DNA from: Sandarakinorhabdus cyanobacteriorum
Lineage (GTDB): Bacteria > Pseudomonadota > Alphaproteobacteria > Sphingomonadales > Sphingomonadaceae
DNA length: 51,060 nt
Direction of reading: 5' to 3'
Assembly (NCBI RefSeq): GCF_002251755.1
Contig: NZ_NOXT01000101.1
Location: 1-51,060, forward strand
The translations under genes and the position numbers were made by a program. Under the pieces are notes generated by a model. It was given only the letters and a program-made list of their open reading frames with translations. It did not search any database and had not been told where the DNA came from. Shown here piece by piece: positions 1 through 51,060 of this stretch (positions are counted from its first letter, which is position 1; every line of letters starts with the position of its first letter).

Positions 1-297
1 GATCGTCGCGTAGTTCTCACCTTGATCGTCGCGCTACACTTTGCCGCCAATCTGGTCACCCACGATGCCGGCGGCCGGGTGGTGAGCGCGGTGGACGGCG
101 CACCGGCGGTGGAGTTGCGGCTGCGCAACGTGGTGTGGCCGCCGCCCAGCCAGAACCGGCCGTCGCTGGTGCTGTATGTCCACACGCCGGATCAACCCAA
201 CCGGGCCGTCAGCTACAGCTGGGCCGATCCCGCCGCGAAGCTGATCGGCATCAACCTGCGCTGGGTGCAGGGCAGCTGCACGCGGGGGACAAGATGA
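1..297 (+). CDS. C-terminal part of an unidentified protein (5' end outside window)
   Basis: The frame is open from base 1 to a TGA at 295-297, so the start lies upstream of the window. The visible 98 residues begin with a hydrophobic stretch (about residues 4-18, LTLIVALHFAANLV) that could be the last membrane segment or part of a signal. A soluble tail follows with a Pro-rich WPPPSQNRP turn and a VLYVHTPDQPNRAVSYSW stretch. I do not recognise the family. Its stop codon overlaps the ATG of the next gene (ATGA at 294-297), so the two are probably co-transcribed and translationally coupled. Confidence 0.6.
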   Translation, partial: DRRVVLTLIVALHFAANLVTHDAGGRVVSAVDGAPAVELRLRNVVWPPPSQNRPSLVLYVHTPDQPNRAVSYSWADPAAKLIGINLRWVQGSCTRGTR

Positions 298-1271
298 AGG
301 CGATCAGCGCCATCATCCGCCAGACCGGCGGGCCGGAGGTGATCACATGGGAGGAGGCCATGCTGCCGCCGCCCGGGCCCGGCGCGGTCATGGTGCAGCA
401 CCGCAGCATCGGCATCAATTTCATCGACACTTATTATCGGCGTGGCATCTATCCCATGCCCCTGCCCGGCGGCCTGGGGCTGGAAGCAGCCGGCGTGGTG
501 GTGGCGGTGGGGCCAGGCGTGACCCAGTGGCGCGAAGGCGACCGGGTGGTGAGCTTTTGCCCCGAACGCGGCGCCTATGCCAGCCACCGCAATATTGCGG
601 CCGCCAGCCTGTTTGCCCTGCCCGACGCGATTGACGACGACACTGCGGCGGCCGGTTTTCTGAAGGCGGCCACGGCGGAATTCCTGGTCGAACGCTGCGC
701 CCGGGTGGAGGCCGGCTGGCCGGTGCTGGTGCATGCGGCGGCCGGCGGTGTTGGCCTGATCCTGGTGCAATGGCTGAAATCGGTGGGCGCCCTGGTGATC
801 GGCACGGTTTCGAGCGCAGCCAAGGCCGAAGCGGCGCGCGGCGCGGGCTGTGACCATGTCATCAACTATGCCGAAACCGAGGTGGCGCCGGCAGTGCGGG
901 CGTTGACCAATGGCGCCGGCGTGCGGGTGACCTATGATGGCGTTGGCCGCTCCACCTGGGCGGCCAGCCTGGACGCCACCGGCCGGCGCGGCCTGATCGT
1001 CAATTATGGCAATGCCGATGCGGCGGTGGGGCCGGTGGAACTGGCCGTGCTGGCGCAGAAGGCCAGCCTGGTGAACACCCGGCCGACCCTGTTTGATTAT
1101 TACACCACGCCAGAGGAGCGCGCCGCCGGGGCCGCCCGCGTGTGGGAGATGATCGCGTCGCGGCAGATCGCCATCAGCATCGGCCAGCGCTGGCCCCTGG
1201 CCGAGGCGGCGGCGGCCCATGTCGCGCTGGAAGGCCGGGCCACCACCGGTTCCAGCCTGCTCATCCCCTGA
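294..1271 (+). CDS. NADPH:quinone oxidoreductase (zinc-independent MDR family)
   Basis: A 325-residue member of the medium-chain dehydrogenase/reductase superfamily, quinone oxidoreductase branch. Such enzymes are cytosolic and reduce quinones or enones with NADPH. The N-terminal GroES-like fold includes the LGLEAAGVV segment (about residues 61-69). The Rossmann nucleotide-binding motif AAAGGVG lies at about 148-154. The cysteines expected for structural and catalytic zinc are absent, as is normal for QOR proteins. I chose the ATG at 294 because homologues begin with this MKAI-type sequence; the frame is open further upstream, but that overlaps the preceding gene. The physiological substrate cannot be told from sequence. 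Confidence 0.9.
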   Translation: MKAISAIIRQTGGPEVITWEEAMLPPPGPGAVMVQHRSIGINFIDTYYRRGIYPMPLPGGLGLEAAGVVVAVGPGVTQWREGDRVVSFCPERGAYASHRNIAAASLFALPDAIDDDTAAAGFLKAATAEFLVERCARVEAGWPVLVHAAAGGVGLILVQWLKSVGALVIGTVSSAAKAEAARGAGCDHVINYAETEVAPAVRALTNGAGVRVTYDGVGRSTWAASLDATGRRGLIVNYGNADAAVGPVELAVLAQKASLVNTRPTLFDYYTTPEERAAGAARVWEMIASRQIAISIGQRWPLAEAAAAHVALEGRATTGSSLLIP

Positions 1272-1285
1272 ACGGAGCGCCTGTT

Positions 1286-1753
1286 ATGAAAGCTGCCCTG
1301 ATCACCCCAACCCTGCTCGCTGCGGCCCTGATCGCTGCGGCCCCCGTTGTGGCCGCCCCGGCGGAAGACGCGCTGCGGGGCCATGGAGACCGCTGGAACG
1401 CCGCCTACAGCGCTGGCGACTGGGCGGCACTCAGGGCGCTTTATGCCGATGATGCCTGGCTGATGACCGACAAGGCCCCGGCCGCCAAGGGCGCGGACGC
1501 CATTATCGCCTATCTCAGGCGCTTCAAGGATCGCGGCGCCACCGTGACCTTCCGCTTCGAGCCCGAGGATGTGCAGGCGAAAAAGCCCTTTGGCTTCGTG
1601 ATCGCCCGCTATTGGATGACGGCGCAGCTGCCCGGGGGCGCCCCGCCGATCCGAACGGCCGGCCGGTCCATCCTCATCTACAAATGGCAGAAGGGTGACT
1701 GGAAGCTGTGGCGCGACATGGACAACACGACGCCGGATGTGACGCCGCAATAG
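1286..1753 (+). CDS. Exported SnoaL/NTF2-like (DUF4440-type) protein
   Basis: A 155-residue protein with an Ala-rich signal peptide (MKAALITPTLLAAALIAAA, cleavage near residues 22-24). The mature domain reads RWNAAYSAGDWAALRALYADDAWLM, the usual opening of DUF4440/SnoaL-like proteins with the NTF2 cone fold. The C-terminal half ends in a beta-strand and WKLWRDMDN, also typical. It starts 14 bases after the quinone oxidoreductase stop, so it is probably in the same transcript. Family members range from ketosteroid-isomerase-like enzymes to ligand-binding proteins; no function can be assigned. Its stop is only four bases from the stop of the convergent VOC gene. Confidence 0.75.
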   Translation: MKAALITPTLLAAALIAAAPVVAAPAEDALRGHGDRWNAAYSAGDWAALRALYADDAWLMTDKAPAAKGADAIIAYLRRFKDRGATVTFRFEPEDVQAKKPFGFVIARYWMTAQLPGGAPPIRTAGRSILIYKWQKGDWKLWRDMDNTTPDVTPQ

Positions 1754-1757
1754 CCCA

Positions 1758-2297
1758 TCATTCCGGCGGCTGGTGCAGCCAGGCGGCGTGTTTGGGGGCC
1801 TTTTTCGTCTGGCGCCATTCGGCCAGCATCAGCGGGGCGACCGTCTTCAGCTCGGCATATTGTTCCGCCGTGCCGATGTTGCAGGCCAGTTCCAGCCTGT
1901 GGCCGTTGGGATCGAAGAAATAGATCGACTTGAAGATGCCGTGCCAAGTCGGGCCCAGCACATCGATGCCCTGCCCTTCCAGATGCGCCTTGGCGGCGAG
2001 CAGTTCGGCTTCGTTTTCCACTTCAAAGGCCAGATGCTGCACCCAGGCCGGGGTGTTCGGGTCCTTGCCCATCTCCGGCTGGTTCGGCAGTTCGAAGAAC
2101 GCCAGCACGTTGCCACCGCCGCAATCGAGGAACACGTGCATATAAGGATCATAGGCGCCGGTGGAGGGCACATGATCCTCGGCAAAGGCGGTGGTGTAGG
2201 TCATACCCAGCACCCGTTCATACCAGGCCACGGTTTCGGCGGCGTCGCGGCAGCGATAGGCGACGTGGTGGATGCGCTTGAGGGTCGGAACCGTCAT
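1758..2297 (-). CDS. VOC-superfamily (glyoxalase/dioxygenase fold) protein
   Basis: A 179-residue single-domain vicinal-oxygen-chelate protein. It opens with [26 protein letters not shown], the standard first beta-alpha-beta unit. Candidate metal ligands are the His of IHHVAY, the His of QHLAFEV and the Glu of HRLELACN. The start overlaps the stop of the hppD-like gene (ATGA, 2294-2297), so the two are co-translated. That linkage suggests a role in aromatic amino-acid (tyrosine) catabolism, for example on a ring-cleavage intermediate, but this is inference from context. Glyoxalase, dioxygenase and isomerase activities all occur in this fold. Confidence 0.8.
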
Positions 2298-3376
2298 TGC
2301 GCCGGCTCCACCGCCAGCACGCCGCGGGCGATCTGGTCGCGCTCGATGCTTTCGAACAGCGCCTTGAAATTGCCCTCGCCAAAGCCTTCGTCGCCCTTGC
2401 GCTGGATGAATTCGAAGAACACCGGGCCGATCACGGTTTCGGAGAAGATCTGCAAAAGCAGGCGCTTGGTGCCGTTGGTGGTGCCATCGAGCAGGATGCC
2501 GCGCGCCATCAGATCGGCCACCGGCTCACCATGGCCGGGCAGGCGTTCGTCCAGCATCGCGTAATAGGTGGCGGGCGGCGGCGTCATGAAGTTGACGCCA
2601 AGCGCACGCAGCCGATCCCACACCGTCACCAGATCATCGCAGGCAAAGGCGATGTGCTGGATGCCCTCACCATTGTAGGCGCGCAGGAATTCGTCGATCT
2701 GGCCATTCCCGCCCTTGGCTTCCTCGTTCAAAGGGATGCGGATCTTGCCGTCTGGCGCCGTCATCGCCTTGCTGGTCAGGCCGGTATATTCGCCCTTGAT
2801 GTCGAAGAAGCGGATCTCGCGGAAATTGGCGATGCGCTCGTAAAAGGCCGCCCAGTGCGCCATACGGCCGCCATAGACATTGTGGGTGAGGTGATCGATG
2901 ATCTGCAGTCCCGCCCCAACCGGGTTGCGGTCCACGCCTGGTTCATACACGAAATCAATGTCATAGATCGACAGCTCCGGGCCATAGCGATCGATGAGAT
3001 AGATGATCGAGCCGCCGATGCCGCGAAAACCGGGCAGGCGCAGCTCCATCGGGCCGGTGCGGCTTTCGACCGGCTCGGCCCCACGTTCCAGCGCCTCGGC
3101 ATAGGCCTTGGCTGCATCCTTCACCCGCCAGGCCATGCCGCAGGCCGATGGCCCATGTTCGGCGGCGAAATACCAGGCCGGGCTGTGTTTTTCATAATTG
3201 GCGATGAGGTTGATGCCGCCCTGCCGCCACAGCTGCACATCCTTGGAACGGTGGCGCGCCACCAGCGCAAAGCCCATGGCGGCGAACACCGGTTCCAGCA
3301 CACCCTTTTCCGGCGCGCAGAATTCGATGAATTCAAAGCCATCCAGGCCCAGCAGATTTTCGAACAGGTCAGCCAT
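2294..3376 (-). CDS. hppD: 4-hydroxyphenylpyruvate dioxygenase
   Basis: A 360-residue two-domain VOC-fold enzyme with the length and layout of HPPD, which converts 4-hydroxyphenylpyruvate to homogentisate in tyrosine breakdown. The iron-binding facial triad is visible as the His of [11 protein letters not shown], the His of [11 protein letters not shown] and the Glu of [19 protein letters not shown] near the C-terminus. The last segment is the family's most conserved stretch. I use the ATG at 3376; an in-frame GTG two codons upstream (3382) is possible. It is the first gene of a two-gene unit with the overlapping VOC gene. Hydroxymandelate synthase is the main alternative, but the C-terminal sequence fits HPPD. 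Confidence 0.93.
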
Positions 3377-3510
3377 GAGCACCCTCCAGCAACGCGTGCC
3401 GATGATAGCGCATCATGTGGCCAAAATCCGTGCAATCTGTGGCAATATCGGCTGGAAATGTGCACGCGGCTTGCGCGCTGGTGACCAAATCCACATCAGG
3501 CGTGCGCGGT

Positions 3511-4494
3511 TCAGAAACCGGACGACAGCGTGACCACCGGCCCGCTGCCCGGCGCGGCATTGCCGCCGACCCGCTGGCGCCAATCGGCCTGCAGCCGCAC
3601 CCCCTTCATGCTGGCGGAAAGCGACGGGCCAAGATCGACCCGCCAGACATCGGGCGTGCCGGTCTGCAGGCTGGCCCAGCTGCCGGCGGCCAGCGCGGCG
3701 GGGCCGATTCGCAGCAGCCGCGCGCTGGCCTGCGCGCCGGCATAGAGGCCGCCCTGGGCCAGCACCCCGGCTTCGCCATAAGCGGCAAGCCGCCCGGCAG
3801 CGCCGCCTGCCGCCAGCCGCACGGTCCAATCAGCCCTGGTGGCGGCGCCCAGCGGGATCAGCCGTTCGGCTGCGAGCGTGAGGCCGGGCCGCAGTTGCCA
3901 GCGCAGGCCAGCCGCCAACTGGGCGCTGGCGGCATCCACAGCGCGCGGGCTGGCGGCGATGTTGGCGCGAAGCAGCAGCGCCAGCGGGCGCTGGGCCAGC
4001 GGATCGGGCAGAAAGACGAGGCTGGCGCCCAGTTGGCCACCACCCAGCACCGGGCTGGCCGCCGGCCCGGCCGGTCCGCCATCACGCAGCACGGCAAAAC
4101 CGCCAATTTGCCAGCGGCGACCCAGCATGGCCCATTCGGCAGCCCAGCCTGGATGGCCCGGTTCCAGGGCCAACGCTGCATCGAACAGCGCCGCCGCCTG
4201 CCGACGCTGGCCAGCGGCCTGGCGGGCATAGCCAGCTTCGGCCAGACGAAAGGCCGATGCGGGTTCCGCTGCCTGCAGTGGGTTTCCCGGTGGCGGCAGC
4301 GGCTGACCGGGCAGCGGCGGCGCTGGCACAGGCAGGACTGGCAGGAGCGAGACGGGCAGGATCACCGGGGCGGGCGCCGGAACCGGCGTCATTGCCGGCA
4401 ATGACGGGCCGGCCCGAATGTGGGCTGGGGGCTGCGCCGCCCGGTCCGGCGCCAGTTTGGGCGGTAAGGGCAGCGGCGGCGCGGCGACCCGCAT
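3511..4494 (-). CDS. NfrA-like outer-membrane protein, probably the larger part of a frameshifted gene
   Basis: A 327-residue frame. Residues 1-75 are a Pro/Ala-rich linker. About 80-115 resemble a TPR helix pair (GYARQAAGQRRQAAALFDAALALEPGHP). The rest alternates like short beta-strands and ends in VVTLSSGF; a terminal Phe is the usual signal of outer-membrane beta-barrels. Lying directly after an NfrB-type glycosyltransferase, this fits the C-terminal barrel domain of NfrA (phage N4 adsorption protein A). The ATG at 4494 has no Shine-Dalgarno sequence, and no signal peptide is encoded in this frame. A signal/anchor segment is encoded in the overlapping frame starting at 4670. I therefore think the true gene spans 3511-4670 with a one-base shift. 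Confidence 0.55.
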   Translation of the reverse strand: MRVAAPPLPLPPKLAPDRAAQPPAHIRAGPSLPAMTPVPAPAPVILPVSLLPVLPVPAPPLPGQPLPPPGNPLQAAEPASAFRLAEAGYARQAAGQRRQAAALFDAALALEPGHPGWAAEWAMLGRRWQIGGFAVLRDGGPAGPAASPVLGGGQLGASLVFLPDPLAQRPLALLLRANIAASPRAVDAASAQLAAGLRWQLRPGLTLAAERLIPLGAATRADWTVRLAAGGAAGRLAAYGEAGVLAQGGLYAGAQASARLLRIGPAALAAGSWASLQTGTPDVWRVDLGPSLSASMKGVRLQADWRQRVGGNAAPGSGPVVTLSSGF

Positions 4495-4670
4495 GGTGCA
4501 ATCGGGCTGGGCATGGCGAGGCGGATGGGAGCCAGGCGCGTAGCCAGCATGGTGGCCAGCACAGCCTGCTCATGGGCGAGGCCGGGCCAGCGCAGCCCAA
4601 GCCAGACCAGCAACAGAAGCAGGCTGCTGCCCCAAACGGCCAACGGCCGCCCGCGCCGGGGCACCGCCAT
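4389..4670 (-). CDS. Membrane-anchored N-terminal piece, probably the start of the NfrA-like gene
   Basis: The ATG at 4670 overlaps the stop of the glycosyltransferase gene (TGATG), a normal coupled start. The first 57 residues contain a strong hydrophobic segment (about residues 10-26, LAVWGSSLLLLLVWLGLRW) after a basic N-terminus. Beyond about residue 58 the frame becomes Arg-rich and shadow-like until its stop at 4389. From 4494 the neighbouring frame carries a typical Pro-rich periplasmic linker. The simplest reading is one protein whose two parts now lie in different frames, by real mutation or sequence error. As it stands it would give a 93-residue protein. Confidence 0.45.
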   Translation of the reverse strand: MAVPRRGRPLAVWGSSLLLLLVWLGLRWPGLAHEQAVLATMLATRLAPIRLAMPSPIAPCGSPRRRCPYRPNWRRTGRRSPQPTFGPARHCRQ

Positions 4671-6037
4671 CACCCCCGCGCCGGATCGCTGGTGGACGGA
4701 AAGCGGTGCACCGTCTTGTCCCACACCGGGGCGGTTCCGGCGCGCAAGGCTGCGATATAGAGCCGAAGTGCCCGGAACGTCGCAAGCGCATTGATGATAT
4801 TGCCAACCGCGGCGCGCGGCGTGGCGAGCAAGCCTTCCACCGGCCCCTCCTCCCGGCAGGTGAACAATGCCCGCACCAGCAATCGCCAGCACAACAGGGC
4901 AAAATTCCACCACAACAACGCCACCAGCCCGTGAGACAGAGGCGGCAGCGCCGCTGCCGGTGGCCACAAGTGGCGCACCAGTCCATCAAGGGCGATCATG
5001 CCGGCTACGGCATAGGCCGCCAGCGACACCAGCGCCATTGCCGGGCCCTTGCGGTCACGCCACAGCATCCAGCGGTTGGCCAGCCCGCCGCGCCAGCCGA
5101 CGCGATCCCAGCCGGCCAGCGAAATGCCATGGGCCCAGCGCGCCTTCTGCCTTATGGCACTGCCGAGGCTGGCCGGGAAATGTTCGGCCGTGGCCACCAA
5201 CTGGCCGTCGTGATGGTGGCGCACCAGCCGGCCGCGCCCGCCCAGGGCGTGCAGTTTCAGCCCAAGCTCGTAATCCTCGGTCAGGCTGTTGTCGGCAAAG
5301 GGGCGGCCGCCTTGCGCGGCGGCCACCTGCCCCAGCAAGACGCGATCGAACGCCACGCCCACCCCGGCCGAAGGCAGCGCCGCCCCCAGCCATTGCCGCA
5401 CCAGCAGATCCTTGCCGTGCGATTGGGCAAATTCATCGATATAATGGCCGGCGACCAGCGGGCTGCCAGCATCGATCAACGGCCTGACCGGCAGCTGCAC
5501 CATCGCCGGCGCATCGGGGCCGGCCAGATGCGCCGCCATCACCGCCAATTCCTGTGGGTGCACCACATCTTCGGCATCGTGCAGCACCACGGCGGCAAAG
5601 CGCCGGCCCTGGCGGGCTTCTTCCGCACACAGATGCTGCCACAGCTGGTTCAGGCAATCGGCCTTGGTGGTGGGGCCCGGGCGCGGATTGATGGCCAGGC
5701 GCAGGCGCGGATCGGCGATGGCCGCCACCGCCGCCAGCCCGGCCGGATCATTGGGATAAAGCCCGACCAGCACGATGAAATCCGGCCAGGCCTGGGTGGC
5801 CAGCAACCGGCGCAGCATCGGGCCGATCACCGCGGCTTCATCCCAGGCCGGGATCAGGATGGCGAAATTGCAGCCCTTTGGCGCCGGCGGTGGCGGCGCC
5901 GACTGGTGGCGCGGCCGCAGCCACAGCCAGGCCAGATCGACGGCCAGATCGTCCAGGCCATTGATCGCGATGATGATGGCAACCAGCAGCAACGCCTCGT
6001 GCAGCAGCACATGCCAGGCGGCGATCAGTTCAACCAT
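4670..6037 (-). CDS. nfrB: NfrB-like family 2 glycosyltransferase (phage N4 adsorption protein B type)
   Basis: A 455-residue inner-membrane glycosyltransferase. An N-terminal hydrophobic segment (about 8-28) is followed by a GT2 catalytic domain with FAILIPAWDEAAVIG (58-72), the acidic DAED (154-157), TEDYELG (253-259) and QKARW (297-301). These match the D, DxD, TED and Q/RxxRW motifs of processive glycosyltransferases. Further hydrophobic segments lie at about 333-350 and 370-390, and the protein ends with VWDKTVHRFP, a signature I associate with NfrB. In E. coli, NfrA and NfrB form an envelope polysaccharide system used as the phage N4 receptor. E. coli NfrB is longer and carries an extra C-terminal c-di-GMP-binding domain; this protein stops before it. 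It lies 123 bases after luxI on the same strand. Confidence 0.82.
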   Translation of the reverse strand: MVELIAAWHVLLHEALLLVAIIIAINGLDDLAVDLAWLWLRPRHQSAPPPPAPKGCNFAILIPAWDEAAVIGPMLRRLLATQAWPDFIVLVGLYPNDPAGLAAVAAIADPRLRLAINPRPGPTTKADCLNQLWQHLCAEEARQGRRFAAVVLHDAEDVVHPQELAVMAAHLAGPDAPAMVQLPVRPLIDAGSPLVAGHYIDEFAQSHGKDLLVRQWLGAALPSAGVGVAFDRVLLGQVAAAQGGRPFADNSLTEDYELGLKLHALGGRGRLVRHHHDGQLVATAEHFPASLGSAIRQKARWAHGISLAGWDRVGWRGGLANRWMLWRDRKGPAMALVSLAAYAVAGMIALDGLVRHLWPPAAALPPLSHGLVALLWWNFALLCWRLLVRALFTCREEGPVEGLLATPRAAVGNIINALATFRALRLYIAALRAGTAPVWDKTVHRFPSTSDPARG

Positions 6038-6058
6038 GGCGGGTTGGGAAATTCGGGT

Positions 6059-6133
6059 GGGTGCCCCGAACCTGCCCGATAACTGCAGACGGGGAGGGCC
6101 GTTTGCAGAGCGGGATGGCAGGCCGGGGCACCC
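6059..6133. other. Extended 75-base hairpin between luxI and nfrB
   Basis: Three nested stems share one axis. 6059-6067 pairs with 6125-6133 (9 bp, perfect), 6071-6076 pairs with 6117-6122 (6 bp, perfect), and 6083-6092 pairs with 6099-6108 (9 of 10). The loop is 6093-6098. It fills most of the 123-base gap between the luxI stop and the nfrB start, and there is no T-tract. It could be an attenuator, an mRNA-stabilising processing site that separates luxI from nfrB expression, or a copy of a palindromic repeat family. Confidence 0.7.
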
Positions 6134-6160
6134 TCGACACGGGGGAAGCGGGGCGCAGGG

Positions 6161-6883
6161 TCAGGACGCCGCTTGCTCCCTCCGGTCGATCTCGGGCCGC
6201 AGCCAGGCCGTGGGCAACACCCTGGGCGGCATGGCCCAGGCCGCGCGCAGCCGGTGGAGCGTGGCGGCATTGACGAAAATCTGCAGCGCGGCCACCGCAT
6301 CCACGCCTTCGCCCGCCGGCATGCCCAGCGGTTCGGCATCCCAGCCGATGGAGAGCAGGCTGGGCAGCCAGGGCATGTGGGTGACCATGGTGTAGCGGGT
6401 GATGCCGGCTTCCAGCGCATGTTCGAACAGGGCGATGGAGAGCTGCCGCCGCACCTGCAGCGCTTCGGCGCGGGTCAGGCCGGGCGCGGTGACGAGCCGG
6501 GTGATCTCGCACACATCGGGGCCGCGGGGCACACCATCAAGGCACAGATGGGCGAAATGGTCGCCCAGAAGATGCGGCGCGGTGCTGGGCAGCAGCCGCA
6601 CCGAGCCTAGATGACGGCCGGTTTCAGGCTGATGCACGATCAGATAGAGCGTCTCATCCTGATCATATTCATCAATCTCGTGCAGCCCGTCGGGCGATTG
6701 CAGATCCCAGCCCAGCCGATCGATCAGCACGATCTTGCGATCACGCAGCATGGCCGATCGCAACGCCGGCACGGCGCCACGATGGTGCAGGCGGATTGCC
6801 CGCGCCTGGCCATTAGCATCCTCCCAGGGGCCGGGGATCGCCGTGATGTCGTGGCTGGTGCCAGCCCGTGCCGTGCCGAACAT
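6161..6883 (-). CDS. luxI: Acyl-homoserine-lactone synthase (LuxI family)
   Basis: A 240-residue LuxI-type autoinducer synthase, which makes an N-acyl-homoserine lactone from S-adenosylmethionine and an acyl-ACP. Conserved residues are in place: W59 in RLGWDL, the E-x-D-x-x-D set as E69/D71/D74 (HEIDEYD), R96 in GSVRLLP, F110 in GDHFAHL, and E126/R129 in CEITRL. An N-terminal extension of about 45 residues makes it longer than the common 190-220. I chose the ATG at 6883 because AAAGGGA lies about eight bases upstream. No luxR-type regulator is visible next to it or elsewhere in the window. The gene appears to lead a unit with the NfrB/NfrA-like genes. Acyl-chain length cannot be predicted. 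Confidence 0.88.
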   Translation of the reverse strand: MFGTARAGTSHDITAIPGPWEDANGQARAIRLHHRGAVPALRSAMLRDRKIVLIDRLGWDLQSPDGLHEIDEYDQDETLYLIVHQPETGRHLGSVRLLPSTAPHLLGDHFAHLCLDGVPRGPDVCEITRLVTAPGLTRAEALQVRRQLSIALFEHALEAGITRYTMVTHMPWLPSLLSIGWDAEPLGMPAGEGVDAVAALQIFVNAATLHRLRAAWAMPPRVLPTAWLRPEIDRREQAAS

Positions 6884-6957
6884 GCAAATATTCCCTTTGC
6901 AACATGGGCATGCTGGCGGTGGTTGACGCCGCTGCGCCATATCCCTGAAAAGGGGCA

Positions 6958-7881
6958 ATGACGTTGACCGGCGAAGCCCAGTATCTTGATCTATTGCAGC
7001 GCGTGTGGCGCACAGGCGTGGCGCGTGGTGACCGCACCGGCACCGGCACCCGCGCCCTGTTTGGCGAGATGCTGAAGTTCGATCTGTCTGACGGCACGGT
7101 GCCACTGCTCACCACCAAGCGGGTATTCTGGAAATCGGCGATCCGCGAGCTGATCTGGTTCCTGAACGGCGAATCGAACATCCGCCCCCTCGTTGAACAG
7201 GGCGTGCATATCTGGACGGACTGGCCGCTCGATGCCTATCGCAAGGCCAGCGGCGAGGCGATCAGCCGCGACGAGTTCGAGGCGCGGATCATGGCGGACG
7301 CGGATTTTGCCGCGCGCTGGGGCGAACTGGGCCCGGTCTATGGCGTGCAATGGCGGCGCTGGCCGCGCTTTGCCGCCAACGAAGACGGCAGCTATCGCGC
7401 CGACACGCCGTTTGACCAGCTGGCCGCGCTGGTCGATGGCCTCAAACGCAACCCCAACAGCCGGCGGCACATCTTCACCGGCTGGAACGTGCCCTATCTG
7501 GATCAGATGGCGCTGCCGCCCTGCCACATGACCTATCAATATTTCGTCGCTGATGGTCGCCTCTCCGGCATCCTCTATCAGCGCAGCTGCGATCTGGGCC
7601 TGGGCTTTCCGTTCAACATCTTCGAAGCCGCCGTGCTGATCCGCATGCTGGCGCAGCAGTGCGGGCTGGAACCCGGCATGCTCACCTGGATGGGCGCCGA
7701 TTGCCATGTCTATGAAAACCACGAACATCTGGTGACGGAGCAATTGCGCCGCAGCACCCGCCCCTTGCCGCGGCTGGACTTCGCCCGCCAGCCGGCGGAC
7801 CTGTTCAGCTATGCCCTCGAGGATTTCGTCATCACCGGTTACGATCCCCATCCCCATATCGCGGCGCCGGTGGCGGTATGA
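6958..7881 (+). CDS. thyA: Thymidylate synthase
   Basis: A 307-residue ThyA. It methylates dUMP to dTMP with methylenetetrahydrofolate. The N-terminal RGDRTGTGTRALFG is the phosphate-binding loop. The active site LPPCHMTYQYFV places the nucleophile at Cys189. The C-terminal region has the usual LGLGFPFNIFEAAVLIRMLAQQ (shown here only in part as GLGFPFNIFEA) and ends in PVAV, close to the canonical APVAI tail. It is longer than the 264-residue E. coli form because of an insertion around residues 90-145, as in many bacteria. AAAAGGGG precedes the ATG at good spacing. The stop overlaps the folA start by four bases (ATGA). Confidence 0.97.
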   Translation: MTLTGEAQYLDLLQRVWRTGVARGDRTGTGTRALFGEMLKFDLSDGTVPLLTTKRVFWKSAIRELIWFLNGESNIRPLVEQGVHIWTDWPLDAYRKASGEAISRDEFEARIMADADFAARWGELGPVYGVQWRRWPRFAANEDGSYRADTPFDQLAALVDGLKRNPNSRRHIFTGWNVPYLDQMALPPCHMTYQYFVADGRLSGILYQRSCDLGLGFPFNIFEAAVLIRMLAQQCGLEPGMLTWMGADCHVYENHEHLVTEQLRRSTRPLPRLDFARQPADLFSYALEDFVITGYDPHPHIAAPVAV

Positions 7882-8378
7882 GCCTGGATGTCACCATCGT
7901 CGTTGCCCGGGCGAAGAACGGGATCATCGGCAACAAGGGCGCCCTGCCCTGGCATCTGCCGGCTGATCTGAAACGCTTCAAGGCGATCACGGTGGGAAAG
8001 CCGGTGGTGATGGGCCGCAAGACCTTCGAATCAATCGGCAAGCCGCTGCCCGGCCGGCAGAATATCGTGATGACGCGCGATCCGGCGTGGACGGCGGACG
8101 GCGTGACCGTGGTGCCAAACCTGGCCGAGGCGGTGGCGGCGGCGGGGCTTGATCCGCGGGTGCGCGGCGACCTGATGATCATTGGCGGCGCCGAAATCTA
8201 TGCCCTTGCCCTGCCGATCGCGACCCGGATCGAATTGACCGAGGTGGACGCCGAGCCCGTGGGTGATACGATCCTGCCGCCGTTTGATGCCAGCCGTTGG
8301 CGCGAGGTGGCGCGGGTGGCGCATCCGGCCGAGGGTGAGCGGCCGGGCTTTGTCTTTGTCACGCTGGAACGGCGTTGA
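7878..8378 (+). CDS. folA: Dihydrofolate reductase
   Basis: A 166-residue DHFR that regenerates tetrahydrofolate from the dihydrofolate released by ThyA. Visible family motifs are ARAKNGIIGNKGALPWHLPAD at the start (the Met20-loop region with the catalytic acidic residue), VVMGRKTFESIGKPLPGR and LMIIGGAEIYALALP. The start codon overlaps the thyA stop (ATGA, 7878-7881), so the two enzymes of the thymidylate cycle are translated together. Length and motifs are ordinary. Confidence 0.97.
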   Translation: MSLDVTIVVARAKNGIIGNKGALPWHLPADLKRFKAITVGKPVVMGRKTFESIGKPLPGRQNIVMTRDPAWTADGVTVVPNLAEAVAAAGLDPRVRGDLMIIGGAEIYALALPIATRIELTEVDAEPVGDTILPPFDASRWREVARVAHPAEGERPGFVFVTLERR

Positions 8379-8397
8379 GCGGCCAATTGGGGGGATG

Positions 8398-9564
8398 ATG
8401 CGCAAGAAGATCCTGGCCAGTGTTGCGGTGGTTGCCAGTGTGGCCGCCATCGGTTTTTTCGGTTTTGCCCCCGGCATCGTCGAACGCGGCATGAACCGCT
8501 GGACCGGGGCGATCTGGCCGGTTTCGGCGGAGGCCAGCGCCCTGCACAGCCGGCTGACGGTAATCGATCTTCATGCCGATACGCTGATGTGGCAGCGCGA
8601 TCTGATCACCGAATCCACCCAGGGCCATGTCGATCTGGAACGGCTGGAGGCCGGCAATGTCGCGCTGCAGATATTTTCCAGCGTGACGAAGACCCCGCGT
8701 GGCCAGAATTATCAGGCCAATGGCAGCGATAGCGACAATATCACCCCGCTGGTGATCGCCCAGCGCCAGCCGGTCCGCACCTGGTTCAGCCTGCTGGAAC
8801 GCTCGCTGTGGCATGCGCAGAAGCTGCGCGACGCCGAGGATCGGGCGCAGGGCCTGCTGCGCATCATCCGCACGCCGGCTGATCTCGAAAAGCTGCTCGC
8901 CGACCGGGCCGCCAAAGTGCCGGTGACGGGCGCGCTGCTGTCAACGGAAGGCGCGCAGAATCTGGAAGGCGACATCGCCAATCTGGAAAAGCTGCACGAT
9001 GCCGGCTTCCGCATGATCGGGCTGGTGCATTTCTCTGACAATGATGTGGGCGGATCGATGCACGGCCTGAAAAAGGGCGGGCTCACCGCGCTGGGCCGGC
9101 AGGTGGTGGCCGAGGCGGAATAGCGCGGCATGATCATCGATCTGGCGCACAGCAGCGCCGCCACCTTTGCCGACGTGATGGCCATTGCCACCCGCCCGGT
9201 GGTGGTGAGCCATGGCGGCGTCAAGGCCACCTGCAACACGCCGCGCAACCTGACCGACGCACAATTGCAGATGCTGAAGGCCAATGGCGGCATGATCGGC
9301 ATCGGCTATTGGGATGCCGCGGTGTGCGCACCCACGCCGCAGGCCACGGCCAGGGCCATATTGCATGTGATCAGGCAAGCCGGCATCGATCATGTTGGCC
9401 TGGGCAGTGATTATGATGGCGGCACCACCGTGGGCTTCACCACCGAACATCTGGAGGCGGTGACCCAGGCGCTGATGGCGGCCGGCCTGTCTGACAGCGA
9501 TATTGCCAAGGTGATGGGCGGCAATGCGGCGCGGCTGCTTGCCGCTGGCCTCGCACCCCGCTAA
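8398..9564 (+). pseudogene. Membrane-type dipeptidase (peptidase M19) interrupted by an in-frame amber codon
   Basis: Together the two halves form one M19 dipeptidase of about 388 codons in a single frame, split by a TAG at 9121-9123. The first half has a signal/anchor (ILASVAVVASVAAIGFFGF), the zinc-binding HxD in VIDLHADTLM, a STEGAQNLEGD segment with the bridging Glu, and GLVHFSDNDVGG. Immediately after the stop the frame continues with RGMIIDLAHSSAATF, PVVVSHGG and HVGLGSDYDGG, all core M19 sequence. One base change from CAG, GAG or AAG to TAG explains the break. Either the gene is inactivated or the base is a sequencing error. I use the ATG at 8398, preceded by a G-rich tract; 8395 is equally possible. 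M19 enzymes cleave dipeptides, some with D-residues, in the periplasm. Confidence 0.8.
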
Positions 9565-9575
9565 GCCGCCTACCC

Positions 9576-10505
9576 ATGAAGCTGATCATGCACGGGGACG
9601 CGCTGCCCGGCGATTTGCGCGGCGCCATCGTGGCGCTGGGCAATTTCGATGGCTTTCACGCCGGCCACCAGGCCGTGGTGGGTGCCGCGCGCGATTGGGC
9701 GCGAAAACTGGGCCGGCCGACGCTGGTCGCCAGTTTCGATCCGCACCCGGCCCGGCTGTTCCAGCCCGATGTGGCGCCGTTCGGCCTGTCCACCATTGCC
9801 CAGCGGGAACGCTGGCTCGGCAATTTCGGCATGGACGGGCTGGTGATGATCCCGTTCAGCCGCGACCTCGCCGCGCTTTCGGCCGAAGAATTCGTCGATG
9901 AATGGCTGGAGATGCGGATGGGCGTTGCCGGCGTTGTCACCGGCGGCGATTTCACCTTTGGCAAGGGCCGCTCCGGCGATGTGACCGAGTTGGCCCGGCT
10001 CGGCCTGAAGAAGGGCTTTGCCGCCCGCGTTGTTGATCCCGTTGCCGATGCCGGCGGCACCATCAGCTCCACCCGCATCCGCGCCGCGCTGCGCGCCGGG
10101 CAGCCGGGCGTGGCCGGCCAGATGCTCACGCGGCCGTTCACCATTGTTGGCCAGGTCGAACATGGTGCCAAGCTGGGCCGCACCCTGGGCTTTCCCACCG
10201 CCAACCTCACGCTGGGGGATTATGTCCGCCCCGCCTATGGCGTTTATGCGGTGCGCGTGTGGCTGAACGATGGGTCGCGCGTTGATGGTGTCGCCAATCT
10301 TGGCATCCGCCCGATGATCGAGCCGCCGGTGGAGCTGCTGGAAACCTGGCTGATGGACTGGAGCGGCGATCTTTACGGCCAGACCATCGGGGTGGAGCTG
10401 GTGGCGTACCTGCGGCCCGAAATGAAGCTGCCGGGGCTGGAGGCGCTGAAGGCGCAGATTGCGCTCGATGCGGAGAATGCCAGGCGGGTGCTGCGGGGCC
10501 AATAG
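9576..10505 (+). CDS. ribF: Bifunctional riboflavin kinase / FAD synthetase
   Basis: A 309-residue RibF. The N-terminal nucleotidyltransferase domain carries ALGNFDGFHAGHQAVV (about 21-36, the GxFDGxHxGH motif), GGDFTFGKGRSGD and the ISSTRIRAAL segment. The C-terminal flavokinase domain starts with VGQVEHGAKLGRTLGFPTANL and continues through ANLGIRP and LETWLMDW. The enzyme phosphorylates riboflavin to FMN and adenylates it to FAD. The position just before ileS and lspA is a common order in proteobacteria (ribF-ileS-lspA). A palindromic repeat and a 159-base gap separate it from ileS here. Confidence 0.96.
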   Translation: MKLIMHGDALPGDLRGAIVALGNFDGFHAGHQAVVGAARDWARKLGRPTLVASFDPHPARLFQPDVAPFGLSTIAQRERWLGNFGMDGLVMIPFSRDLAALSAEEFVDEWLEMRMGVAGVVTGGDFTFGKGRSGDVTELARLGLKKGFAARVVDPVADAGGTISSTRIRAALRAGQPGVAGQMLTRPFTIVGQVEHGAKLGRTLGFPTANLTLGDYVRPAYGVYAVRVWLNDGSRVDGVANLGIRPMIEPPVELLETWLMDWSGDLYGQTIGVELVAYLRPEMKLPGLEALKAQIALDAENARRVLRGQ

Positions 10506-10615
10506 ATCCTCCCCCTCGGGGGAGGTGGCGCGCGAAGCGCGACGGAGGGGGCCGGCAAGCCCGGTCCTCGCCGCCCCCTCCGCCCTGCGGGCACCTCCCC
10601 CAGAGGGGGAGGATC
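10505..10615. repeat. GC-rich palindromic repeat element (family A, copy 1)
   Basis: A 111-base intergenic element between ribF and ileS. Its ends are inverted (GATCCTCCCCCTC at the left, GAGGGGGAGGATC at the right). Inside it alternates CCTCC and GGAGG blocks that can form local hairpins as well as one long foldback. The right part (from about 10573) recurs almost exactly at 21916-21962. The copy inside ileS (12061-12176) has the same architecture with different internal sequence. Elements of this CCCCTCC/GGAGGGG type are frequent in sphingomonad genomes. Confidence 0.85.
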
Positions 10616-10664
10616 TTTCGTGACGCGTGACAGCGCCGCCCGCTTCCCCTAAAGCCGGGCCATC

Positions 10665-13625
10665 ATGAGCGCGCCCGATTATCGCCCCACCGTCTTCCTG
10701 CCCAAGACCGACTTTCCGATGAAGGCCGGCCTGCCGGAGAAGGAACCGCAGATCCTGGCCAAATGGCAGGCGGCGGACCTTTATGCGCAGCTGCGCGCCG
10801 CGCGTAAGGGCCGGGATAAATTCATCTATCACGATGGCCCCCCCTATGCGAACGGGGACATGCATATCGGCCACGCGCTGAACCATATCCTGAAGGATGC
10901 GGTGGTGCGCACCCAGTCGCTGCTGGGCAAGGATGTGCCCTATGTGCCCGGCTGGGATTGCCACGGCCTGCCGATCGAATGGAAGGTCGAGGAAGCCTAT
11001 CGCGCCAAGAAGCAGAACAAGGACGAGGTGCCGGCGAAGGAATTCCGCGCCGAATGCCGCGCCTATGCCCAGCATTGGGTGAATGTGCAGGCCGGGCAGC
11101 TGCAGCGGCTGGGCATCAATGGTGATTGGAAAAAACCCTATCTCACCATGGACTTCGCCTCGGAAGCGACCATCGTTTCCGAGCTGCTGAAGTTTGCGGA
11201 AAGCGGCCAGCTCTATCGCGGCGCCAAGCCGGTGATGTGGTCCCCGGTGGAAAAGACCGCGCTCGCTGATGCCGAGGTGGAATATCACGACATCACGAGC
11301 ACGCAGATCGACGTGGCGTTCGAGATTGTCGAAGCCCCCAACGCGCCGGAACTGGTGGGGGCCTACGCCGTCATCTGGACGACGACGCCGTGGACCATCC
11401 CGGTGAACCAGGGCATCGCGTATTCCGAAGACGTTGATTACATTTGCGTCGAGCACTTGCATCCAGAATTGATCCAGTCGTCACAGCCTGGCCAAGCTCC
11501 GGCAGCGGGCAAGTCGCTAAAAGAAAGAACGAAGCGGGTGATCGTGGCTGCCGCGCTGCTTGAGCAGATTGCGAAGGAACGAATGCCGCTTGGTCTGAAG
11601 ACTGACCGCGTTTTGTGGCGCGGCAAAGGTGCTGACTTTGCCGGTGCCGTCGCCCGTCACCCGATGCACAAGCTGGGCGGCTTCTTCGCCACGCCGCGCC
11701 CCTTCCTGCCCGGCGATTTCGTCACCACCGACCAGGGCACCGGCCTCGTTCACATGGCGCCCGATCATGGCGAGGATGATTTCGCGCTGTGCAAGGCGCA
11801 TGGCATCAATCCCGTGTTCGCCGTGGAGGCCGATGGCCGTTACCGCGCCGATTGGCTGTGGCTGGGCGGCGAGGCCAAGAATGTCATCAACCCCAATCTC
11901 AATGCGCCCGATGGCCCGATCTGCAGCGATCTGAAGGCCGCCGGTGCGCTGCTCTCGGCCGGGCCGTTCGCGCACAGTTATCCGCACTCCTGGCGGTCCA
12001 AGAAGAAGGTGATCTTCCGCTGCACGCCGCAATGGTTCGTGCCGATGGACAAGCCGATTGGCCCCTCCGTCGCCCTGCGGGCGCCACCTCCCCATCCAAA
12101 GAATGGGGAGGACGTTGCTGTTCCTCCCCAAGCTCCGCTTGGGGAGGGGGACCATGCGCAGCATGGTGGAGGGGCGGACACGCTCCGGGCCCGCGCCCTG
12201 GCCGCCATCGCTGCCACCCACTTCACGCCCGACAAGGGCCGCAACCGCATCGGTTCGATGGTCGAAGGCCGCCCCGATTGGGTGCTGAGCCGCCAGCGCG
12301 CCTGGGGCGTGCCGATCACCCTGTTTGTTGATCGCAAGACCGGCGACTATCTGGTTGATAAATCAATCAATCAAAAGATCATCGAGCGGTTCAAGGCCGA
12401 AGGCGTGGACGCCTGGACGCCGGAGTTCGCACGTGAACTGCTGGGCGACCGGGTCGACCAATATGAGATGATCACCGACATCCTGGACGTGTGGTTCGAC
12501 AGCGGTTGCACCCACGCCTATGTGCTCGAATCTGGCCGCTGGCCGGAATATTCGTGGCCGGCCGATCTCTATCTGGAAGGCAGTGACCAGCATCGCGGCT
12601 GGTTCCAATCCAGCCTGCTGCAAAGCTGCGCCACCCGTGGCCGTGCGCCCTACAAGGCGATCCTGACCCATGGTTTCACCATGGATGCGTCGGGCCGGAA
12701 GATGTCGAAGTCGGAAGGCAATGTCATCAATCCGCTGGACGTGATGAAGACGTTCGGCGCCGATATCCTGCGGCTGTGGGCGCTCTCGGTCGATTTCACC
12801 GAGGATCACCGCATCGGCGATGAGATCCTGAAGGGCGTGGCGGACCAGTATCGCAAGCTCCGCAACACCTTCCGCTATCTGCTGGGCGCGCTGGATGGCT
12901 TCAGCGACGCCGAACGCCTGCCGGTGGCCGAGATGCCGGCGCTGGAACGCTGGGTGCTGCACCGGCTGGCCGTGCTGTCAGGCGAGTTGAAGGCGGCGGT
13001 GAACGCCTATGATTTCAACCGCTACACCAGCCTGATCAATGATTTCGTCCAGAACGACCTGTCCGCCTTTGCCATGGATGTGCGCAAGGACAGCCTTTAT
13101 TGCGACGCGCCGACCGCCCCCACCCGCCGGGCCTGGCGCACCGTGCTGGATATCGTCTTCCACGCCCTCACCCGCTGGCTTGCCCCGGTGCTGGTGTTCA
13201 CGGCGGAAGAAGTGTGGGCCACCCGCTATCCCGACGCCCAATCCGTGCACCTGCTGGAATGGCCGGAGATTGATGCGGCCTGGCAGGATGCCGCGCTCGA
13301 CAAGCAGTTCACACTCGCCCGCAAGTTGCGCGAGGAAGCCTATCTGAAACTTGAGGAATTGCGCCGCGCCAGGAAGGTGGGCAGTTTCCTGGAAGCCCGC
13401 GTCGCCATCACCACCGCCCATAGCGATCGCATTGCTGCGCTGGCTGGGCTCGATCTGGCCGAACTGCTGCTGGTGGCCGAGGTGGCGATCACCGCCGGCG
13501 ACACCGAAAGCCTGATGGTGGAGAAGGCTGATCTGGCCAAATGTGCCCGCTGCTGGCGCCACCTGCCCGATGTGAACGCCGAAACCGAGCTGTGCGGCCG
13601 CTGCGATGCGGTGGTGCATGGTTAA
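10665..13625 (+). CDS. ileS: Isoleucyl-tRNA synthetase with a repeat-derived internal insertion
   Basis: A 986-residue class I aminoacyl-tRNA synthetase that charges tRNA-Ile. HIGH is at 67-70 and KMSKS at 679-683. The editing domain lies between them, the anticodon-binding domain follows, and the C-terminal zinc finger is CARCWRHLPDVNAETELCGRC. It is about 50 residues longer than E. coli IleRS (938). Residues about 466-504 are encoded by a palindromic repeat (12061-12176) that keeps the frame open, placed in a loop between WFVPMDKP and LRARALAAI. A second unusual stretch at about 11440-11635 lies within the editing domain and has markedly lower G+C (about 57% by hand count of 180 bases). Reading frame and all catalytic motifs are intact, so I expect it to be functional. 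This start gives the usual N-terminus (DYRPTVFLPKTDFPMKAGLP). Confidence 0.96.
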   Translation: MSAPDYRPTVFLPKTDFPMKAGLPEKEPQILAKWQAADLYAQLRAARKGRDKFIYHDGPPYANGDMHIGHALNHILKDAVVRTQSLLGKDVPYVPGWDCHGLPIEWKVEEAYRAKKQNKDEVPAKEFRAECRAYAQHWVNVQAGQLQRLGINGDWKKPYLTMDFASEATIVSELLKFAESGQLYRGAKPVMWSPVEKTALADAEVEYHDITSTQIDVAFEIVEAPNAPELVGAYAVIWTTTPWTIPVNQGIAYSEDVDYICVEHLHPELIQSSQPGQAPAAGKSLKERTKRVIVAAALLEQIAKERMPLGLKTDRVLWRGKGADFAGAVARHPMHKLGGFFATPRPFLPGDFVTTDQGTGLVHMAPDHGEDDFALCKAHGINPVFAVEADGRYRADWLWLGGEAKNVINPNLNAPDGPICSDLKAAGALLSAGPFAHSYPHSWRSKKKVIFRCTPQWFVPMDKPIGPSVALRAPPPHPKNGEDVAVPPQAPLGEGDHAQHGGGADTLRARALAAIAATHFTPDKGRNRIGSMVEGRPDWVLSRQRAWGVPITLFVDRKTGDYLVDKSINQKIIERFKAEGVDAWTPEFARELLGDRVDQYEMITDILDVWFDSGCTHAYVLESGRWPEYSWPADLYLEGSDQHRGWFQSSLLQSCATRGRAPYKAILTHGFTMDASGRKMSKSEGNVINPLDVMKTFGADILRLWALSVDFTEDHRIGDEILKGVADQYRKLRNTFRYLLGALDGFSDAERLPVAEMPALERWVLHRLAVLSGELKAAVNAYDFNRYTSLINDFVQNDLSAFAMDVRKDSLYCDAPTAPTRRAWRTVLDIVFHALTRWLAPVLVFTAEEVWATRYPDAQSVHLLEWPEIDAAWQDAALDKQFTLARKLREEAYLKLEELRRARKVGSFLEARVAITTAHSDRIAALAGLDLAELLLVAEVAITAGDTESLMVEKADLAKCARCWRHLPDVNAETELCGRCDAVVHG
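12061..12176. repeat. Palindromic repeat element inserted in frame inside ileS (family A, copy 2)
   Basis: The segment has inverted outer arms (GCCCCTCCGTCGCCC at the left; GGTGGAGGGGCGG at the right). Inner hairpins are CCTCCCCATCC/GGGGAGGA and CCTCCCCAAGC/GCTTGGGGAGG. This is the same design as the intergenic copy at 10505-10615. It contains no stop in the ileS frame and adds about 39 residues rich in Pro, Gly and Ala. Conserved IleRS sequence flanks it tightly on both sides. Confidence 0.85.
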
Positions 13626-14115
13626 TTCGGGGCCTAACCGCGGCTTCGCCCTGGCCGCCCTGGTGCTGATCCTTGACCAGATCAGCAAATATTGGGTGCT
13701 GGAGGTGATCCACCTCCCCGCCATTGGCGGCATCGATGTGTGGCCCTTCTTCCGGCTGACTTTCGTGGGCAATGTCGGCGTGTCGATGGGCATGCTGCAG
13801 GCCGGCTCCGATCTGGGGCGCTGGCTGCTCACCTTTGCCACGGCAGGCATCGCGCTGGCGGTGGCGGCCTGGCTGCGGCGGGAGAAGCATCCCGTTGACA
13901 TTGCGGCGCTCGGCCTGGTGCTGGGCGGCGCGCTGGGCAATATCATCGACCGGGCCCGTTTTGGCTATGTTGTCGATTTTCTGCACTTCTTCTGGGGTGA
14001 ATACAGCTTCTGGGTCTTCAACCTGGCCGATGCTGCGATTACACTGGGGGTGATGCTGTTGCTGGGCCGGGCGATCATGGCCCGGCCAACCGAGATGGGA
14101 CCAAAAGATGCGTAA
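13618..14115 (+). CDS. lspA: Signal peptidase II (prolipoprotein signal peptidase)
   Basis: A 165-residue inner-membrane aspartyl protease that removes the signal peptide of lipidated prolipoproteins. Four hydrophobic segments are visible. The conserved family blocks LDQISKYWV, FTxVGNVGVSMG-like (FVGNVGVSMGML), GNIIDRARFGYVVDF and FNLADAAITLG are present. The catalytic pair is the Asp of IIDR and the Asp of NLADAA. The ATG at 13618 overlaps the end of ileS by eight bases; an in-frame ATG at 13606 is less likely. The gene overlaps the next lipoprotein gene by eight bases, so processing enzyme and a likely substrate are co-translated. Confidence 0.95.
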   Translation: MVNSGPNRGFALAALVLILDQISKYWVLEVIHLPAIGGIDVWPFFRLTFVGNVGVSMGMLQAGSDLGRWLLTFATAGIALAVAAWLRREKHPVDIAALGLVLGGALGNIIDRARFGYVVDFLHFFWGEYSFWVFNLADAAITLGVMLLLGRAIMARPTEMGPKDA

Positions 14116-14530
14116 GATGCTGATCCTGGTGCTGGCCGCCACCGCCCTCGTCTCGTGCAGCAAGCGCGGCGGCCTGAATGCCCGCGGCCCTGACGAACTG
14201 TCCATCGCCCGCGGTGCGCCGCTGGTGGTGCCGCCCGATTTCGCCCTGGCCCCGCCCAAGCCGGGCGCGCCGCGCGCCGTGGGCGTGGATGCCCAGGCCG
14301 CCGCGATGGAGGCGCTGTTCGGCCCCGGCGTGAAGCCGCCGCCGCGCAGCCAGGCCGAACAGCAATTGCTGGATCGCGCCGGGGCCAACAATGTTGATCC
14401 CGCCATCCGCAGCCAGGCCGCCGATCCCAAGACCAGCGTGGTGAACAAGGGCAATTTCATCGCCGAAGTGCTGGCCGCGCCGGTGGGCAGCCGCGATCCG
14501 GCGCTGGCCGATGTGAAGGTGCCGGGCTGA
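14108..14530 (+). CDS. DUF3035 lipoprotein, BamF-like
   Basis: A 140-residue lipoprotein. The signal peptide MRKMLILVLAATALVSC carries a lipobox (LVSC, acylated Cys17). The mature part has the DUF3035 pattern: GPDELSIARGAPLVVPPDFALAPPKPGAPR and a later KTSVVNKGNFIAEVL. In Caulobacter-type alphaproteobacteria this family was described as BamF, an accessory of the outer-membrane beta-barrel assembly machine. The start lies inside the lspA 3' end (eight-base overlap). The protein should be anchored in the outer-membrane inner leaflet. A role in Bam is known for the family but not shown here. Confidence 0.85.
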   Translation: MRKMLILVLAATALVSCSKRGGLNARGPDELSIARGAPLVVPPDFALAPPKPGAPRAVGVDAQAAAMEALFGPGVKPPPRSQAEQQLLDRAGANNVDPAIRSQAADPKTSVVNKGNFIAEVLAAPVGSRDPALADVKVPG

Positions 14531-14897
14531 AGCCAATTTCCCTCGCGACAAAACCCAAAGCCGCCCATGCCGAGCTTGTCGAGGCACGCGCCGCGTTTGG
14601 AGCGTGCCTCGACAAGCTCGGCATGAGCGGTTCATTCCTGGTGTCATCAAGATTGACGGGAAAAATGGGGGAAGGATGGGCGTCCGGGGCCGGCATCACC
14701 GCCCCCCGACGGGATGCGTTGGCCCCGGACTGATGCATGGTGGCCAAAGCTGCCCGCTGTCGGCCGGTCCTGCACGCCCTGTCTGATTGGTGCCAGACAG
14801 CGGCGCGGCCCGTCACCCCCGTAAAATCCCCTATAAGCAAAGTGTAATGTCACGGCCCGGCTTGCGTTGCGGCTGGGGATGGGGTTTGGCAGGCGGC
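14531..14897. other. Intergenic region with several hairpins, no gene seen
   Basis: 367 bases between the bamF-like gene and the GFA gene. After the family-B repeat there are two more inverted repeats. 14682-14691 pairs with 14721-14730 (10 bp, perfect), extended by 14693-14697 with 14713-14717. 14779-14785 (CTGTCTG) pairs with 14794-14800 (CAGACAG). A short A/T-rich stretch at about 14820-14850 (GTAAAATCCCCTATAAGC) could hold the GFA promoter. I see no convincing open frame with a ribosome-binding site, and no known RNA family. Confidence 0.6.
14566..14625. repeat. Inverted-repeat element (family B, copy 1)
   Basis: Perfect 24-base inverted arms at 14566-14589 and 14602-14625 with a 12-base loop. 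The arms contain CATGCCGAGCTTGTCGAGGC and its complement. The same arm sequence occurs at 47988-48055. It lies 35 bases after the bamF-like stop and could act as a transcript-end hairpin. There is no T-tract. Confidence 0.9.
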
Positions 14898-15275
14898 ATG
14901 AGCAGACATGAAGCCAGCGGCGGCTGCCATTGCGGCCAGGTGCGGTTCCGGGTGCGGTTCGATGATCCGCCCGAACTGCTCGATTGCAACTGCTCGATCT
15001 GCGCCAAGACGGGTTTCCTGCACCTGATTGCCAGCGCCGATGATTTCACCCTGGAACGCGGCGCCGAGGCGCTGAGCGATTATCGCTGGGGCACCGGCAC
15101 CGCCCGCCACCTCTTCTGCCGCACCTGCGGGATCAAGAGCTTCTATGTCCCCCGCTCCCACCCTGATGGTTTCAGCGTGAACTGGCGCGCGCTCGATGAT
15201 GTGGAGAGCATCACCCCGCGCATCCGCTTTTACGATGGCCGGCACTGGGAGCAGGCGCGCAGCGATCTGGGCTGA
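14898..15275 (+). CDS. GFA-family zinc-binding protein
   Basis: A 125-residue protein of the GFA (glutathione-dependent formaldehyde-activating enzyme-like) family. The cysteine clusters are complete: GGCHCGQVRF near the N-terminus, LDCNCSICAKTGFLH, and LFCRTCGIKSFYVPRSHPDG. These bind structural and catalytic zinc in the family. I use the ATG at 14898, where homologues begin with a short lead into the first Cys cluster; an in-frame ATG at 14847 exists. Many members have unknown substrates, so formaldehyde chemistry should not be assumed. It is convergent with the xth gene (57-base gap). Confidence 0.85.
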   Translation: MSRHEASGGCHCGQVRFRVRFDDPPELLDCNCSICAKTGFLHLIASADDFTLERGAEALSDYRWGTGTARHLFCRTCGIKSFYVPRSHPDGFSVNWRALDDVESITPRIRFYDGRHWEQARSDLG

Positions 15276-15332
15276 ACAATTCCGCCCCAAACAGGTTTGC
15301 GGAGAGGGCGGGAGCCGCGCGCGCCAGCGGTC

Positions 15333-16100
15333 CTACCGCAACCGCACCCAGGCCGGCGCATGGTCGCTGGCCTTCTCTGCGCCGCGCACATGCTTCATCA
15401 CGCCGGCATCAGCCAGCCGGTCCGCCGCGGCCGGGGACAGCAGCAGATGATCGATGCGGAAGCCATGGTCGCGCGGCCAGGCGCCGGCCTGATAATCCCA
15501 GAAGCTCCAGACCCCGCCCAGCGGGTGCAGGCTGCGCACCGCGTCGGTCCAGCCCTGCCACAGCAGCTGGCGGTAAGCCGCGACGGACTCGGGCTGGCGT
15601 AGCGCATCGTCGCGCATGGCAGACGCGTCCCAGATGTCATCATCGTTGGGGATGACGTTGTAATCCCCGGCCAGCACCACCGGCAGGCCGGTTGCCAGCA
15701 GCCCGGCAGCGTGGCGGCGCAGGCGTTCCATCCAGGCCAGCTTGTAATCAAATTTGGGCCCCGGCACCGGGTTGCCGTTGGGCAGATAGATGGACGCCAC
15801 GCGCACGCCCATCACATCGGCTTCAAGATAGCGGGACTGTTCGTCGCTGTCGTCACCCGGCAGGCCGCGCTGCACTTCGGTGGCTGGCTCGCGCGACAGG
15901 ATGGCGACCCCGTTGAAGCCCTTCTGGCCGTGGACGAGGCAGTGGTAACCGGCCCCCCGGAGCACATCGACGGGGAAATTCTCCGTCATGGTCTTGATTT
16001 CCTGCAGGCAGGCAATGTCGGGCTTTGCCTCCTCCAGCCATTCCAGCAGGCGCGGCAGGCGGGCGTTGGTGCCATTGATGTTGAAGGTGGCGATAAGCAT
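15333..16100 (-). CDS. xth: Exodeoxyribonuclease III (AP endonuclease)
   Basis: A 255-residue exonuclease/endonuclease/phosphatase-fold enzyme of the XthA family, acting at abasic sites and 3' ends in base-excision repair. Motifs in order: IATFNINGTNARLPRLLEWL, CLQEIKTMTENFP (metal-binding Glu), SIYLPNGNP, LAGDYNVIPNDDDIWD (catalytic Asp/Asn), GFRIDHLLLS and EKASDHAPAWV (catalytic Asp-His). It follows an exported-protein gene by 21 bases, and a DNA ligase gene lies upstream of that on the same strand. A repair-linked transcript is therefore plausible. Confidence 0.95.
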   Translation of the reverse strand: MLIATFNINGTNARLPRLLEWLEEAKPDIACLQEIKTMTENFPVDVLRGAGYHCLVHGQKGFNGVAILSREPATEVQRGLPGDDSDEQSRYLEADVMGVRVASIYLPNGNPVPGPKFDYKLAWMERLRRHAAGLLATGLPVVLAGDYNVIPNDDDIWDASAMRDDALRQPESVAAYRQLLWQGWTDAVRSLHPLGGVWSFWDYQAGAWPRDHGFRIDHLLLSPAAADRLADAGVMKHVRGAEKASDHAPAWVRLR

Positions 16101-16121
16101 GGGCCAAGCCTTAGGCCGGTT

Positions 16122-16613
16122 TCAGAAGACGGAAAAGCCCGGGCCGCAGCGGCCGGGGCTGAGCGTGTAGCGGGCGAAGGCGGTGGCGGGCTTGCCGGTG
16201 GGCCTGGCATCGATCTGCCAGCGCCAGCCCTGCCCCTGCGGCGTGAAGCGGTTGATGAAAACGGCGCTGCCATAATCATAGCTGATCAAGAAACCGGCGC
16301 CGACCACGCCACCCTTGCCGGCGGCGCTGCCGGGGCCGCCGAAACTGTCCATCCACCAGGCGGTCAGCTGGCCGGGGCCGGCCTCGGCCATGATGATGGC
16401 GGCGTCATACGGGTCCTTGGGGTTCAGCCCGTGCAGCTCGAACAGCAGATAGTGGCCGCCAAGCCGACGGCTGCCGCGCGCGATGGCGGTGGTGGGCTTG
16501 CCCTCCACCGTGCCGGTGACGCGCCAGCAGCCAGCCAGGCCGTTCAGCGGCGATGGCGGCGGCAACGCCAGGCTGGGGATGCTGGCGGCGGCAAGCAGGA
16601 CGGCAAGGCTCAT
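16122..16613 (-). CDS. Exported protein of unknown function
   Basis: A 163-residue protein with an N-terminal signal-like stretch (MSLAVLLAAASIPSLALP). The remainder resembles DUF1579-type exported proteins: LNGLAGCWRVTGTVEGKP at the start, a central GHYLLFELHGLNP, and WWMDSFGGPG followed by beta-rich sequence. I would expect a lipocalin-like beta-barrel but cannot assign a ligand. It sits between the DNA ligase gene (45 bases upstream) and xth (21 bases downstream), all on the minus strand. Its presence between two repair genes may be incidental. Confidence 0.7.
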   Translation of the reverse strand: MSLAVLLAAASIPSLALPPPSPLNGLAGCWRVTGTVEGKPTTAIARGSRRLGGHYLLFELHGLNPKDPYDAAIIMAEAGPGQLTAWWMDSFGGPGSAAGKGGVVGAGFLISYDYGSAVFINRFTPQGQGWRWQIDARPTGKPATAFARYTLSPGRCGPGFSVF

Positions 16614-16658
16614 GGCCGGAGCATCGGCCGGGGGCGGCGGCCGGTCAACTGGGGCTCA

Positions 16659-18236
16659 TCAGGCACACAGGCGCAACAGGGTGGCGATGCGGTCAGCCTC
16701 GGCCGCCGGCTTGTCGGGCCGCAGCCGGGCGATGCGCGGGAAGCGCATGGCAAGGCCGGATTTGTGGCGGGTGGAGGCATGGATCGAATCGAAGGCGACT
16801 TCGACGACGAAGCTTTTCTCCACCTCCCGCACCGGGCCGAAGCGGGCGGTGGTGTGGGTGCGCACGAACTTGTCGAGCAGGGCGAGTTCGGCATCGGTGA
16901 AGCCGCTATAGGCCTTGCCGACGGGCAACAGCTGGCCATCGTCCGTCCAGCAGCCAAAGGTGAAATCGCTGTAGAGGCTGGAGCGTTTGCCGTGGCCGCG
17001 CTGGGCATACATGATCACGCAATCGGCAGTGAGCGCATCGCGCTTCCACTTGAACCACAGGCCGGCGCGGCGGCCGGCAACATAGGGCGCATCGCGGCGT
17101 TTCAGCATCAGCCCTTCGATGGCAGCATCGCGGGCGGCGGCACGGATGCCGGCCAGTTCGCCCCAATCGGCGGCCGGGACCAGCGGGGACAGATCAAAGC
17201 GGGCGGGATCGAGCTCAGGCATCACCGCCTCCAGCCGGGCGCGGCGCTGGTACCACGGCAGCGGCCGCAGATCCTTTCCAGCATGAGCGAGAAGATCATA
17301 GACGCGGATGAAGGCCGGCGCTTCCGCCAGCAATTTGGCCGTTGGCGCCTTGCGGCCCAGCCGTTGTTGCAGCGCGTTGAAGCTTCCGGCGGCGAGCGTG
17401 CCATCGCCCTGACCGGCCCCACGCACCAGCAATTCCCCGTCCAGCGCCAGCGGCTGATCCAGCGTCACATCCGGGAAGCTGGCGGAAATATCGTCGCCGG
17501 TGCGGCTGAACAGCCTGGTCTGGGCGCCGGCGTGGACGATCTGCACGCGGATGCCATCCCATTTCCATTCGGCCACGTGATCGGCCAGATCGACGGGCTC
17601 CTCCAGCGGGCTGGCCAGCATGAACGGGCGGAACACCGGCACATCGCCGGGCGTTGGCCGCGGCCCCTGCCCCTGCGCCCAGGCAAACAGCGGCGCGAAC
17701 GGCGGCGACAGGCCGTGCCACAGCTCCTCCACATCCTCCACATCAAGGCCGAACCCTTGCGCAAAGCCGGTCTTGGCCAGCCGGGCTGACACGCCGATGC
17801 GCAAGGCCCCGGTGGCGAGCTTGATGAGGGCATAGCGGCCGGCGGCATCGAGCGCGTCCATCAGGCCGGCGACCACGGCTGGCGCCTCCTTCCGAGACAG
17901 CGATTGCAGGCGCTGCACCACCGCATCCAGCCCCGGTGGCGGCGGGCGGGTGCCGGCCGGCTCGGGCCAGAGCAGCGAGATGGTTTCGGCCATGTCGCCG
18001 ACGAAATCATGCGACAGGGCAAACAGCGTGGGGTCAACCCGCTCTGCCATCAGCGCCTTGAGCAGGCTGGGCTGCACCGCCTTCAGGTTCAGCGTGCCGG
18101 TGAGCGCGGCCAGCGCCCAGCCGGCATCAGGATGCGGTGTGGACCGGAAAAAGCCCGCGATCAGCGCCAGCTTGGCGGTGCGGCTGCGGGTGTAGAGCAG
18201 CGCATCGAGGAGGCGGGCAAATTCGTCCATGGCCAT
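16659..18236 (-). CDS. ATP-dependent DNA ligase (bacterial LigC/ligase-associated type)
   Basis: A 525-residue ATP-dependent ligase. The N-terminal about 200 residues are an alpha-helical DNA-binding domain. The nucleotidyltransferase domain follows with the adenylated Lys225 in EWKWDGIR (KxDG motif), LALDGELLVR, IEGLMLKRRDAPY and WFKWKRD. An OB-fold domain ends the protein. The length matches the bacterial ATP-ligase family (about 526) that in many genomes sits with a DEXH helicase, an exonuclease and a phosphoesterase; none of those partners is seen here. It lies upstream of xth on the same strand and is divergent from a merR gene 41 bases away. ATG codons at 18236 and 18230 are both possible starts. 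Confidence 0.92.
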   Translation of the reverse strand: MAMDEFARLLDALLYTRSRTAKLALIAGFFRSTPHPDAGWALAALTGTLNLKAVQPSLLKALMAERVDPTLFALSHDFVGDMAETISLLWPEPAGTRPPPPGLDAVVQRLQSLSRKEAPAVVAGLMDALDAAGRYALIKLATGALRIGVSARLAKTGFAQGFGLDVEDVEELWHGLSPPFAPLFAWAQGQGPRPTPGDVPVFRPFMLASPLEEPVDLADHVAEWKWDGIRVQIVHAGAQTRLFSRTGDDISASFPDVTLDQPLALDGELLVRGAGQGDGTLAAGSFNALQQRLGRKAPTAKLLAEAPAFIRVYDLLAHAGKDLRPLPWYQRRARLEAVMPELDPARFDLSPLVPAADWGELAGIRAAARDAAIEGLMLKRRDAPYVAGRRAGLWFKWKRDALTADCVIMYAQRGHGKRSSLYSDFTFGCWTDDGQLLPVGKAYSGFTDAELALLDKFVRTHTTARFGPVREVEKSFVVEVAFDSIHASTRHKSGLAMRFPRIARLRPDKPAAEADRIATLLRLCA

Positions 18237-18277
18237 CGGGTTAGCATGGCGCGGCGAATTGCGCTAAGGCGAGAGCC

Positions 18278-18964
18278 ATGCGCATGCGTGATCTGGAAAA
18301 GGCCAGCGGGGTCGGGCGGGAGACCATCCGCTATTATATCCGCGAAGGCCTGTTGCCCGAGCCGGACAAGGCCAGCCGCAACAGTGCGCGCTATTCCGAT
18401 GTGCATGTGGCGCGGCTGAAGGCGATCAAGCGCCTGCAGGAAGAGCGCTTCCTGCCACTGGCCGTGATCCGCGAGCTGCTGGAGGCGGAGGATGGCAACC
18501 GCTGGCTGTTGCCCGATGCCTTTCCGATGCTGGACGCGCTGCTGGCCCAGCGGCTGGAGGAGGCCGGCCCGGCGCGGGTGGCGCTGGCCGATCTGGGTGT
18601 GCCGGACCATCAGCGCGAGCATCTGGATGATCTGATGATCAGCGTGGCTGATGATGGCACGGTGTCGGCACGCGATGCCGCCATCCTGCGCACCGTCGGC
18701 CGGCTGGACGAGATTGGCTTCCGGCCGGAACTGGGCTTCAACGATGGCCAGATGCGGCTCTATCATGTGCTGATCGATTGGCTGACCAACCAGGAAATCC
18801 GGCATTTCCTGGAACATACCGCCGGCCAGGTGGGCGAGGCCAAGGCGCTGGACATGGCCGAACAGGGCATCGCCCTGATCAACGAGTTGCTGGGCCAGTT
18901 GCGCACCCGCGCCCTGTTGAAGAAACTGGCGGAGCGCCGCCGCATCGCCAACGACAATGGTTGA
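18278..18964 (+). CDS. MerR-family transcriptional regulator
   Basis: A 228-residue regulator. The N-terminal winged helix-turn-helix is clear: MRMRDLEKASGVGRETIRYY, IREGLLPEPDKASRNSARYS and a recognition wing, then a helix (LKAIKRLQEERFLPLAVIREL). The long C-terminal half (about 100-228) has no metal-binding Cys cluster and looks like an effector-binding or dimerisation region of unknown ligand. AAGGCGAGA precedes the ATG. The 3' end overlaps the TIR/TPR gene by eight bases, so both are translated from one transcript; the regulator may control this operon and the divergent ligase. Confidence 0.88.
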   Translation: MRMRDLEKASGVGRETIRYYIREGLLPEPDKASRNSARYSDVHVARLKAIKRLQEERFLPLAVIRELLEAEDGNRWLLPDAFPMLDALLAQRLEEAGPARVALADLGVPDHQREHLDDLMISVADDGTVSARDAAILRTVGRLDEIGFRPELGFNDGQMRLYHVLIDWLTNQEIRHFLEHTAGQVGEAKALDMAEQGIALINELLGQLRTRALLKKLAERRRIANDNG

Positions 18965-20915
18965 CGGCACCGCTTCGCCGGCAACGACGAGCGGGCCGAG
19001 CCTGTTTGTCAGCCATGCCAGTGCTGATGCCGATGCGGCGCGGCGGCTGGTGGTGGCGCTGGAGGCGGCCGGCTGCACCGTGTGGTGGGACGGCATGCTG
19101 ACGGCCGGCGAGGCGTTTCAGACCAGCATCGAGACCGCGCTTGCCCGGGTGGACGCCGTGATCGTGTTGTGGAGTGCGGCGGCCAATGACAGCCATTGGG
19201 TGCGCGACGAGGCGGCGGTGGGGCGGGATCGTGGGCGGCTGGTGCCGTTGAGCCTGGATGGCGGCCTGCCGCCGCTGGGGTTCCGGCAGCTGCATGTGAT
19301 TGATTTCAGCCACTGGAACGGCAAGGCGGATGCCGCCCCGTTCCAGCAGCTGCTGGCTGGTGTGGCGGCGGTGGCAGGGCGGGCGGTTTCGGCGCCGGTG
19401 AAGCAGGTGGCGGGCGCAACCGGCCCGCGCACCGGGATTGATCGGCGCTGGCTGCTGGGCGGCGGCGTCGGGCTGGCGGCGGCCGCTGCTGGCGGCTGGG
19501 CCATCTGGCGGCAATCGCCGGCACAAGCCCAGGGCAGCATCGCCGTGCTGCCGTTCCGCAACCTGTCGGGGCGCGACGAGGAGGATTATTTCGCCGAAGG
19601 CCTGGCCGAAGAGCTGCGCACCACCCTGGCGCTCAATCGGCAACTGCTGGTATCGGGCGCGGCATCGGCGGGCGGGTTCAGGCAGAGCGATGCCGATCCG
19701 CGCCAGATCGCGAAGGCACTGGGCGTTTCCAGCCTGTTGATGGGCACGGTGCGGCCGGCGGCCGGGCGGGTGCGGATCGCGGTGCGCCTGGTGGATGGCA
19801 GCACCGGGCTGGAGCGCTGGAGCCAGAGTTTCGATCGGGTGGCCGCCGATGTGCTGGCCGTGCAGGCGGAGATCGCCACCACGGTCGCAGATGCGTTGAT
19901 TTCGAGCCTGGCGCAGGCGGATGGCTGGCAGGCCCGGCGGCCGGGCGCAACCAGGAACAGCGCCGCCTTTGATCATTATCTGAAGGGCCAGGCGCTGTAT
20001 CAATCGGCGGCCAGCGATGCCAGCGACCGCGCCGCCCTGGCCGAGTATGATGCCGCCATTGCCGCCGATGCCCGTTATGGCGCGGCCCATGCCGCCCGGT
20101 CGCGCTGCCTGGTGACGATTGCCAACAACAGCAATGATGCCGATGCGGCTGCCCGGTTGCGGGCGCAGGCGCTGTCGGGCGCGCGCCAGGCCATCGCGCT
20201 GGCGCCCGATATGGCGGAAGGCCATGCCGCGCTGGGCTATCTGCTGTCGAGCCAGCTTGATCTGGCGGCGGCGCGCGATCCTTATCGCCGGGCGCTGGAA
20301 CTGGGGCTGGGCAATGCGCCGATCCTGGCCGGCTGCGCCGAATTTCTGGGCCAGATGGGCGATTTCGCCACCGCCCGCACCGCCGTGGCGCGCGCCGCGC
20401 TGCTGGATCCGCTCAACCCGCGCGTGTTCCGCAGCAAGGGCGTGATCGAATATGGCGCCCGCGCCTGGGCCGAGGCCGCTTCGGCCTTTGGCGCCGTGCT
20501 GCGGCTGCAGCCGGATATGGACACGGTGCACAGCCTGATGGGCGACATGGCGCTGGCGCAGGGCGATCTGGCCGGCGCACGGCGGCATTACAGCGCCGAA
20601 CAGGGTCGGGTGAGCCGGCTGCGCAGCCTGGCGATCATCGATGGCCGCACAGCGGGTCGGGCGGCCGGCGAAGTGCATCTGGCGCGGTTGACGGCGGAAT
20701 TTGGCGACGCAGTGGCCTTTCAGCGGGCCGAGGTGCTGGCGCAGTGGGGCGAGCGCGATGCGGCGCTGGCCAGCCTGGAACTGGCCTTGCAGCAGCGGGA
20801 TTCGGGCCTGATCCTGGCTGCGCATGATCCGATGCTGGACCCGGTGCGGGACGATCCCCGCTTTGTGGCGGTGCTGCGCGCGATCGGTGCGCCGGAGACG
20901 GTTGGACAGGTCTGA
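18957..20915 (+). CDS. TIR-domain, membrane-spanning, TolB-like/TPR protein
   Basis: A 652-residue protein with three parts. Residues about 14-140 form a TIR domain: SLFVSHASADADAARRLVVAL, CTVWWDGMLTAGE, DAVIVLWSAAANDSHWVRDE. E85 in SHWVRDE is at the place of the catalytic Glu of NAD-cleaving TIR domains. A single hydrophobic segment lies at about 166-184. From 194 a TolB/FlgO-like module begins (SIAVLPFRNLSGRDEEDYFAEGLAEEL), followed by tetratricopeptide-like helices (about 325-640). This CadC/adenylate-cyclase-like layout puts the TIR domain in the cytoplasm and the TPR part in the periplasm. It overlaps the merR gene. A signalling role or NADase activity is inference. Confidence 0.82.
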   Translation: MVDGTASPATTSGPSLFVSHASADADAARRLVVALEAAGCTVWWDGMLTAGEAFQTSIETALARVDAVIVLWSAAANDSHWVRDEAAVGRDRGRLVPLSLDGGLPPLGFRQLHVIDFSHWNGKADAAPFQQLLAGVAAVAGRAVSAPVKQVAGATGPRTGIDRRWLLGGGVGLAAAAAGGWAIWRQSPAQAQGSIAVLPFRNLSGRDEEDYFAEGLAEELRTTLALNRQLLVSGAASAGGFRQSDADPRQIAKALGVSSLLMGTVRPAAGRVRIAVRLVDGSTGLERWSQSFDRVAADVLAVQAEIATTVADALISSLAQADGWQARRPGATRNSAAFDHYLKGQALYQSAASDASDRAALAEYDAAIAADARYGAAHAARSRCLVTIANNSNDADAAARLRAQALSGARQAIALAPDMAEGHAALGYLLSSQLDLAAARDPYRRALELGLGNAPILAGCAEFLGQMGDFATARTAVARAALLDPLNPRVFRSKGVIEYGARAWAEAASAFGAVLRLQPDMDTVHSLMGDMALAQGDLAGARRHYSAEQGRVSRLRSLAIIDGRTAGRAAGEVHLARLTAEFGDAVAFQRAEVLAQWGERDAALASLELALQQRDSGLILAAHDPMLDPVRDDPRFVAVLRAIGAPETVGQV

Positions 20916-21016
20916 CGGATTGAGGCATGCTGGCAGCGCCCGTCGGGGGACGGGCTGATTCGAACGCCGGGTCGGTGCCATGTGGCCCGTGCCAGGGCGA
21001 TCGACCAGACTGGGGA

Positions 21017-21289
21017 ATGAACATGTCGAACAAACTTCTGCTGACCGGCGCTGCGCTGGCTGCTCTCACCCTTGCCGGCTGCAACAAGAAGGAAGAGGCT
21101 CCGGCCGAAGCACCGGCCGCCGAAGCACCGGCTGCCGAAGCGGCGCCTGCGGCTGAAGCGGCGCCGGCCGCCGATGCGATGGCACCGGCTGCGGATGCCG
21201 CGGCACCGGCCACTGATGCGGCGCCGGCTGCCGAGGGTGCCGACGGCGATGACCGCACCAACCCGGTGAACCGCGGCGGCCGCGAATAA
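21017..21289 (+). CDS. Small Ala/Pro/Glu-rich lipoprotein
   Basis: A 90-residue lipoprotein: MNMSNKLLLTGAALAALTLAGCNKKEE has a lipobox LAGC with acylated Cys22. The mature part is a low-complexity run of EAPAAEAPAAEAAPAAE and PAADAAAPATDAAPAAE units ending in the polar DDRTNPVNRGGRE. Such sequences are probably unfolded tethers in the periplasm. TGGGGA lies just upstream of the ATG at 21017; the ATG at 21023 is an alternative. It has its own strong terminator 18 bases after the stop, so it looks like a monocistronic, well-expressed gene. No function is known to me. Confidence 0.8.
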   Translation: MNMSNKLLLTGAALAALTLAGCNKKEEAPAEAPAAEAPAAEAAPAAEAAPAADAMAPAADAAAPATDAAPAAEGADGDDRTNPVNRGGRE

Positions 21290-21307
21290 GCCTGAACTGC
21301 AAGCAAG

Positions 21308-21341
21308 GGCGGCGGCTGCATGATGCAGCCGCCGCCTTTTT
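21308..21341 (+). terminator. Rho-independent terminator of the lipoprotein gene
   Basis: A perfect 13-bp stem (21308-21320 with 21324-21336) closes a 3-base loop and is followed by five T residues (21337-21341). It is the clearest intrinsic terminator in the window. Confidence 0.93.
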
Positions 21342-21388
21342 CATGCACGGGCGTTGCGGTTATCAGCCCCCTGCCCTAGCATCCGTGC

Positions 21389-21847
21389 ATGCTCGATGGT
21401 TATGACCTCAAGATCCTGGCCGTGTGGCAACAGCGCGGCGACATCGGCCCGGTGGAGATGAGCGAGGCCATTGCGCTTTCGGCCTCGCAATGTTCGCGCC
21501 GCATGGCGGCGTTGAAGCGCGATGGCCATGTGCGCGGCTTTCATGCCCGGCTGAACCCGGCGTCGCTGGGCATCGGCCTGATGGCCTATGTGCTGATCAC
21601 CATGAAAAGCCATGCGCCCGAGGCCGCCGATGCGTTCCGCAGCCGCATCCTGGCGCTGGACGAGGTGCTGGAATGCCAGAAGCTGACCGGAGAGGCCGAC
21701 ATCATCCTGAAGGTTGCCACCCGCGATCTGGCCAGCTTCAACCAGCTGCTGAGCCACCGCATCCTGGCCGCGCCGGAGGTGGCGACGGCGCGATCGTCCA
21801 TCATATTGGACGAGGTGAAGAGCACGACGGCGCTGCCGATCGGGTGA
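21389..21847 (+). CDS. Lrp/AsnC-family transcriptional regulator
   Basis: A 152-residue regulator. The N-terminal helix-turn-helix reads DLKILAVWQQRGDIGPVEMSEAIALSASQCSRRMAALKRDG, followed by the linker strand HVRGFHARLNPASLG. The C-terminal RAM domain (LMAYVLITMKSH; CQKLTGEADIILKVATRDL) binds amino-acid or similar effectors in the family. Its target and ligand cannot be predicted. It stands alone between a terminator and a convergent gene. Confidence 0.92.
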   Translation: MLDGYDLKILAVWQQRGDIGPVEMSEAIALSASQCSRRMAALKRDGHVRGFHARLNPASLGIGLMAYVLITMKSHAPEAADAFRSRILALDEVLECQKLTGEADIILKVATRDLASFNQLLSHRILAAPEVATARSSIILDEVKSTTALPIG

Positions 21848-21915
21848 GGGTGTTTCGGCATTAGCGGCGGAAGATGCCCGCTGGGCAGAGGGGATAGTCA
21901 GGCATGGTCCTGGCC

Positions 21916-21962
21916 GGCCCCCTCCGCCTCGCGCTGCTCGGCACCTCCCCCAGAGGGGGAGG
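21916..21962. repeat. Half of a family-A palindromic repeat (copy 3)
   Basis: The stretch CCCCCTCCGCC...GGCACCTCCCCCAGAGGGGGAGGAT matches the right half of the element at 10505-10615 almost base for base. The left half is missing. It sits between the convergent AsnC and BNR-protein genes, three bases from the BNR stop, where its hairpin could serve as a transcript end. Confidence 0.8.
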
Positions 21963-21965
21963 ATT

Positions 21966-24900
21966 TTACCAGCGGCGGTTTTCGGCTTCTTCCTCTTCGC
22001 CTTCGTCTGCATCATCAGCGCCAGTCGCAGGTTTGGCGGCGGTAGCGGCCAGGGGTTTCCTTTCCAGCGGCTTGAGGCCGGCGGCCTTCAGCGCGGCGTT
22101 GGCGGCCGGCAGATCGGCGAGCGCGGCATCGAGCGCGGCCAGTTGCGCGGCGAGTTTGGCGGACAGATCGGCGAACACCAGCCGGGCGCCCTCGGTGGGG
22201 GCCGCCTCCCCGCCTTCGACGACGTTCAGCAATGCCGCCAGCTTGTTGTTGAGCTTGATCGGATAGTTGAGCGGGTCCTGGCTGCTGCGGTTCTTCACCT
22301 GGTAAAGCTCGCCCTCAACGGTGGCGAGTTTGCCGATCATGGCGGTGACGGCGGCCGGCAGCGGCTTGGCCTTGGCTTGGCTCTCCGCTTGGGCGCGCAG
22401 CCCACGGATCAGCAGCACCGCCTCGTTGGCGGCGGAGACCTTGGCCGAGACCTGCGAGGCCAGATCGAAGCGGGCCTGAAGATCGGCCTGGGAGACGTTG
22501 AGGCGCGGATCGGCCGTGATGGCGAAGCCCTGCTCCTGCGGCTTGCCGTCGATGATCAGGCGGGCGCGATAGCTGCCGGGTACGGCCAAGATGCCGCGAT
22601 TGGCCCCGGCCCACAGCACCATGCCCTCAAAGCCGGTATAGCCCTTGTGCCGCATGTTCCAGACGAAGCGGTTCATGCCCGGCTTCATCGCGGCGGTGGG
22701 CGCGGTGGGTGCGCGGCCGCCGAAATCATCATCGTCGTCGCCGCCGGCCTCGGGCTTCTTGTTCTTGGTCTTGTCCTTCTCCTCGGCCTTGCCGTCGAAG
22801 CGCTGGATGAGCGCGCCATCGGGGCCGAGGATTTCCAGCGCCAGCGATTTGGGCGCAGCGGCCAGATGATAATCGATGGCCACCCCGGCATCGACACCGC
22901 GGATGGCGGCGGCCGGTTGGAACAGGCGGGTTTCGGCCGCCGTGCCGGGCTGCAGCTGGCGCAGGATGCTGATATTTTCCATCACCCAGAAGCCGCGGCC
23001 GTGGGTGGCGATGACCAGATCATTGTCCTTCACCGCCAGATCGGCGACCTGCACAGAGGGCAGATTGGCCTGCAGCGCCGTCCAGCTGGTGCCGCCATCA
23101 AGGCTGAGCTTGACGCCGCGTTCGGTGCCCAGGAACAACAGGCCGGGCCGGCTCACGTCCTCGCGGATGGAGCGCACCATCTCGTCCGCCGCCAGGCCCG
23201 TCGTGATCGGCGTCCATGTCTTGCCGTAATCGCTGGTCTTGAAGGCGATGGGGGTGAAATCATCGAGCAGGAAGCGGTGCGCGACGACATAGGCGGTGCC
23301 GGGGCTGTGGGGTGAGTCCTCGATCGTGGTGATCTTGGCATATTTCGGCATGGCCGGCGGGGTGATGTTGGCCCAGCTGGCGCCACCATCGCGGGTGATG
23401 TGCACCAGGCCATCATCGCTGCCAGCCCAGATCACATCCTTTTCCAGCCGTGACGGGGCGAGCGCGAAGATGGTGGCATAGGTTTCAACGCCGGTCTGGT
23501 CGCGGGTGATCGGGCCACCCGATGGGCCCAGGGTGGCGGGATCGGCCAGCGTCAGGTCAGGGCTGATCTTCGTCCAGCTCTGGCCTTCGTCGCGGCTTTT
23601 CCAGACATGCTGGGAGGTGACATAGAGCGTCTGCGGATCGTGCGGATCAAAGACGATCGGGAAGGTCCACTGGAAGCGTTCGGCAATGTCGCCGGCGCTG
23701 TAGCCCATGGGATTGTCGGGCCGCACGTTGATCCCCCGCGATTTGCCGGTGGCATGATCATAGCGGGTGAGCAGGCCGCCATAGCTGCCGGCGTAGAAGA
23801 TGTCGGGATTTTTGGGATCGGGCGCGACATAGCCGCTTTCGCCGCCGCCAACGGCGATGCCATAGGCGCCGCCCAGCACATTCTTGTGGCCCCAGGCGCG
23901 CGACGGCACGCAGATGGTCGAATTGTCCTGCTGGCCGCCGCAGGCATACCAGGGCTGATGCGCGGTCAGCGACAGGCGGTAGATTTGCGCGGTGGAGAAA
24001 TCCTGCCGGGTCCAGCTGGTGCCGCCGTTCACGCTGACATTGGCGCCGCCATCGTTGGCCTGCACCATGCGGTTGTTGTTATCGGCCGCGATCCACAGAT
24101 CATGATTGTCGCCGTGGGGAACGCGGATCTTCTTGGGGAAGGTCTTGCCGCCATCATCGGAGCGGTGGAAATTGACGTTGAGGACATAGACGCGGTCCTT
24201 GTCCTTCGGATCGGCGACAATGCGGGTGTAGTAAAAGGCGCGCTGGCGCAAGTCGCGGGTCTCGTTGCGCTTTTCCCAGGTCTTGCCGGCATCGTTGCTG
24301 GCATAGACGCCGCCTTCGGCCTCATGCTCGATGATGGCATAAACACGGTTTGAATCGACCGGGGAGACGCTGACGCCGATCTTGCCGATCAGGCCATCCT
24401 TGGGCAGGCCGGCGGCGCGGGTGATTTCCGCCCAGGTGGCGCCGCCGTCCATGCTCTTGAACAGGCCCGAACCCGGCCCGCCGGACGACATGCCCCAGGG
24501 CTTGCGCCACGCCTCCCACAGGGCGGCGTAGACGATATCGGGGTTGGCGGGATCAATGCTGATATCCACCGCGCCGGATTTCTCGTCGCGATAGAGCGTT
24601 TTCGTCCAGTTCTTGCCGCCATCGGTGGTGCGATAGACGCCGCGATCGGCATTGGGCGCACCATAGTGGCCAAAGCCGCCAACCAGCACCGTGTCGCAAT
24701 TTTTCGGATGGATGCGCACGCGGCTGAAATTGTGGACATTGGCGAGGCCGATCTTGGCCCAGGTCTTGCCGCCGTCGCTGGTTTTCCACACGCCGTTGCC
24801 GGGCAGGATGTTGCCGCGCAGCTGGGTTTCGCCGGTGATGGCATAGACGATGTCGGGGTTGGCTTCGCACACGGCGACACCGCCGAAGGCGGCGGTATCC

Positions 24901-25190
24901 ACCTTGCCGTCGGTCATCGGTTGCCAGCTGATGCCGCCATCGATGCTTTTCCACAGGCCACCGCCGGTGGCGGCAAACCAATATTCGTTGGGCCGCGCCA
25001 CGCTGCCCGCCGCCGAAATGGAGCGGCCACCGCGCGCCGGGCCGATGTTGCGCCATTTCAGGCCGGAAAACAGCGATTCGAGGCCGGCGGGGCTGGCCGG
25101 CGGCGCGGTGGCCGGCTTGGCGGTTTCAGCCGCGGTGGCGGCGGTTGCCACCAGCGCGATCAGGCTGACGGTCCACAGATAAGCACGCAT
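21966..25190 (-). CDS. Large exported BNR/Asp-box repeat (sortilin-like) protein
   Basis: A 1074-residue exported protein. The signal peptide is MRAYLWTVSLIALVATAATAAE. From residue about 45 it opens with SGLKWRNIGPARGGRSI, typical of the 'glycosyl hydrolase, BNR/VPS10-like' family. Many Asp-box turns follow: STDGG-like KSIDGGISWQ, KTSDGGKTWA, RTTDGGKNWT, KSMDGGATWA, ASNDAGKTWE, KSRDEGQSWT, KTSDYGKTWT. These build one or two large beta-propellers. The C-terminal 250 residues are helical and end in a very acidic tail (DDADEGEEEEAENRRW). Catalytic activity is not established for the family. It is divergent from the rhodanese gene. Confidence 0.85.
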   Translation of the reverse strand: MRAYLWTVSLIALVATAATAAETAKPATAPPASPAGLESLFSGLKWRNIGPARGGRSISAAGSVARPNEYWFAATGGGLWKSIDGGISWQPMTDGKVDTAAFGGVAVCEANPDIVYAITGETQLRGNILPGNGVWKTSDGGKTWAKIGLANVHNFSRVRIHPKNCDTVLVGGFGHYGAPNADRGVYRTTDGGKNWTKTLYRDEKSGAVDISIDPANPDIVYAALWEAWRKPWGMSSGGPGSGLFKSMDGGATWAEITRAAGLPKDGLIGKIGVSVSPVDSNRVYAIIEHEAEGGVYASNDAGKTWEKRNETRDLRQRAFYYTRIVADPKDKDRVYVLNVNFHRSDDGGKTFPKKIRVPHGDNHDLWIAADNNNRMVQANDGGANVSVNGGTSWTRQDFSTAQIYRLSLTAHQPWYACGGQQDNSTICVPSRAWGHKNVLGGAYGIAVGGGESGYVAPDPKNPDIFYAGSYGGLLTRYDHATGKSRGINVRPDNPMGYSAGDIAERFQWTFPIVFDPHDPQTLYVTSQHVWKSRDEGQSWTKISPDLTLADPATLGPSGGPITRDQTGVETYATIFALAPSRLEKDVIWAGSDDGLVHITRDGGASWANITPPAMPKYAKITTIEDSPHSPGTAYVVAHRFLLDDFTPIAFKTSDYGKTWTPITTGLAADEMVRSIREDVSRPGLLFLGTERGVKLSLDGGTSWTALQANLPSVQVADLAVKDNDLVIATHGRGFWVMENISILRQLQPGTAAETRLFQPAAAIRGVDAGVAIDYHLAAAPKSLALEILGPDGALIQRFDGKAEEKDKTKNKKPEAGGDDDDDFGGRAPTAPTAAMKPGMNRFVWNMRHKGYTGFEGMVLWAGANRGILAVPGSYRARLIIDGKPQEQGFAITADPRLNVSQADLQARFDLASQVSAKVSAANEAVLLIRGLRAQAESQAKAKPLPAAVTAMIGKLATVEGELYQVKNRSSQDPLNYPIKLNNKLAALLNVVEGGEAAPTEGARLVFADLSAKLAAQLAALDAALADLPAANAALKAAGLKPLERKPLAATAAKPATGADDADEGEEEEAENRRW

Positions 25191-25252
25191 CGATTCGCTC
25201 CCCTTGCTTGCCGACTTGGTAGCAGCCGCAACGATGACGGCAAGGATGCGGC

Positions 25253-25281
25253 TTGACTATTTTAGATAAATCTTATATAAA
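25253..25281 (+). promoter_or_regulatory. Sigma70-type promoter with an operator-like palindrome in the spacer
   Basis: TTGACT (25253-25258) and TATAAA (25276-25281) are separated by 17 bases. The spacer and -10 edge contain the near-perfect inverted repeat TTAGATAAATCTTA (25262-25275; 5 of 6 arm positions pair). A repressor bound here would block RNA polymerase. The A/T-rich palindrome and the downstream sulfur genes fit an ArsR-family (BigR/SqrR-like) repressor, but no such gene is in the window. Confidence 0.75.
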
Positions 25282-25301
25282 GAGTGTCGAAAGGAAGATC
25301 C

Positions 25302-25829
25302 ATGTTGCAACCAATCGCTCCTGATGCCGCTGCGCGCCTGCTGGCCGAGGGCCATGCCCTGCTCGTCGATGTGCGTGAATCCGATGAATTTGCCGCCGCC
25401 CATGTGGGTGGGGCGCTGTCTCACCCGCTGTCGCTGCCCGATGCCGGGCCGCTGGCCTGCGGGCGCGCGGTGCCGGTGATCTTCACCTGCCAGTCAGGGC
25501 AGCGCACCAATGCCAATGCGGCACGGCTGGCGGGCCAAGTGCCGGCCGGCATGGGAATGGTGCTGGAAGGTGGGCTGAATGGCTGGGCCCGGGCCGGGCT
25601 GCCGCTGGCCGGGGCCCGCGCGGCGGCGCCCCTGCCCCTGATGCGCCAGGTGCAGATCGTGGCGGGCCTGCTGGTGCTCACCGGCGTGGTGCTGGGCTTT
25701 GCGGTCGCGCCGGGCTGGTTCGGCCTTGCCGGCTTTGTTGGGGCCGGGCTCAGCTTTGCCGGCATCAGCGGCTGGTGCGGCATGGCGCGTGTGCTGGCGG
25801 TGATGCCATGGAACCGGCAGGCGGCCTGA
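25302..25829 (+). CDS. Rhodanese-domain membrane protein (YgaP/DUF2892 type)
   Basis: A 175-residue protein with an N-terminal rhodanese domain (about 1-100) and a C-terminal DUF2892-like pair of membrane segments (about 115-165). The rhodanese fold shows LLVDVRESDEFAAAHVGGAL and the active-site loop CQSGQRT with Cys63. The architecture matches E. coli YgaP, a membrane-tethered sulfurtransferase. AAGGAAG lies at ideal spacing before the ATG at 25302. It overlaps the TauE/SafE gene by 22 bases. Together they suggest sulfane-sulfur or sulfite handling: persulfide transfer plus export. Confidence 0.9.
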   Translation: MLQPIAPDAAARLLAEGHALLVDVRESDEFAAAHVGGALSHPLSLPDAGPLACGRAVPVIFTCQSGQRTNANAARLAGQVPAGMGMVLEGGLNGWARAGLPLAGARAAAPLPLMRQVQIVAGLLVLTGVVLGFAVAPGWFGLAGFVGAGLSFAGISGWCGMARVLAVMPWNRQAA

Positions 25830-26581
25830 TCATCGCGGCGGCTGGCGGGGCGCTGATCGCGCTGCTGCTGGGCCTGTTCGGCGGCGGCGGTTCCGTGCTG
25901 GCGACGCCGCTGCTGCTCTATGGCGTCGGCATCAGCGATCCCCATGTCGCCATCGGCACCGGGGCGGCGGCGGTCGCGCTGAACGCCGCGGCCAATCTGG
26001 CGGTGCAGGCGCGGGCCGGCACGGTGAAATGGCCGTGCGCGACGCTGTTTGCCGTGGCGGGGCTGGCCGGTTCGCTCGCCGGGGCGGCGCTGGCGCAACG
26101 GGTGGACGGCCAGGCGCTGCTTGGCGGCTTTGCGCTGGCCATGCTGGCAGTCGGGCTGGCGATGCTGCGCCCGGCGGCCAGCGGCGGCGATCCCGGCGTG
26201 CGGCTGGATGGACCGATGATGCTGAAACTGGCGCCGGTGGGGCTGGTGGTGGGCTTTGCCGCCGGGTTTTTCGGCATTGGCGGCGGCTTCCTGATCGTGC
26301 CGGGCCTGATGGCGGCGACGGGGATGACGATGGCCAATGCCGCCGCATCCTCCCTGCTGTCGGTGCTGTTGTTTGGCGTGGCGACGGCCAGCACCTATGC
26401 CATGGCCGGCCGGGTGGATGGCCCGGTGCTGCTGGCGCTGGCCGTGGGCGGTGTGCTGGGCGTGGCGCTGGCCCGGCCGCTGGTGCCGCGCCTGGCCGCC
26501 CATGCGGCGCTGGCGCGGCGGCTGTTCGCGGCCATGGTGGTGGTGACGGCGCTTTATGTTGGCTGGCGGGCGCTGGTCTAG
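25808..26581 (+). CDS. TauE/SafE-family (sulfite/sulfoacetate exporter type) permease
   Basis: A 257-residue integral membrane protein with about eight hydrophobic segments in two homologous halves. Each half has the family's Gly-rich signature: GLFGGGGSVLATPLLLYGVG near the start and GFFGIGGGFLIVPGLMAATGM in the middle. Such proteins export sulfite, organosulfonates or related anions. The start overlaps the rhodanese gene (the ATG at 25808 lies 22 bases inside it). The stop overlaps the stop of the convergent PHA depolymerase gene by four bases (26578-26581). Confidence 0.88.
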   Translation: MEPAGGLIIAAAGGALIALLLGLFGGGGSVLATPLLLYGVGISDPHVAIGTGAAAVALNAAANLAVQARAGTVKWPCATLFAVAGLAGSLAGAALAQRVDGQALLGGFALAMLAVGLAMLRPAASGGDPGVRLDGPMMLKLAPVGLVVGFAAGFFGIGGGFLIVPGLMAATGMTMANAAASSLLSVLLFGVATASTYAMAGRVDGPVLLALAVGGVLGVALARPLVPRLAAHAALARRLFAAMVVVTALYVGWRALV

Positions 26582-27420
26582 GCGACGGCGCGCAGCGGCT
26601 TGGCGGTCCCCAAGAAATCGCGGATCAGCGCCATCGTCTCATCGGCCTGGTGGACCAGGAACAGATGGCCGCCGCCCTTGATCACCGCCAGCTCCGCATT
26701 GGGGATCAGGGTTTTCAGGATATGGCCGTTGGCCAGCGGCACGATTTGATCATCATCGCCCATGATGATCAGCGTGGGCGTGGCGAGGAACGGCAGGAAG
26801 GGTGCGCTGGTCCAGCCGGCCATGGCGAAGAGCTGGTTGAAATAGCCCATCATGCTGGGCGGCTTGATGCGGCTGGCGTGGCCCTTGGCACCGTCGCTGG
26901 CGCCGCCTTCGGCCCCGCCATAGAGCGTCTGGAAGTTCTTCAGCATGTAATCGGGATCGATATATCGGCGCGGATCGGCCATTTTCGACAGGGCTGCCAG
27001 CTTGCCCGGCACCATCAGCATGCCGGCCGATGTGGCGGCCAGGATCAGCTGGCCGGTGCGGTTGCCATATTGCAGGGCAAATTGCTGGGCCATGCCGCCG
27101 CCCCAGCTCACGCCCATCACGTCCACGCGTTCATGGCCATAATCGCTGATGATGCGTTCGGCGATGCGGGCGATCATCCACGGGCGATAGGGCAGCACAG
27201 GATCGGGCGAACCGCCCACGCCCGGCATGTCGAAGGTGATGACCTCGCGGTCGTCCAGCCGTTCGGGCAGCGGCGACATGATCTCGATATTGGCACCGAT
27301 GCCGTTGAAGAACAGCAGCGGGCGGTGCCGCGCTTTCCCCTTCGGCCGCCAGCGCGCCACCCGCAATGTGCGGCCATCCACCTGTTTCAGTTCAAATTCC
27401 GGTTGGTGGCTGGCCGTCAT
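26578..27420 (-). CDS. phaZ: Alpha/beta hydrolase, poly(3-hydroxyalkanoate) depolymerase type
   Basis: A 280-residue alpha/beta hydrolase. The nucleophile is S105 in the lipase box GVSWGGG. The acidic residue is in MGDDDQIVP and the catalytic His in KGGGHLFLVH. The sequence PLLFFNGIGANIEIMSPLPERL is typical of the intracellular PHA depolymerase subfamily, which degrades storage granules. It begins 11 bases after phaC on the same strand, which strongly supports the assignment. The ATG at 27420 follows the AGGTGAAAG ribosome-binding region; the longer open frame upstream runs into phaC and is not used. A general esterase is the main alternative. Confidence 0.85.
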   Translation of the reverse strand: MTASHQPEFELKQVDGRTLRVARWRPKGKARHRPLLFFNGIGANIEIMSPLPERLDDREVITFDMPGVGGSPDPVLPYRPWMIARIAERIISDYGHERVDVMGVSWGGGMAQQFALQYGNRTGQLILAATSAGMLMVPGKLAALSKMADPRRYIDPDYMLKNFQTLYGGAEGGASDGAKGHASRIKPPSMMGYFNQLFAMAGWTSAPFLPFLATPTLIIMGDDDQIVPLANGHILKTLIPNAELAVIKGGGHLFLVHQADETMALIRDFLGTAKPLRAVA

Positions 27421-27431
27421 GCTTTCACCTT

Positions 27432-29144
27432 TCAGTCGAACACATAGGTGCCGGGCGCCTTGGCCCCGGGCGGGTGGGCCGGATTGCCCAATTCGGCCGG
27501 CGCCGGCTTTTCGGCGCCAGAGCGGTCCTTCAGCCAGCCGGCCCACATCGGCCACCAGCTGCCGGAAAATTCCTCGGCCTGTTTCAGCCATTGTTCCGGC
27601 GTGGCCGGCGGTGCCTTGCCGGGGCTGCGGTAATATTTGGCCTTGGGATTGCCCGGCGGGTTGACGATCGCCTGGATATGGCCGGAGTGCGAGAGCACGA
27701 AATCGATATTCTTCGAGCCGAACAACTGGGTGGAGCGGTAACAGGCCTTCCACGGCGTGATATGATCGGTCACGCCGGCCAGCATGAACAGGTCGCAATC
27801 GACCTTGCTGATATCCAGCTGGTGATCGGCGAGGTTGGACTGGCCGTGGTTGACGAACGGCTGTTCCTCGTAAATCCGCAGATAATCGGAATGCAGCGCC
27901 GCGGTGAGGTTGGTGCTGTCGTTGTTCCAGAACAGGATGTCGAACGCCGGCGGGTCTTCGCCGTGCAGATAATTGTTCACGACATAATTCCAGACAAGAT
28001 CATTGGGCCGGAGCCAGGCGAACATGCGGCTCAATGAGGTGCCTTCCAAAATGCCCTTCTTGGCCGAACGTTCGCGCGCCAGCTTGATGCCATGATCGGA
28101 GACAAGCGCGCCCACCTCGCTGTCGTCGCGCTTGGGATGCAGCACGCACACCATCAGCGTGGCCGAATTCACCCGGTCATCGCCCATTGCCTTGAGCTTT
28201 GACAACAGGGTGGACATGGTGATGCCGCCCGAACAGCCGCCCGACAGATTGACCTTGTCGCTGCCGGTGATGGCGCACACCACATCGATGGCGGCGATGA
28301 TCTCGTTCACATAATCATTCAGGCCCCAGGCCTTGTGCTCGATCGTGGGGTTGCGCCAGCTGATCAGGAAGGGCTGCAGGCCCTGCGAGAGCTGGAACCG
28401 GATCATGCTCTTGTCCGGCGTCAGGTCGTTCAGATAAGCCTTGTTGATCTGCGGCGGGATCACCAGCAGCGGGATCTCGTGCACCTTTTCGGTGGTCGGC
28501 TGATACTGGATCAGCTCCATCATCTCCGTCCGGTGGATCACGGCGCCGGGCTGGATGGCGATATTCTCGCCGATCTTGAACGGCTTCTTGTCCACCTGGC
28601 TGACGATGCCATCATTGTGAACGATATCGTCATAAGCGTTTTTCAAGCCCTTGATCAGCGACTGGCCGCCGGTTTCGATCGCCTTCTTGATGGCCGAGGG
28701 GTTGCCGGCCAGCGTGTTGGACGGCGCCAGCGAATCCATGATCATGGCCGAGACGAAATTGGCGCGGCTGCGCTCCAGCTCGTCCACCTGCATTTCGGCA
28801 ACCCAGTTCTTCACATGCTTCTGGCTTGCCAGATAATATTGCATGCTCATGCGGAACAGCGGGTTGGCGTTCCAGGCCGGATCGGCAAAGCGCTTGTCCT
28901 TGGGGTCGGGCGCAATGTCGGACTTCAGGGAAACGATGTTGGCCACATCGCCGGCAAAGGCCTTCATATGCTTGAAACTGTTGGCGGGATTGCCGGCGGT
29001 TTCGCGCAGCATCATGGTGACCGCGCCCAGGATATCCTCGCGCGCGATGCCCACGATGGGGTTGAGGCCGGCCCCGGCCTTCACGCCCAGATCATCGGCA
29101 CCGCCCAGATCCACACCCTTCTTGCCCGCCGGCTTTTTCGCCAT
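27432..29144 (-). CDS. phaC: Class I poly(3-hydroxyalkanoate) synthase
   Basis: A 570-residue PHA synthase that polymerises (R)-3-hydroxyacyl-CoA at the granule surface. The PhaC box SGGCSGG gives the nucleophile Cys304. The triad is completed by Asp460 (GVTDHITPW) and His489 (SHSGHIQAIVNPP). The N-terminal about 200 residues match the class I regulatory region (NPLFRMSMQYYLASQKHVKNW). The ATG at 29144 has a G-rich tract upstream. It follows glgX by 79 bases on the same strand, so it may share the glycogen transcript or have its own promoter there. No phaA, phaB, phaP or phaR is seen in the window. Confidence 0.93.
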   Translation of the reverse strand: MAKKPAGKKGVDLGGADDLGVKAGAGLNPIVGIAREDILGAVTMMLRETAGNPANSFKHMKAFAGDVANIVSLKSDIAPDPKDKRFADPAWNANPLFRMSMQYYLASQKHVKNWVAEMQVDELERSRANFVSAMIMDSLAPSNTLAGNPSAIKKAIETGGQSLIKGLKNAYDDIVHNDGIVSQVDKKPFKIGENIAIQPGAVIHRTEMMELIQYQPTTEKVHEIPLLVIPPQINKAYLNDLTPDKSMIRFQLSQGLQPFLISWRNPTIEHKAWGLNDYVNEIIAAIDVVCAITGSDKVNLSGGCSGGITMSTLLSKLKAMGDDRVNSATLMVCVLHPKRDDSEVGALVSDHGIKLARERSAKKGILEGTSLSRMFAWLRPNDLVWNYVVNNYLHGEDPPAFDILFWNNDSTNLTAALHSDYLRIYEEQPFVNHGQSNLADHQLDISKVDCDLFMLAGVTDHITPWKACYRSTQLFGSKNIDFVLSHSGHIQAIVNPPGNPKAKYYRSPGKAPPATPEQWLKQAEEFSGSWWPMWAGWLKDRSGAEKPAPAELGNPAHPPGAKAPGTYVFD

Positions 29145-29223
29145 CTGCCATCCCCCGAAAATCCGGCCCGCTCTCCCAAACGGGCCTCGTGGTGCAAACT
29201 CTTGTCCGGTTTTGCGCAGCCGG

Positions 29224-30992
29224 TCAACGCCAGCCCAAATGGCGCTGGTGACGGGCGATGTGGAGGGTGCCGGCGGCGGCGTCTTCGGGGGTGTAGCTGA
29301 GCGCGTCACCATCGGCCGCTTCCCAATCGGCGACGGTCATCGGCGCGCCATCGGGGCGGCGCCATTGGCCGGGTTCGGGGAAACGGTTGGCATAAGCGCG
29401 GCGGGCGGCGCGGGCGGCGGCAAGGCTGGCGACATGATCTTCCAGCGCGCGGTCGCCGCCGGCCCAATCGATCCAGGTCAGGTCATTGTCCTGGGCATAG
29501 GCGTTGTTGTTGCCGCGCTGGCTGCGGCCGAACTCGTCGCCGGCGGTGAGCATGATGGTCCCGGTGGAGGCGAACAGCGTTGCAAGCAGGGCGCGCAGAT
29601 CGGCGGCGCGGGCGGCGGTGATGGCGGGATCAGCGCTCGGCCCTTCGACGCCGTGGTTCCATGACCAGTTCTCGTGATGGCCGTCGCGGTTGTCCTCGCC
29701 ATTGGCGTGGTTGTGGCGGCCGGCATAGGCAACCGTGTCGGCCAGGGTGAAGCCATCATGGGCGGCAAGGAAATTGACGCTGCGGCAGGTGGGGCCAAAG
29801 ATGTCGGACGATCCGGCGAGCCGCGTCGCCAGTTGCCCCAATGTGGCGTCCCCGCGCCAGAATCGGCGGACATCGTCGCGGAAGCGGTCGTTCCATTCCA
29901 GCCAGCCCGGCGGAAATCGGCCGAGTTGATAGCCGCCGGGGCCGATATCCCAGGGTTCGGCAATCAGCACCCGGTCATTGAGCCAAGGATCGGCGGCAAT
30001 CTCGGCAAAGATCGGCGCATCGGCGGCAAAGCCGGGCCCGCGCGCCAGCACTGGGGCGAGATCGAAGCGGAAGCCATCAACGCCGCAATGGCGCGCGAAG
30101 TGGCGCAAGGCATCAAGGGTGAGCGCGCGCACAGCCGGGTTCGCAAAATCCAGCGTATTGCCGCAGCCGCTGTCGTTGATCAGGCGGCCATCGGGGGCGT
30201 GGGCATAGGCTTCATTGTCGAGCCCGCGCAAGGAAAGCACGCCGCCGTGCACATCGCTTTCGCCCGTGTGGTTGAACACCAGATCGAGGATGACGCCGAT
30301 GCCGGCCGCGTGCAGCGCCGCCACCGTGTTGCGCAGTTCGGCCACGCCGCCGGGGCAGAGGCCGGGATCGAGCGCCATCATGGCGACCGGGTTGTAGCCC
30401 CAGGCGTTGCGCAGTCCCAGGGGTGGCAGGTGGCGCTCGTCAATCCAGGCGGTGATGGGCATCAGCTCCACGGCGCCAACGCCGATCTTTTGCAAATGCG
30501 CAATCACCGCCGGGTGGGCCAGCGCCGCCACTGTGCCGCGTTGGTGCGCCGGCACATCCGGGTGCAGCATGGAAAAGCCGCGCACGTTTATTTCATAGAT
30601 GAGGTCGCCGGGCGTGAAGCGCGGCGGCGCGTGGGGGACGACCGGCAGCGGGCCGGCCACCAGCGCGCGCGGCACGATGTCGGCGGTGTCGGCACCAAAG
30701 CGGGCCAGATCGGGATGCTGGACGAAGCGGCGATCCAGTGTGATGGCATATGGATCGACGAGCAGCTTGGCCGGATCGAACCACAAGCCGGCTTCCGGCC
30801 GCCATTGGCCTTCGGCGCGATAGCCATAGGCCTGGCCCGTCAGGTCGCCGGCCACGCTGGCCAGCCAATCATCGCCATCGCGCTGCATGGCAATGCGGGC
30901 ATCGCCCAGGCACAGCCACAGCGCCGTGGCGCGCGGGCTGCGCACGCGGAAATGGGTGGCGCCACCGCTGACCGTGGCGCCATGGGGCGGCA

Positions 30993-30993
<1 letters not shown>
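29224..30993 (-). CDS. glgX: Glycogen debranching enzyme (GlgX/isoamylase type)
   Basis: A 589-residue GH13 enzyme that hydrolyses alpha-1,6 branch linkages in phosphorylase-limit glycogen. A short CBM48-like N-terminal domain (about 1-95) precedes the barrel. Catalytic motifs are DGFRFDLAPVL (nucleophile Asp), VLIAEPWDIGPGGY (acid/base Glu) and LAAHDGFTLAD (transition-state Asp). GRSQRGNNNAYAQDNDLTWIDW is diagnostic of GlgX. It is shorter than E. coli GlgX (657), and the C-terminal beta-domain is reduced. Its start overlaps the pgm stop (TGATG). Confidence 0.93.
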
Positions 30994-34050
<3,057 letters not shown>

Positions 34051-34051
<1 letters not shown>

Positions 34052-35313
34052 CACAGGTCGAGCTTGTCGATCATCGGCTGGGTGATCAGGCAGACGCCCT
34101 TTTCGGTCCGGCGGAAGCGCCTGGCGTCAAGGATTGGGTCTTCGCCCACCACCAGGCCGGGCGGGATCTTGACGCCGCGATCGAGCACCACCTTCTTCAG
34201 GCGGGCGCCGCGACCAATGTCGCACCAGGGCAGGATCACCGATTCCTCGACGCGCGACCACGACCGCGCCAGCACGCTGGTGAACAACAGGCTGTGGTTC
34301 ACATGGGCGCCGGAAATGATGCAGTTGCCCGACACCAGGCTCGACACCGCTTCGCCGCGCCGGCCCGCTTCGTCATGCACGAACTTGGCCGGCGGCAGCA
34401 TTTCGGCGTGGGACCAGATCGGCCAGTCACGGTCATAAAGGTCAAGCTGCGGGATGATCTGGGTGAGATCGACATTGGCTTCCCAATAGGCGTCAACTGT
34501 GCCGACATCGCGCCAATAGACGCCGCCTTCATCCTTGCCGCGCACGCAGCTTTCCGAAAAACGGTGGGCCACGGCTTTGCCGTGCTTGACCAGATAGGGG
34601 ATGATGTCCTTGCCGAAATCGCGGCTGCTGGCCGGATCGGCGGCATCGCGGCGCAATTGTTCGAACAGGAAGCGTGTGGAAAACACGTAAATGCCCATGG
34701 AGGCCAGCGACACATCAGGCTTGCCGGGCATGGCAGGCGGATCGGCGGGCTTTTCGACGAATTCGATGATGCGGTCCTGCCCATCCACCGCCATCACGCC
34801 AAAGCCGCTGGCCTCGGCGCGCGGCACCTCCATGCAGCCCACCGTCACATCCGCGCCCTGGTTCACGTGCTGCTGCAACATCAGCTCGTAATCCATCTTG
34901 TAGATATGATCGCCGGCCAGGATGACGAGATATTCCGGGCGGTGGCCTTCGATGATGTCGATATTCTGATAGACCGCGTCGGCGGTGCCTTCATACCATT
35001 GGGTTTCCGACACGCGCTGCGAGGCGGGCAGGATATCAAAGCTTTCGTTGCGTTCCGGGCGCAGGAAGTTCCAGCCCATCTGCAGATGGCGGATCAGCGA
35101 GTGCGCCTTGTACTGGGTGGCAACGCCGATGCGGCGGATGCCGCTGTTCAGCGCGTTTGACAGCGCGAAATCGATGATGCGCGTCTTGCCGCCGAAATAG
35201 ACCGCGGGCTTGGCGCGGCGGTCGGTCAGCTCCATCAGCCGGCTGCCCCGCCCGCCGGCCAGCACATAGGCCATGGCATCGCGCGCCAGTGGCGCCTGTC
35301 GTTTCACTGTCAT
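34051..35313 (-). CDS. glgC: Glucose-1-phosphate adenylyltransferase
   Basis: A 420-residue ADP-glucose pyrophosphorylase, the committed and allosterically controlled step of glycogen synthesis. Motifs are [16 protein letters not shown] (nucleotide-binding loop), [15 protein letters not shown] (activator/substrate region), [23 protein letters not shown] (metal/substrate Asp) and FVEKPADPP, ahead of a C-terminal left-handed beta-helix with hexapeptide-like turns. The ATG at 35313 has GAGGGG upstream; a TTG at 35331 would add six residues. It follows glgB by 27 bases. Confidence 0.97.
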
Positions 35314-35340
35314 CCCCTCATGCCTCCCCAAGCATGGCCC

Positions 35341-37503
35341 TTATGGCCCGTTCCCTTCGAAAATGAACATCATTGTGGACAATGGTGGCAACACCACAAA
35401 TGCCGCGCCATCGCGGGCGTGGATCGCCCCCAGATTGCCGTCGCCACTGCCGCCATAGATCGTGGCATCGCTGTTCAGCACTTCGCGCCACACACCATCA
35501 TGCGGCAGCGGCAGGCGATAATGGCCGTGGCGCGTGGGCGTCATGTTGCTCACCACCGCAACGGGCGGCGCGCCGGGGGCCTTGCGGGCCCAAGCAAAGA
35601 CACTGGCCTGGGCATCATCCACCACCAGCCATTCAAAGCCCTCGCCCTCGCAATCGCGGGCGTGCAGCGCCGGTGTGTCGCGATAGAGATGGTTCAGATC
35701 GCGGACCAGCCGTTGCACCCCGGCATGGGCGGGCGCGTCCAGCAGCTCCCAATCCAGTGCGCGCGCATCGCTCCATTCGCGGCGCTGGGCAAATTCCTGG
35801 CCCATGAACAACAGCTTCTTGCCGGGATAGCCCCACGTCAGGCCATAATAGGCCCTGAGGTTGGCGAATTTCTGCCAATCATCGCCGGCCATCTTGGTGA
35901 GCAGCGAACCCTTGCCGTGCACCACCTCGTCATGGCTCAACGGCAGCACAAAATTCTCGGCAAAGGCATACATCAGGCCGAAGGTGATCTCGTCGTGGTG
36001 ATAGCGCCGGTGCACCGGATCACGCGCCATATATTTGAGCGTGTCGTGCATGAAGCCCATGTTCCACTTGAAGCCGAAGCCGAGCCCGCCCTCGTGTGCC
36101 GGCCGGGAGACGCCGGGCCAGCTGGTTGATTCCTCGGCAATCGTCACGATGCCGGCGTGGCTGGCATAAAGCGCCTTGTTCATGGCGCGCAGGAATTCCA
36201 CCGCCTCCCAATTCTCGCGGCCGCCGTCCTTGTTGGGGATCCATTCGCCAGCCTTGCGGCTGTAATCGCGGTAGAGCATCGAGGCGACAGCATCGACGCG
36301 CAGGCCATCGACATGATATTTCTCGGCCCAGAACAAGGCGTTGTTGACCAGGAACGCCAATACCTCTCGCCGGCCGAAATTATAGATGGCGGTGTTCCAA
36401 TCAGGGTGGAAGCCCAGCCGCGGGTCTTCATGTTCGTAGAGCGCGGTGCCGTCAAACCGGGCCAGGCCATGGGCATCGGTGGGGAAATGCGCCGGCACCC
36501 AATCGATCAGCACGCTGATCCCGGCGCGGTGGGCGCCTTCGACAAAGCGGGCAAAACCGGCCGGATCGCCGAAGCGCGCCGAGGGGGCATAAAGGCCGGT
36601 CGTCTGATAGCCCCAGCTGGGATCATAGGGATGTTCGGAAACGGGCAGGAATTCGATATGGGTAAAGCCCATCTCCACCGCATAAGGGATCAGGGTTTCG
36701 GCCATTGCATCCCAGGTCTGGAACCAGCCGTCGCCATCGCGCCGCCAGCTGCCGGGATGGACCTCATAGATCGACATCGGCACCCGGCGCGGATCGATGC
36801 TGGCCCAGTGGGCACGGTGATCGGCATCGCCCCAATCAGGCTTGGCCGGCTGCGCGGTGATGGAGGCGGTGGCCGGCCGCAGTTCGGCGGCCACGGCATA
36901 GGGATCGGCCTTCAGCGGCTGCACGCTGCCATCGGCGCCGACAATCCGGTATTTATAGGCCTGGCCGGCACCGATGTCGGGCACGAAGATTTCCCACACC
37001 CCGGTGTCGAGCCGGCGTCGCATCAGGTGGCGGCGATGGTCCCAGCCGTTGAAATCGCCGACCACGCTGACGAAGCGGGCATTGGGCGCCCAGACGGCGA
37101 AATGCACGCCATCGGCGCCCTCGTGATGGATCAGGTGGGCGCCCAGCTTGTCGAACAGCCTGAGGTGCGTGCCCTCGCCGATCAGATAATCGTCCATCGG
37201 CCCCAGGACCGGGCCAAAGCTGTAGGGATCAGCCACCCACCATTCGTGCCCGCCGCCCTGGCAGTGATAGCGCAGCGGCTGCGGCGGGCCGGCGATCGGC
37301 CCTTCGAACAGGCCGCGATCATCAACGCGGCCCAGCGCGCCCAGCGGCGCCCCGGCCAGGCTGTGCGCCTGCGCCGTTTCGGCCCCCGGCAGGATGGCGC
37401 GGGCAAAGCTGCCGCCGGGCCCGGCGTGGACGCCCAACAGGGCGAATGGATCGGCGTGGGTGCCGTCCAGCAAGGCGGTTATGGCGGCGGCCGGCGGCTT
37501 CAC
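35341..37503 (-). CDS. glgB: 1,4-alpha-glucan branching enzyme
   Basis: A 720-residue GH13 branching enzyme with the full-length layout: N1 domain, CBM48 (HFAVWAPNARFVSVVGDFNGWD), catalytic barrel and C-terminal beta-domain. Catalytic motifs are GLRVDAVASMLYRDYSR (nucleophile Asp), IAEESTSWPGV (acid/base Glu) and LPLSHDEVVHGKGSLL (Asp). The GTG start at 37503 overlaps the glgP stop in a GTGA junction; no better in-frame ATG exists near it. The enzyme transfers alpha-1,4 chains into alpha-1,6 branches, after which GlgX and GlgP can act in breakdown. Confidence 0.96.
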   Translation of the reverse strand: MKPPAAAITALLDGTHADPFALLGVHAGPGGSFARAILPGAETAQAHSLAGAPLGALGRVDDRGLFEGPIAGPPQPLRYHCQGGGHEWWVADPYSFGPVLGPMDDYLIGEGTHLRLFDKLGAHLIHHEGADGVHFAVWAPNARFVSVVGDFNGWDHRRHLMRRRLDTGVWEIFVPDIGAGQAYKYRIVGADGSVQPLKADPYAVAAELRPATASITAQPAKPDWGDADHRAHWASIDPRRVPMSIYEVHPGSWRRDGDGWFQTWDAMAETLIPYAVEMGFTHIEFLPVSEHPYDPSWGYQTTGLYAPSARFGDPAGFARFVEGAHRAGISVLIDWVPAHFPTDAHGLARFDGTALYEHEDPRLGFHPDWNTAIYNFGRREVLAFLVNNALFWAEKYHVDGLRVDAVASMLYRDYSRKAGEWIPNKDGGRENWEAVEFLRAMNKALYASHAGIVTIAEESTSWPGVSRPAHEGGLGFGFKWNMGFMHDTLKYMARDPVHRRYHHDEITFGLMYAFAENFVLPLSHDEVVHGKGSLLTKMAGDDWQKFANLRAYYGLTWGYPGKKLLFMGQEFAQRREWSDARALDWELLDAPAHAGVQRLVRDLNHLYRDTPALHARDCEGEGFEWLVVDDAQASVFAWARKAPGAPPVAVVSNMTPTRHGHYRLPLPHDGVWREVLNSDATIYGGSGDGNLGAIHARDGAAFVVLPPLSTMMFIFEGNGP

Positions 37504-39920
37504 GTTGGCGTGACCTGCCAGATGTCACGCGCATATTCGCCGATGGTGCGATCGGATGAGAACCAGCCGACATTGGCGATATTGTGAATGGCGCTGCGGC
37601 GCCAGCCGGCCGGATCATGCCAGCGGGCATCGACGGCGCGCTGGGCAGCGGCATAGCTGTCGAAATCGGCGGCAACCATGAACCAGTCATGCGCATACAG
37701 CCCGTCCATCAGGCCGCGATAGCGGCCGGGATCGTCGGGCGAGAACACGCCGCTGGCAATTGCCTCCACCGCCTGTTGCAGCTCGCGTGAGCCTTCGATG
37801 ATGGCGCGCGGATTGTAGCCTTCGGCGCGGCGCTGGGCGACCTCGTCGGCGGTGAGGCCGAAGATGACAATATGCTCGTCTCCCACCCGGTCCTTGATCT
37901 CGACATTGGCGCCATCAAGCGTGCCGATGGTGAGCGCGCCGTTGAGCGCGAACTTCATGTTGCCGGTGCCGGATGCTTCCATGCCGGCGGTGGAAATCTG
38001 CTCCGAAAGATCGGCTGCCGGAATGATCCGTTCGGCCAGCGACACATTGTAGTTGGGCACGAACACGACCTTGAGGAGCCCGCCCACCGACGGATCGCTG
38101 TTGATGCGCCGGGCGATGTCGCCCGCCAGTTTGATGATCAGCTTGGCGTTGTGATAGCTCGACGCGGCCTTGCCGCCGAAGATCTTCACGCGCGGCACCC
38201 AGTCCCGCTCGGGGTGGCTGCGGATCTGGTCATAGAGCGCCACCGTCTCGACGAGGTTGAGCAGCTGGCGCTTGTATTCGTGGATGCGCTTGATCTGCAC
38301 ATCGAACAGCGCATCGGGGTTGAGGCGGATGCCGGTCAGCTCCTTCAGATGGGCGGCCAGCGCCACCTTGTTGGCGCGCTTCACCTCGGCCACCCGCTCC
38401 CCCAGCGCGGCATCGCCGGCCAGTGCGTTCAGGGCCGACAAGGCTTCGGCATCATCAAGGAAGGCATCGCCGATGGCATCGCGGATGATGCCGGTGAGCG
38501 CCGGGTTGCACTGCTGCAGCCAGCGCCGCGGCGTGACGCCGTTGGTCTTGTTATTGATCCGGGCGGGATAGAGCCGATGCAGCGCCGAGAACACCGTGGA
38601 CTTCATCAGATCGGTGTGCAGCGCCGCCACGCCGTTGACGCTGTGAGCGCCGGCAAAGGCCAGATTGGCCATGCGCACCCGGCGCTCGCCATGTTCATCG
38701 ATCAGCGAGATCGCCGCCGCATCGGCATCGCTCATGCCCTGCCGCCGGGCATCGCGCAGGATGCGGCTGTTGATGGCATAAATGATCTGCATGTGGCGCG
38801 GCAGCAGCCGTTCGAACAGCGGCAGCGGCCAGCTTTCCAGCGCCTCGGGCAGCAGCGTGTGGTTGGTGTAGGCGATGGTGCCCTGGGTCAGGGCAAAGGC
38901 CTCGTCAAACTCCAGGCCATGATCATCGACCAGCAGCCGCATCAGTTCGGCGACGGCCACCGCCGGGTGGGTGTCATTCAGCTGGATCGCCACCTTTTGG
39001 GCCAAGCTGCGCACATCGCCATGATACTGGATGTGGCGGCGCACAATGTCCTGCAGGCTTGCGGCGGTGAAGAAATATTCCTGGCGCAACCGCAATTCCT
39101 GGCCGGCCGGGCTGGAATCGGCCGGGTAAAGCACCCGCACCAGGCTGTCGGCCCGCAGCTGATCGGCCAGCGCGCCAAAATGGTCGCCAGCGTTGAACGC
39201 ATCAAGGCGGATGGGATCGAGCGCATGGGCGGTCCACAGCCGCAGCGTGTTGACCCGGCGGCCGCGCCAGCCCACCACCGGCGTGTCAAAGGCCGAGGCC
39301 TCCACCAGCTCCGACGGCCGCCATTCAACGGCATCGCCGTTGGCAATCACCTCCCCGCCATAGCCGATGCGATAGCAGCTTTCGCGGCGGTCAAACTCCC
39401 ACGGGTTGCCGTGCGCCAGCCAGGTTTCCGGCAGCTCCACCTGCCAGCCATCATCGATGCGCTGGCGGAACATGCCGTTCACATAGCGGATGCCATAGCC
39501 ATAGGCCGGGATGTCAAGGCTGGCGAGGCTTTCCATGAAGCAGGCGGCCAGCCGGCCCAACCCGCCATTGCCCAGCGCCGCATCCGGTTCCAGCTCGGCC
39601 AGATCGCCCAGGTCAATGCCGTGCAGGCGCAGCGCCTGCTCCATCTCGCGCAGCATCCCCATATTGCTGATGGCATCGCGCAGCAGCCGGCCGATCAGGA
39701 ATTCGAGGCTGAGATAATAGACCCGCTTGGCGCCGGCGGCATGGGTGCGCTGGGTGCTTTCCATCCAGCGGTCAATCACATCATCGCGCAGTGCCAGAAC
39801 GGCCGCCGTGAACCAGTCATGCCGCTTGGCCGAACGTTCATCCTTGCCCACCCGGTGGCGCAGCACATCCGCGATGCGCGCTGCCAGCGCTTCGGCCTTG
39901 GGATCGGGTGTGGGTGGCAT
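37500..39920 (-). CDS. glgP: Glycogen/maltodextrin phosphorylase
   Basis: An 806-residue GT35 phosphorylase releasing glucose-1-phosphate from alpha-glucan ends. YYLSLEFLIGR and LGNGGLGRLAACFM mark the N-terminal half. IQLNDTHPAVAVAELMR, NGVTPRRWL, DVQIKRIHEYKRQLLN and EASGTGNMKFALNGALTIGTLDGANVEI (written here in part: EASGTGNMKFALNG) mark the catalytic half. The Lys of GNMKF carries pyridoxal phosphate. The ATG at 39920 has an AGGGG tract just upstream. It is the first gene of the glg block, with an operator-like palindrome 20 bases before the start codon. Confidence 0.97.
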   Translation of the reverse strand: MPPTPDPKAEALAARIADVLRHRVGKDERSAKRHDWFTAAVLALRDDVIDRWMESTQRTHAAGAKRVYYLSLEFLIGRLLRDAISNMGMLREMEQALRLHGIDLGDLAELEPDAALGNGGLGRLAACFMESLASLDIPAYGYGIRYVNGMFRQRIDDGWQVELPETWLAHGNPWEFDRRESCYRIGYGGEVIANGDAVEWRPSELVEASAFDTPVVGWRGRRVNTLRLWTAHALDPIRLDAFNAGDHFGALADQLRADSLVRVLYPADSSPAGQELRLRQEYFFTAASLQDIVRRHIQYHGDVRSLAQKVAIQLNDTHPAVAVAELMRLLVDDHGLEFDEAFALTQGTIAYTNHTLLPEALESWPLPLFERLLPRHMQIIYAINSRILRDARRQGMSDADAAAISLIDEHGERRVRMANLAFAGAHSVNGVAALHTDLMKSTVFSALHRLYPARINNKTNGVTPRRWLQQCNPALTGIIRDAIGDAFLDDAEALSALNALAGDAALGERVAEVKRANKVALAAHLKELTGIRLNPDALFDVQIKRIHEYKRQLLNLVETVALYDQIRSHPERDWVPRVKIFGGKAASSYHNAKLIIKLAGDIARRINSDPSVGGLLKVVFVPNYNVSLAERIIPAADLSEQISTAGMEASGTGNMKFALNGALTIGTLDGANVEIKDRVGDEHIVIFGLTADEVAQRRAEGYNPRAIIEGSRELQQAVEAIASGVFSPDDPGRYRGLMDGLYAHDWFMVAADFDSYAAAQRAVDARWHDPAGWRRSAIHNIANVGWFSSDRTIGEYARDIWQVTPT

Positions 39921-39939
39921 GCGCCCCTGTCTCCTCAAT

Positions 39940-39951
39940 GTGAACGTTCAC
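39940..39951. promoter_or_regulatory. Perfect 12-bp palindrome upstream of glgP, LacI-family operator type
   Basis: GTGAACGTTCAC is a perfect palindrome with a central CpG. That is the form of many LacI/GalR-family sugar-repressor operators. It lies 20 bases upstream of the glgP ATG, within the likely leader, so a bound repressor would block the glycogen operon. No LacI-family gene is in the window. Confidence 0.6.
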
Positions 39952-40094
39952 CTAACACAGGCACCGGCCCGCAAGCCATAGCGAACTTGCATTTTTCGCA
40001 TCCGTCTCCCGATGCTGACTATGACGGCACAAGTGCCGGCCGCAACCGGTGAATGGCCCACGGATTCGTATTCATGGGGATGATTGCGGCAAAT

Positions 40095-40107
40095 GCCCGG
40101 CACGGGC
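40095..40107 (-). terminator. Short hairpin directly after eutC, weak terminator candidate
   Basis: GCCCG (40095-40099) and CGGGC (40103-40107) form a 5-bp stem with a 3-base loop immediately after the eutC stop. On the minus strand it is followed by ATTTG only. It may end part of the eut transcripts before the glg promoter region. Confidence 0.3.
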
Positions 40108-40821
40108 CTAGGCCAGCCGCAGATCGCTGGCGCTTTCGTCCTTCAGGGCCACGCCGGTCAGCCGCCGGGCGCGGGCCTGGTGCACCAGCCAGGCGATGCG
40201 GGCGGCGGCGGTCTCGTGATCCAGCCCGTGCGGAGGGCGGATGTTGGACACGCAGTTGCGTTCACTGTCATGGCGGCCGGGGCGCGGCTGCCAGGTGATA
40301 TAGGCGCCCAGCGAATCCGGCGCGCTCAGCCCCGGCCGCTCGCCGATGAGCACCACCACGATGTCCACCCCCAGCGCCGCCCCGATCGCATCGCCCAGCG
40401 CCACGCGCGCCTGGTGCGCGGCCACGATTGGCGCCCACACGCCGCCCAGCCGGGGCTGCAGCGCCCGGATCAGCGGCACGGCGTGCAGCGCCACCGCCGT
40501 CGCCGACAGGCCATCGCCCACCACGATGGCGGTATCGGCGCCGCGGGGCAGCAGCCGTTCAGCCTCGGCCGATGGCAGCTGCCGGCCCAGATCGGGCCGC
40601 TGCAGATAGGTGGCCCGGTCGGGCGCGGCACTGCGCACCTCGATCGTGTCAAAGGCCGCGTGCAAGGGCCCCGTGTCAAACACCGCGTTGACGGCATCGC
40701 GCGCCCGCGCATGGGCCAGGTCAAATGCCAGGGTCGCCGCCGTGTTCAGCGCGTGCCCGGCGCGCGGCAGGCCGATGCGCGCCTGGGTGAGCGCGGCCAG
40801 ATGGGCGGGCAGATCAGCCAC
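40108..40821 (-). CDS. eutC: Ethanolamine ammonia-lyase, small (light) subunit
   Basis: A 237-residue EutC. With EutB it converts ethanolamine to acetaldehyde and ammonia using adenosylcobalamin. Family stretches are TQARIGLPRAGHALNTAATLAFDLAHARARDAV, YLQRPDLGRQLP, AIVVGDGLSATAV, VVLIGERPGLSAPDSLGAYITW and RNCVSNIRPPHGL. The GTG at 40821 lies inside the end of eutB (eight-base overlap). It is the only start consistent with the family N-terminus, although the frame is open further upstream. It is somewhat shorter than E. coli EutC (295) at the N-terminus, as in many non-microcompartment versions. Confidence 0.93.
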   Translation of the reverse strand: MADLPAHLAALTQARIGLPRAGHALNTAATLAFDLAHARARDAVNAVFDTGPLHAAFDTIEVRSAAPDRATYLQRPDLGRQLPSAEAERLLPRGADTAIVVGDGLSATAVALHAVPLIRALQPRLGGVWAPIVAAHQARVALGDAIGAALGVDIVVVLIGERPGLSAPDSLGAYITWQPRPGRHDSERNCVSNIRPPHGLDHETAAARIAWLVHQARARRLTGVALKDESASDLRLA

Positions 40822-42187
40822 CAAGCACCCCCGGCAGGGCCAGCCGCGCCGGCGATGCCGCCAGGCGCCCGGCCGCATCGGTGATGCCATTGGCCAGAAG
40901 CCAGGCCTCGAACTCCGGCGCCGGCTTCAGACCCAGCACATCGCGCAGATAGAGCGCATCGTGAAAGCTGGTCGATTGATAATTCAGCATGATGTCGTCG
41001 GCACCGGGCACGCCCATGATGAAATTCACGCCGGCCACCCCGGCCAGGGTGAGGATGGCATCCATGTCGTTCTGATCGGCTTCGGCATGGTTGGTGTAGC
41101 AGATGTCCAGCCCCATCGGCAGGCCCAGCAGCTTGCCGCAGCAATGATCCTCCAGCGCGGCGCGCAGGATCTGCTTGCCATCATACAGATATTCCGGCCC
41201 GATGAAGCCAACCACCGAATTGACCAGCAGCGGCCGGAAGGCGCGCGCCACGCCATGGGCACGGGCTTCCAGAGTCTGCTGATCAACCCCGTGGTGCGCC
41301 CCGGCCGACAGCGCCGAACCCTGGCCGGTTTCAAAATACATCACATCCTGGCCCAGCGTGCCGCGCCCCAGCGCCAACGTGGCATCCTGCGCTTCGGCCA
41401 GCAGCGCCAGATCGATGCCAAAGCCGCGATTGGTGCCTTCGGTGCCGCCAATCGACTGGAAGCACAGATCAACCGGCGCGCCGCGCGCGATCAGTTGCAG
41501 CGTGTTGGTGACATGGGTGAGCACGCAACTTTGCGTGGGGATGGCATAGGCCTGGCGCAATTCGTCGAGCAGCAGCAGCAGATTATGGGCATCGGCCACG
41601 CTGTCACCCGCCGGGTTGATGCCGATCACCGCATCGCCCGAACCCAGCAGCAGGCCATCCAGGATGGCGGCGGCAATGCCGGCCGGATCGTCGGTGGGGT
41701 GGTTGGGCTGCAACCGCACCGACAGTCGCCCCGGCAGGCCGATGGTGCCGCGAAAGCGGGTGATCACGCGCAGCTTGGCGGCCACGGCGATCAGATCCTG
41801 GTTGCGCATGAGCTTGGAAACGGCAGCGACCATCTCGGGCGTCAGGCCGGCGGCGACGGCGGTGATGGCGGCACCATCATTGGCCAGCAGCCAATCGCGA
41901 AAACCGCCGACGGTGAGATGGGCGATGGGCGCAAACGCCGCCGTGTCGTGGCGGTCGATGATCAGCCTTGTCACCTCATCCGCCTCATAGGGAACCACGG
42001 CTTCGGTTAGGAAACGAGCAAGCGGCAGATCGGCCAGCACCAGCCGGGCGGCCACCCGCTGTTCGGCGCTGGTGGCGGCCACACCGGCCAGCACATCGCC
42101 CGACCGGTGCGGGCTGGCCGCCGCCATCACCTGGCGCAGATCGGCAAAAACGTGGCGCGTGCCGCCCAGATCCTGATGATAGGGCAT
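40814..42187 (-). CDS. eutB: Ethanolamine ammonia-lyase, large (heavy) subunit
   Basis: A 457-residue EutB, the TIM-barrel catalytic subunit that binds ethanolamine and adenosylcobalamin. Clear family stretches include LSVRLQPNHPTDDPAGI, GSGDAVIGINPAGDS, LTHVTNTLQLI, CFQSIGGTEGTNRGFGID, YFETGQGSALSAGAHHG, GLDICYTNHAEADQNDMD and FIMGVPGADDIMLNYQSTSFHD. The ATG at 42187 overlaps the stop of the permease gene (TGATG). Length matches the E. coli subunit (453). The enzyme needs cobalamin, but no B12 genes or reactivating EutA are present here. Confidence 0.97.
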   Translation of the reverse strand: MPYHQDLGGTRHVFADLRQVMAAASPHRSGDVLAGVAATSAEQRVAARLVLADLPLARFLTEAVVPYEADEVTRLIIDRHDTAAFAPIAHLTVGGFRDWLLANDGAAITAVAAGLTPEMVAAVSKLMRNQDLIAVAAKLRVITRFRGTIGLPGRLSVRLQPNHPTDDPAGIAAAILDGLLLGSGDAVIGINPAGDSVADAHNLLLLLDELRQAYAIPTQSCVLTHVTNTLQLIARGAPVDLCFQSIGGTEGTNRGFGIDLALLAEAQDATLALGRGTLGQDVMYFETGQGSALSAGAHHGVDQQTLEARAHGVARAFRPLLVNSVVGFIGPEYLYDGKQILRAALEDHCCGKLLGLPMGLDICYTNHAEADQNDMDAILTLAGVAGVNFIMGVPGADDIMLNYQSTSFHDALYLRDVLGLKPAPEFEAWLLANGITDAAGRLAASPARLALPGVLGG

Positions 42188-43542
42188 CAGGCCGGCACCA
42201 CCACGCGCGGGCCGCGCCGCCAGGCCATCAGCACGGCAAGGCCCATCACCCCGGCAAACAGCGCGAACAGCCAGGGGTTGAACCAAATCATCGCCGCCAG
42301 TGCCGCCAGCGCCAGGCCCAGGGCGAGGCCCGGCAGCCAGGGATAGAGCGGCGCCGTCCACGGCCGTTCCAGACCCGGCGCCGTCTGGCGCAGGCGGAAC
42401 AGCGCCGCCATGCTCATCACATACATGACCAGCGCCCCGAACACCGACAGGGTGACAATGGCGGCGGTGAGCGGCTGGCCACCGATATTGACCAGCCGGT
42501 CGCTCCAGATCGCGGCGATGCCCACGCCGCCGGCCGCCAGCGTGGCCAGATGCGGGGTGCTCAAGCGCGGGTGCAGCCGCGCCAGCGGGCCGGGCAGGAA
42601 GCCCGCCCGCGCCAGCGCATAGATTTGCCGGGCACAGGCCATGATGATGCCATGGAACGACGCGACCAGCCCGAACAGGCCCAGCCACACCAGCATGTGC
42701 AGCCAGCCGCTGGCCCCGCCCACCACCGCCTGCATGGCGCGCGGCAGCGGATCATTCACGTTGGCCAGAGCCCGCCAATCGCCCGAGCCGCCGGCAAAGA
42801 CCATCACGCCAAAGGCCAGCACCACCAGCGTGAGCATGCCCGACACATAGGCGCGGGGAATGGTGCGCCGCGGATCGCGCGCCTCCTCGGCGGCCATGGC
42901 GACGCCTTCGATGGCGAGGAAGAACCAGATCGCAAAGGGGATTGCCGCCAGCATGCCCGGCAGCGCCGCCGGGCTCAGCTGCTCCGCCCCCGCCCAGCCG
43001 CCGGCCGCAAAGGCCTGCCACTCGAAGGCCGGGGCGACAACGCCCATGAACACCAGCAGTTCGGCCACCGCCAGCAAGGTGATCGCCAGTTCAAAGCTGG
43101 CGGCAATGGCCACGCCAGCGATGTTGAGCGTGACGAACAGGGCATAGGCGCCGGATGCCACCAGTTTCTCATCGGTGCCGGGAAACTGCACGGCCAGATA
43201 GGCGCCAATCGCCAGCGCGATCGCCGGCGGCGCGAACAGGAATTCGATCAGCGTGGCATAGCCGGCGATGGCGCCGCCCAGTGGCCCGAAGGCACGCAGA
43301 CTATAGGCAAAGGGGCCGCCGGCATGGGGGATGGCGGTCGTCAGCTCGGTGAAGCTGAAGATGAAGGCGACATAGAGCGCCGCAACGCCGGCCGCGGTGA
43401 CCAGAAAGCCCAGCGTGCCCGCCGCCGCCCAGCCATAGCTCCAGCCGAAATATTCGCCCGAAATGACCAGGCCAACCGCAATGCCCCACAGCTGCAGGCC
43501 GCCCAGCGTGCGCGGCAGCGTTGCTTGTTCGGCATGGTCCAT
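42187..43542 (-). CDS. eat: Ethanolamine permease (APC superfamily)
   Basis: A 451-residue amino-acid/polyamine-type permease with about 12 membrane segments. The N-terminal LGGLQLWGIAVGLVISGEYFGWSYGW and TELTTAIPHAGGPFAYSLRAFGP match ethanolamine transporters of the Eat family. Direct overlap with eutB supports ethanolamine as substrate. It is the first gene of the eat-eutB-eutC unit; the 157-base leader upstream shows no obvious cobalamin riboswitch. Confidence 0.9.
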   Translation of the reverse strand: MDHAEQATLPRTLGGLQLWGIAVGLVISGEYFGWSYGWAAAGTLGFLVTAAGVAALYVAFIFSFTELTTAIPHAGGPFAYSLRAFGPLGGAIAGYATLIEFLFAPPAIALAIGAYLAVQFPGTDEKLVASGAYALFVTLNIAGVAIAASFELAITLLAVAELLVFMGVVAPAFEWQAFAAGGWAGAEQLSPAALPGMLAAIPFAIWFFLAIEGVAMAAEEARDPRRTIPRAYVSGMLTLVVLAFGVMVFAGGSGDWRALANVNDPLPRAMQAVVGGASGWLHMLVWLGLFGLVASFHGIIMACARQIYALARAGFLPGPLARLHPRLSTPHLATLAAGGVGIAAIWSDRLVNIGGQPLTAAIVTLSVFGALVMYVMSMAALFRLRQTAPGLERPWTAPLYPWLPGLALGLALAALAAMIWFNPWLFALFAGVMGLAVLMAWRRGPRVVVPA

Positions 43543-43646
43543 CGCGCGCCCCCTGCCGGCACACCGCCGGCGCCAGCCGTGACCATAGTGGCGGTGAAAT
43601 CAGCCTGCGCCAAGGGGGAGCCTGGCCCAGCGCAACAACCGGGCAC

Positions 43647-43674
43647 GCTGGGCAGGGATGCAGCTTTGCCCAGC
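43647..43674 (-). terminator. 8-bp hairpin between the amidohydrolase and eat genes
   Basis: GCTGGGCA (43647-43654) pairs perfectly with TGCCCAGC (43667-43674) across a 12-base loop. It lies 26 bases after the amidohydrolase stop on the minus strand. No T-tract follows, so a terminator or mRNA-end role is tentative. Confidence 0.35.
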
Positions 43675-43699
43675 CGTCCCGGCAAGATCGCGCAACCGC

Positions 43700-45445
43700 C
43701 TATCGCTGATACACCAGCTTGCCATTGACGATGGTTGCCCGGATCTGGCCTGCGAGGATTTTTTCCGGCGCGGTGGCGGCAAGGGCGAAGGGATCAATAT
43801 CCATGATGGTCAGATCAGCCCAGCGCCCCTTGGCGATGATCCCGGTCTGGCCTTCGCGAAAAGCCGCATAGGCCGACCAGTTGGTATAGGCCCGGATCGC
43901 TTCCTCGATGGTCATCCGCTGCGCCGGATACCAGCCGCCCGGGGGCTGGCCCTGCTTGTCCTGGCGGGTGATCGCCGAATGCAGGCCATAGAAGATGCTG
44001 TGGTCTGACCCCGGATTGTCGGCATTGAAGGTCAGCCGCGCGCCCTGGCGGCGCAGCGAGCGCCAGGCATAGGCGCCAAGGATGCGCTGCGGGCCAAGGC
44101 GGGCTTCGGCCCAGGCCTTGTCCTCCACCGCGTGGGGCGGCTCCATCGAGGCGATCACGCCAAGCAGGTTGAAGCGCGGCTGGTCTTCTGGCGCGACGAC
44201 CTGGGCATGTTCGATCCGGTGGCGGTTGCCGGCGGTGCCCGGATCGGCCTTGAACTCCCCTTCCAGGAAGTCGAGCACCTCACGGTTGCCGGCATCGCCG
44301 ATGGCGTGGAACCCGATCTGGAAGCCAGCCTTCATCGCTGCCTTGGCCAAATCGCGATCAAAGCCATAGCCGCTGCCGCTGATCCCGCGGTGGCCCGGCT
44401 TGTCTTCATAATCGGCCAGCAGCCGCGCCCCGCGCGATCCCAGCGCGCCATCGTAATAGGCCTTGACCGCGCGGGTGACGAACATGCTGTCCGTATCCCG
44501 GTCCGGCCCCTTGGCGATCCACTGCCGCATCAAGGGCGGGTCGCGCAGCGAGAGCATGGCATAGACCCGGATCGGCAGGCGCTGCTCGTCCTCAAGGTTC
44601 TGGAGCGCGGCCATCGCCTGGGCAGGCACACCGGCCTCGTGCACCGTTACATAGCCATCGGCAGCCATCTGGGTGAGGCCCCTCAAGGCATGGCGCGCGA
44701 CCACCGCCGGGGGCTCCGGCGGCACCACTGCGTCCACCATGGTCGCCGCGCGGTTCAGGAACAGGCCATTTGGCTGGCCATCCGCGCCCAGCCGCATTTC
44801 GCCGCCGACCGGCACCGGGCTGGCCTTGGTGATCTTGCCGGCATCAAGCGCGGCCTGGTTGGTCCAGATGGCAAAACCGTGCAGGCTGCGCAGCACCACC
44901 GGATGATCGGGCACGGCCGCGCTCAACATCTGCTTGTCGGGATAGCGGTTGGCCCAGGCCCCCTCGTCCCACCCGGCGCCGAAAATCCATTCACCCTTGG
45001 GGACGGACTTCGCCCGCGCGGCCACCAGCGCCACCGCCTCGGCTTCGGTGGTGACATTGGTGAGATCAACCGATTCCAGCTTGGCGCCGAGCTCGACGAA
45101 ATGGGTGTGGGAATCGACCAGCCCGGGGATGATGGTCGCGCCGTTGAGATCGATCACCCGGGTCTGCTTGCCGCGCAGGGCCAGCGCGCCCTTCTCGCTG
45201 CCGACATAGACGATCCTGCCGCCGCGGATCGCGACCGCTGCGGCATCGGGGTGCCAGCTGCCGTTGCTGATGGGCGCATCCGCTGCCGGCTTGCCATCCA
45301 GCCCCGGCTCGCCCCAGCGGAGCGTGTAGACCCGGGCATCGGTCAGGATCAGATCCGCCCCACCGACGGCTTTGGCTGGTGATGCGGCAGCACTTGCGGA
45401 GACCAGGACAGCGCCGATCACGCATGCGAACAGACCCGTGTTCAT
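43700..45445 (-). CDS. Exported amidohydrolase (YtcJ-like, amidohydrolase family 3)
   Basis: A 581-residue metal-dependent hydrolase with a signal peptide (MNTGLFACVIGAVLVSASAAAS). Motifs are ADLILTDARVYTL at the start of the beta-sandwich, IIPGLVDSHTHFVELG (metal-binding HxH), QIGFHAIGDAGNREVLDFLE and RIEHAQVV (metal-binding His residues), and FNADNPGSDHSIFYGL near the C-terminus with the usual late Asp. YtcJ-type proteins act on N-formyl or other amide and cyclic substrates, but the true substrate is unknown. The ATG at 45445 has GGGGAG about nine bases upstream; a GTG at 45451 is possible. It is divergent from the metallo-beta-lactamase-fold gene. Confidence 0.88.
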   Translation of the reverse strand: MNTGLFACVIGAVLVSASAAASPAKAVGGADLILTDARVYTLRWGEPGLDGKPAADAPISNGSWHPDAAAVAIRGGRIVYVGSEKGALALRGKQTRVIDLNGATIIPGLVDSHTHFVELGAKLESVDLTNVTTEAEAVALVAARAKSVPKGEWIFGAGWDEGAWANRYPDKQMLSAAVPDHPVVLRSLHGFAIWTNQAALDAGKITKASPVPVGGEMRLGADGQPNGLFLNRAATMVDAVVPPEPPAVVARHALRGLTQMAADGYVTVHEAGVPAQAMAALQNLEDEQRLPIRVYAMLSLRDPPLMRQWIAKGPDRDTDSMFVTRAVKAYYDGALGSRGARLLADYEDKPGHRGISGSGYGFDRDLAKAAMKAGFQIGFHAIGDAGNREVLDFLEGEFKADPGTAGNRHRIEHAQVVAPEDQPRFNLLGVIASMEPPHAVEDKAWAEARLGPQRILGAYAWRSLRRQGARLTFNADNPGSDHSIFYGLHSAITRQDKQGQPPGGWYPAQRMTIEEAIRAYTNWSAYAAFREGQTGIIAKGRWADLTIMDIDPFALAATAPEKILAGQIRATIVNGKLVYQR

Positions 45446-45595
45446 ATCCACTTGCTCCCCGGCAGGTTCGTCGTCAGATCATTCGAGAGAGCTGGCGGCG
45501 CAGATGAGCCGGAAGTCCGCCTCATCCGGAGGACGTTAAGGGGCGATCTTGCGCTGTTGCAAGCGTCGATGTTCGGTGATGGGGGGGGCAGCCAG

Positions 45596-46570
45596 ATGCA
45601 AAGGCCGAGGTGGATTGGCTGGTTGGCCGTCGTTGCCGGGGCGGCGGCCTTGCTGGTGGCGCTGGCGCCCTATGTTTTCGCCGAACTGATCATGGTCGCT
45701 GCCAGGCTCGGAACGAACATCATGCCGGCGCCCGCCAATCCTTCGCAGTTCCGGCCACTGCCTGGCCCGGCCGCGGGAACGGATGTTGACGGGCATTGGC
45801 GTGTCGAGATGATTGCGCCGGGCACATGGGCGATCGGCGAGCCGGCCGCCGAGCCCGATAATTATGCATATCTGCTGGTCGGCAATCGCCGCGCGCTGCT
45901 GATCGACAGTGGCGCAACCCGCACGCACGACATCCGCCGCGCCCTTGCTGGCCTGACCAGGCTGCCGGTCACGGTTGTTCCCAGCCACCTGCATCACGAC
46001 CACACCAGCGGCCTCGGCTATCTTCGCGAAATCGCGCTCATCGACCTGCCGGAAACGCGGGCCCGCGCGCAGGGCAATGATGTGCGCTTGGACCGCTATC
46101 AATTTGCCCGCCCGGACCCGGTTCGCTTCAAGGCGACACAGTGGATCAAGCCCGGCGAAACCATCGATCTGGGTGGCCGCTCCGTCACCATTCTGTCAAC
46201 GCCCGGCCACACCACGACGTCGGTTTCGGTTTGGGAGCAGGCCGGCAAGCGCCTCTACACCGGGGATTTCCTCTACCCGACGACGCTTTATGCCTTCGCG
46301 CCGGATTCCAGCCTCTCGACCTATATTGCGACCATCGACCAGCTGCTCGCCATGCTGCCGGGTGATACCAGGCTTTATGGTGCGCACTGCTGCCGCAACG
46401 ATGCCCCGCCGCGGGCGCCGTGGCTGTCGACGAGCGACCTTGCAGACACAAGAGCCGCCATCAGGCGCATCCAGTCCGGCGACCTGGAGGGCCGCGGCTT
46501 CATCATCCGCCGCTACCCCGTGAACGATCGGATGACGCTGCTCACCCTCTATCCGCTGGCAAATCGCTGA
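45596..46570 (+). CDS. Membrane-anchored metallo-beta-lactamase-fold hydrolase
   Basis: A 324-residue MBL-fold protein. An N-terminal anchor (WIGWLAVVAGAAALLVALAPYVFA) is followed by the metal-binding HxHxDH at 131-136 (SHLHHDHTSG), LLIDSGATRTHD before it, STPGHTTTSVSVWE and YTGDFLYPTT after it, and a late GAHCC with the last His. The catalytic domain would be periplasmic. I chose the ATG at 45596 because a run of G at 45581-45588 gives a ribosome-binding site. Substrate class (lactone, thioester, beta-lactam or other) cannot be told from these motifs. Confidence 0.82.
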   Translation: MQRPRWIGWLAVVAGAAALLVALAPYVFAELIMVAARLGTNIMPAPANPSQFRPLPGPAAGTDVDGHWRVEMIAPGTWAIGEPAAEPDNYAYLLVGNRRALLIDSGATRTHDIRRALAGLTRLPVTVVPSHLHHDHTSGLGYLREIALIDLPETRARAQGNDVRLDRYQFARPDPVRFKATQWIKPGETIDLGGRSVTILSTPGHTTTSVSVWEQAGKRLYTGDFLYPTTLYAFAPDSSLSTYIATIDQLLAMLPGDTRLYGAHCCRNDAPPRAPWLSTSDLADTRAAIRRIQSGDLEGRGFIIRRYPVNDRMTLLTLYPLANR

Positions 46571-46687
46571 CCCAAGGCAGCGTGCTGCGAAGGACGGGAA
46601 AACGGCAGGTGGTCCGTCACCAAATTGTGGGGTTGCGCGCCGGAGGCCTGGCGGCAAGCATGCGGGCGGACGAGAGGACCAAAGACG

Positions 46688-47932
46688 ATGACCAATATCT
46701 TCACCAATCCCGAGATGAACGATCTGCGCATGTCGGAAAAGGCGCGGCCGCTGTTCGATGCCGTGGTCCGTCACATCAACGAGAATGTCGTGCCGATCTC
46801 GGAGAAGTTCGAGGAGCTGGGCAAGGGCCGGGCCGATCGCTGGAGCTGGGCGCCGGGGCAGCTGGAATTGCTGCAGACCGCGAAAGACAAGGCCAAGGCG
46901 GCGGGCCTGTGGAATTTCTTCCTGCCCAATGCCGAAACCGGCGAAGGCTTAAGCAACCTCGACTATGCCTATATCGCCGCCGAACTGGGCAAGGTGCCGC
47001 TGGCATCGGAGTCCCTGAACTGCTCGGCGCCCGACACCGGCAACATGGAAGTGCTGGAACGGGTGGGCACGCCCGAGCAGAAGAAGCGCTGGCTGGAGCC
47101 GCTGCTCGCCGGTGAAATCCGTTCGGCCTATGCCATGACCGAGCCTGATGTGGCCTCGTCCGATGCCAAGAACATCCGCACCCGCGCGGTGCGTGATGGC
47201 AAGGACTGGGTGATCAACGGCGAGAAATTCTACATCTCGGGTGCCGGCGATCCGCGCTGCAAGGTGATGATCGTGATGGTGCGCACCAGCGATGATGGCC
47301 CGGCGAGCAGCCAGCAATCCCAGATCTTGGTGCCGATGGACACGCCCGGCGTGAAGATCCTGGGGCCGATGCACGTGTTCAGCGAAGATCATGCGCCGCG
47401 CGGCCACATGCATCTGCGCTTTGAAAATGTGCGGGTGCCCTATGAGAATATCCTGCTCGGCGAAGGCCGCGGCTTTGAAATTTCGCAGGTGCGGCTGGGG
47501 CCGGGGCGCATCCACCACTGCATGCGCACCATCGGCAAGGCCGAGATCGCGCTGGATTACATGGTGAAACGCGGCAACAGCCGCGAGGCCTTTGGCCGTC
47601 CGCTGATCATGCTGGGCAAGAATCTGGAACTGATCGCCCGCGCCCGCATCGAGATCGAGGCAATGCGCTTGATGGTGCTGAAGGCCGCCAAGGCGATGGA
47701 CGTGCTGGGCAACCGCGAGGCGCGGGTGTGGGTGAGCATGGTGAAGGCGATGGTGCCGGAAAAGACCTGCCAGATCATCGACCAGGCCATCCAGATCCAC
47801 GGCGCCGCCGGCATCTCACAATGGACACCGCTGGCCGAACTTTATGCCGATGTTCGCCACCTGCGCTTTGCCGATGGTCCGGACGAGGTGCACCACATGG
47901 TGGTCGGCCGGCATGAGACCGGGCTGCATTGA
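46688..47932 (+). CDS. Acyl-CoA dehydrogenase
   Basis: A 414-residue FAD-dependent acyl-CoA dehydrogenase. The N-terminal helical domain runs to about 130. The FAD/substrate region has AYAMTEPDVASSDAKNIRTRA and WVINGEKFYISGAGDPRCK. The C-terminal helical domain has RLGPGRIHHCMRTIGKAE, REAFGRPLIMLGKNLE and QIHGAAGISQWTPLAELYADVRHLRFADGPDEVHHMVV. This pattern fits the ACAD10/11-like branch, often involved in branched or unusual acyl-CoAs. The ATG at 46688 is preceded by a weak AGGACC site. The SDR gene follows after a repeat, which suggests a lipid-oxidation theme. Confidence 0.92.
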   Translation: MTNIFTNPEMNDLRMSEKARPLFDAVVRHINENVVPISEKFEELGKGRADRWSWAPGQLELLQTAKDKAKAAGLWNFFLPNAETGEGLSNLDYAYIAAELGKVPLASESLNCSAPDTGNMEVLERVGTPEQKKRWLEPLLAGEIRSAYAMTEPDVASSDAKNIRTRAVRDGKDWVINGEKFYISGAGDPRCKVMIVMVRTSDDGPASSQQSQILVPMDTPGVKILGPMHVFSEDHAPRGHMHLRFENVRVPYENILLGEGRGFEISQVRLGPGRIHHCMRTIGKAEIALDYMVKRGNSREAFGRPLIMLGKNLELIARARIEIEAMRLMVLKAAKAMDVLGNREARVWVSMVKAMVPEKTCQIIDQAIQIHGAAGISQWTPLAELYADVRHLRFADGPDEVHHMVVGRHETGLH

Positions 47933-47987
47933 TCCTTCAGTCCGCCCTGCTTCCAGCGGCCTGGACTCGCTTGCATTCGGGCTGAAC

Positions 47988-48055
47988 CGCTCATGCCGAG
48001 CTTGTCGAGGCACCGACCAACCTTCGTGCGTGCCTCGACAAGCTCGGCATGAGCG
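47988..48055. repeat. Inverted-repeat element (family B, copy 2)
   Basis: Perfect 26-base inverted arms (47988-48013 and 48030-48055) with a 16-base loop. The arm core (CATGCCGAGCTTGTCGAGGC) is identical to that of the copy at 14566-14625; only the loop differs. It fills the gap between the acyl-CoA dehydrogenase and SDR genes. Confidence 0.9.
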
Positions 48056-48108
48056 GGTTTGGCGGTTCAATCAAACTGCAATCGACCCTCGATTCAAGGA
48101 CACAGTTC

Positions 48109-48897
48109 ATGGACACCAGCAGCCTGTTCCGCCTCGATGGCCGCGTCGCGCTTGTCACCGGGGGCAGCCGCGGCATCGGCAAGATGATCGCCGCCGGCTT
48201 CATCGCCCAGGGCGCCAAGGTCTATATCTCCTCACGCAAGGCGCCGGCCTGTTTCGAGACGGCGGCCGAACTGGGGCCGAACTGCATCCCGCTGCCCCAG
48301 GATGTCTCGACCGTGGCCGGCTGCGAGGCGCTGGCCGCACAACTCGCCGCGCATGAGACGAGGCTCGACATTCTGGTCAACAATGCCGGCGCCGCCTGGG
48401 GTGCCGCGTTCGAGGAGTTTCCGGAGAGCGGTTGGGACAAGGTGATGAACCTGAACGTCAAATCGCCCTTCTTCCTCACCCAGGCGCTGCACGGCCTGTT
48501 GCAGGCATCGGGCAGCCACGCGCGGCCGGCCAAGGTGATCAACATCACCTCGATCGACGGCATCAGGCTCAATCCGCAGGAAACCTACAGCTACCACGCC
48601 TCCAAATCGGCGCTGATCTATCTCACCCGGCGCATGGCAGCGCGGCTGGTGGAGGATGGCATCAATGTCACCTCCATCGCGCCGGGCGCCTTTGCCAGCG
48701 AGATGAACCGGGTGGCGCGTGATCACGGCGATGCGATCGCCAAATTCATCCCATCCCGCCGCATCGGTGTTGACGAAGACATGGCCGGCGCGGCCATCTA
48801 TCTCGCCAGCCGTGCCGGCGATTATGTGGTGGGCGAAACCATCACCGTGGATGGCGGCGTCGCCCATGCCAGCACCGGGGCCGGCTTCGCCGATTGA
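48109..48897 (+). CDS. Short-chain dehydrogenase/reductase
   Basis: A 262-residue classical SDR. The cofactor motif TGGSRGIG is at 17-24, NNAG in ILVNNAGAAWG, the catalytic Ser in VINITSIDGIRL and the YxxxK pair in YSYHASKSALIYL. The C-terminal GETITVDGGVAHAS is the usual last strand. Arg after the Gly motif (SSRK) suggests NADP(H). AAGGA precedes the ATG at 48109. Substrate is unknown; 3-oxoacyl or 3-hydroxyacyl reduction is possible given the acyl-CoA dehydrogenase upstream. Confidence 0.93.
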   Translation: MDTSSLFRLDGRVALVTGGSRGIGKMIAAGFIAQGAKVYISSRKAPACFETAAELGPNCIPLPQDVSTVAGCEALAAQLAAHETRLDILVNNAGAAWGAAFEEFPESGWDKVMNLNVKSPFFLTQALHGLLQASGSHARPAKVINITSIDGIRLNPQETYSYHASKSALIYLTRRMAARLVEDGINVTSIAPGAFASEMNRVARDHGDAIAKFIPSRRIGVDEDMAGAAIYLASRAGDYVVGETITVDGGVAHASTGAGFAD

Positions 48898-48919
48898 GGA
48901 CTGCGGCTCAAACGGATTG

Positions 48920-49894
48920 CTACTGGGTGGAAGCAGTGTTGTCGTTGGTCTGCCAAATCTCGACGATTGCGCGCAGCGCCGTGACAAACGCCAGCGGCTG
49001 ATCAAGCATCAGGTGGTGGCGCGCCTGCGGAATGGCGATGATCGGGATGTCAGTTCCGCCCAGTTCGCGGACATAATCCGACGAGTCCGGCGTGAACAAC
49101 TGGCTTTCCGCGCCATAGACGATGGCCTTGCGGCCTGGCGTCGCCACAACGCGCTTGCCCATCTCGTGCCACCCCGGCTCCGCGTCGTTCTGGCGGAAAA
49201 CTTCGGGATCAAATTTCCAGGTCCATTCCGCGCCGGCCCGGCGCAGCGAGTGAAAGGCCATATAATCCATCAGAAAGGGCTCACCGACAGGCTGCGGCGG
49301 CGACAGCACATAGCGGCTGCGGGCGGTGGGATAATCCGGATAGCGGCGTTGCGGCTTGTCAGGGTCGCCCGAACCCGGCCGGCCGCTGCCCCGCCGATTG
49401 CGCTCTTCCAGCACTTCGGGCCGCAACACCATCATGTCGCACAGGATCAGGCCGGCGAAACGCTCGGCAGCCAACGCCATCGCGGTGAGGCCGACAGATG
49501 CGCCAAAGCTGTGCGCGATAATCACAGGCTTGGCCGGCCCATCGAACAGCCCCAGCGCCTCGGCAACCCCAACCATCTCGGCACCGCGCGCCTGCGCATT
49601 GTTCCCGGGCCGGTGCGCGCTGTCGCCCATGCCCGACAGATCATAGGCGACGATATGATGGTCCCCCGCCAGAAACGGCGCGATGAACGCAAAACAGCGC
49701 GCATGCGCCAGAAAGCCGTGCGTCATCAGGATCGGCGGATGCGTGGGATTGCCCCAGCGGAAAAAATGGATGCGCGTGCCCGCGACGTCGACAAAGCCCT
49801 CCTCGCGCGGCACGGCCAAGGCGTCATGAAACCAGCCGGGCAGCGCATCGGGCTCCGGCGCCCACAGCGGGTCAATGTCGTCCGTTGCGTCCAC
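48920..49894 (-). CDS. Alpha/beta-fold hydrolase
   Basis: A 324-residue alpha/beta hydrolase. HGFLAHARCFAFIAPFL holds the oxyanion-hole region, AHSFGASVG the nucleophile Ser, and ARHHLMLDQP the catalytic His near the C-terminus. An insertion rich in Arg/Gly/Pro (RNRRGSGRPGSGDPDKPQRR) lies in the lid region. I chose the GTG at 49894 because AAGGAGG stands eight to nine bases upstream, the best ribosome-binding site in this part of the window. It is convergent with the SDR gene (22-base gap). Esterase, lipase and epoxide-hydrolase-like activities are all possible. Confidence 0.85.
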   Translation of the reverse strand: MDATDDIDPLWAPEPDALPGWFHDALAVPREEGFVDVAGTRIHFFRWGNPTHPPILMTHGFLAHARCFAFIAPFLAGDHHIVAYDLSGMGDSAHRPGNNAQARGAEMVGVAEALGLFDGPAKPVIIAHSFGASVGLTAMALAAERFAGLILCDMMVLRPEVLEERNRRGSGRPGSGDPDKPQRRYPDYPTARSRYVLSPPQPVGEPFLMDYMAFHSLRRAGAEWTWKFDPEVFRQNDAEPGWHEMGKRVVATPGRKAIVYGAESQLFTPDSSDYVRELGGTDIPIIAIPQARHHLMLDQPLAFVTALRAIVEIWQTNDNTASTQ

Positions 49895-50331
49895 GCCTGA
49901 GCCTCCTTGCCATCCGCCCGCACTGTGGGGCGCTTTCACGCAAGGACAAACCCCTGAGATGCCGCAGGTTTGACGGTGACCGGGACGAAGTGGCCAGCAC
50001 GGGCTGGAAAATGGCGGAGCGGGAGGTTGCCGAAATTATCGCACAAAAACATGATGATAAAGGCGAAGTTCGGCGCGCGGACCAGCTTTGCCCACAATTT
50101 ATCCCACCAGGGTAAATGCCCAGTGCGCCACCGTCCGTCGCGGTGCGATTCTGTCCGATGAGATGTTGCGCCGTTATAGCGGAATCTCTGCCAGAGAGCC
50201 AGCATCCGTTCGATCGTGTGCTTCGCTGTATCGTCCATACTCGACCACTCAAGTACGCGATCGAACCGGCCGAACTGCGTCAGACCTCGTTTCCTGTTTG
50301 ATGCGAGAAGCGTGGTTGCTACGAGTCCGCT
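49895..50331. other. 437-base region without a confident gene
   Basis: The region between the alpha/beta hydrolase start and the mrr start is less G+C-rich than its surroundings and has short A-rich runs (for example around 50041-50065). Several short frames are open on both strands, but none has a clear family match with a ribosome-binding site. Composition plus the neighbouring restriction gene and IS end suggest acquired DNA or remnants. Confidence 0.5.
49936..50238 (-). CDS. Possible small protein of unknown function
   Basis: An open frame of 100 residues (MDDTAKHTIERMLALWQRFR at the start) with a hydrophobic stretch at about 54-66 (APNFAFIIMFLCD). The N-terminal part could form a helix. 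The site before the ATG at 50238 is a weak ribosome-binding sequence, and the frame stays open upstream of this ATG. It may be a decayed gene or chance. I list it because nothing else occupies this stretch. Confidence 0.2.
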   Translation of the reverse strand: MDDTAKHTIERMLALWQRFRYNGATSHRTESHRDGRWRTGHLPWWDKLWAKLVRAPNFAFIIMFLCDNFGNLPLRHFPARAGHFVPVTVKPAASQGFVLA

Positions 50332-51057
50332 ATGGCCATTCCCGACTACCAGACCCTGATGTTGCCCGTCCTGGCTGCGGCCGCCGAGGGAGAGACACGC
50401 GTTCCGGCAGCAGCAGAGAAGATCGCGGACAAGCTCGGGCTGTCCAGCGCCGAGCGTGAGGAAATGCTGCCCAGCGGCAAGCAGCGGCTCCTGCACAACC
50501 GGGTTCACTGGGCCAAATTCTACATGTCCAAGGCCGGGCTGATTGCCAGTCCCAGGCGCGGCGTGTTCGTCGCAACCGAGGCCGGCCTGGCATTGCTGAA
50601 GCAAGGGCCGACGAAAATCGATGTCGAGACGCTGAAAGGTTACGCATCATTCAGCGACTTCTACAACCAGGCCGGAACGACCGAAGAACCTGATCAAAAT
50701 GCCGCCATCACGGGCGCCGCAACGTCGGGAGCAACCCCGGAAGAGCAGATCGATGCAGCCAGCAGCCTGCTGGCCTCGGCCCTAAAAGCCGACCTCTTGG
50801 CGCGCATTGTCGAGCAATCACCTGCGTTCTTCGAGCGGCTGATCGTCGAACTGCTCGTAGCGATGGGCTATGGCGGTTCTCACGAAGACGCCGCTCGGCA
50901 GCTCGGCAAATCCGGTGATGGCGGGATCGACGGCGTCATCGACGAAGACCGGCTCGGCCTCGACCGCATCTACGTTCAAGCCAAGCGCTATGCGCCCGGC
51001 TCCAGCGTGGGCAGGCCAGTGAACCGCGCCGGGTTTGCCGGAGGCTCCAACTCCTGA
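50332..51057 (+). pseudogene. mrr: Mrr-type restriction endonuclease, cut off by an insertion
   Basis: The first about 229 residues match Mrr. The N-terminal winged-helix domain reads MAIPDYQTLMLPVLAAAAEG, LPSGKQRLLHNRVHWAKFYMSKAGLI and ATEAGLALL. The start of the catalytic domain reads FERLIVELLVAMGYGGSHEDAARQLGKSGDGGIDGVIDEDRLGLDRIYVQAKRY. The catalytic Asp (GIDG) and Gln-x-Lys (QAK) of the PD-(D/E)XK fold are present. The protein then diverges after VGRP, where E. coli Mrr continues for about 70 more residues, and stops at 51055-51057. The switch coincides with an IS-like end at 51020. The gene is probably inactive. Mrr cleaves methylated foreign DNA. Confidence 0.8.
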
Positions 51058-51060
51058 GAA
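51020..51060. mobile_element. Probable terminal sequence of an insertion sequence (IS3-family-like)
   Basis: From 51020 the sequence reads TGAACCGCGCCGGGTTTGCC followed by a GGAGGCTCCAACTCCTGAGAA-type stretch. TG at the tip and an ACCGC-CCGGGTTT-CCGGAG layout resemble terminal inverted repeats I recall from IS3-family elements. It begins exactly where the mrr coding similarity ends. The rest of the element lies outside the window. Confidence 0.55.

Follow-up and report, generated by a model that had tools for sequence, protein, structure and literature searches.

The ileS gene of Sandarakinorhabdus cyanobacteriorum contains, within its coding sequence, a palindromic repeat of a family that is dispersed in the same genome, and the corresponding loop of isoleucyl-tRNA synthetase (IleRS) is occupied by repeats of other kinds elsewhere among the sphingomonads. 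Very probably, a REP-like palindromic repeat landed in frame in ileS by chance, its peptide was tolerated, and the same loop was filled separately in other sphingomonads. The data support the view that a palindromic repeat dispersed in the genome has turned into coding sequence for this essential enzyme. The relevant features lie within the window, i.e., the whole 51,060-nucleotide stretch of DNA that was analyzed:

10665 to 13625, plus strand: ileS, isoleucyl-tRNA synthetase, 986 aa (frame, profile TIGR00392, genome search)
12058 to 12178, plus strand: palindromic element, an in-frame insert that together with its edges makes up loop residues 463–506 (own-genome matches, fold z of −4.98, short loop in the relative L053)
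12062 to 12093, plus strand: first arm, CCTCCGTC followed by a short hairpin and GCCACCTCCCC, the part matched most often (91% match to 10550–10519; own-genome matches)
12087 to 12111, plus strand: hairpin CCTCCCCAT...ATGGGGAGG (sequence comparison, folding)
12123 to 12147, plus strand: hairpin CCTCCCCAAGC...GCTTGGGGAGG with an 11-bp stem, within the second arm (sequence comparison, folding)
12152 to 12166, plus strand: hairpin CCATGCGCAGCATGG, within the second arm (folding)
10505 to 10615, plus strand: spacer copy, the same kind of repeat, immediately upstream of ileS (z of −7.16 for 10503–10618)
21913 to 21964, minus strand: partial relative of the spacer copy, the third in the window (52 bases, 85%)

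The ileS frame is open and free of stops, and its product scores 782.6 bits against the IleRS profile TIGR00392 (cut-off 621.4). The first-pass annotation had placed the element in this frame, without a stop, at residues ~466–504, and the computed codons (~465–505) agree. The insert site is a loop between a strand ending in QWFVPMD and a helix starting with LRARALAAI. Alignment to close IleRS sequences, proposed as a check, bears out the insertion: the loop of the nearest relative, L053, is RALSADPADT (10 residues) versus 44 residues in the window. An AlphaFold model from a 66-row alignment (mean pLDDT 83.4) shows the insert peptide as unstructured, with residues 472–502 below 50 and modeled without secondary structure; a model from a 25-row alignment was poor (mean pLDDT 63.5) and was dropped. 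Among the matches listed for the source genome, ileS is the sole full-length copy (the best of seven matches), the second-best being only 27% identical, and the insert peptide is therefore presumably tolerated, as had been supposed. IleRS is presumably made from the insert-bearing frame and works.

The element folds strongly as RNA (−76.8 kcal/mol for 12058–12178, z −4.98), and none of 200 shuffles was as low. Its proposed likeness to the repeat at 10505–10615 holds for one 32-base arm (12062–12093 vs 10550–10519, 91%) and for the nested hairpins present in both; the remaining sequence differs. Rfam at gathering scores gave zero matches within the window. An arm resembling 10505–10615 is also found upstream of ileS in L045 and L047.

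A search of the source genome with 12058–12178 returned at least 49 matches (E ≤ 1e-3; 40 of the 106 candidates from a first look were scored), and these cluster into 40 sites. This whole-genome search, suggested earlier as a way to count copies inside genes, placed three of the 40 sites in frame, one in ileS and two in mutS; no further in-frame site within any gene is present among the 40. At all three, one coding frame spans both sides without a stop, and both mutS inserts coincide with gaps relative to MutS of solved structures. Among the other 37 sites, 16 have a coding score of at least 0.2 on both flanks; the flanking genes, in a count by eye, are convergent at 9, co-directional at 7, and divergent at 0.

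The comparison was extended to 127 IleRS sequences from Sphingomonadales and neighbors, 19 of which have a strongly folding, repeat-like insert at the loop after QWFVPMD. Sphingorhabdus profundilacus and Novosphingobium sp. MW5 are among the carriers. These inserts are 19–52 aa long, differ in peptide and in kind, and represent four kinds by motif, with 11 of the 19 belonging to one broad kind. A BLAST count of six or seven unrelated groups was lowered to these four because the motif check found the window's arm in L038 and the CTCTCCC type in L058. Distant members of Sphingomonadales have three residues at this loop. The fold test took loops of at least 18 aa (the loop end of L078 was trimmed by hand), and the z values of the 76 loops are bimodal: 18 lie at −3.27 or below, L111 at −1.96, and the other 57 above −1.9. 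It omitted 22 loci, all second copies of included genomes except L144 (loop of 8 aa). Loop extraction was empty for L038, L057, L142, L150, and L152 (another motif, no anchor, or a gene that is cut or broken), and L038 was included later.

The inserts recur in the genomes that carry them. Seven insert queries yielded between 6 and 103 matches in each of 13 insert-bearing genomes, which cover the insert-bearing rows other than L038, L044, L058, L070, L081, L106, and L111 (L111 being counted as such a row); in G066, the repeat occupies three sites only, ileS among them. As a control, one ordinary loop searched in three genomes gave one match in each, ileS itself. Sister rows that have no insert exist for the window (L053), for L045 (L047), and for L033 (L052), all in the window's genus. 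The window's repeat family is present in the genomes of these insert-free sisters, with 22 matches in G015 (L053), 48 in G014 (L047), and 3 in G002 (L052), and has zero matches in 8 of 13 genomes of the genus.

Presence and absence of the insert on an IleRS tree of the 127 rows, built with the loop columns dropped, require at least 16 changes, 14 of them forced by well-supported branches (19 repeat rows including L038, with L057 not counted). With L057 taken as a repeat (20 rows), the count is 17 changes, 13 of them forced. Label shuffles needed as few changes in 32 of 500 cases. Both gains and losses may be among the changes. The KP common to inserted loops is absent from several short loops, so some of these may be secondary deletions.

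The proposed history starts with a REP-like repeat of two inverted arms with hairpins, its family dispersed in the genome mainly outside genes. One copy would have inserted in frame in the ileS loop between strand and helix, probably by mobility or copying, and the resulting peptide of ~40 residues, predicted to be unstructured, would survive where it is harmless. In other sphingomonads, repeats dispersed in their own genomes would have filled the same loop on several separate occasions. Tolerance of the insert, not benefit, seems the likely basis of its persistence. REPINs are paired inverted REP units, and RAYT is the usual REP mover. The window's repeat is like REPIN/RAYT systems in its paired inverted units and unlike them in that the Y1 transposase profile PF01797 matched in only 3 of the 13 genomes searched, with none in 10, including the repeat-rich G010, G064, and G067; the usual mover was thus not found in most genomes, which weakens the case for RAYT. 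The source genome has one PF01797 match (36.6 bits, C27:372–701), with no tie to the repeat. True transposition is a candidate only: in three sister comparisons, whose flanks have diverged, neither an evident target-site duplication nor sharply defined edges could be seen by eye.

Several other explanations were weighed. An assembly artefact, in which repeats collapsed into a coding gene, has a negligible chance of being correct: the assembly is split into 130 contigs and the element belongs to a repetitive family, but the frame is intact, and misassembly is unlikely because comparable inserts are found in independent assemblies, including the named isolates L067, L086, L106, and L115, with the L067 insert on a 3.66-Mb contig. 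It is very improbable that the palindromic look of the segment is deceptive and that it is an ordinary, hypervariable loop, rich in GC and low in complexity. Long ordinary loops, such as the recurring ...WENEGGAINPHEEDLCDAP type, are found at this position in many relatives, so ordinary processes also vary the slot; however, the ordinary loop tested is single-copy and ordinary loops fold unremarkably, whereas palindromic loops fold strongly and recur in the genome where tested, and the own-genome matches of the window's element contradict this reading. Exchange of loops among species through recombining ileS alleles, instead of fresh insertion in each lineage, would fit the shared insert of L067 and L074 (93% at the DNA level), which are not nearest neighbors, the different insert of L080 beside L067, and the scattered occurrence of the ordinary WENEGGAIDP loop. 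It is nonetheless improbable, given that tested inserts match repeats dispersed in their own carrier genomes and that three sister pairs in the genus differ, with three different inserts.

The insert might also be kept for a function, with its hairpin in the ileS message slowing ribosomes where the editing domain meets the catalytic domain, or its disordered peptide tuning IleRS. The repeated filling of one loop and the strong RNA folding are compatible with this, as is a preference of the coding arms for one frame even though all six frames are open in the inserts of the window and L033: at the DNA level, the second IleRS arm has a frame in common with the two MutS arms, and in G010 the peptides in IleRS, UvrA, and PdhB have one frame in common. 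Yet the closest relatives manage without the insert, peptides, lengths, and kinds vary, the peptide has no structure in the model, and the first IleRS arm is read from the opposite strand, which together make a function quite improbable. Unlikely, too, is a true hotspot after QWFVPMD in sphingomonad IleRS, by target preference or selection, that repeatedly captured palindromes of different origins and made them into protein, with the ileS hairpin or the disordered peptide being useful.

Intragenic palindromic repeats have been described before, in Rickettsia (IleRS included) and in free-living bacteria, among them two sphingomonads with repeats in tRNA synthetases. 'E. lithoralis' and S. alaskensis are free-living sphingomonads. 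PMC3733652 documents intragenic REPs in numerous bacteria, with these two species having them in tRNA synthetases, and sometimes in conserved genes, uvrA as well as tRNA synthetases. There, REPs of the GTAG/CGTC superfamilies are short palindromes in inverted pairs, mostly between convergent or co-directional genes and rarely divergent ones, and the 16 scored sites of the window's repeat show the same preference. The CGTC-type REP is described in that text as lacking a dedicated transposase, typical of alphaproteobacteria, and built from an unpaired CGTC tag at one end, a stem of 8–9 bp that begins with A-T pairs, and a loop of 4–5. In the window's family, CGTC precedes the hairpin in 34 of 61 arms and is absent from 27 (one pattern, 44 own-genome loci), and the stem after it differs from that of the CGTC type in having only ~3–5 bp, e.g., GCCC-TGC-GGGC (by eye from the arm list).

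The likeness to Rickettsia drawn in the first-pass annotation stands for layout and location, but novelty on the ground of a synthetase in a free-living bacterium is not supported (PMC3733652). Rickettsia palindromic elements (RPEs) are palindromes of ~105–146 bp, in frame in conserved proteins at solvent-exposed places (PMC3767692, PMC2229807), and RPE-7 occurs in Rickettsia isoleucyl-tRNA synthetase (PMC3767692, Table 1) and in the phenylalanyl-tRNA synthetase beta subunit (PMC3767692, PMC2229807). Like them, the window's element is a dispersed palindrome with many copies, in frame in conserved genes and, for ileS, missing from relatives; unlike them, in sphingomonad IleRS sister species are insert-free and the kinds of insert differ. 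The Rickettsia japonica paper favored one old, diverged insertion for RPE-4, RPE-6, and RPE-7, with hotspots not excluded (PMC3767692), and the present cases bear on that question of a hotspot of different origins versus one old insertion.

The new part is the repeated filling of one loop of essential IleRS by different repeats. A shared insertion site is given in the available text of PMC3733652 only for recB of two Xanthomonas, compared with 19 of 127 rows at the sphingomonad IleRS loop. A literature search, with supplements (including the synthetase list of PMC3733652) outside its scope, found no report of repeats in sphingomonad IleRS, and the available part of PMC4741004, on a sphingomonad genome, yielded only a CRISPR reference for repeat terms. 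Palindromic repeats would repeatedly have supplied an essential enzyme of free-living bacteria with new protein segments, and a single loop filled many times over, with sister species that differ in the filling, offers a natural series on the cost of an inserted repeat to an enzyme.

ValRS, chosen as a control expected to be insert-free, has palindromic inserts in 2 of 50 loci (49 genomes), both at one site, after ATLGWPD; the ValRS of G017 is cut at the insert site by contig ends. Among 27 genomes with ValRS loci that belong to the same taxonomic family as the window, repeats are found in IleRS loop 1 in 7 and in ValRS in 2, an excess that is not proven because 7 versus 2 gives p = 0.07 (Fisher, one-sided). 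Lesser hotspots of the same sort may be present at this ValRS site and at another site of IleRS, where four genomes have four different sequences.

The isoleucyl-tRNA synthetase gene (ileS) of Sandarakinorhabdus cyanobacteriorum carries a palindromic repeat inside its coding sequence, and the same loop of the enzyme (IleRS) is filled by other kinds of repeat in relatives. The following features are concerned.

10665-13625, forward strand: ileS, 986 amino acids, NCBIfam TIGR00392 (isoleucine--tRNA ligase, 782.6 bits)
12058-12178, forward strand: palindromic repeat within ileS
10505-10615: spacer copy of a palindromic repeat, upstream of ileS

The first-pass annotation had placed the element in frame and stop-free inside ileS, and this holds, with the open reading frame unbroken. 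RNA folding predicts nested hairpins for the element (-76.8 kcal/mol, z -4.98, with none of 200 shuffles as low). Its 121 bases contain no stop in any of the six frames, and with its edges it encodes IleRS residues 463-506 (KPIGPSVALRAPPPHPKNGEDVAVPPQAPLGEGDHAQHGGGADT). The HIGH and KMSKS motifs and the C-terminal cysteine pairs are found in the same protein. The proposed kinship with the spacer copy stands for a 32-base arm (91%) and for the nested layout, but the rest of the sequence differs. In two relatives a counterpart of the spacer repeat also precedes ileS (L045:314-345 and L047:4390-4423), so it looks old and shared, unlike the insert in ileS. The spacer repeat recurs in partial form at 21913-21964, the third copy in the window.

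The insert sits in a variable loop (loop 1) after QWFVPMD and before the helix LRARALAAI. IleRS sequences were gathered from 60 genomes including that of the window, 80 named-genome loci (the best of 587) and further stretches, giving 127 aligned rows once duplicates were removed. The segment from QWF(V/I)PMD to LR..A measures 5-52 residues within Sandarakinorhabdus, 5-50 elsewhere and 3 in remote members of the order. Loops with 18 residues or more number 76. The DNA of 18 of them folds much more stably than its shuffled versions (z -12.84 to -3.27), that of L111 stands at z -1.96, and the other 57 range from -1.86 to 2.35. One more loop, in L038, was missed by the fold script; its folding energy is -0.72 kcal/mol per base. 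Repeat-like inserts are therefore clear in 19 of the 127 rows and doubtful in one (L111). In another genus, L152 has part of a window-like element in its ileS loop (about 1700-1740) with the frame broken; its genome, G030, is listed as 86% complete and 7% contaminated.

Compared with one another by BLAST (E<=1e-3), the 20 inserts fall into seven groups, some of which are merged by a motif check, leaving four motif kinds among the 19, with L111 apart from them. Hairpins with CTCTCCC/CCCTCCC form the largest kind, found in 11 rows (L033, L034, L039, L044, L045, L058, L070, L080, L086, L099 and L106). The arm of the window element is found in L031 and L038, CGTCGTCCC in L067 and L074, and CTTCGACA in L073, L079 and L081, as well as in L115, where it matches in inverted orientation over 28 bases.

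A tree of the 127 rows was built without the loop columns. The 19 cases require 16 or more changes on it, of which 14 are forced by branches with SH-aLRT of at least 95. Shuffled labels need 18.0 changes on average, and 32 of 500 shuffles need as few as observed, so the scatter of the inserts comes close to that of random labels. The comparison with relatives that the first-pass annotation had proposed shows a short loop in the nearest partner of the window, L053 (RALSADPADT; SH-aLRT 92, below the line of 95), and other repeats in this loop elsewhere. Short loops are likewise found in L047, partner of L045 (QGEVT, SH-aLRT 99), and in L052, partner of L033 (AGSPT, SH-aLRT 98). The repeat family of the window has 22, 48 and 3 matches in the genomes of L053, L047 and L052, respectively; of 13 genomes of the genus searched, 8 gave none. 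A change on the tree may be a gain or a loss. The residues KP after QWFVPMD are common to inserted loops and to many loops outside the genus, a distribution by which short loops without KP may be later deletions. Exchange of ileS pieces is also possible; L067 and L074, not nearest neighbors, carry the same insert (93% at the DNA level), and L080, beside one of them, carries another.

The insert families tested are dispersed in their carrier genomes. Seven inserts served as queries, and L039, L074, L079, L080, L086 and L115 were probed with the insert of a relative; the test covered all insert-bearing rows except L038, L044, L058, L070, L081, L106 and the doubtful L111. Matches on both strands overlap; where site counts are given, they were merged. 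As a control, an ordinary loop, that of L094, was searched in three genomes and matched once in each, at ileS.

Matches to loop inserts in carrier genomes (merged sites in parentheses)
L033 insert: 103 in G010
L045 insert: 15 in G009 (6)
L034 insert: 30 in G017 (18), 18 in G012 (12)
L073 insert: 14 in its own genome (12), 6 in that of L079 (5), 7 in that of L115 (6)
L067 insert: 65 in its own genome, 46 in that of L074
L099 insert: 38 in its own genome, 7 in that of L080 (only 3, the ileS copy among them), 92 in that of L086

The window element has at least 49 matches in its own genome (G000) at E<=1e-3, with 40 of 106 candidates scored, and these cluster to 40 sites. Each site was judged by codon use on both flanks, with a model trained on the window ORFs. 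The genome-wide search for genic copies, suggested along with the original claim, found one coding frame kept without a stop at 3 of the 40 sites, namely ileS and two separate places in mutS.

C63:18604-18662: half-element insert in mutS (L194, profile name MutS), in frame
C63:19367-19422: half-element insert in the same gene, in frame

The mutS peptides, VPPQALPGEGDRAQHGGGA and KGPPHSLNGEGDRRNGGGGA, are near VPPQAPLGEGDHAQHGGGA of IleRS and use the same frame of the arm at the DNA level; both inserts coincide with gaps when the protein is aligned to a MutS of known structure. The first IleRS arm is read on the opposite strand relative to the second arm and the mutS arms. Sixteen of the other 37 sites have a coding score of at least 0.2 on both flanks (the spacer copy was without a locus and 20 were not assignable in this way), and by eye 9 of them are convergent, 7 co-directional and none divergent. 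This matches the placement of REPs described in PMC3733652.

In G010, the L033-insert family (37 sites, five without a locus, including ileS) is in frame in uvrA, the pyruvate dehydrogenase E1 beta gene and ileS. A repeat in L199 of this genome (993-2039) joins a DUF559 ORF and ruvC in one frame, perhaps a further in-frame case. No in-frame copy was found among ten of the best-matching sites outside ileS in the L067 genome.

On the simplest account, palindromic repeats would spread by some route, mostly settling outside genes and occasionally within one. Insertions that disrupt frame or fold would be lost, and those suiting a permissive loop could persist, with the IleRS loop being very permissive. 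Coding arms favor one frame (three of the four in G000; the IleRS, UvrA and PdhB peptides in G010) despite all six frames being open in both IleRS inserts checked (window and L033). These few cases suggest that the inserted peptide is filtered. A Y1 transposase profile matches in 3 of 13 genomes, in line with PMC3733652, which states that CGTC repeats have no dedicated transposase.

In solved IleRS structures (8c9e, 8c9f), loop 1 maps to a short turn, of a few residues, between positions 414 and 419 of the chain. A model from 66 rows (mean pLDDT 83.4, pTM 0.76) places the insert between a strand (450-460) and a helix (507-517), with residues 472-502 predicted at pLDDT below 50 and without secondary structure. 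Values below 50 are also found at 188-209, 438-451 and 543-550, so the insert is not distinguished by low confidence alone.

The window case belongs to an already known kind. PMC3733652 describes REPs within genes, many of these genes for DNA synthesis and repair (e.g., uvrA), and in two sphingomonads within tRNA synthetases; it also notes different REPs at about one site in recB of two Xanthomonas. An RPE-7 in Rickettsia IleRS is described in PMC3767692, which weighs a hotspot against a single diverged insertion and favors the latter for RPE-4/6/7. PMC2229807 reports that a guanylate kinase carrying its RPE is active with altered substrate affinity, and PMC10969869 suggests that other prokaryotes may have undergone something similar. 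One IleRS loop refilled by different repeats across an order was not found in the literature searched, including the available parts of these four papers.

Rare insertions elsewhere in the IleRS alignment were assessed from fold and peptide alone. Repeat-like inserts were found at a second site, in the editing domain at about window residue 334-342, in four genomes (L102, L158, L121 and L045). Further repeat-like peptides are found in L037 at about 308-317 and in L099 at about 870 (window numbering). Of 50 ValRS loci, chosen as a control, two (L265 in G012 and L266 in G024) carry palindromic inserts, in each case after ATLGWPD. Over the same 27 genomes, inserts number 7 in IleRS versus 2 in ValRS (p 0.07). 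The ValRS gene of G017 is split between contigs at the ATLGWPD site.
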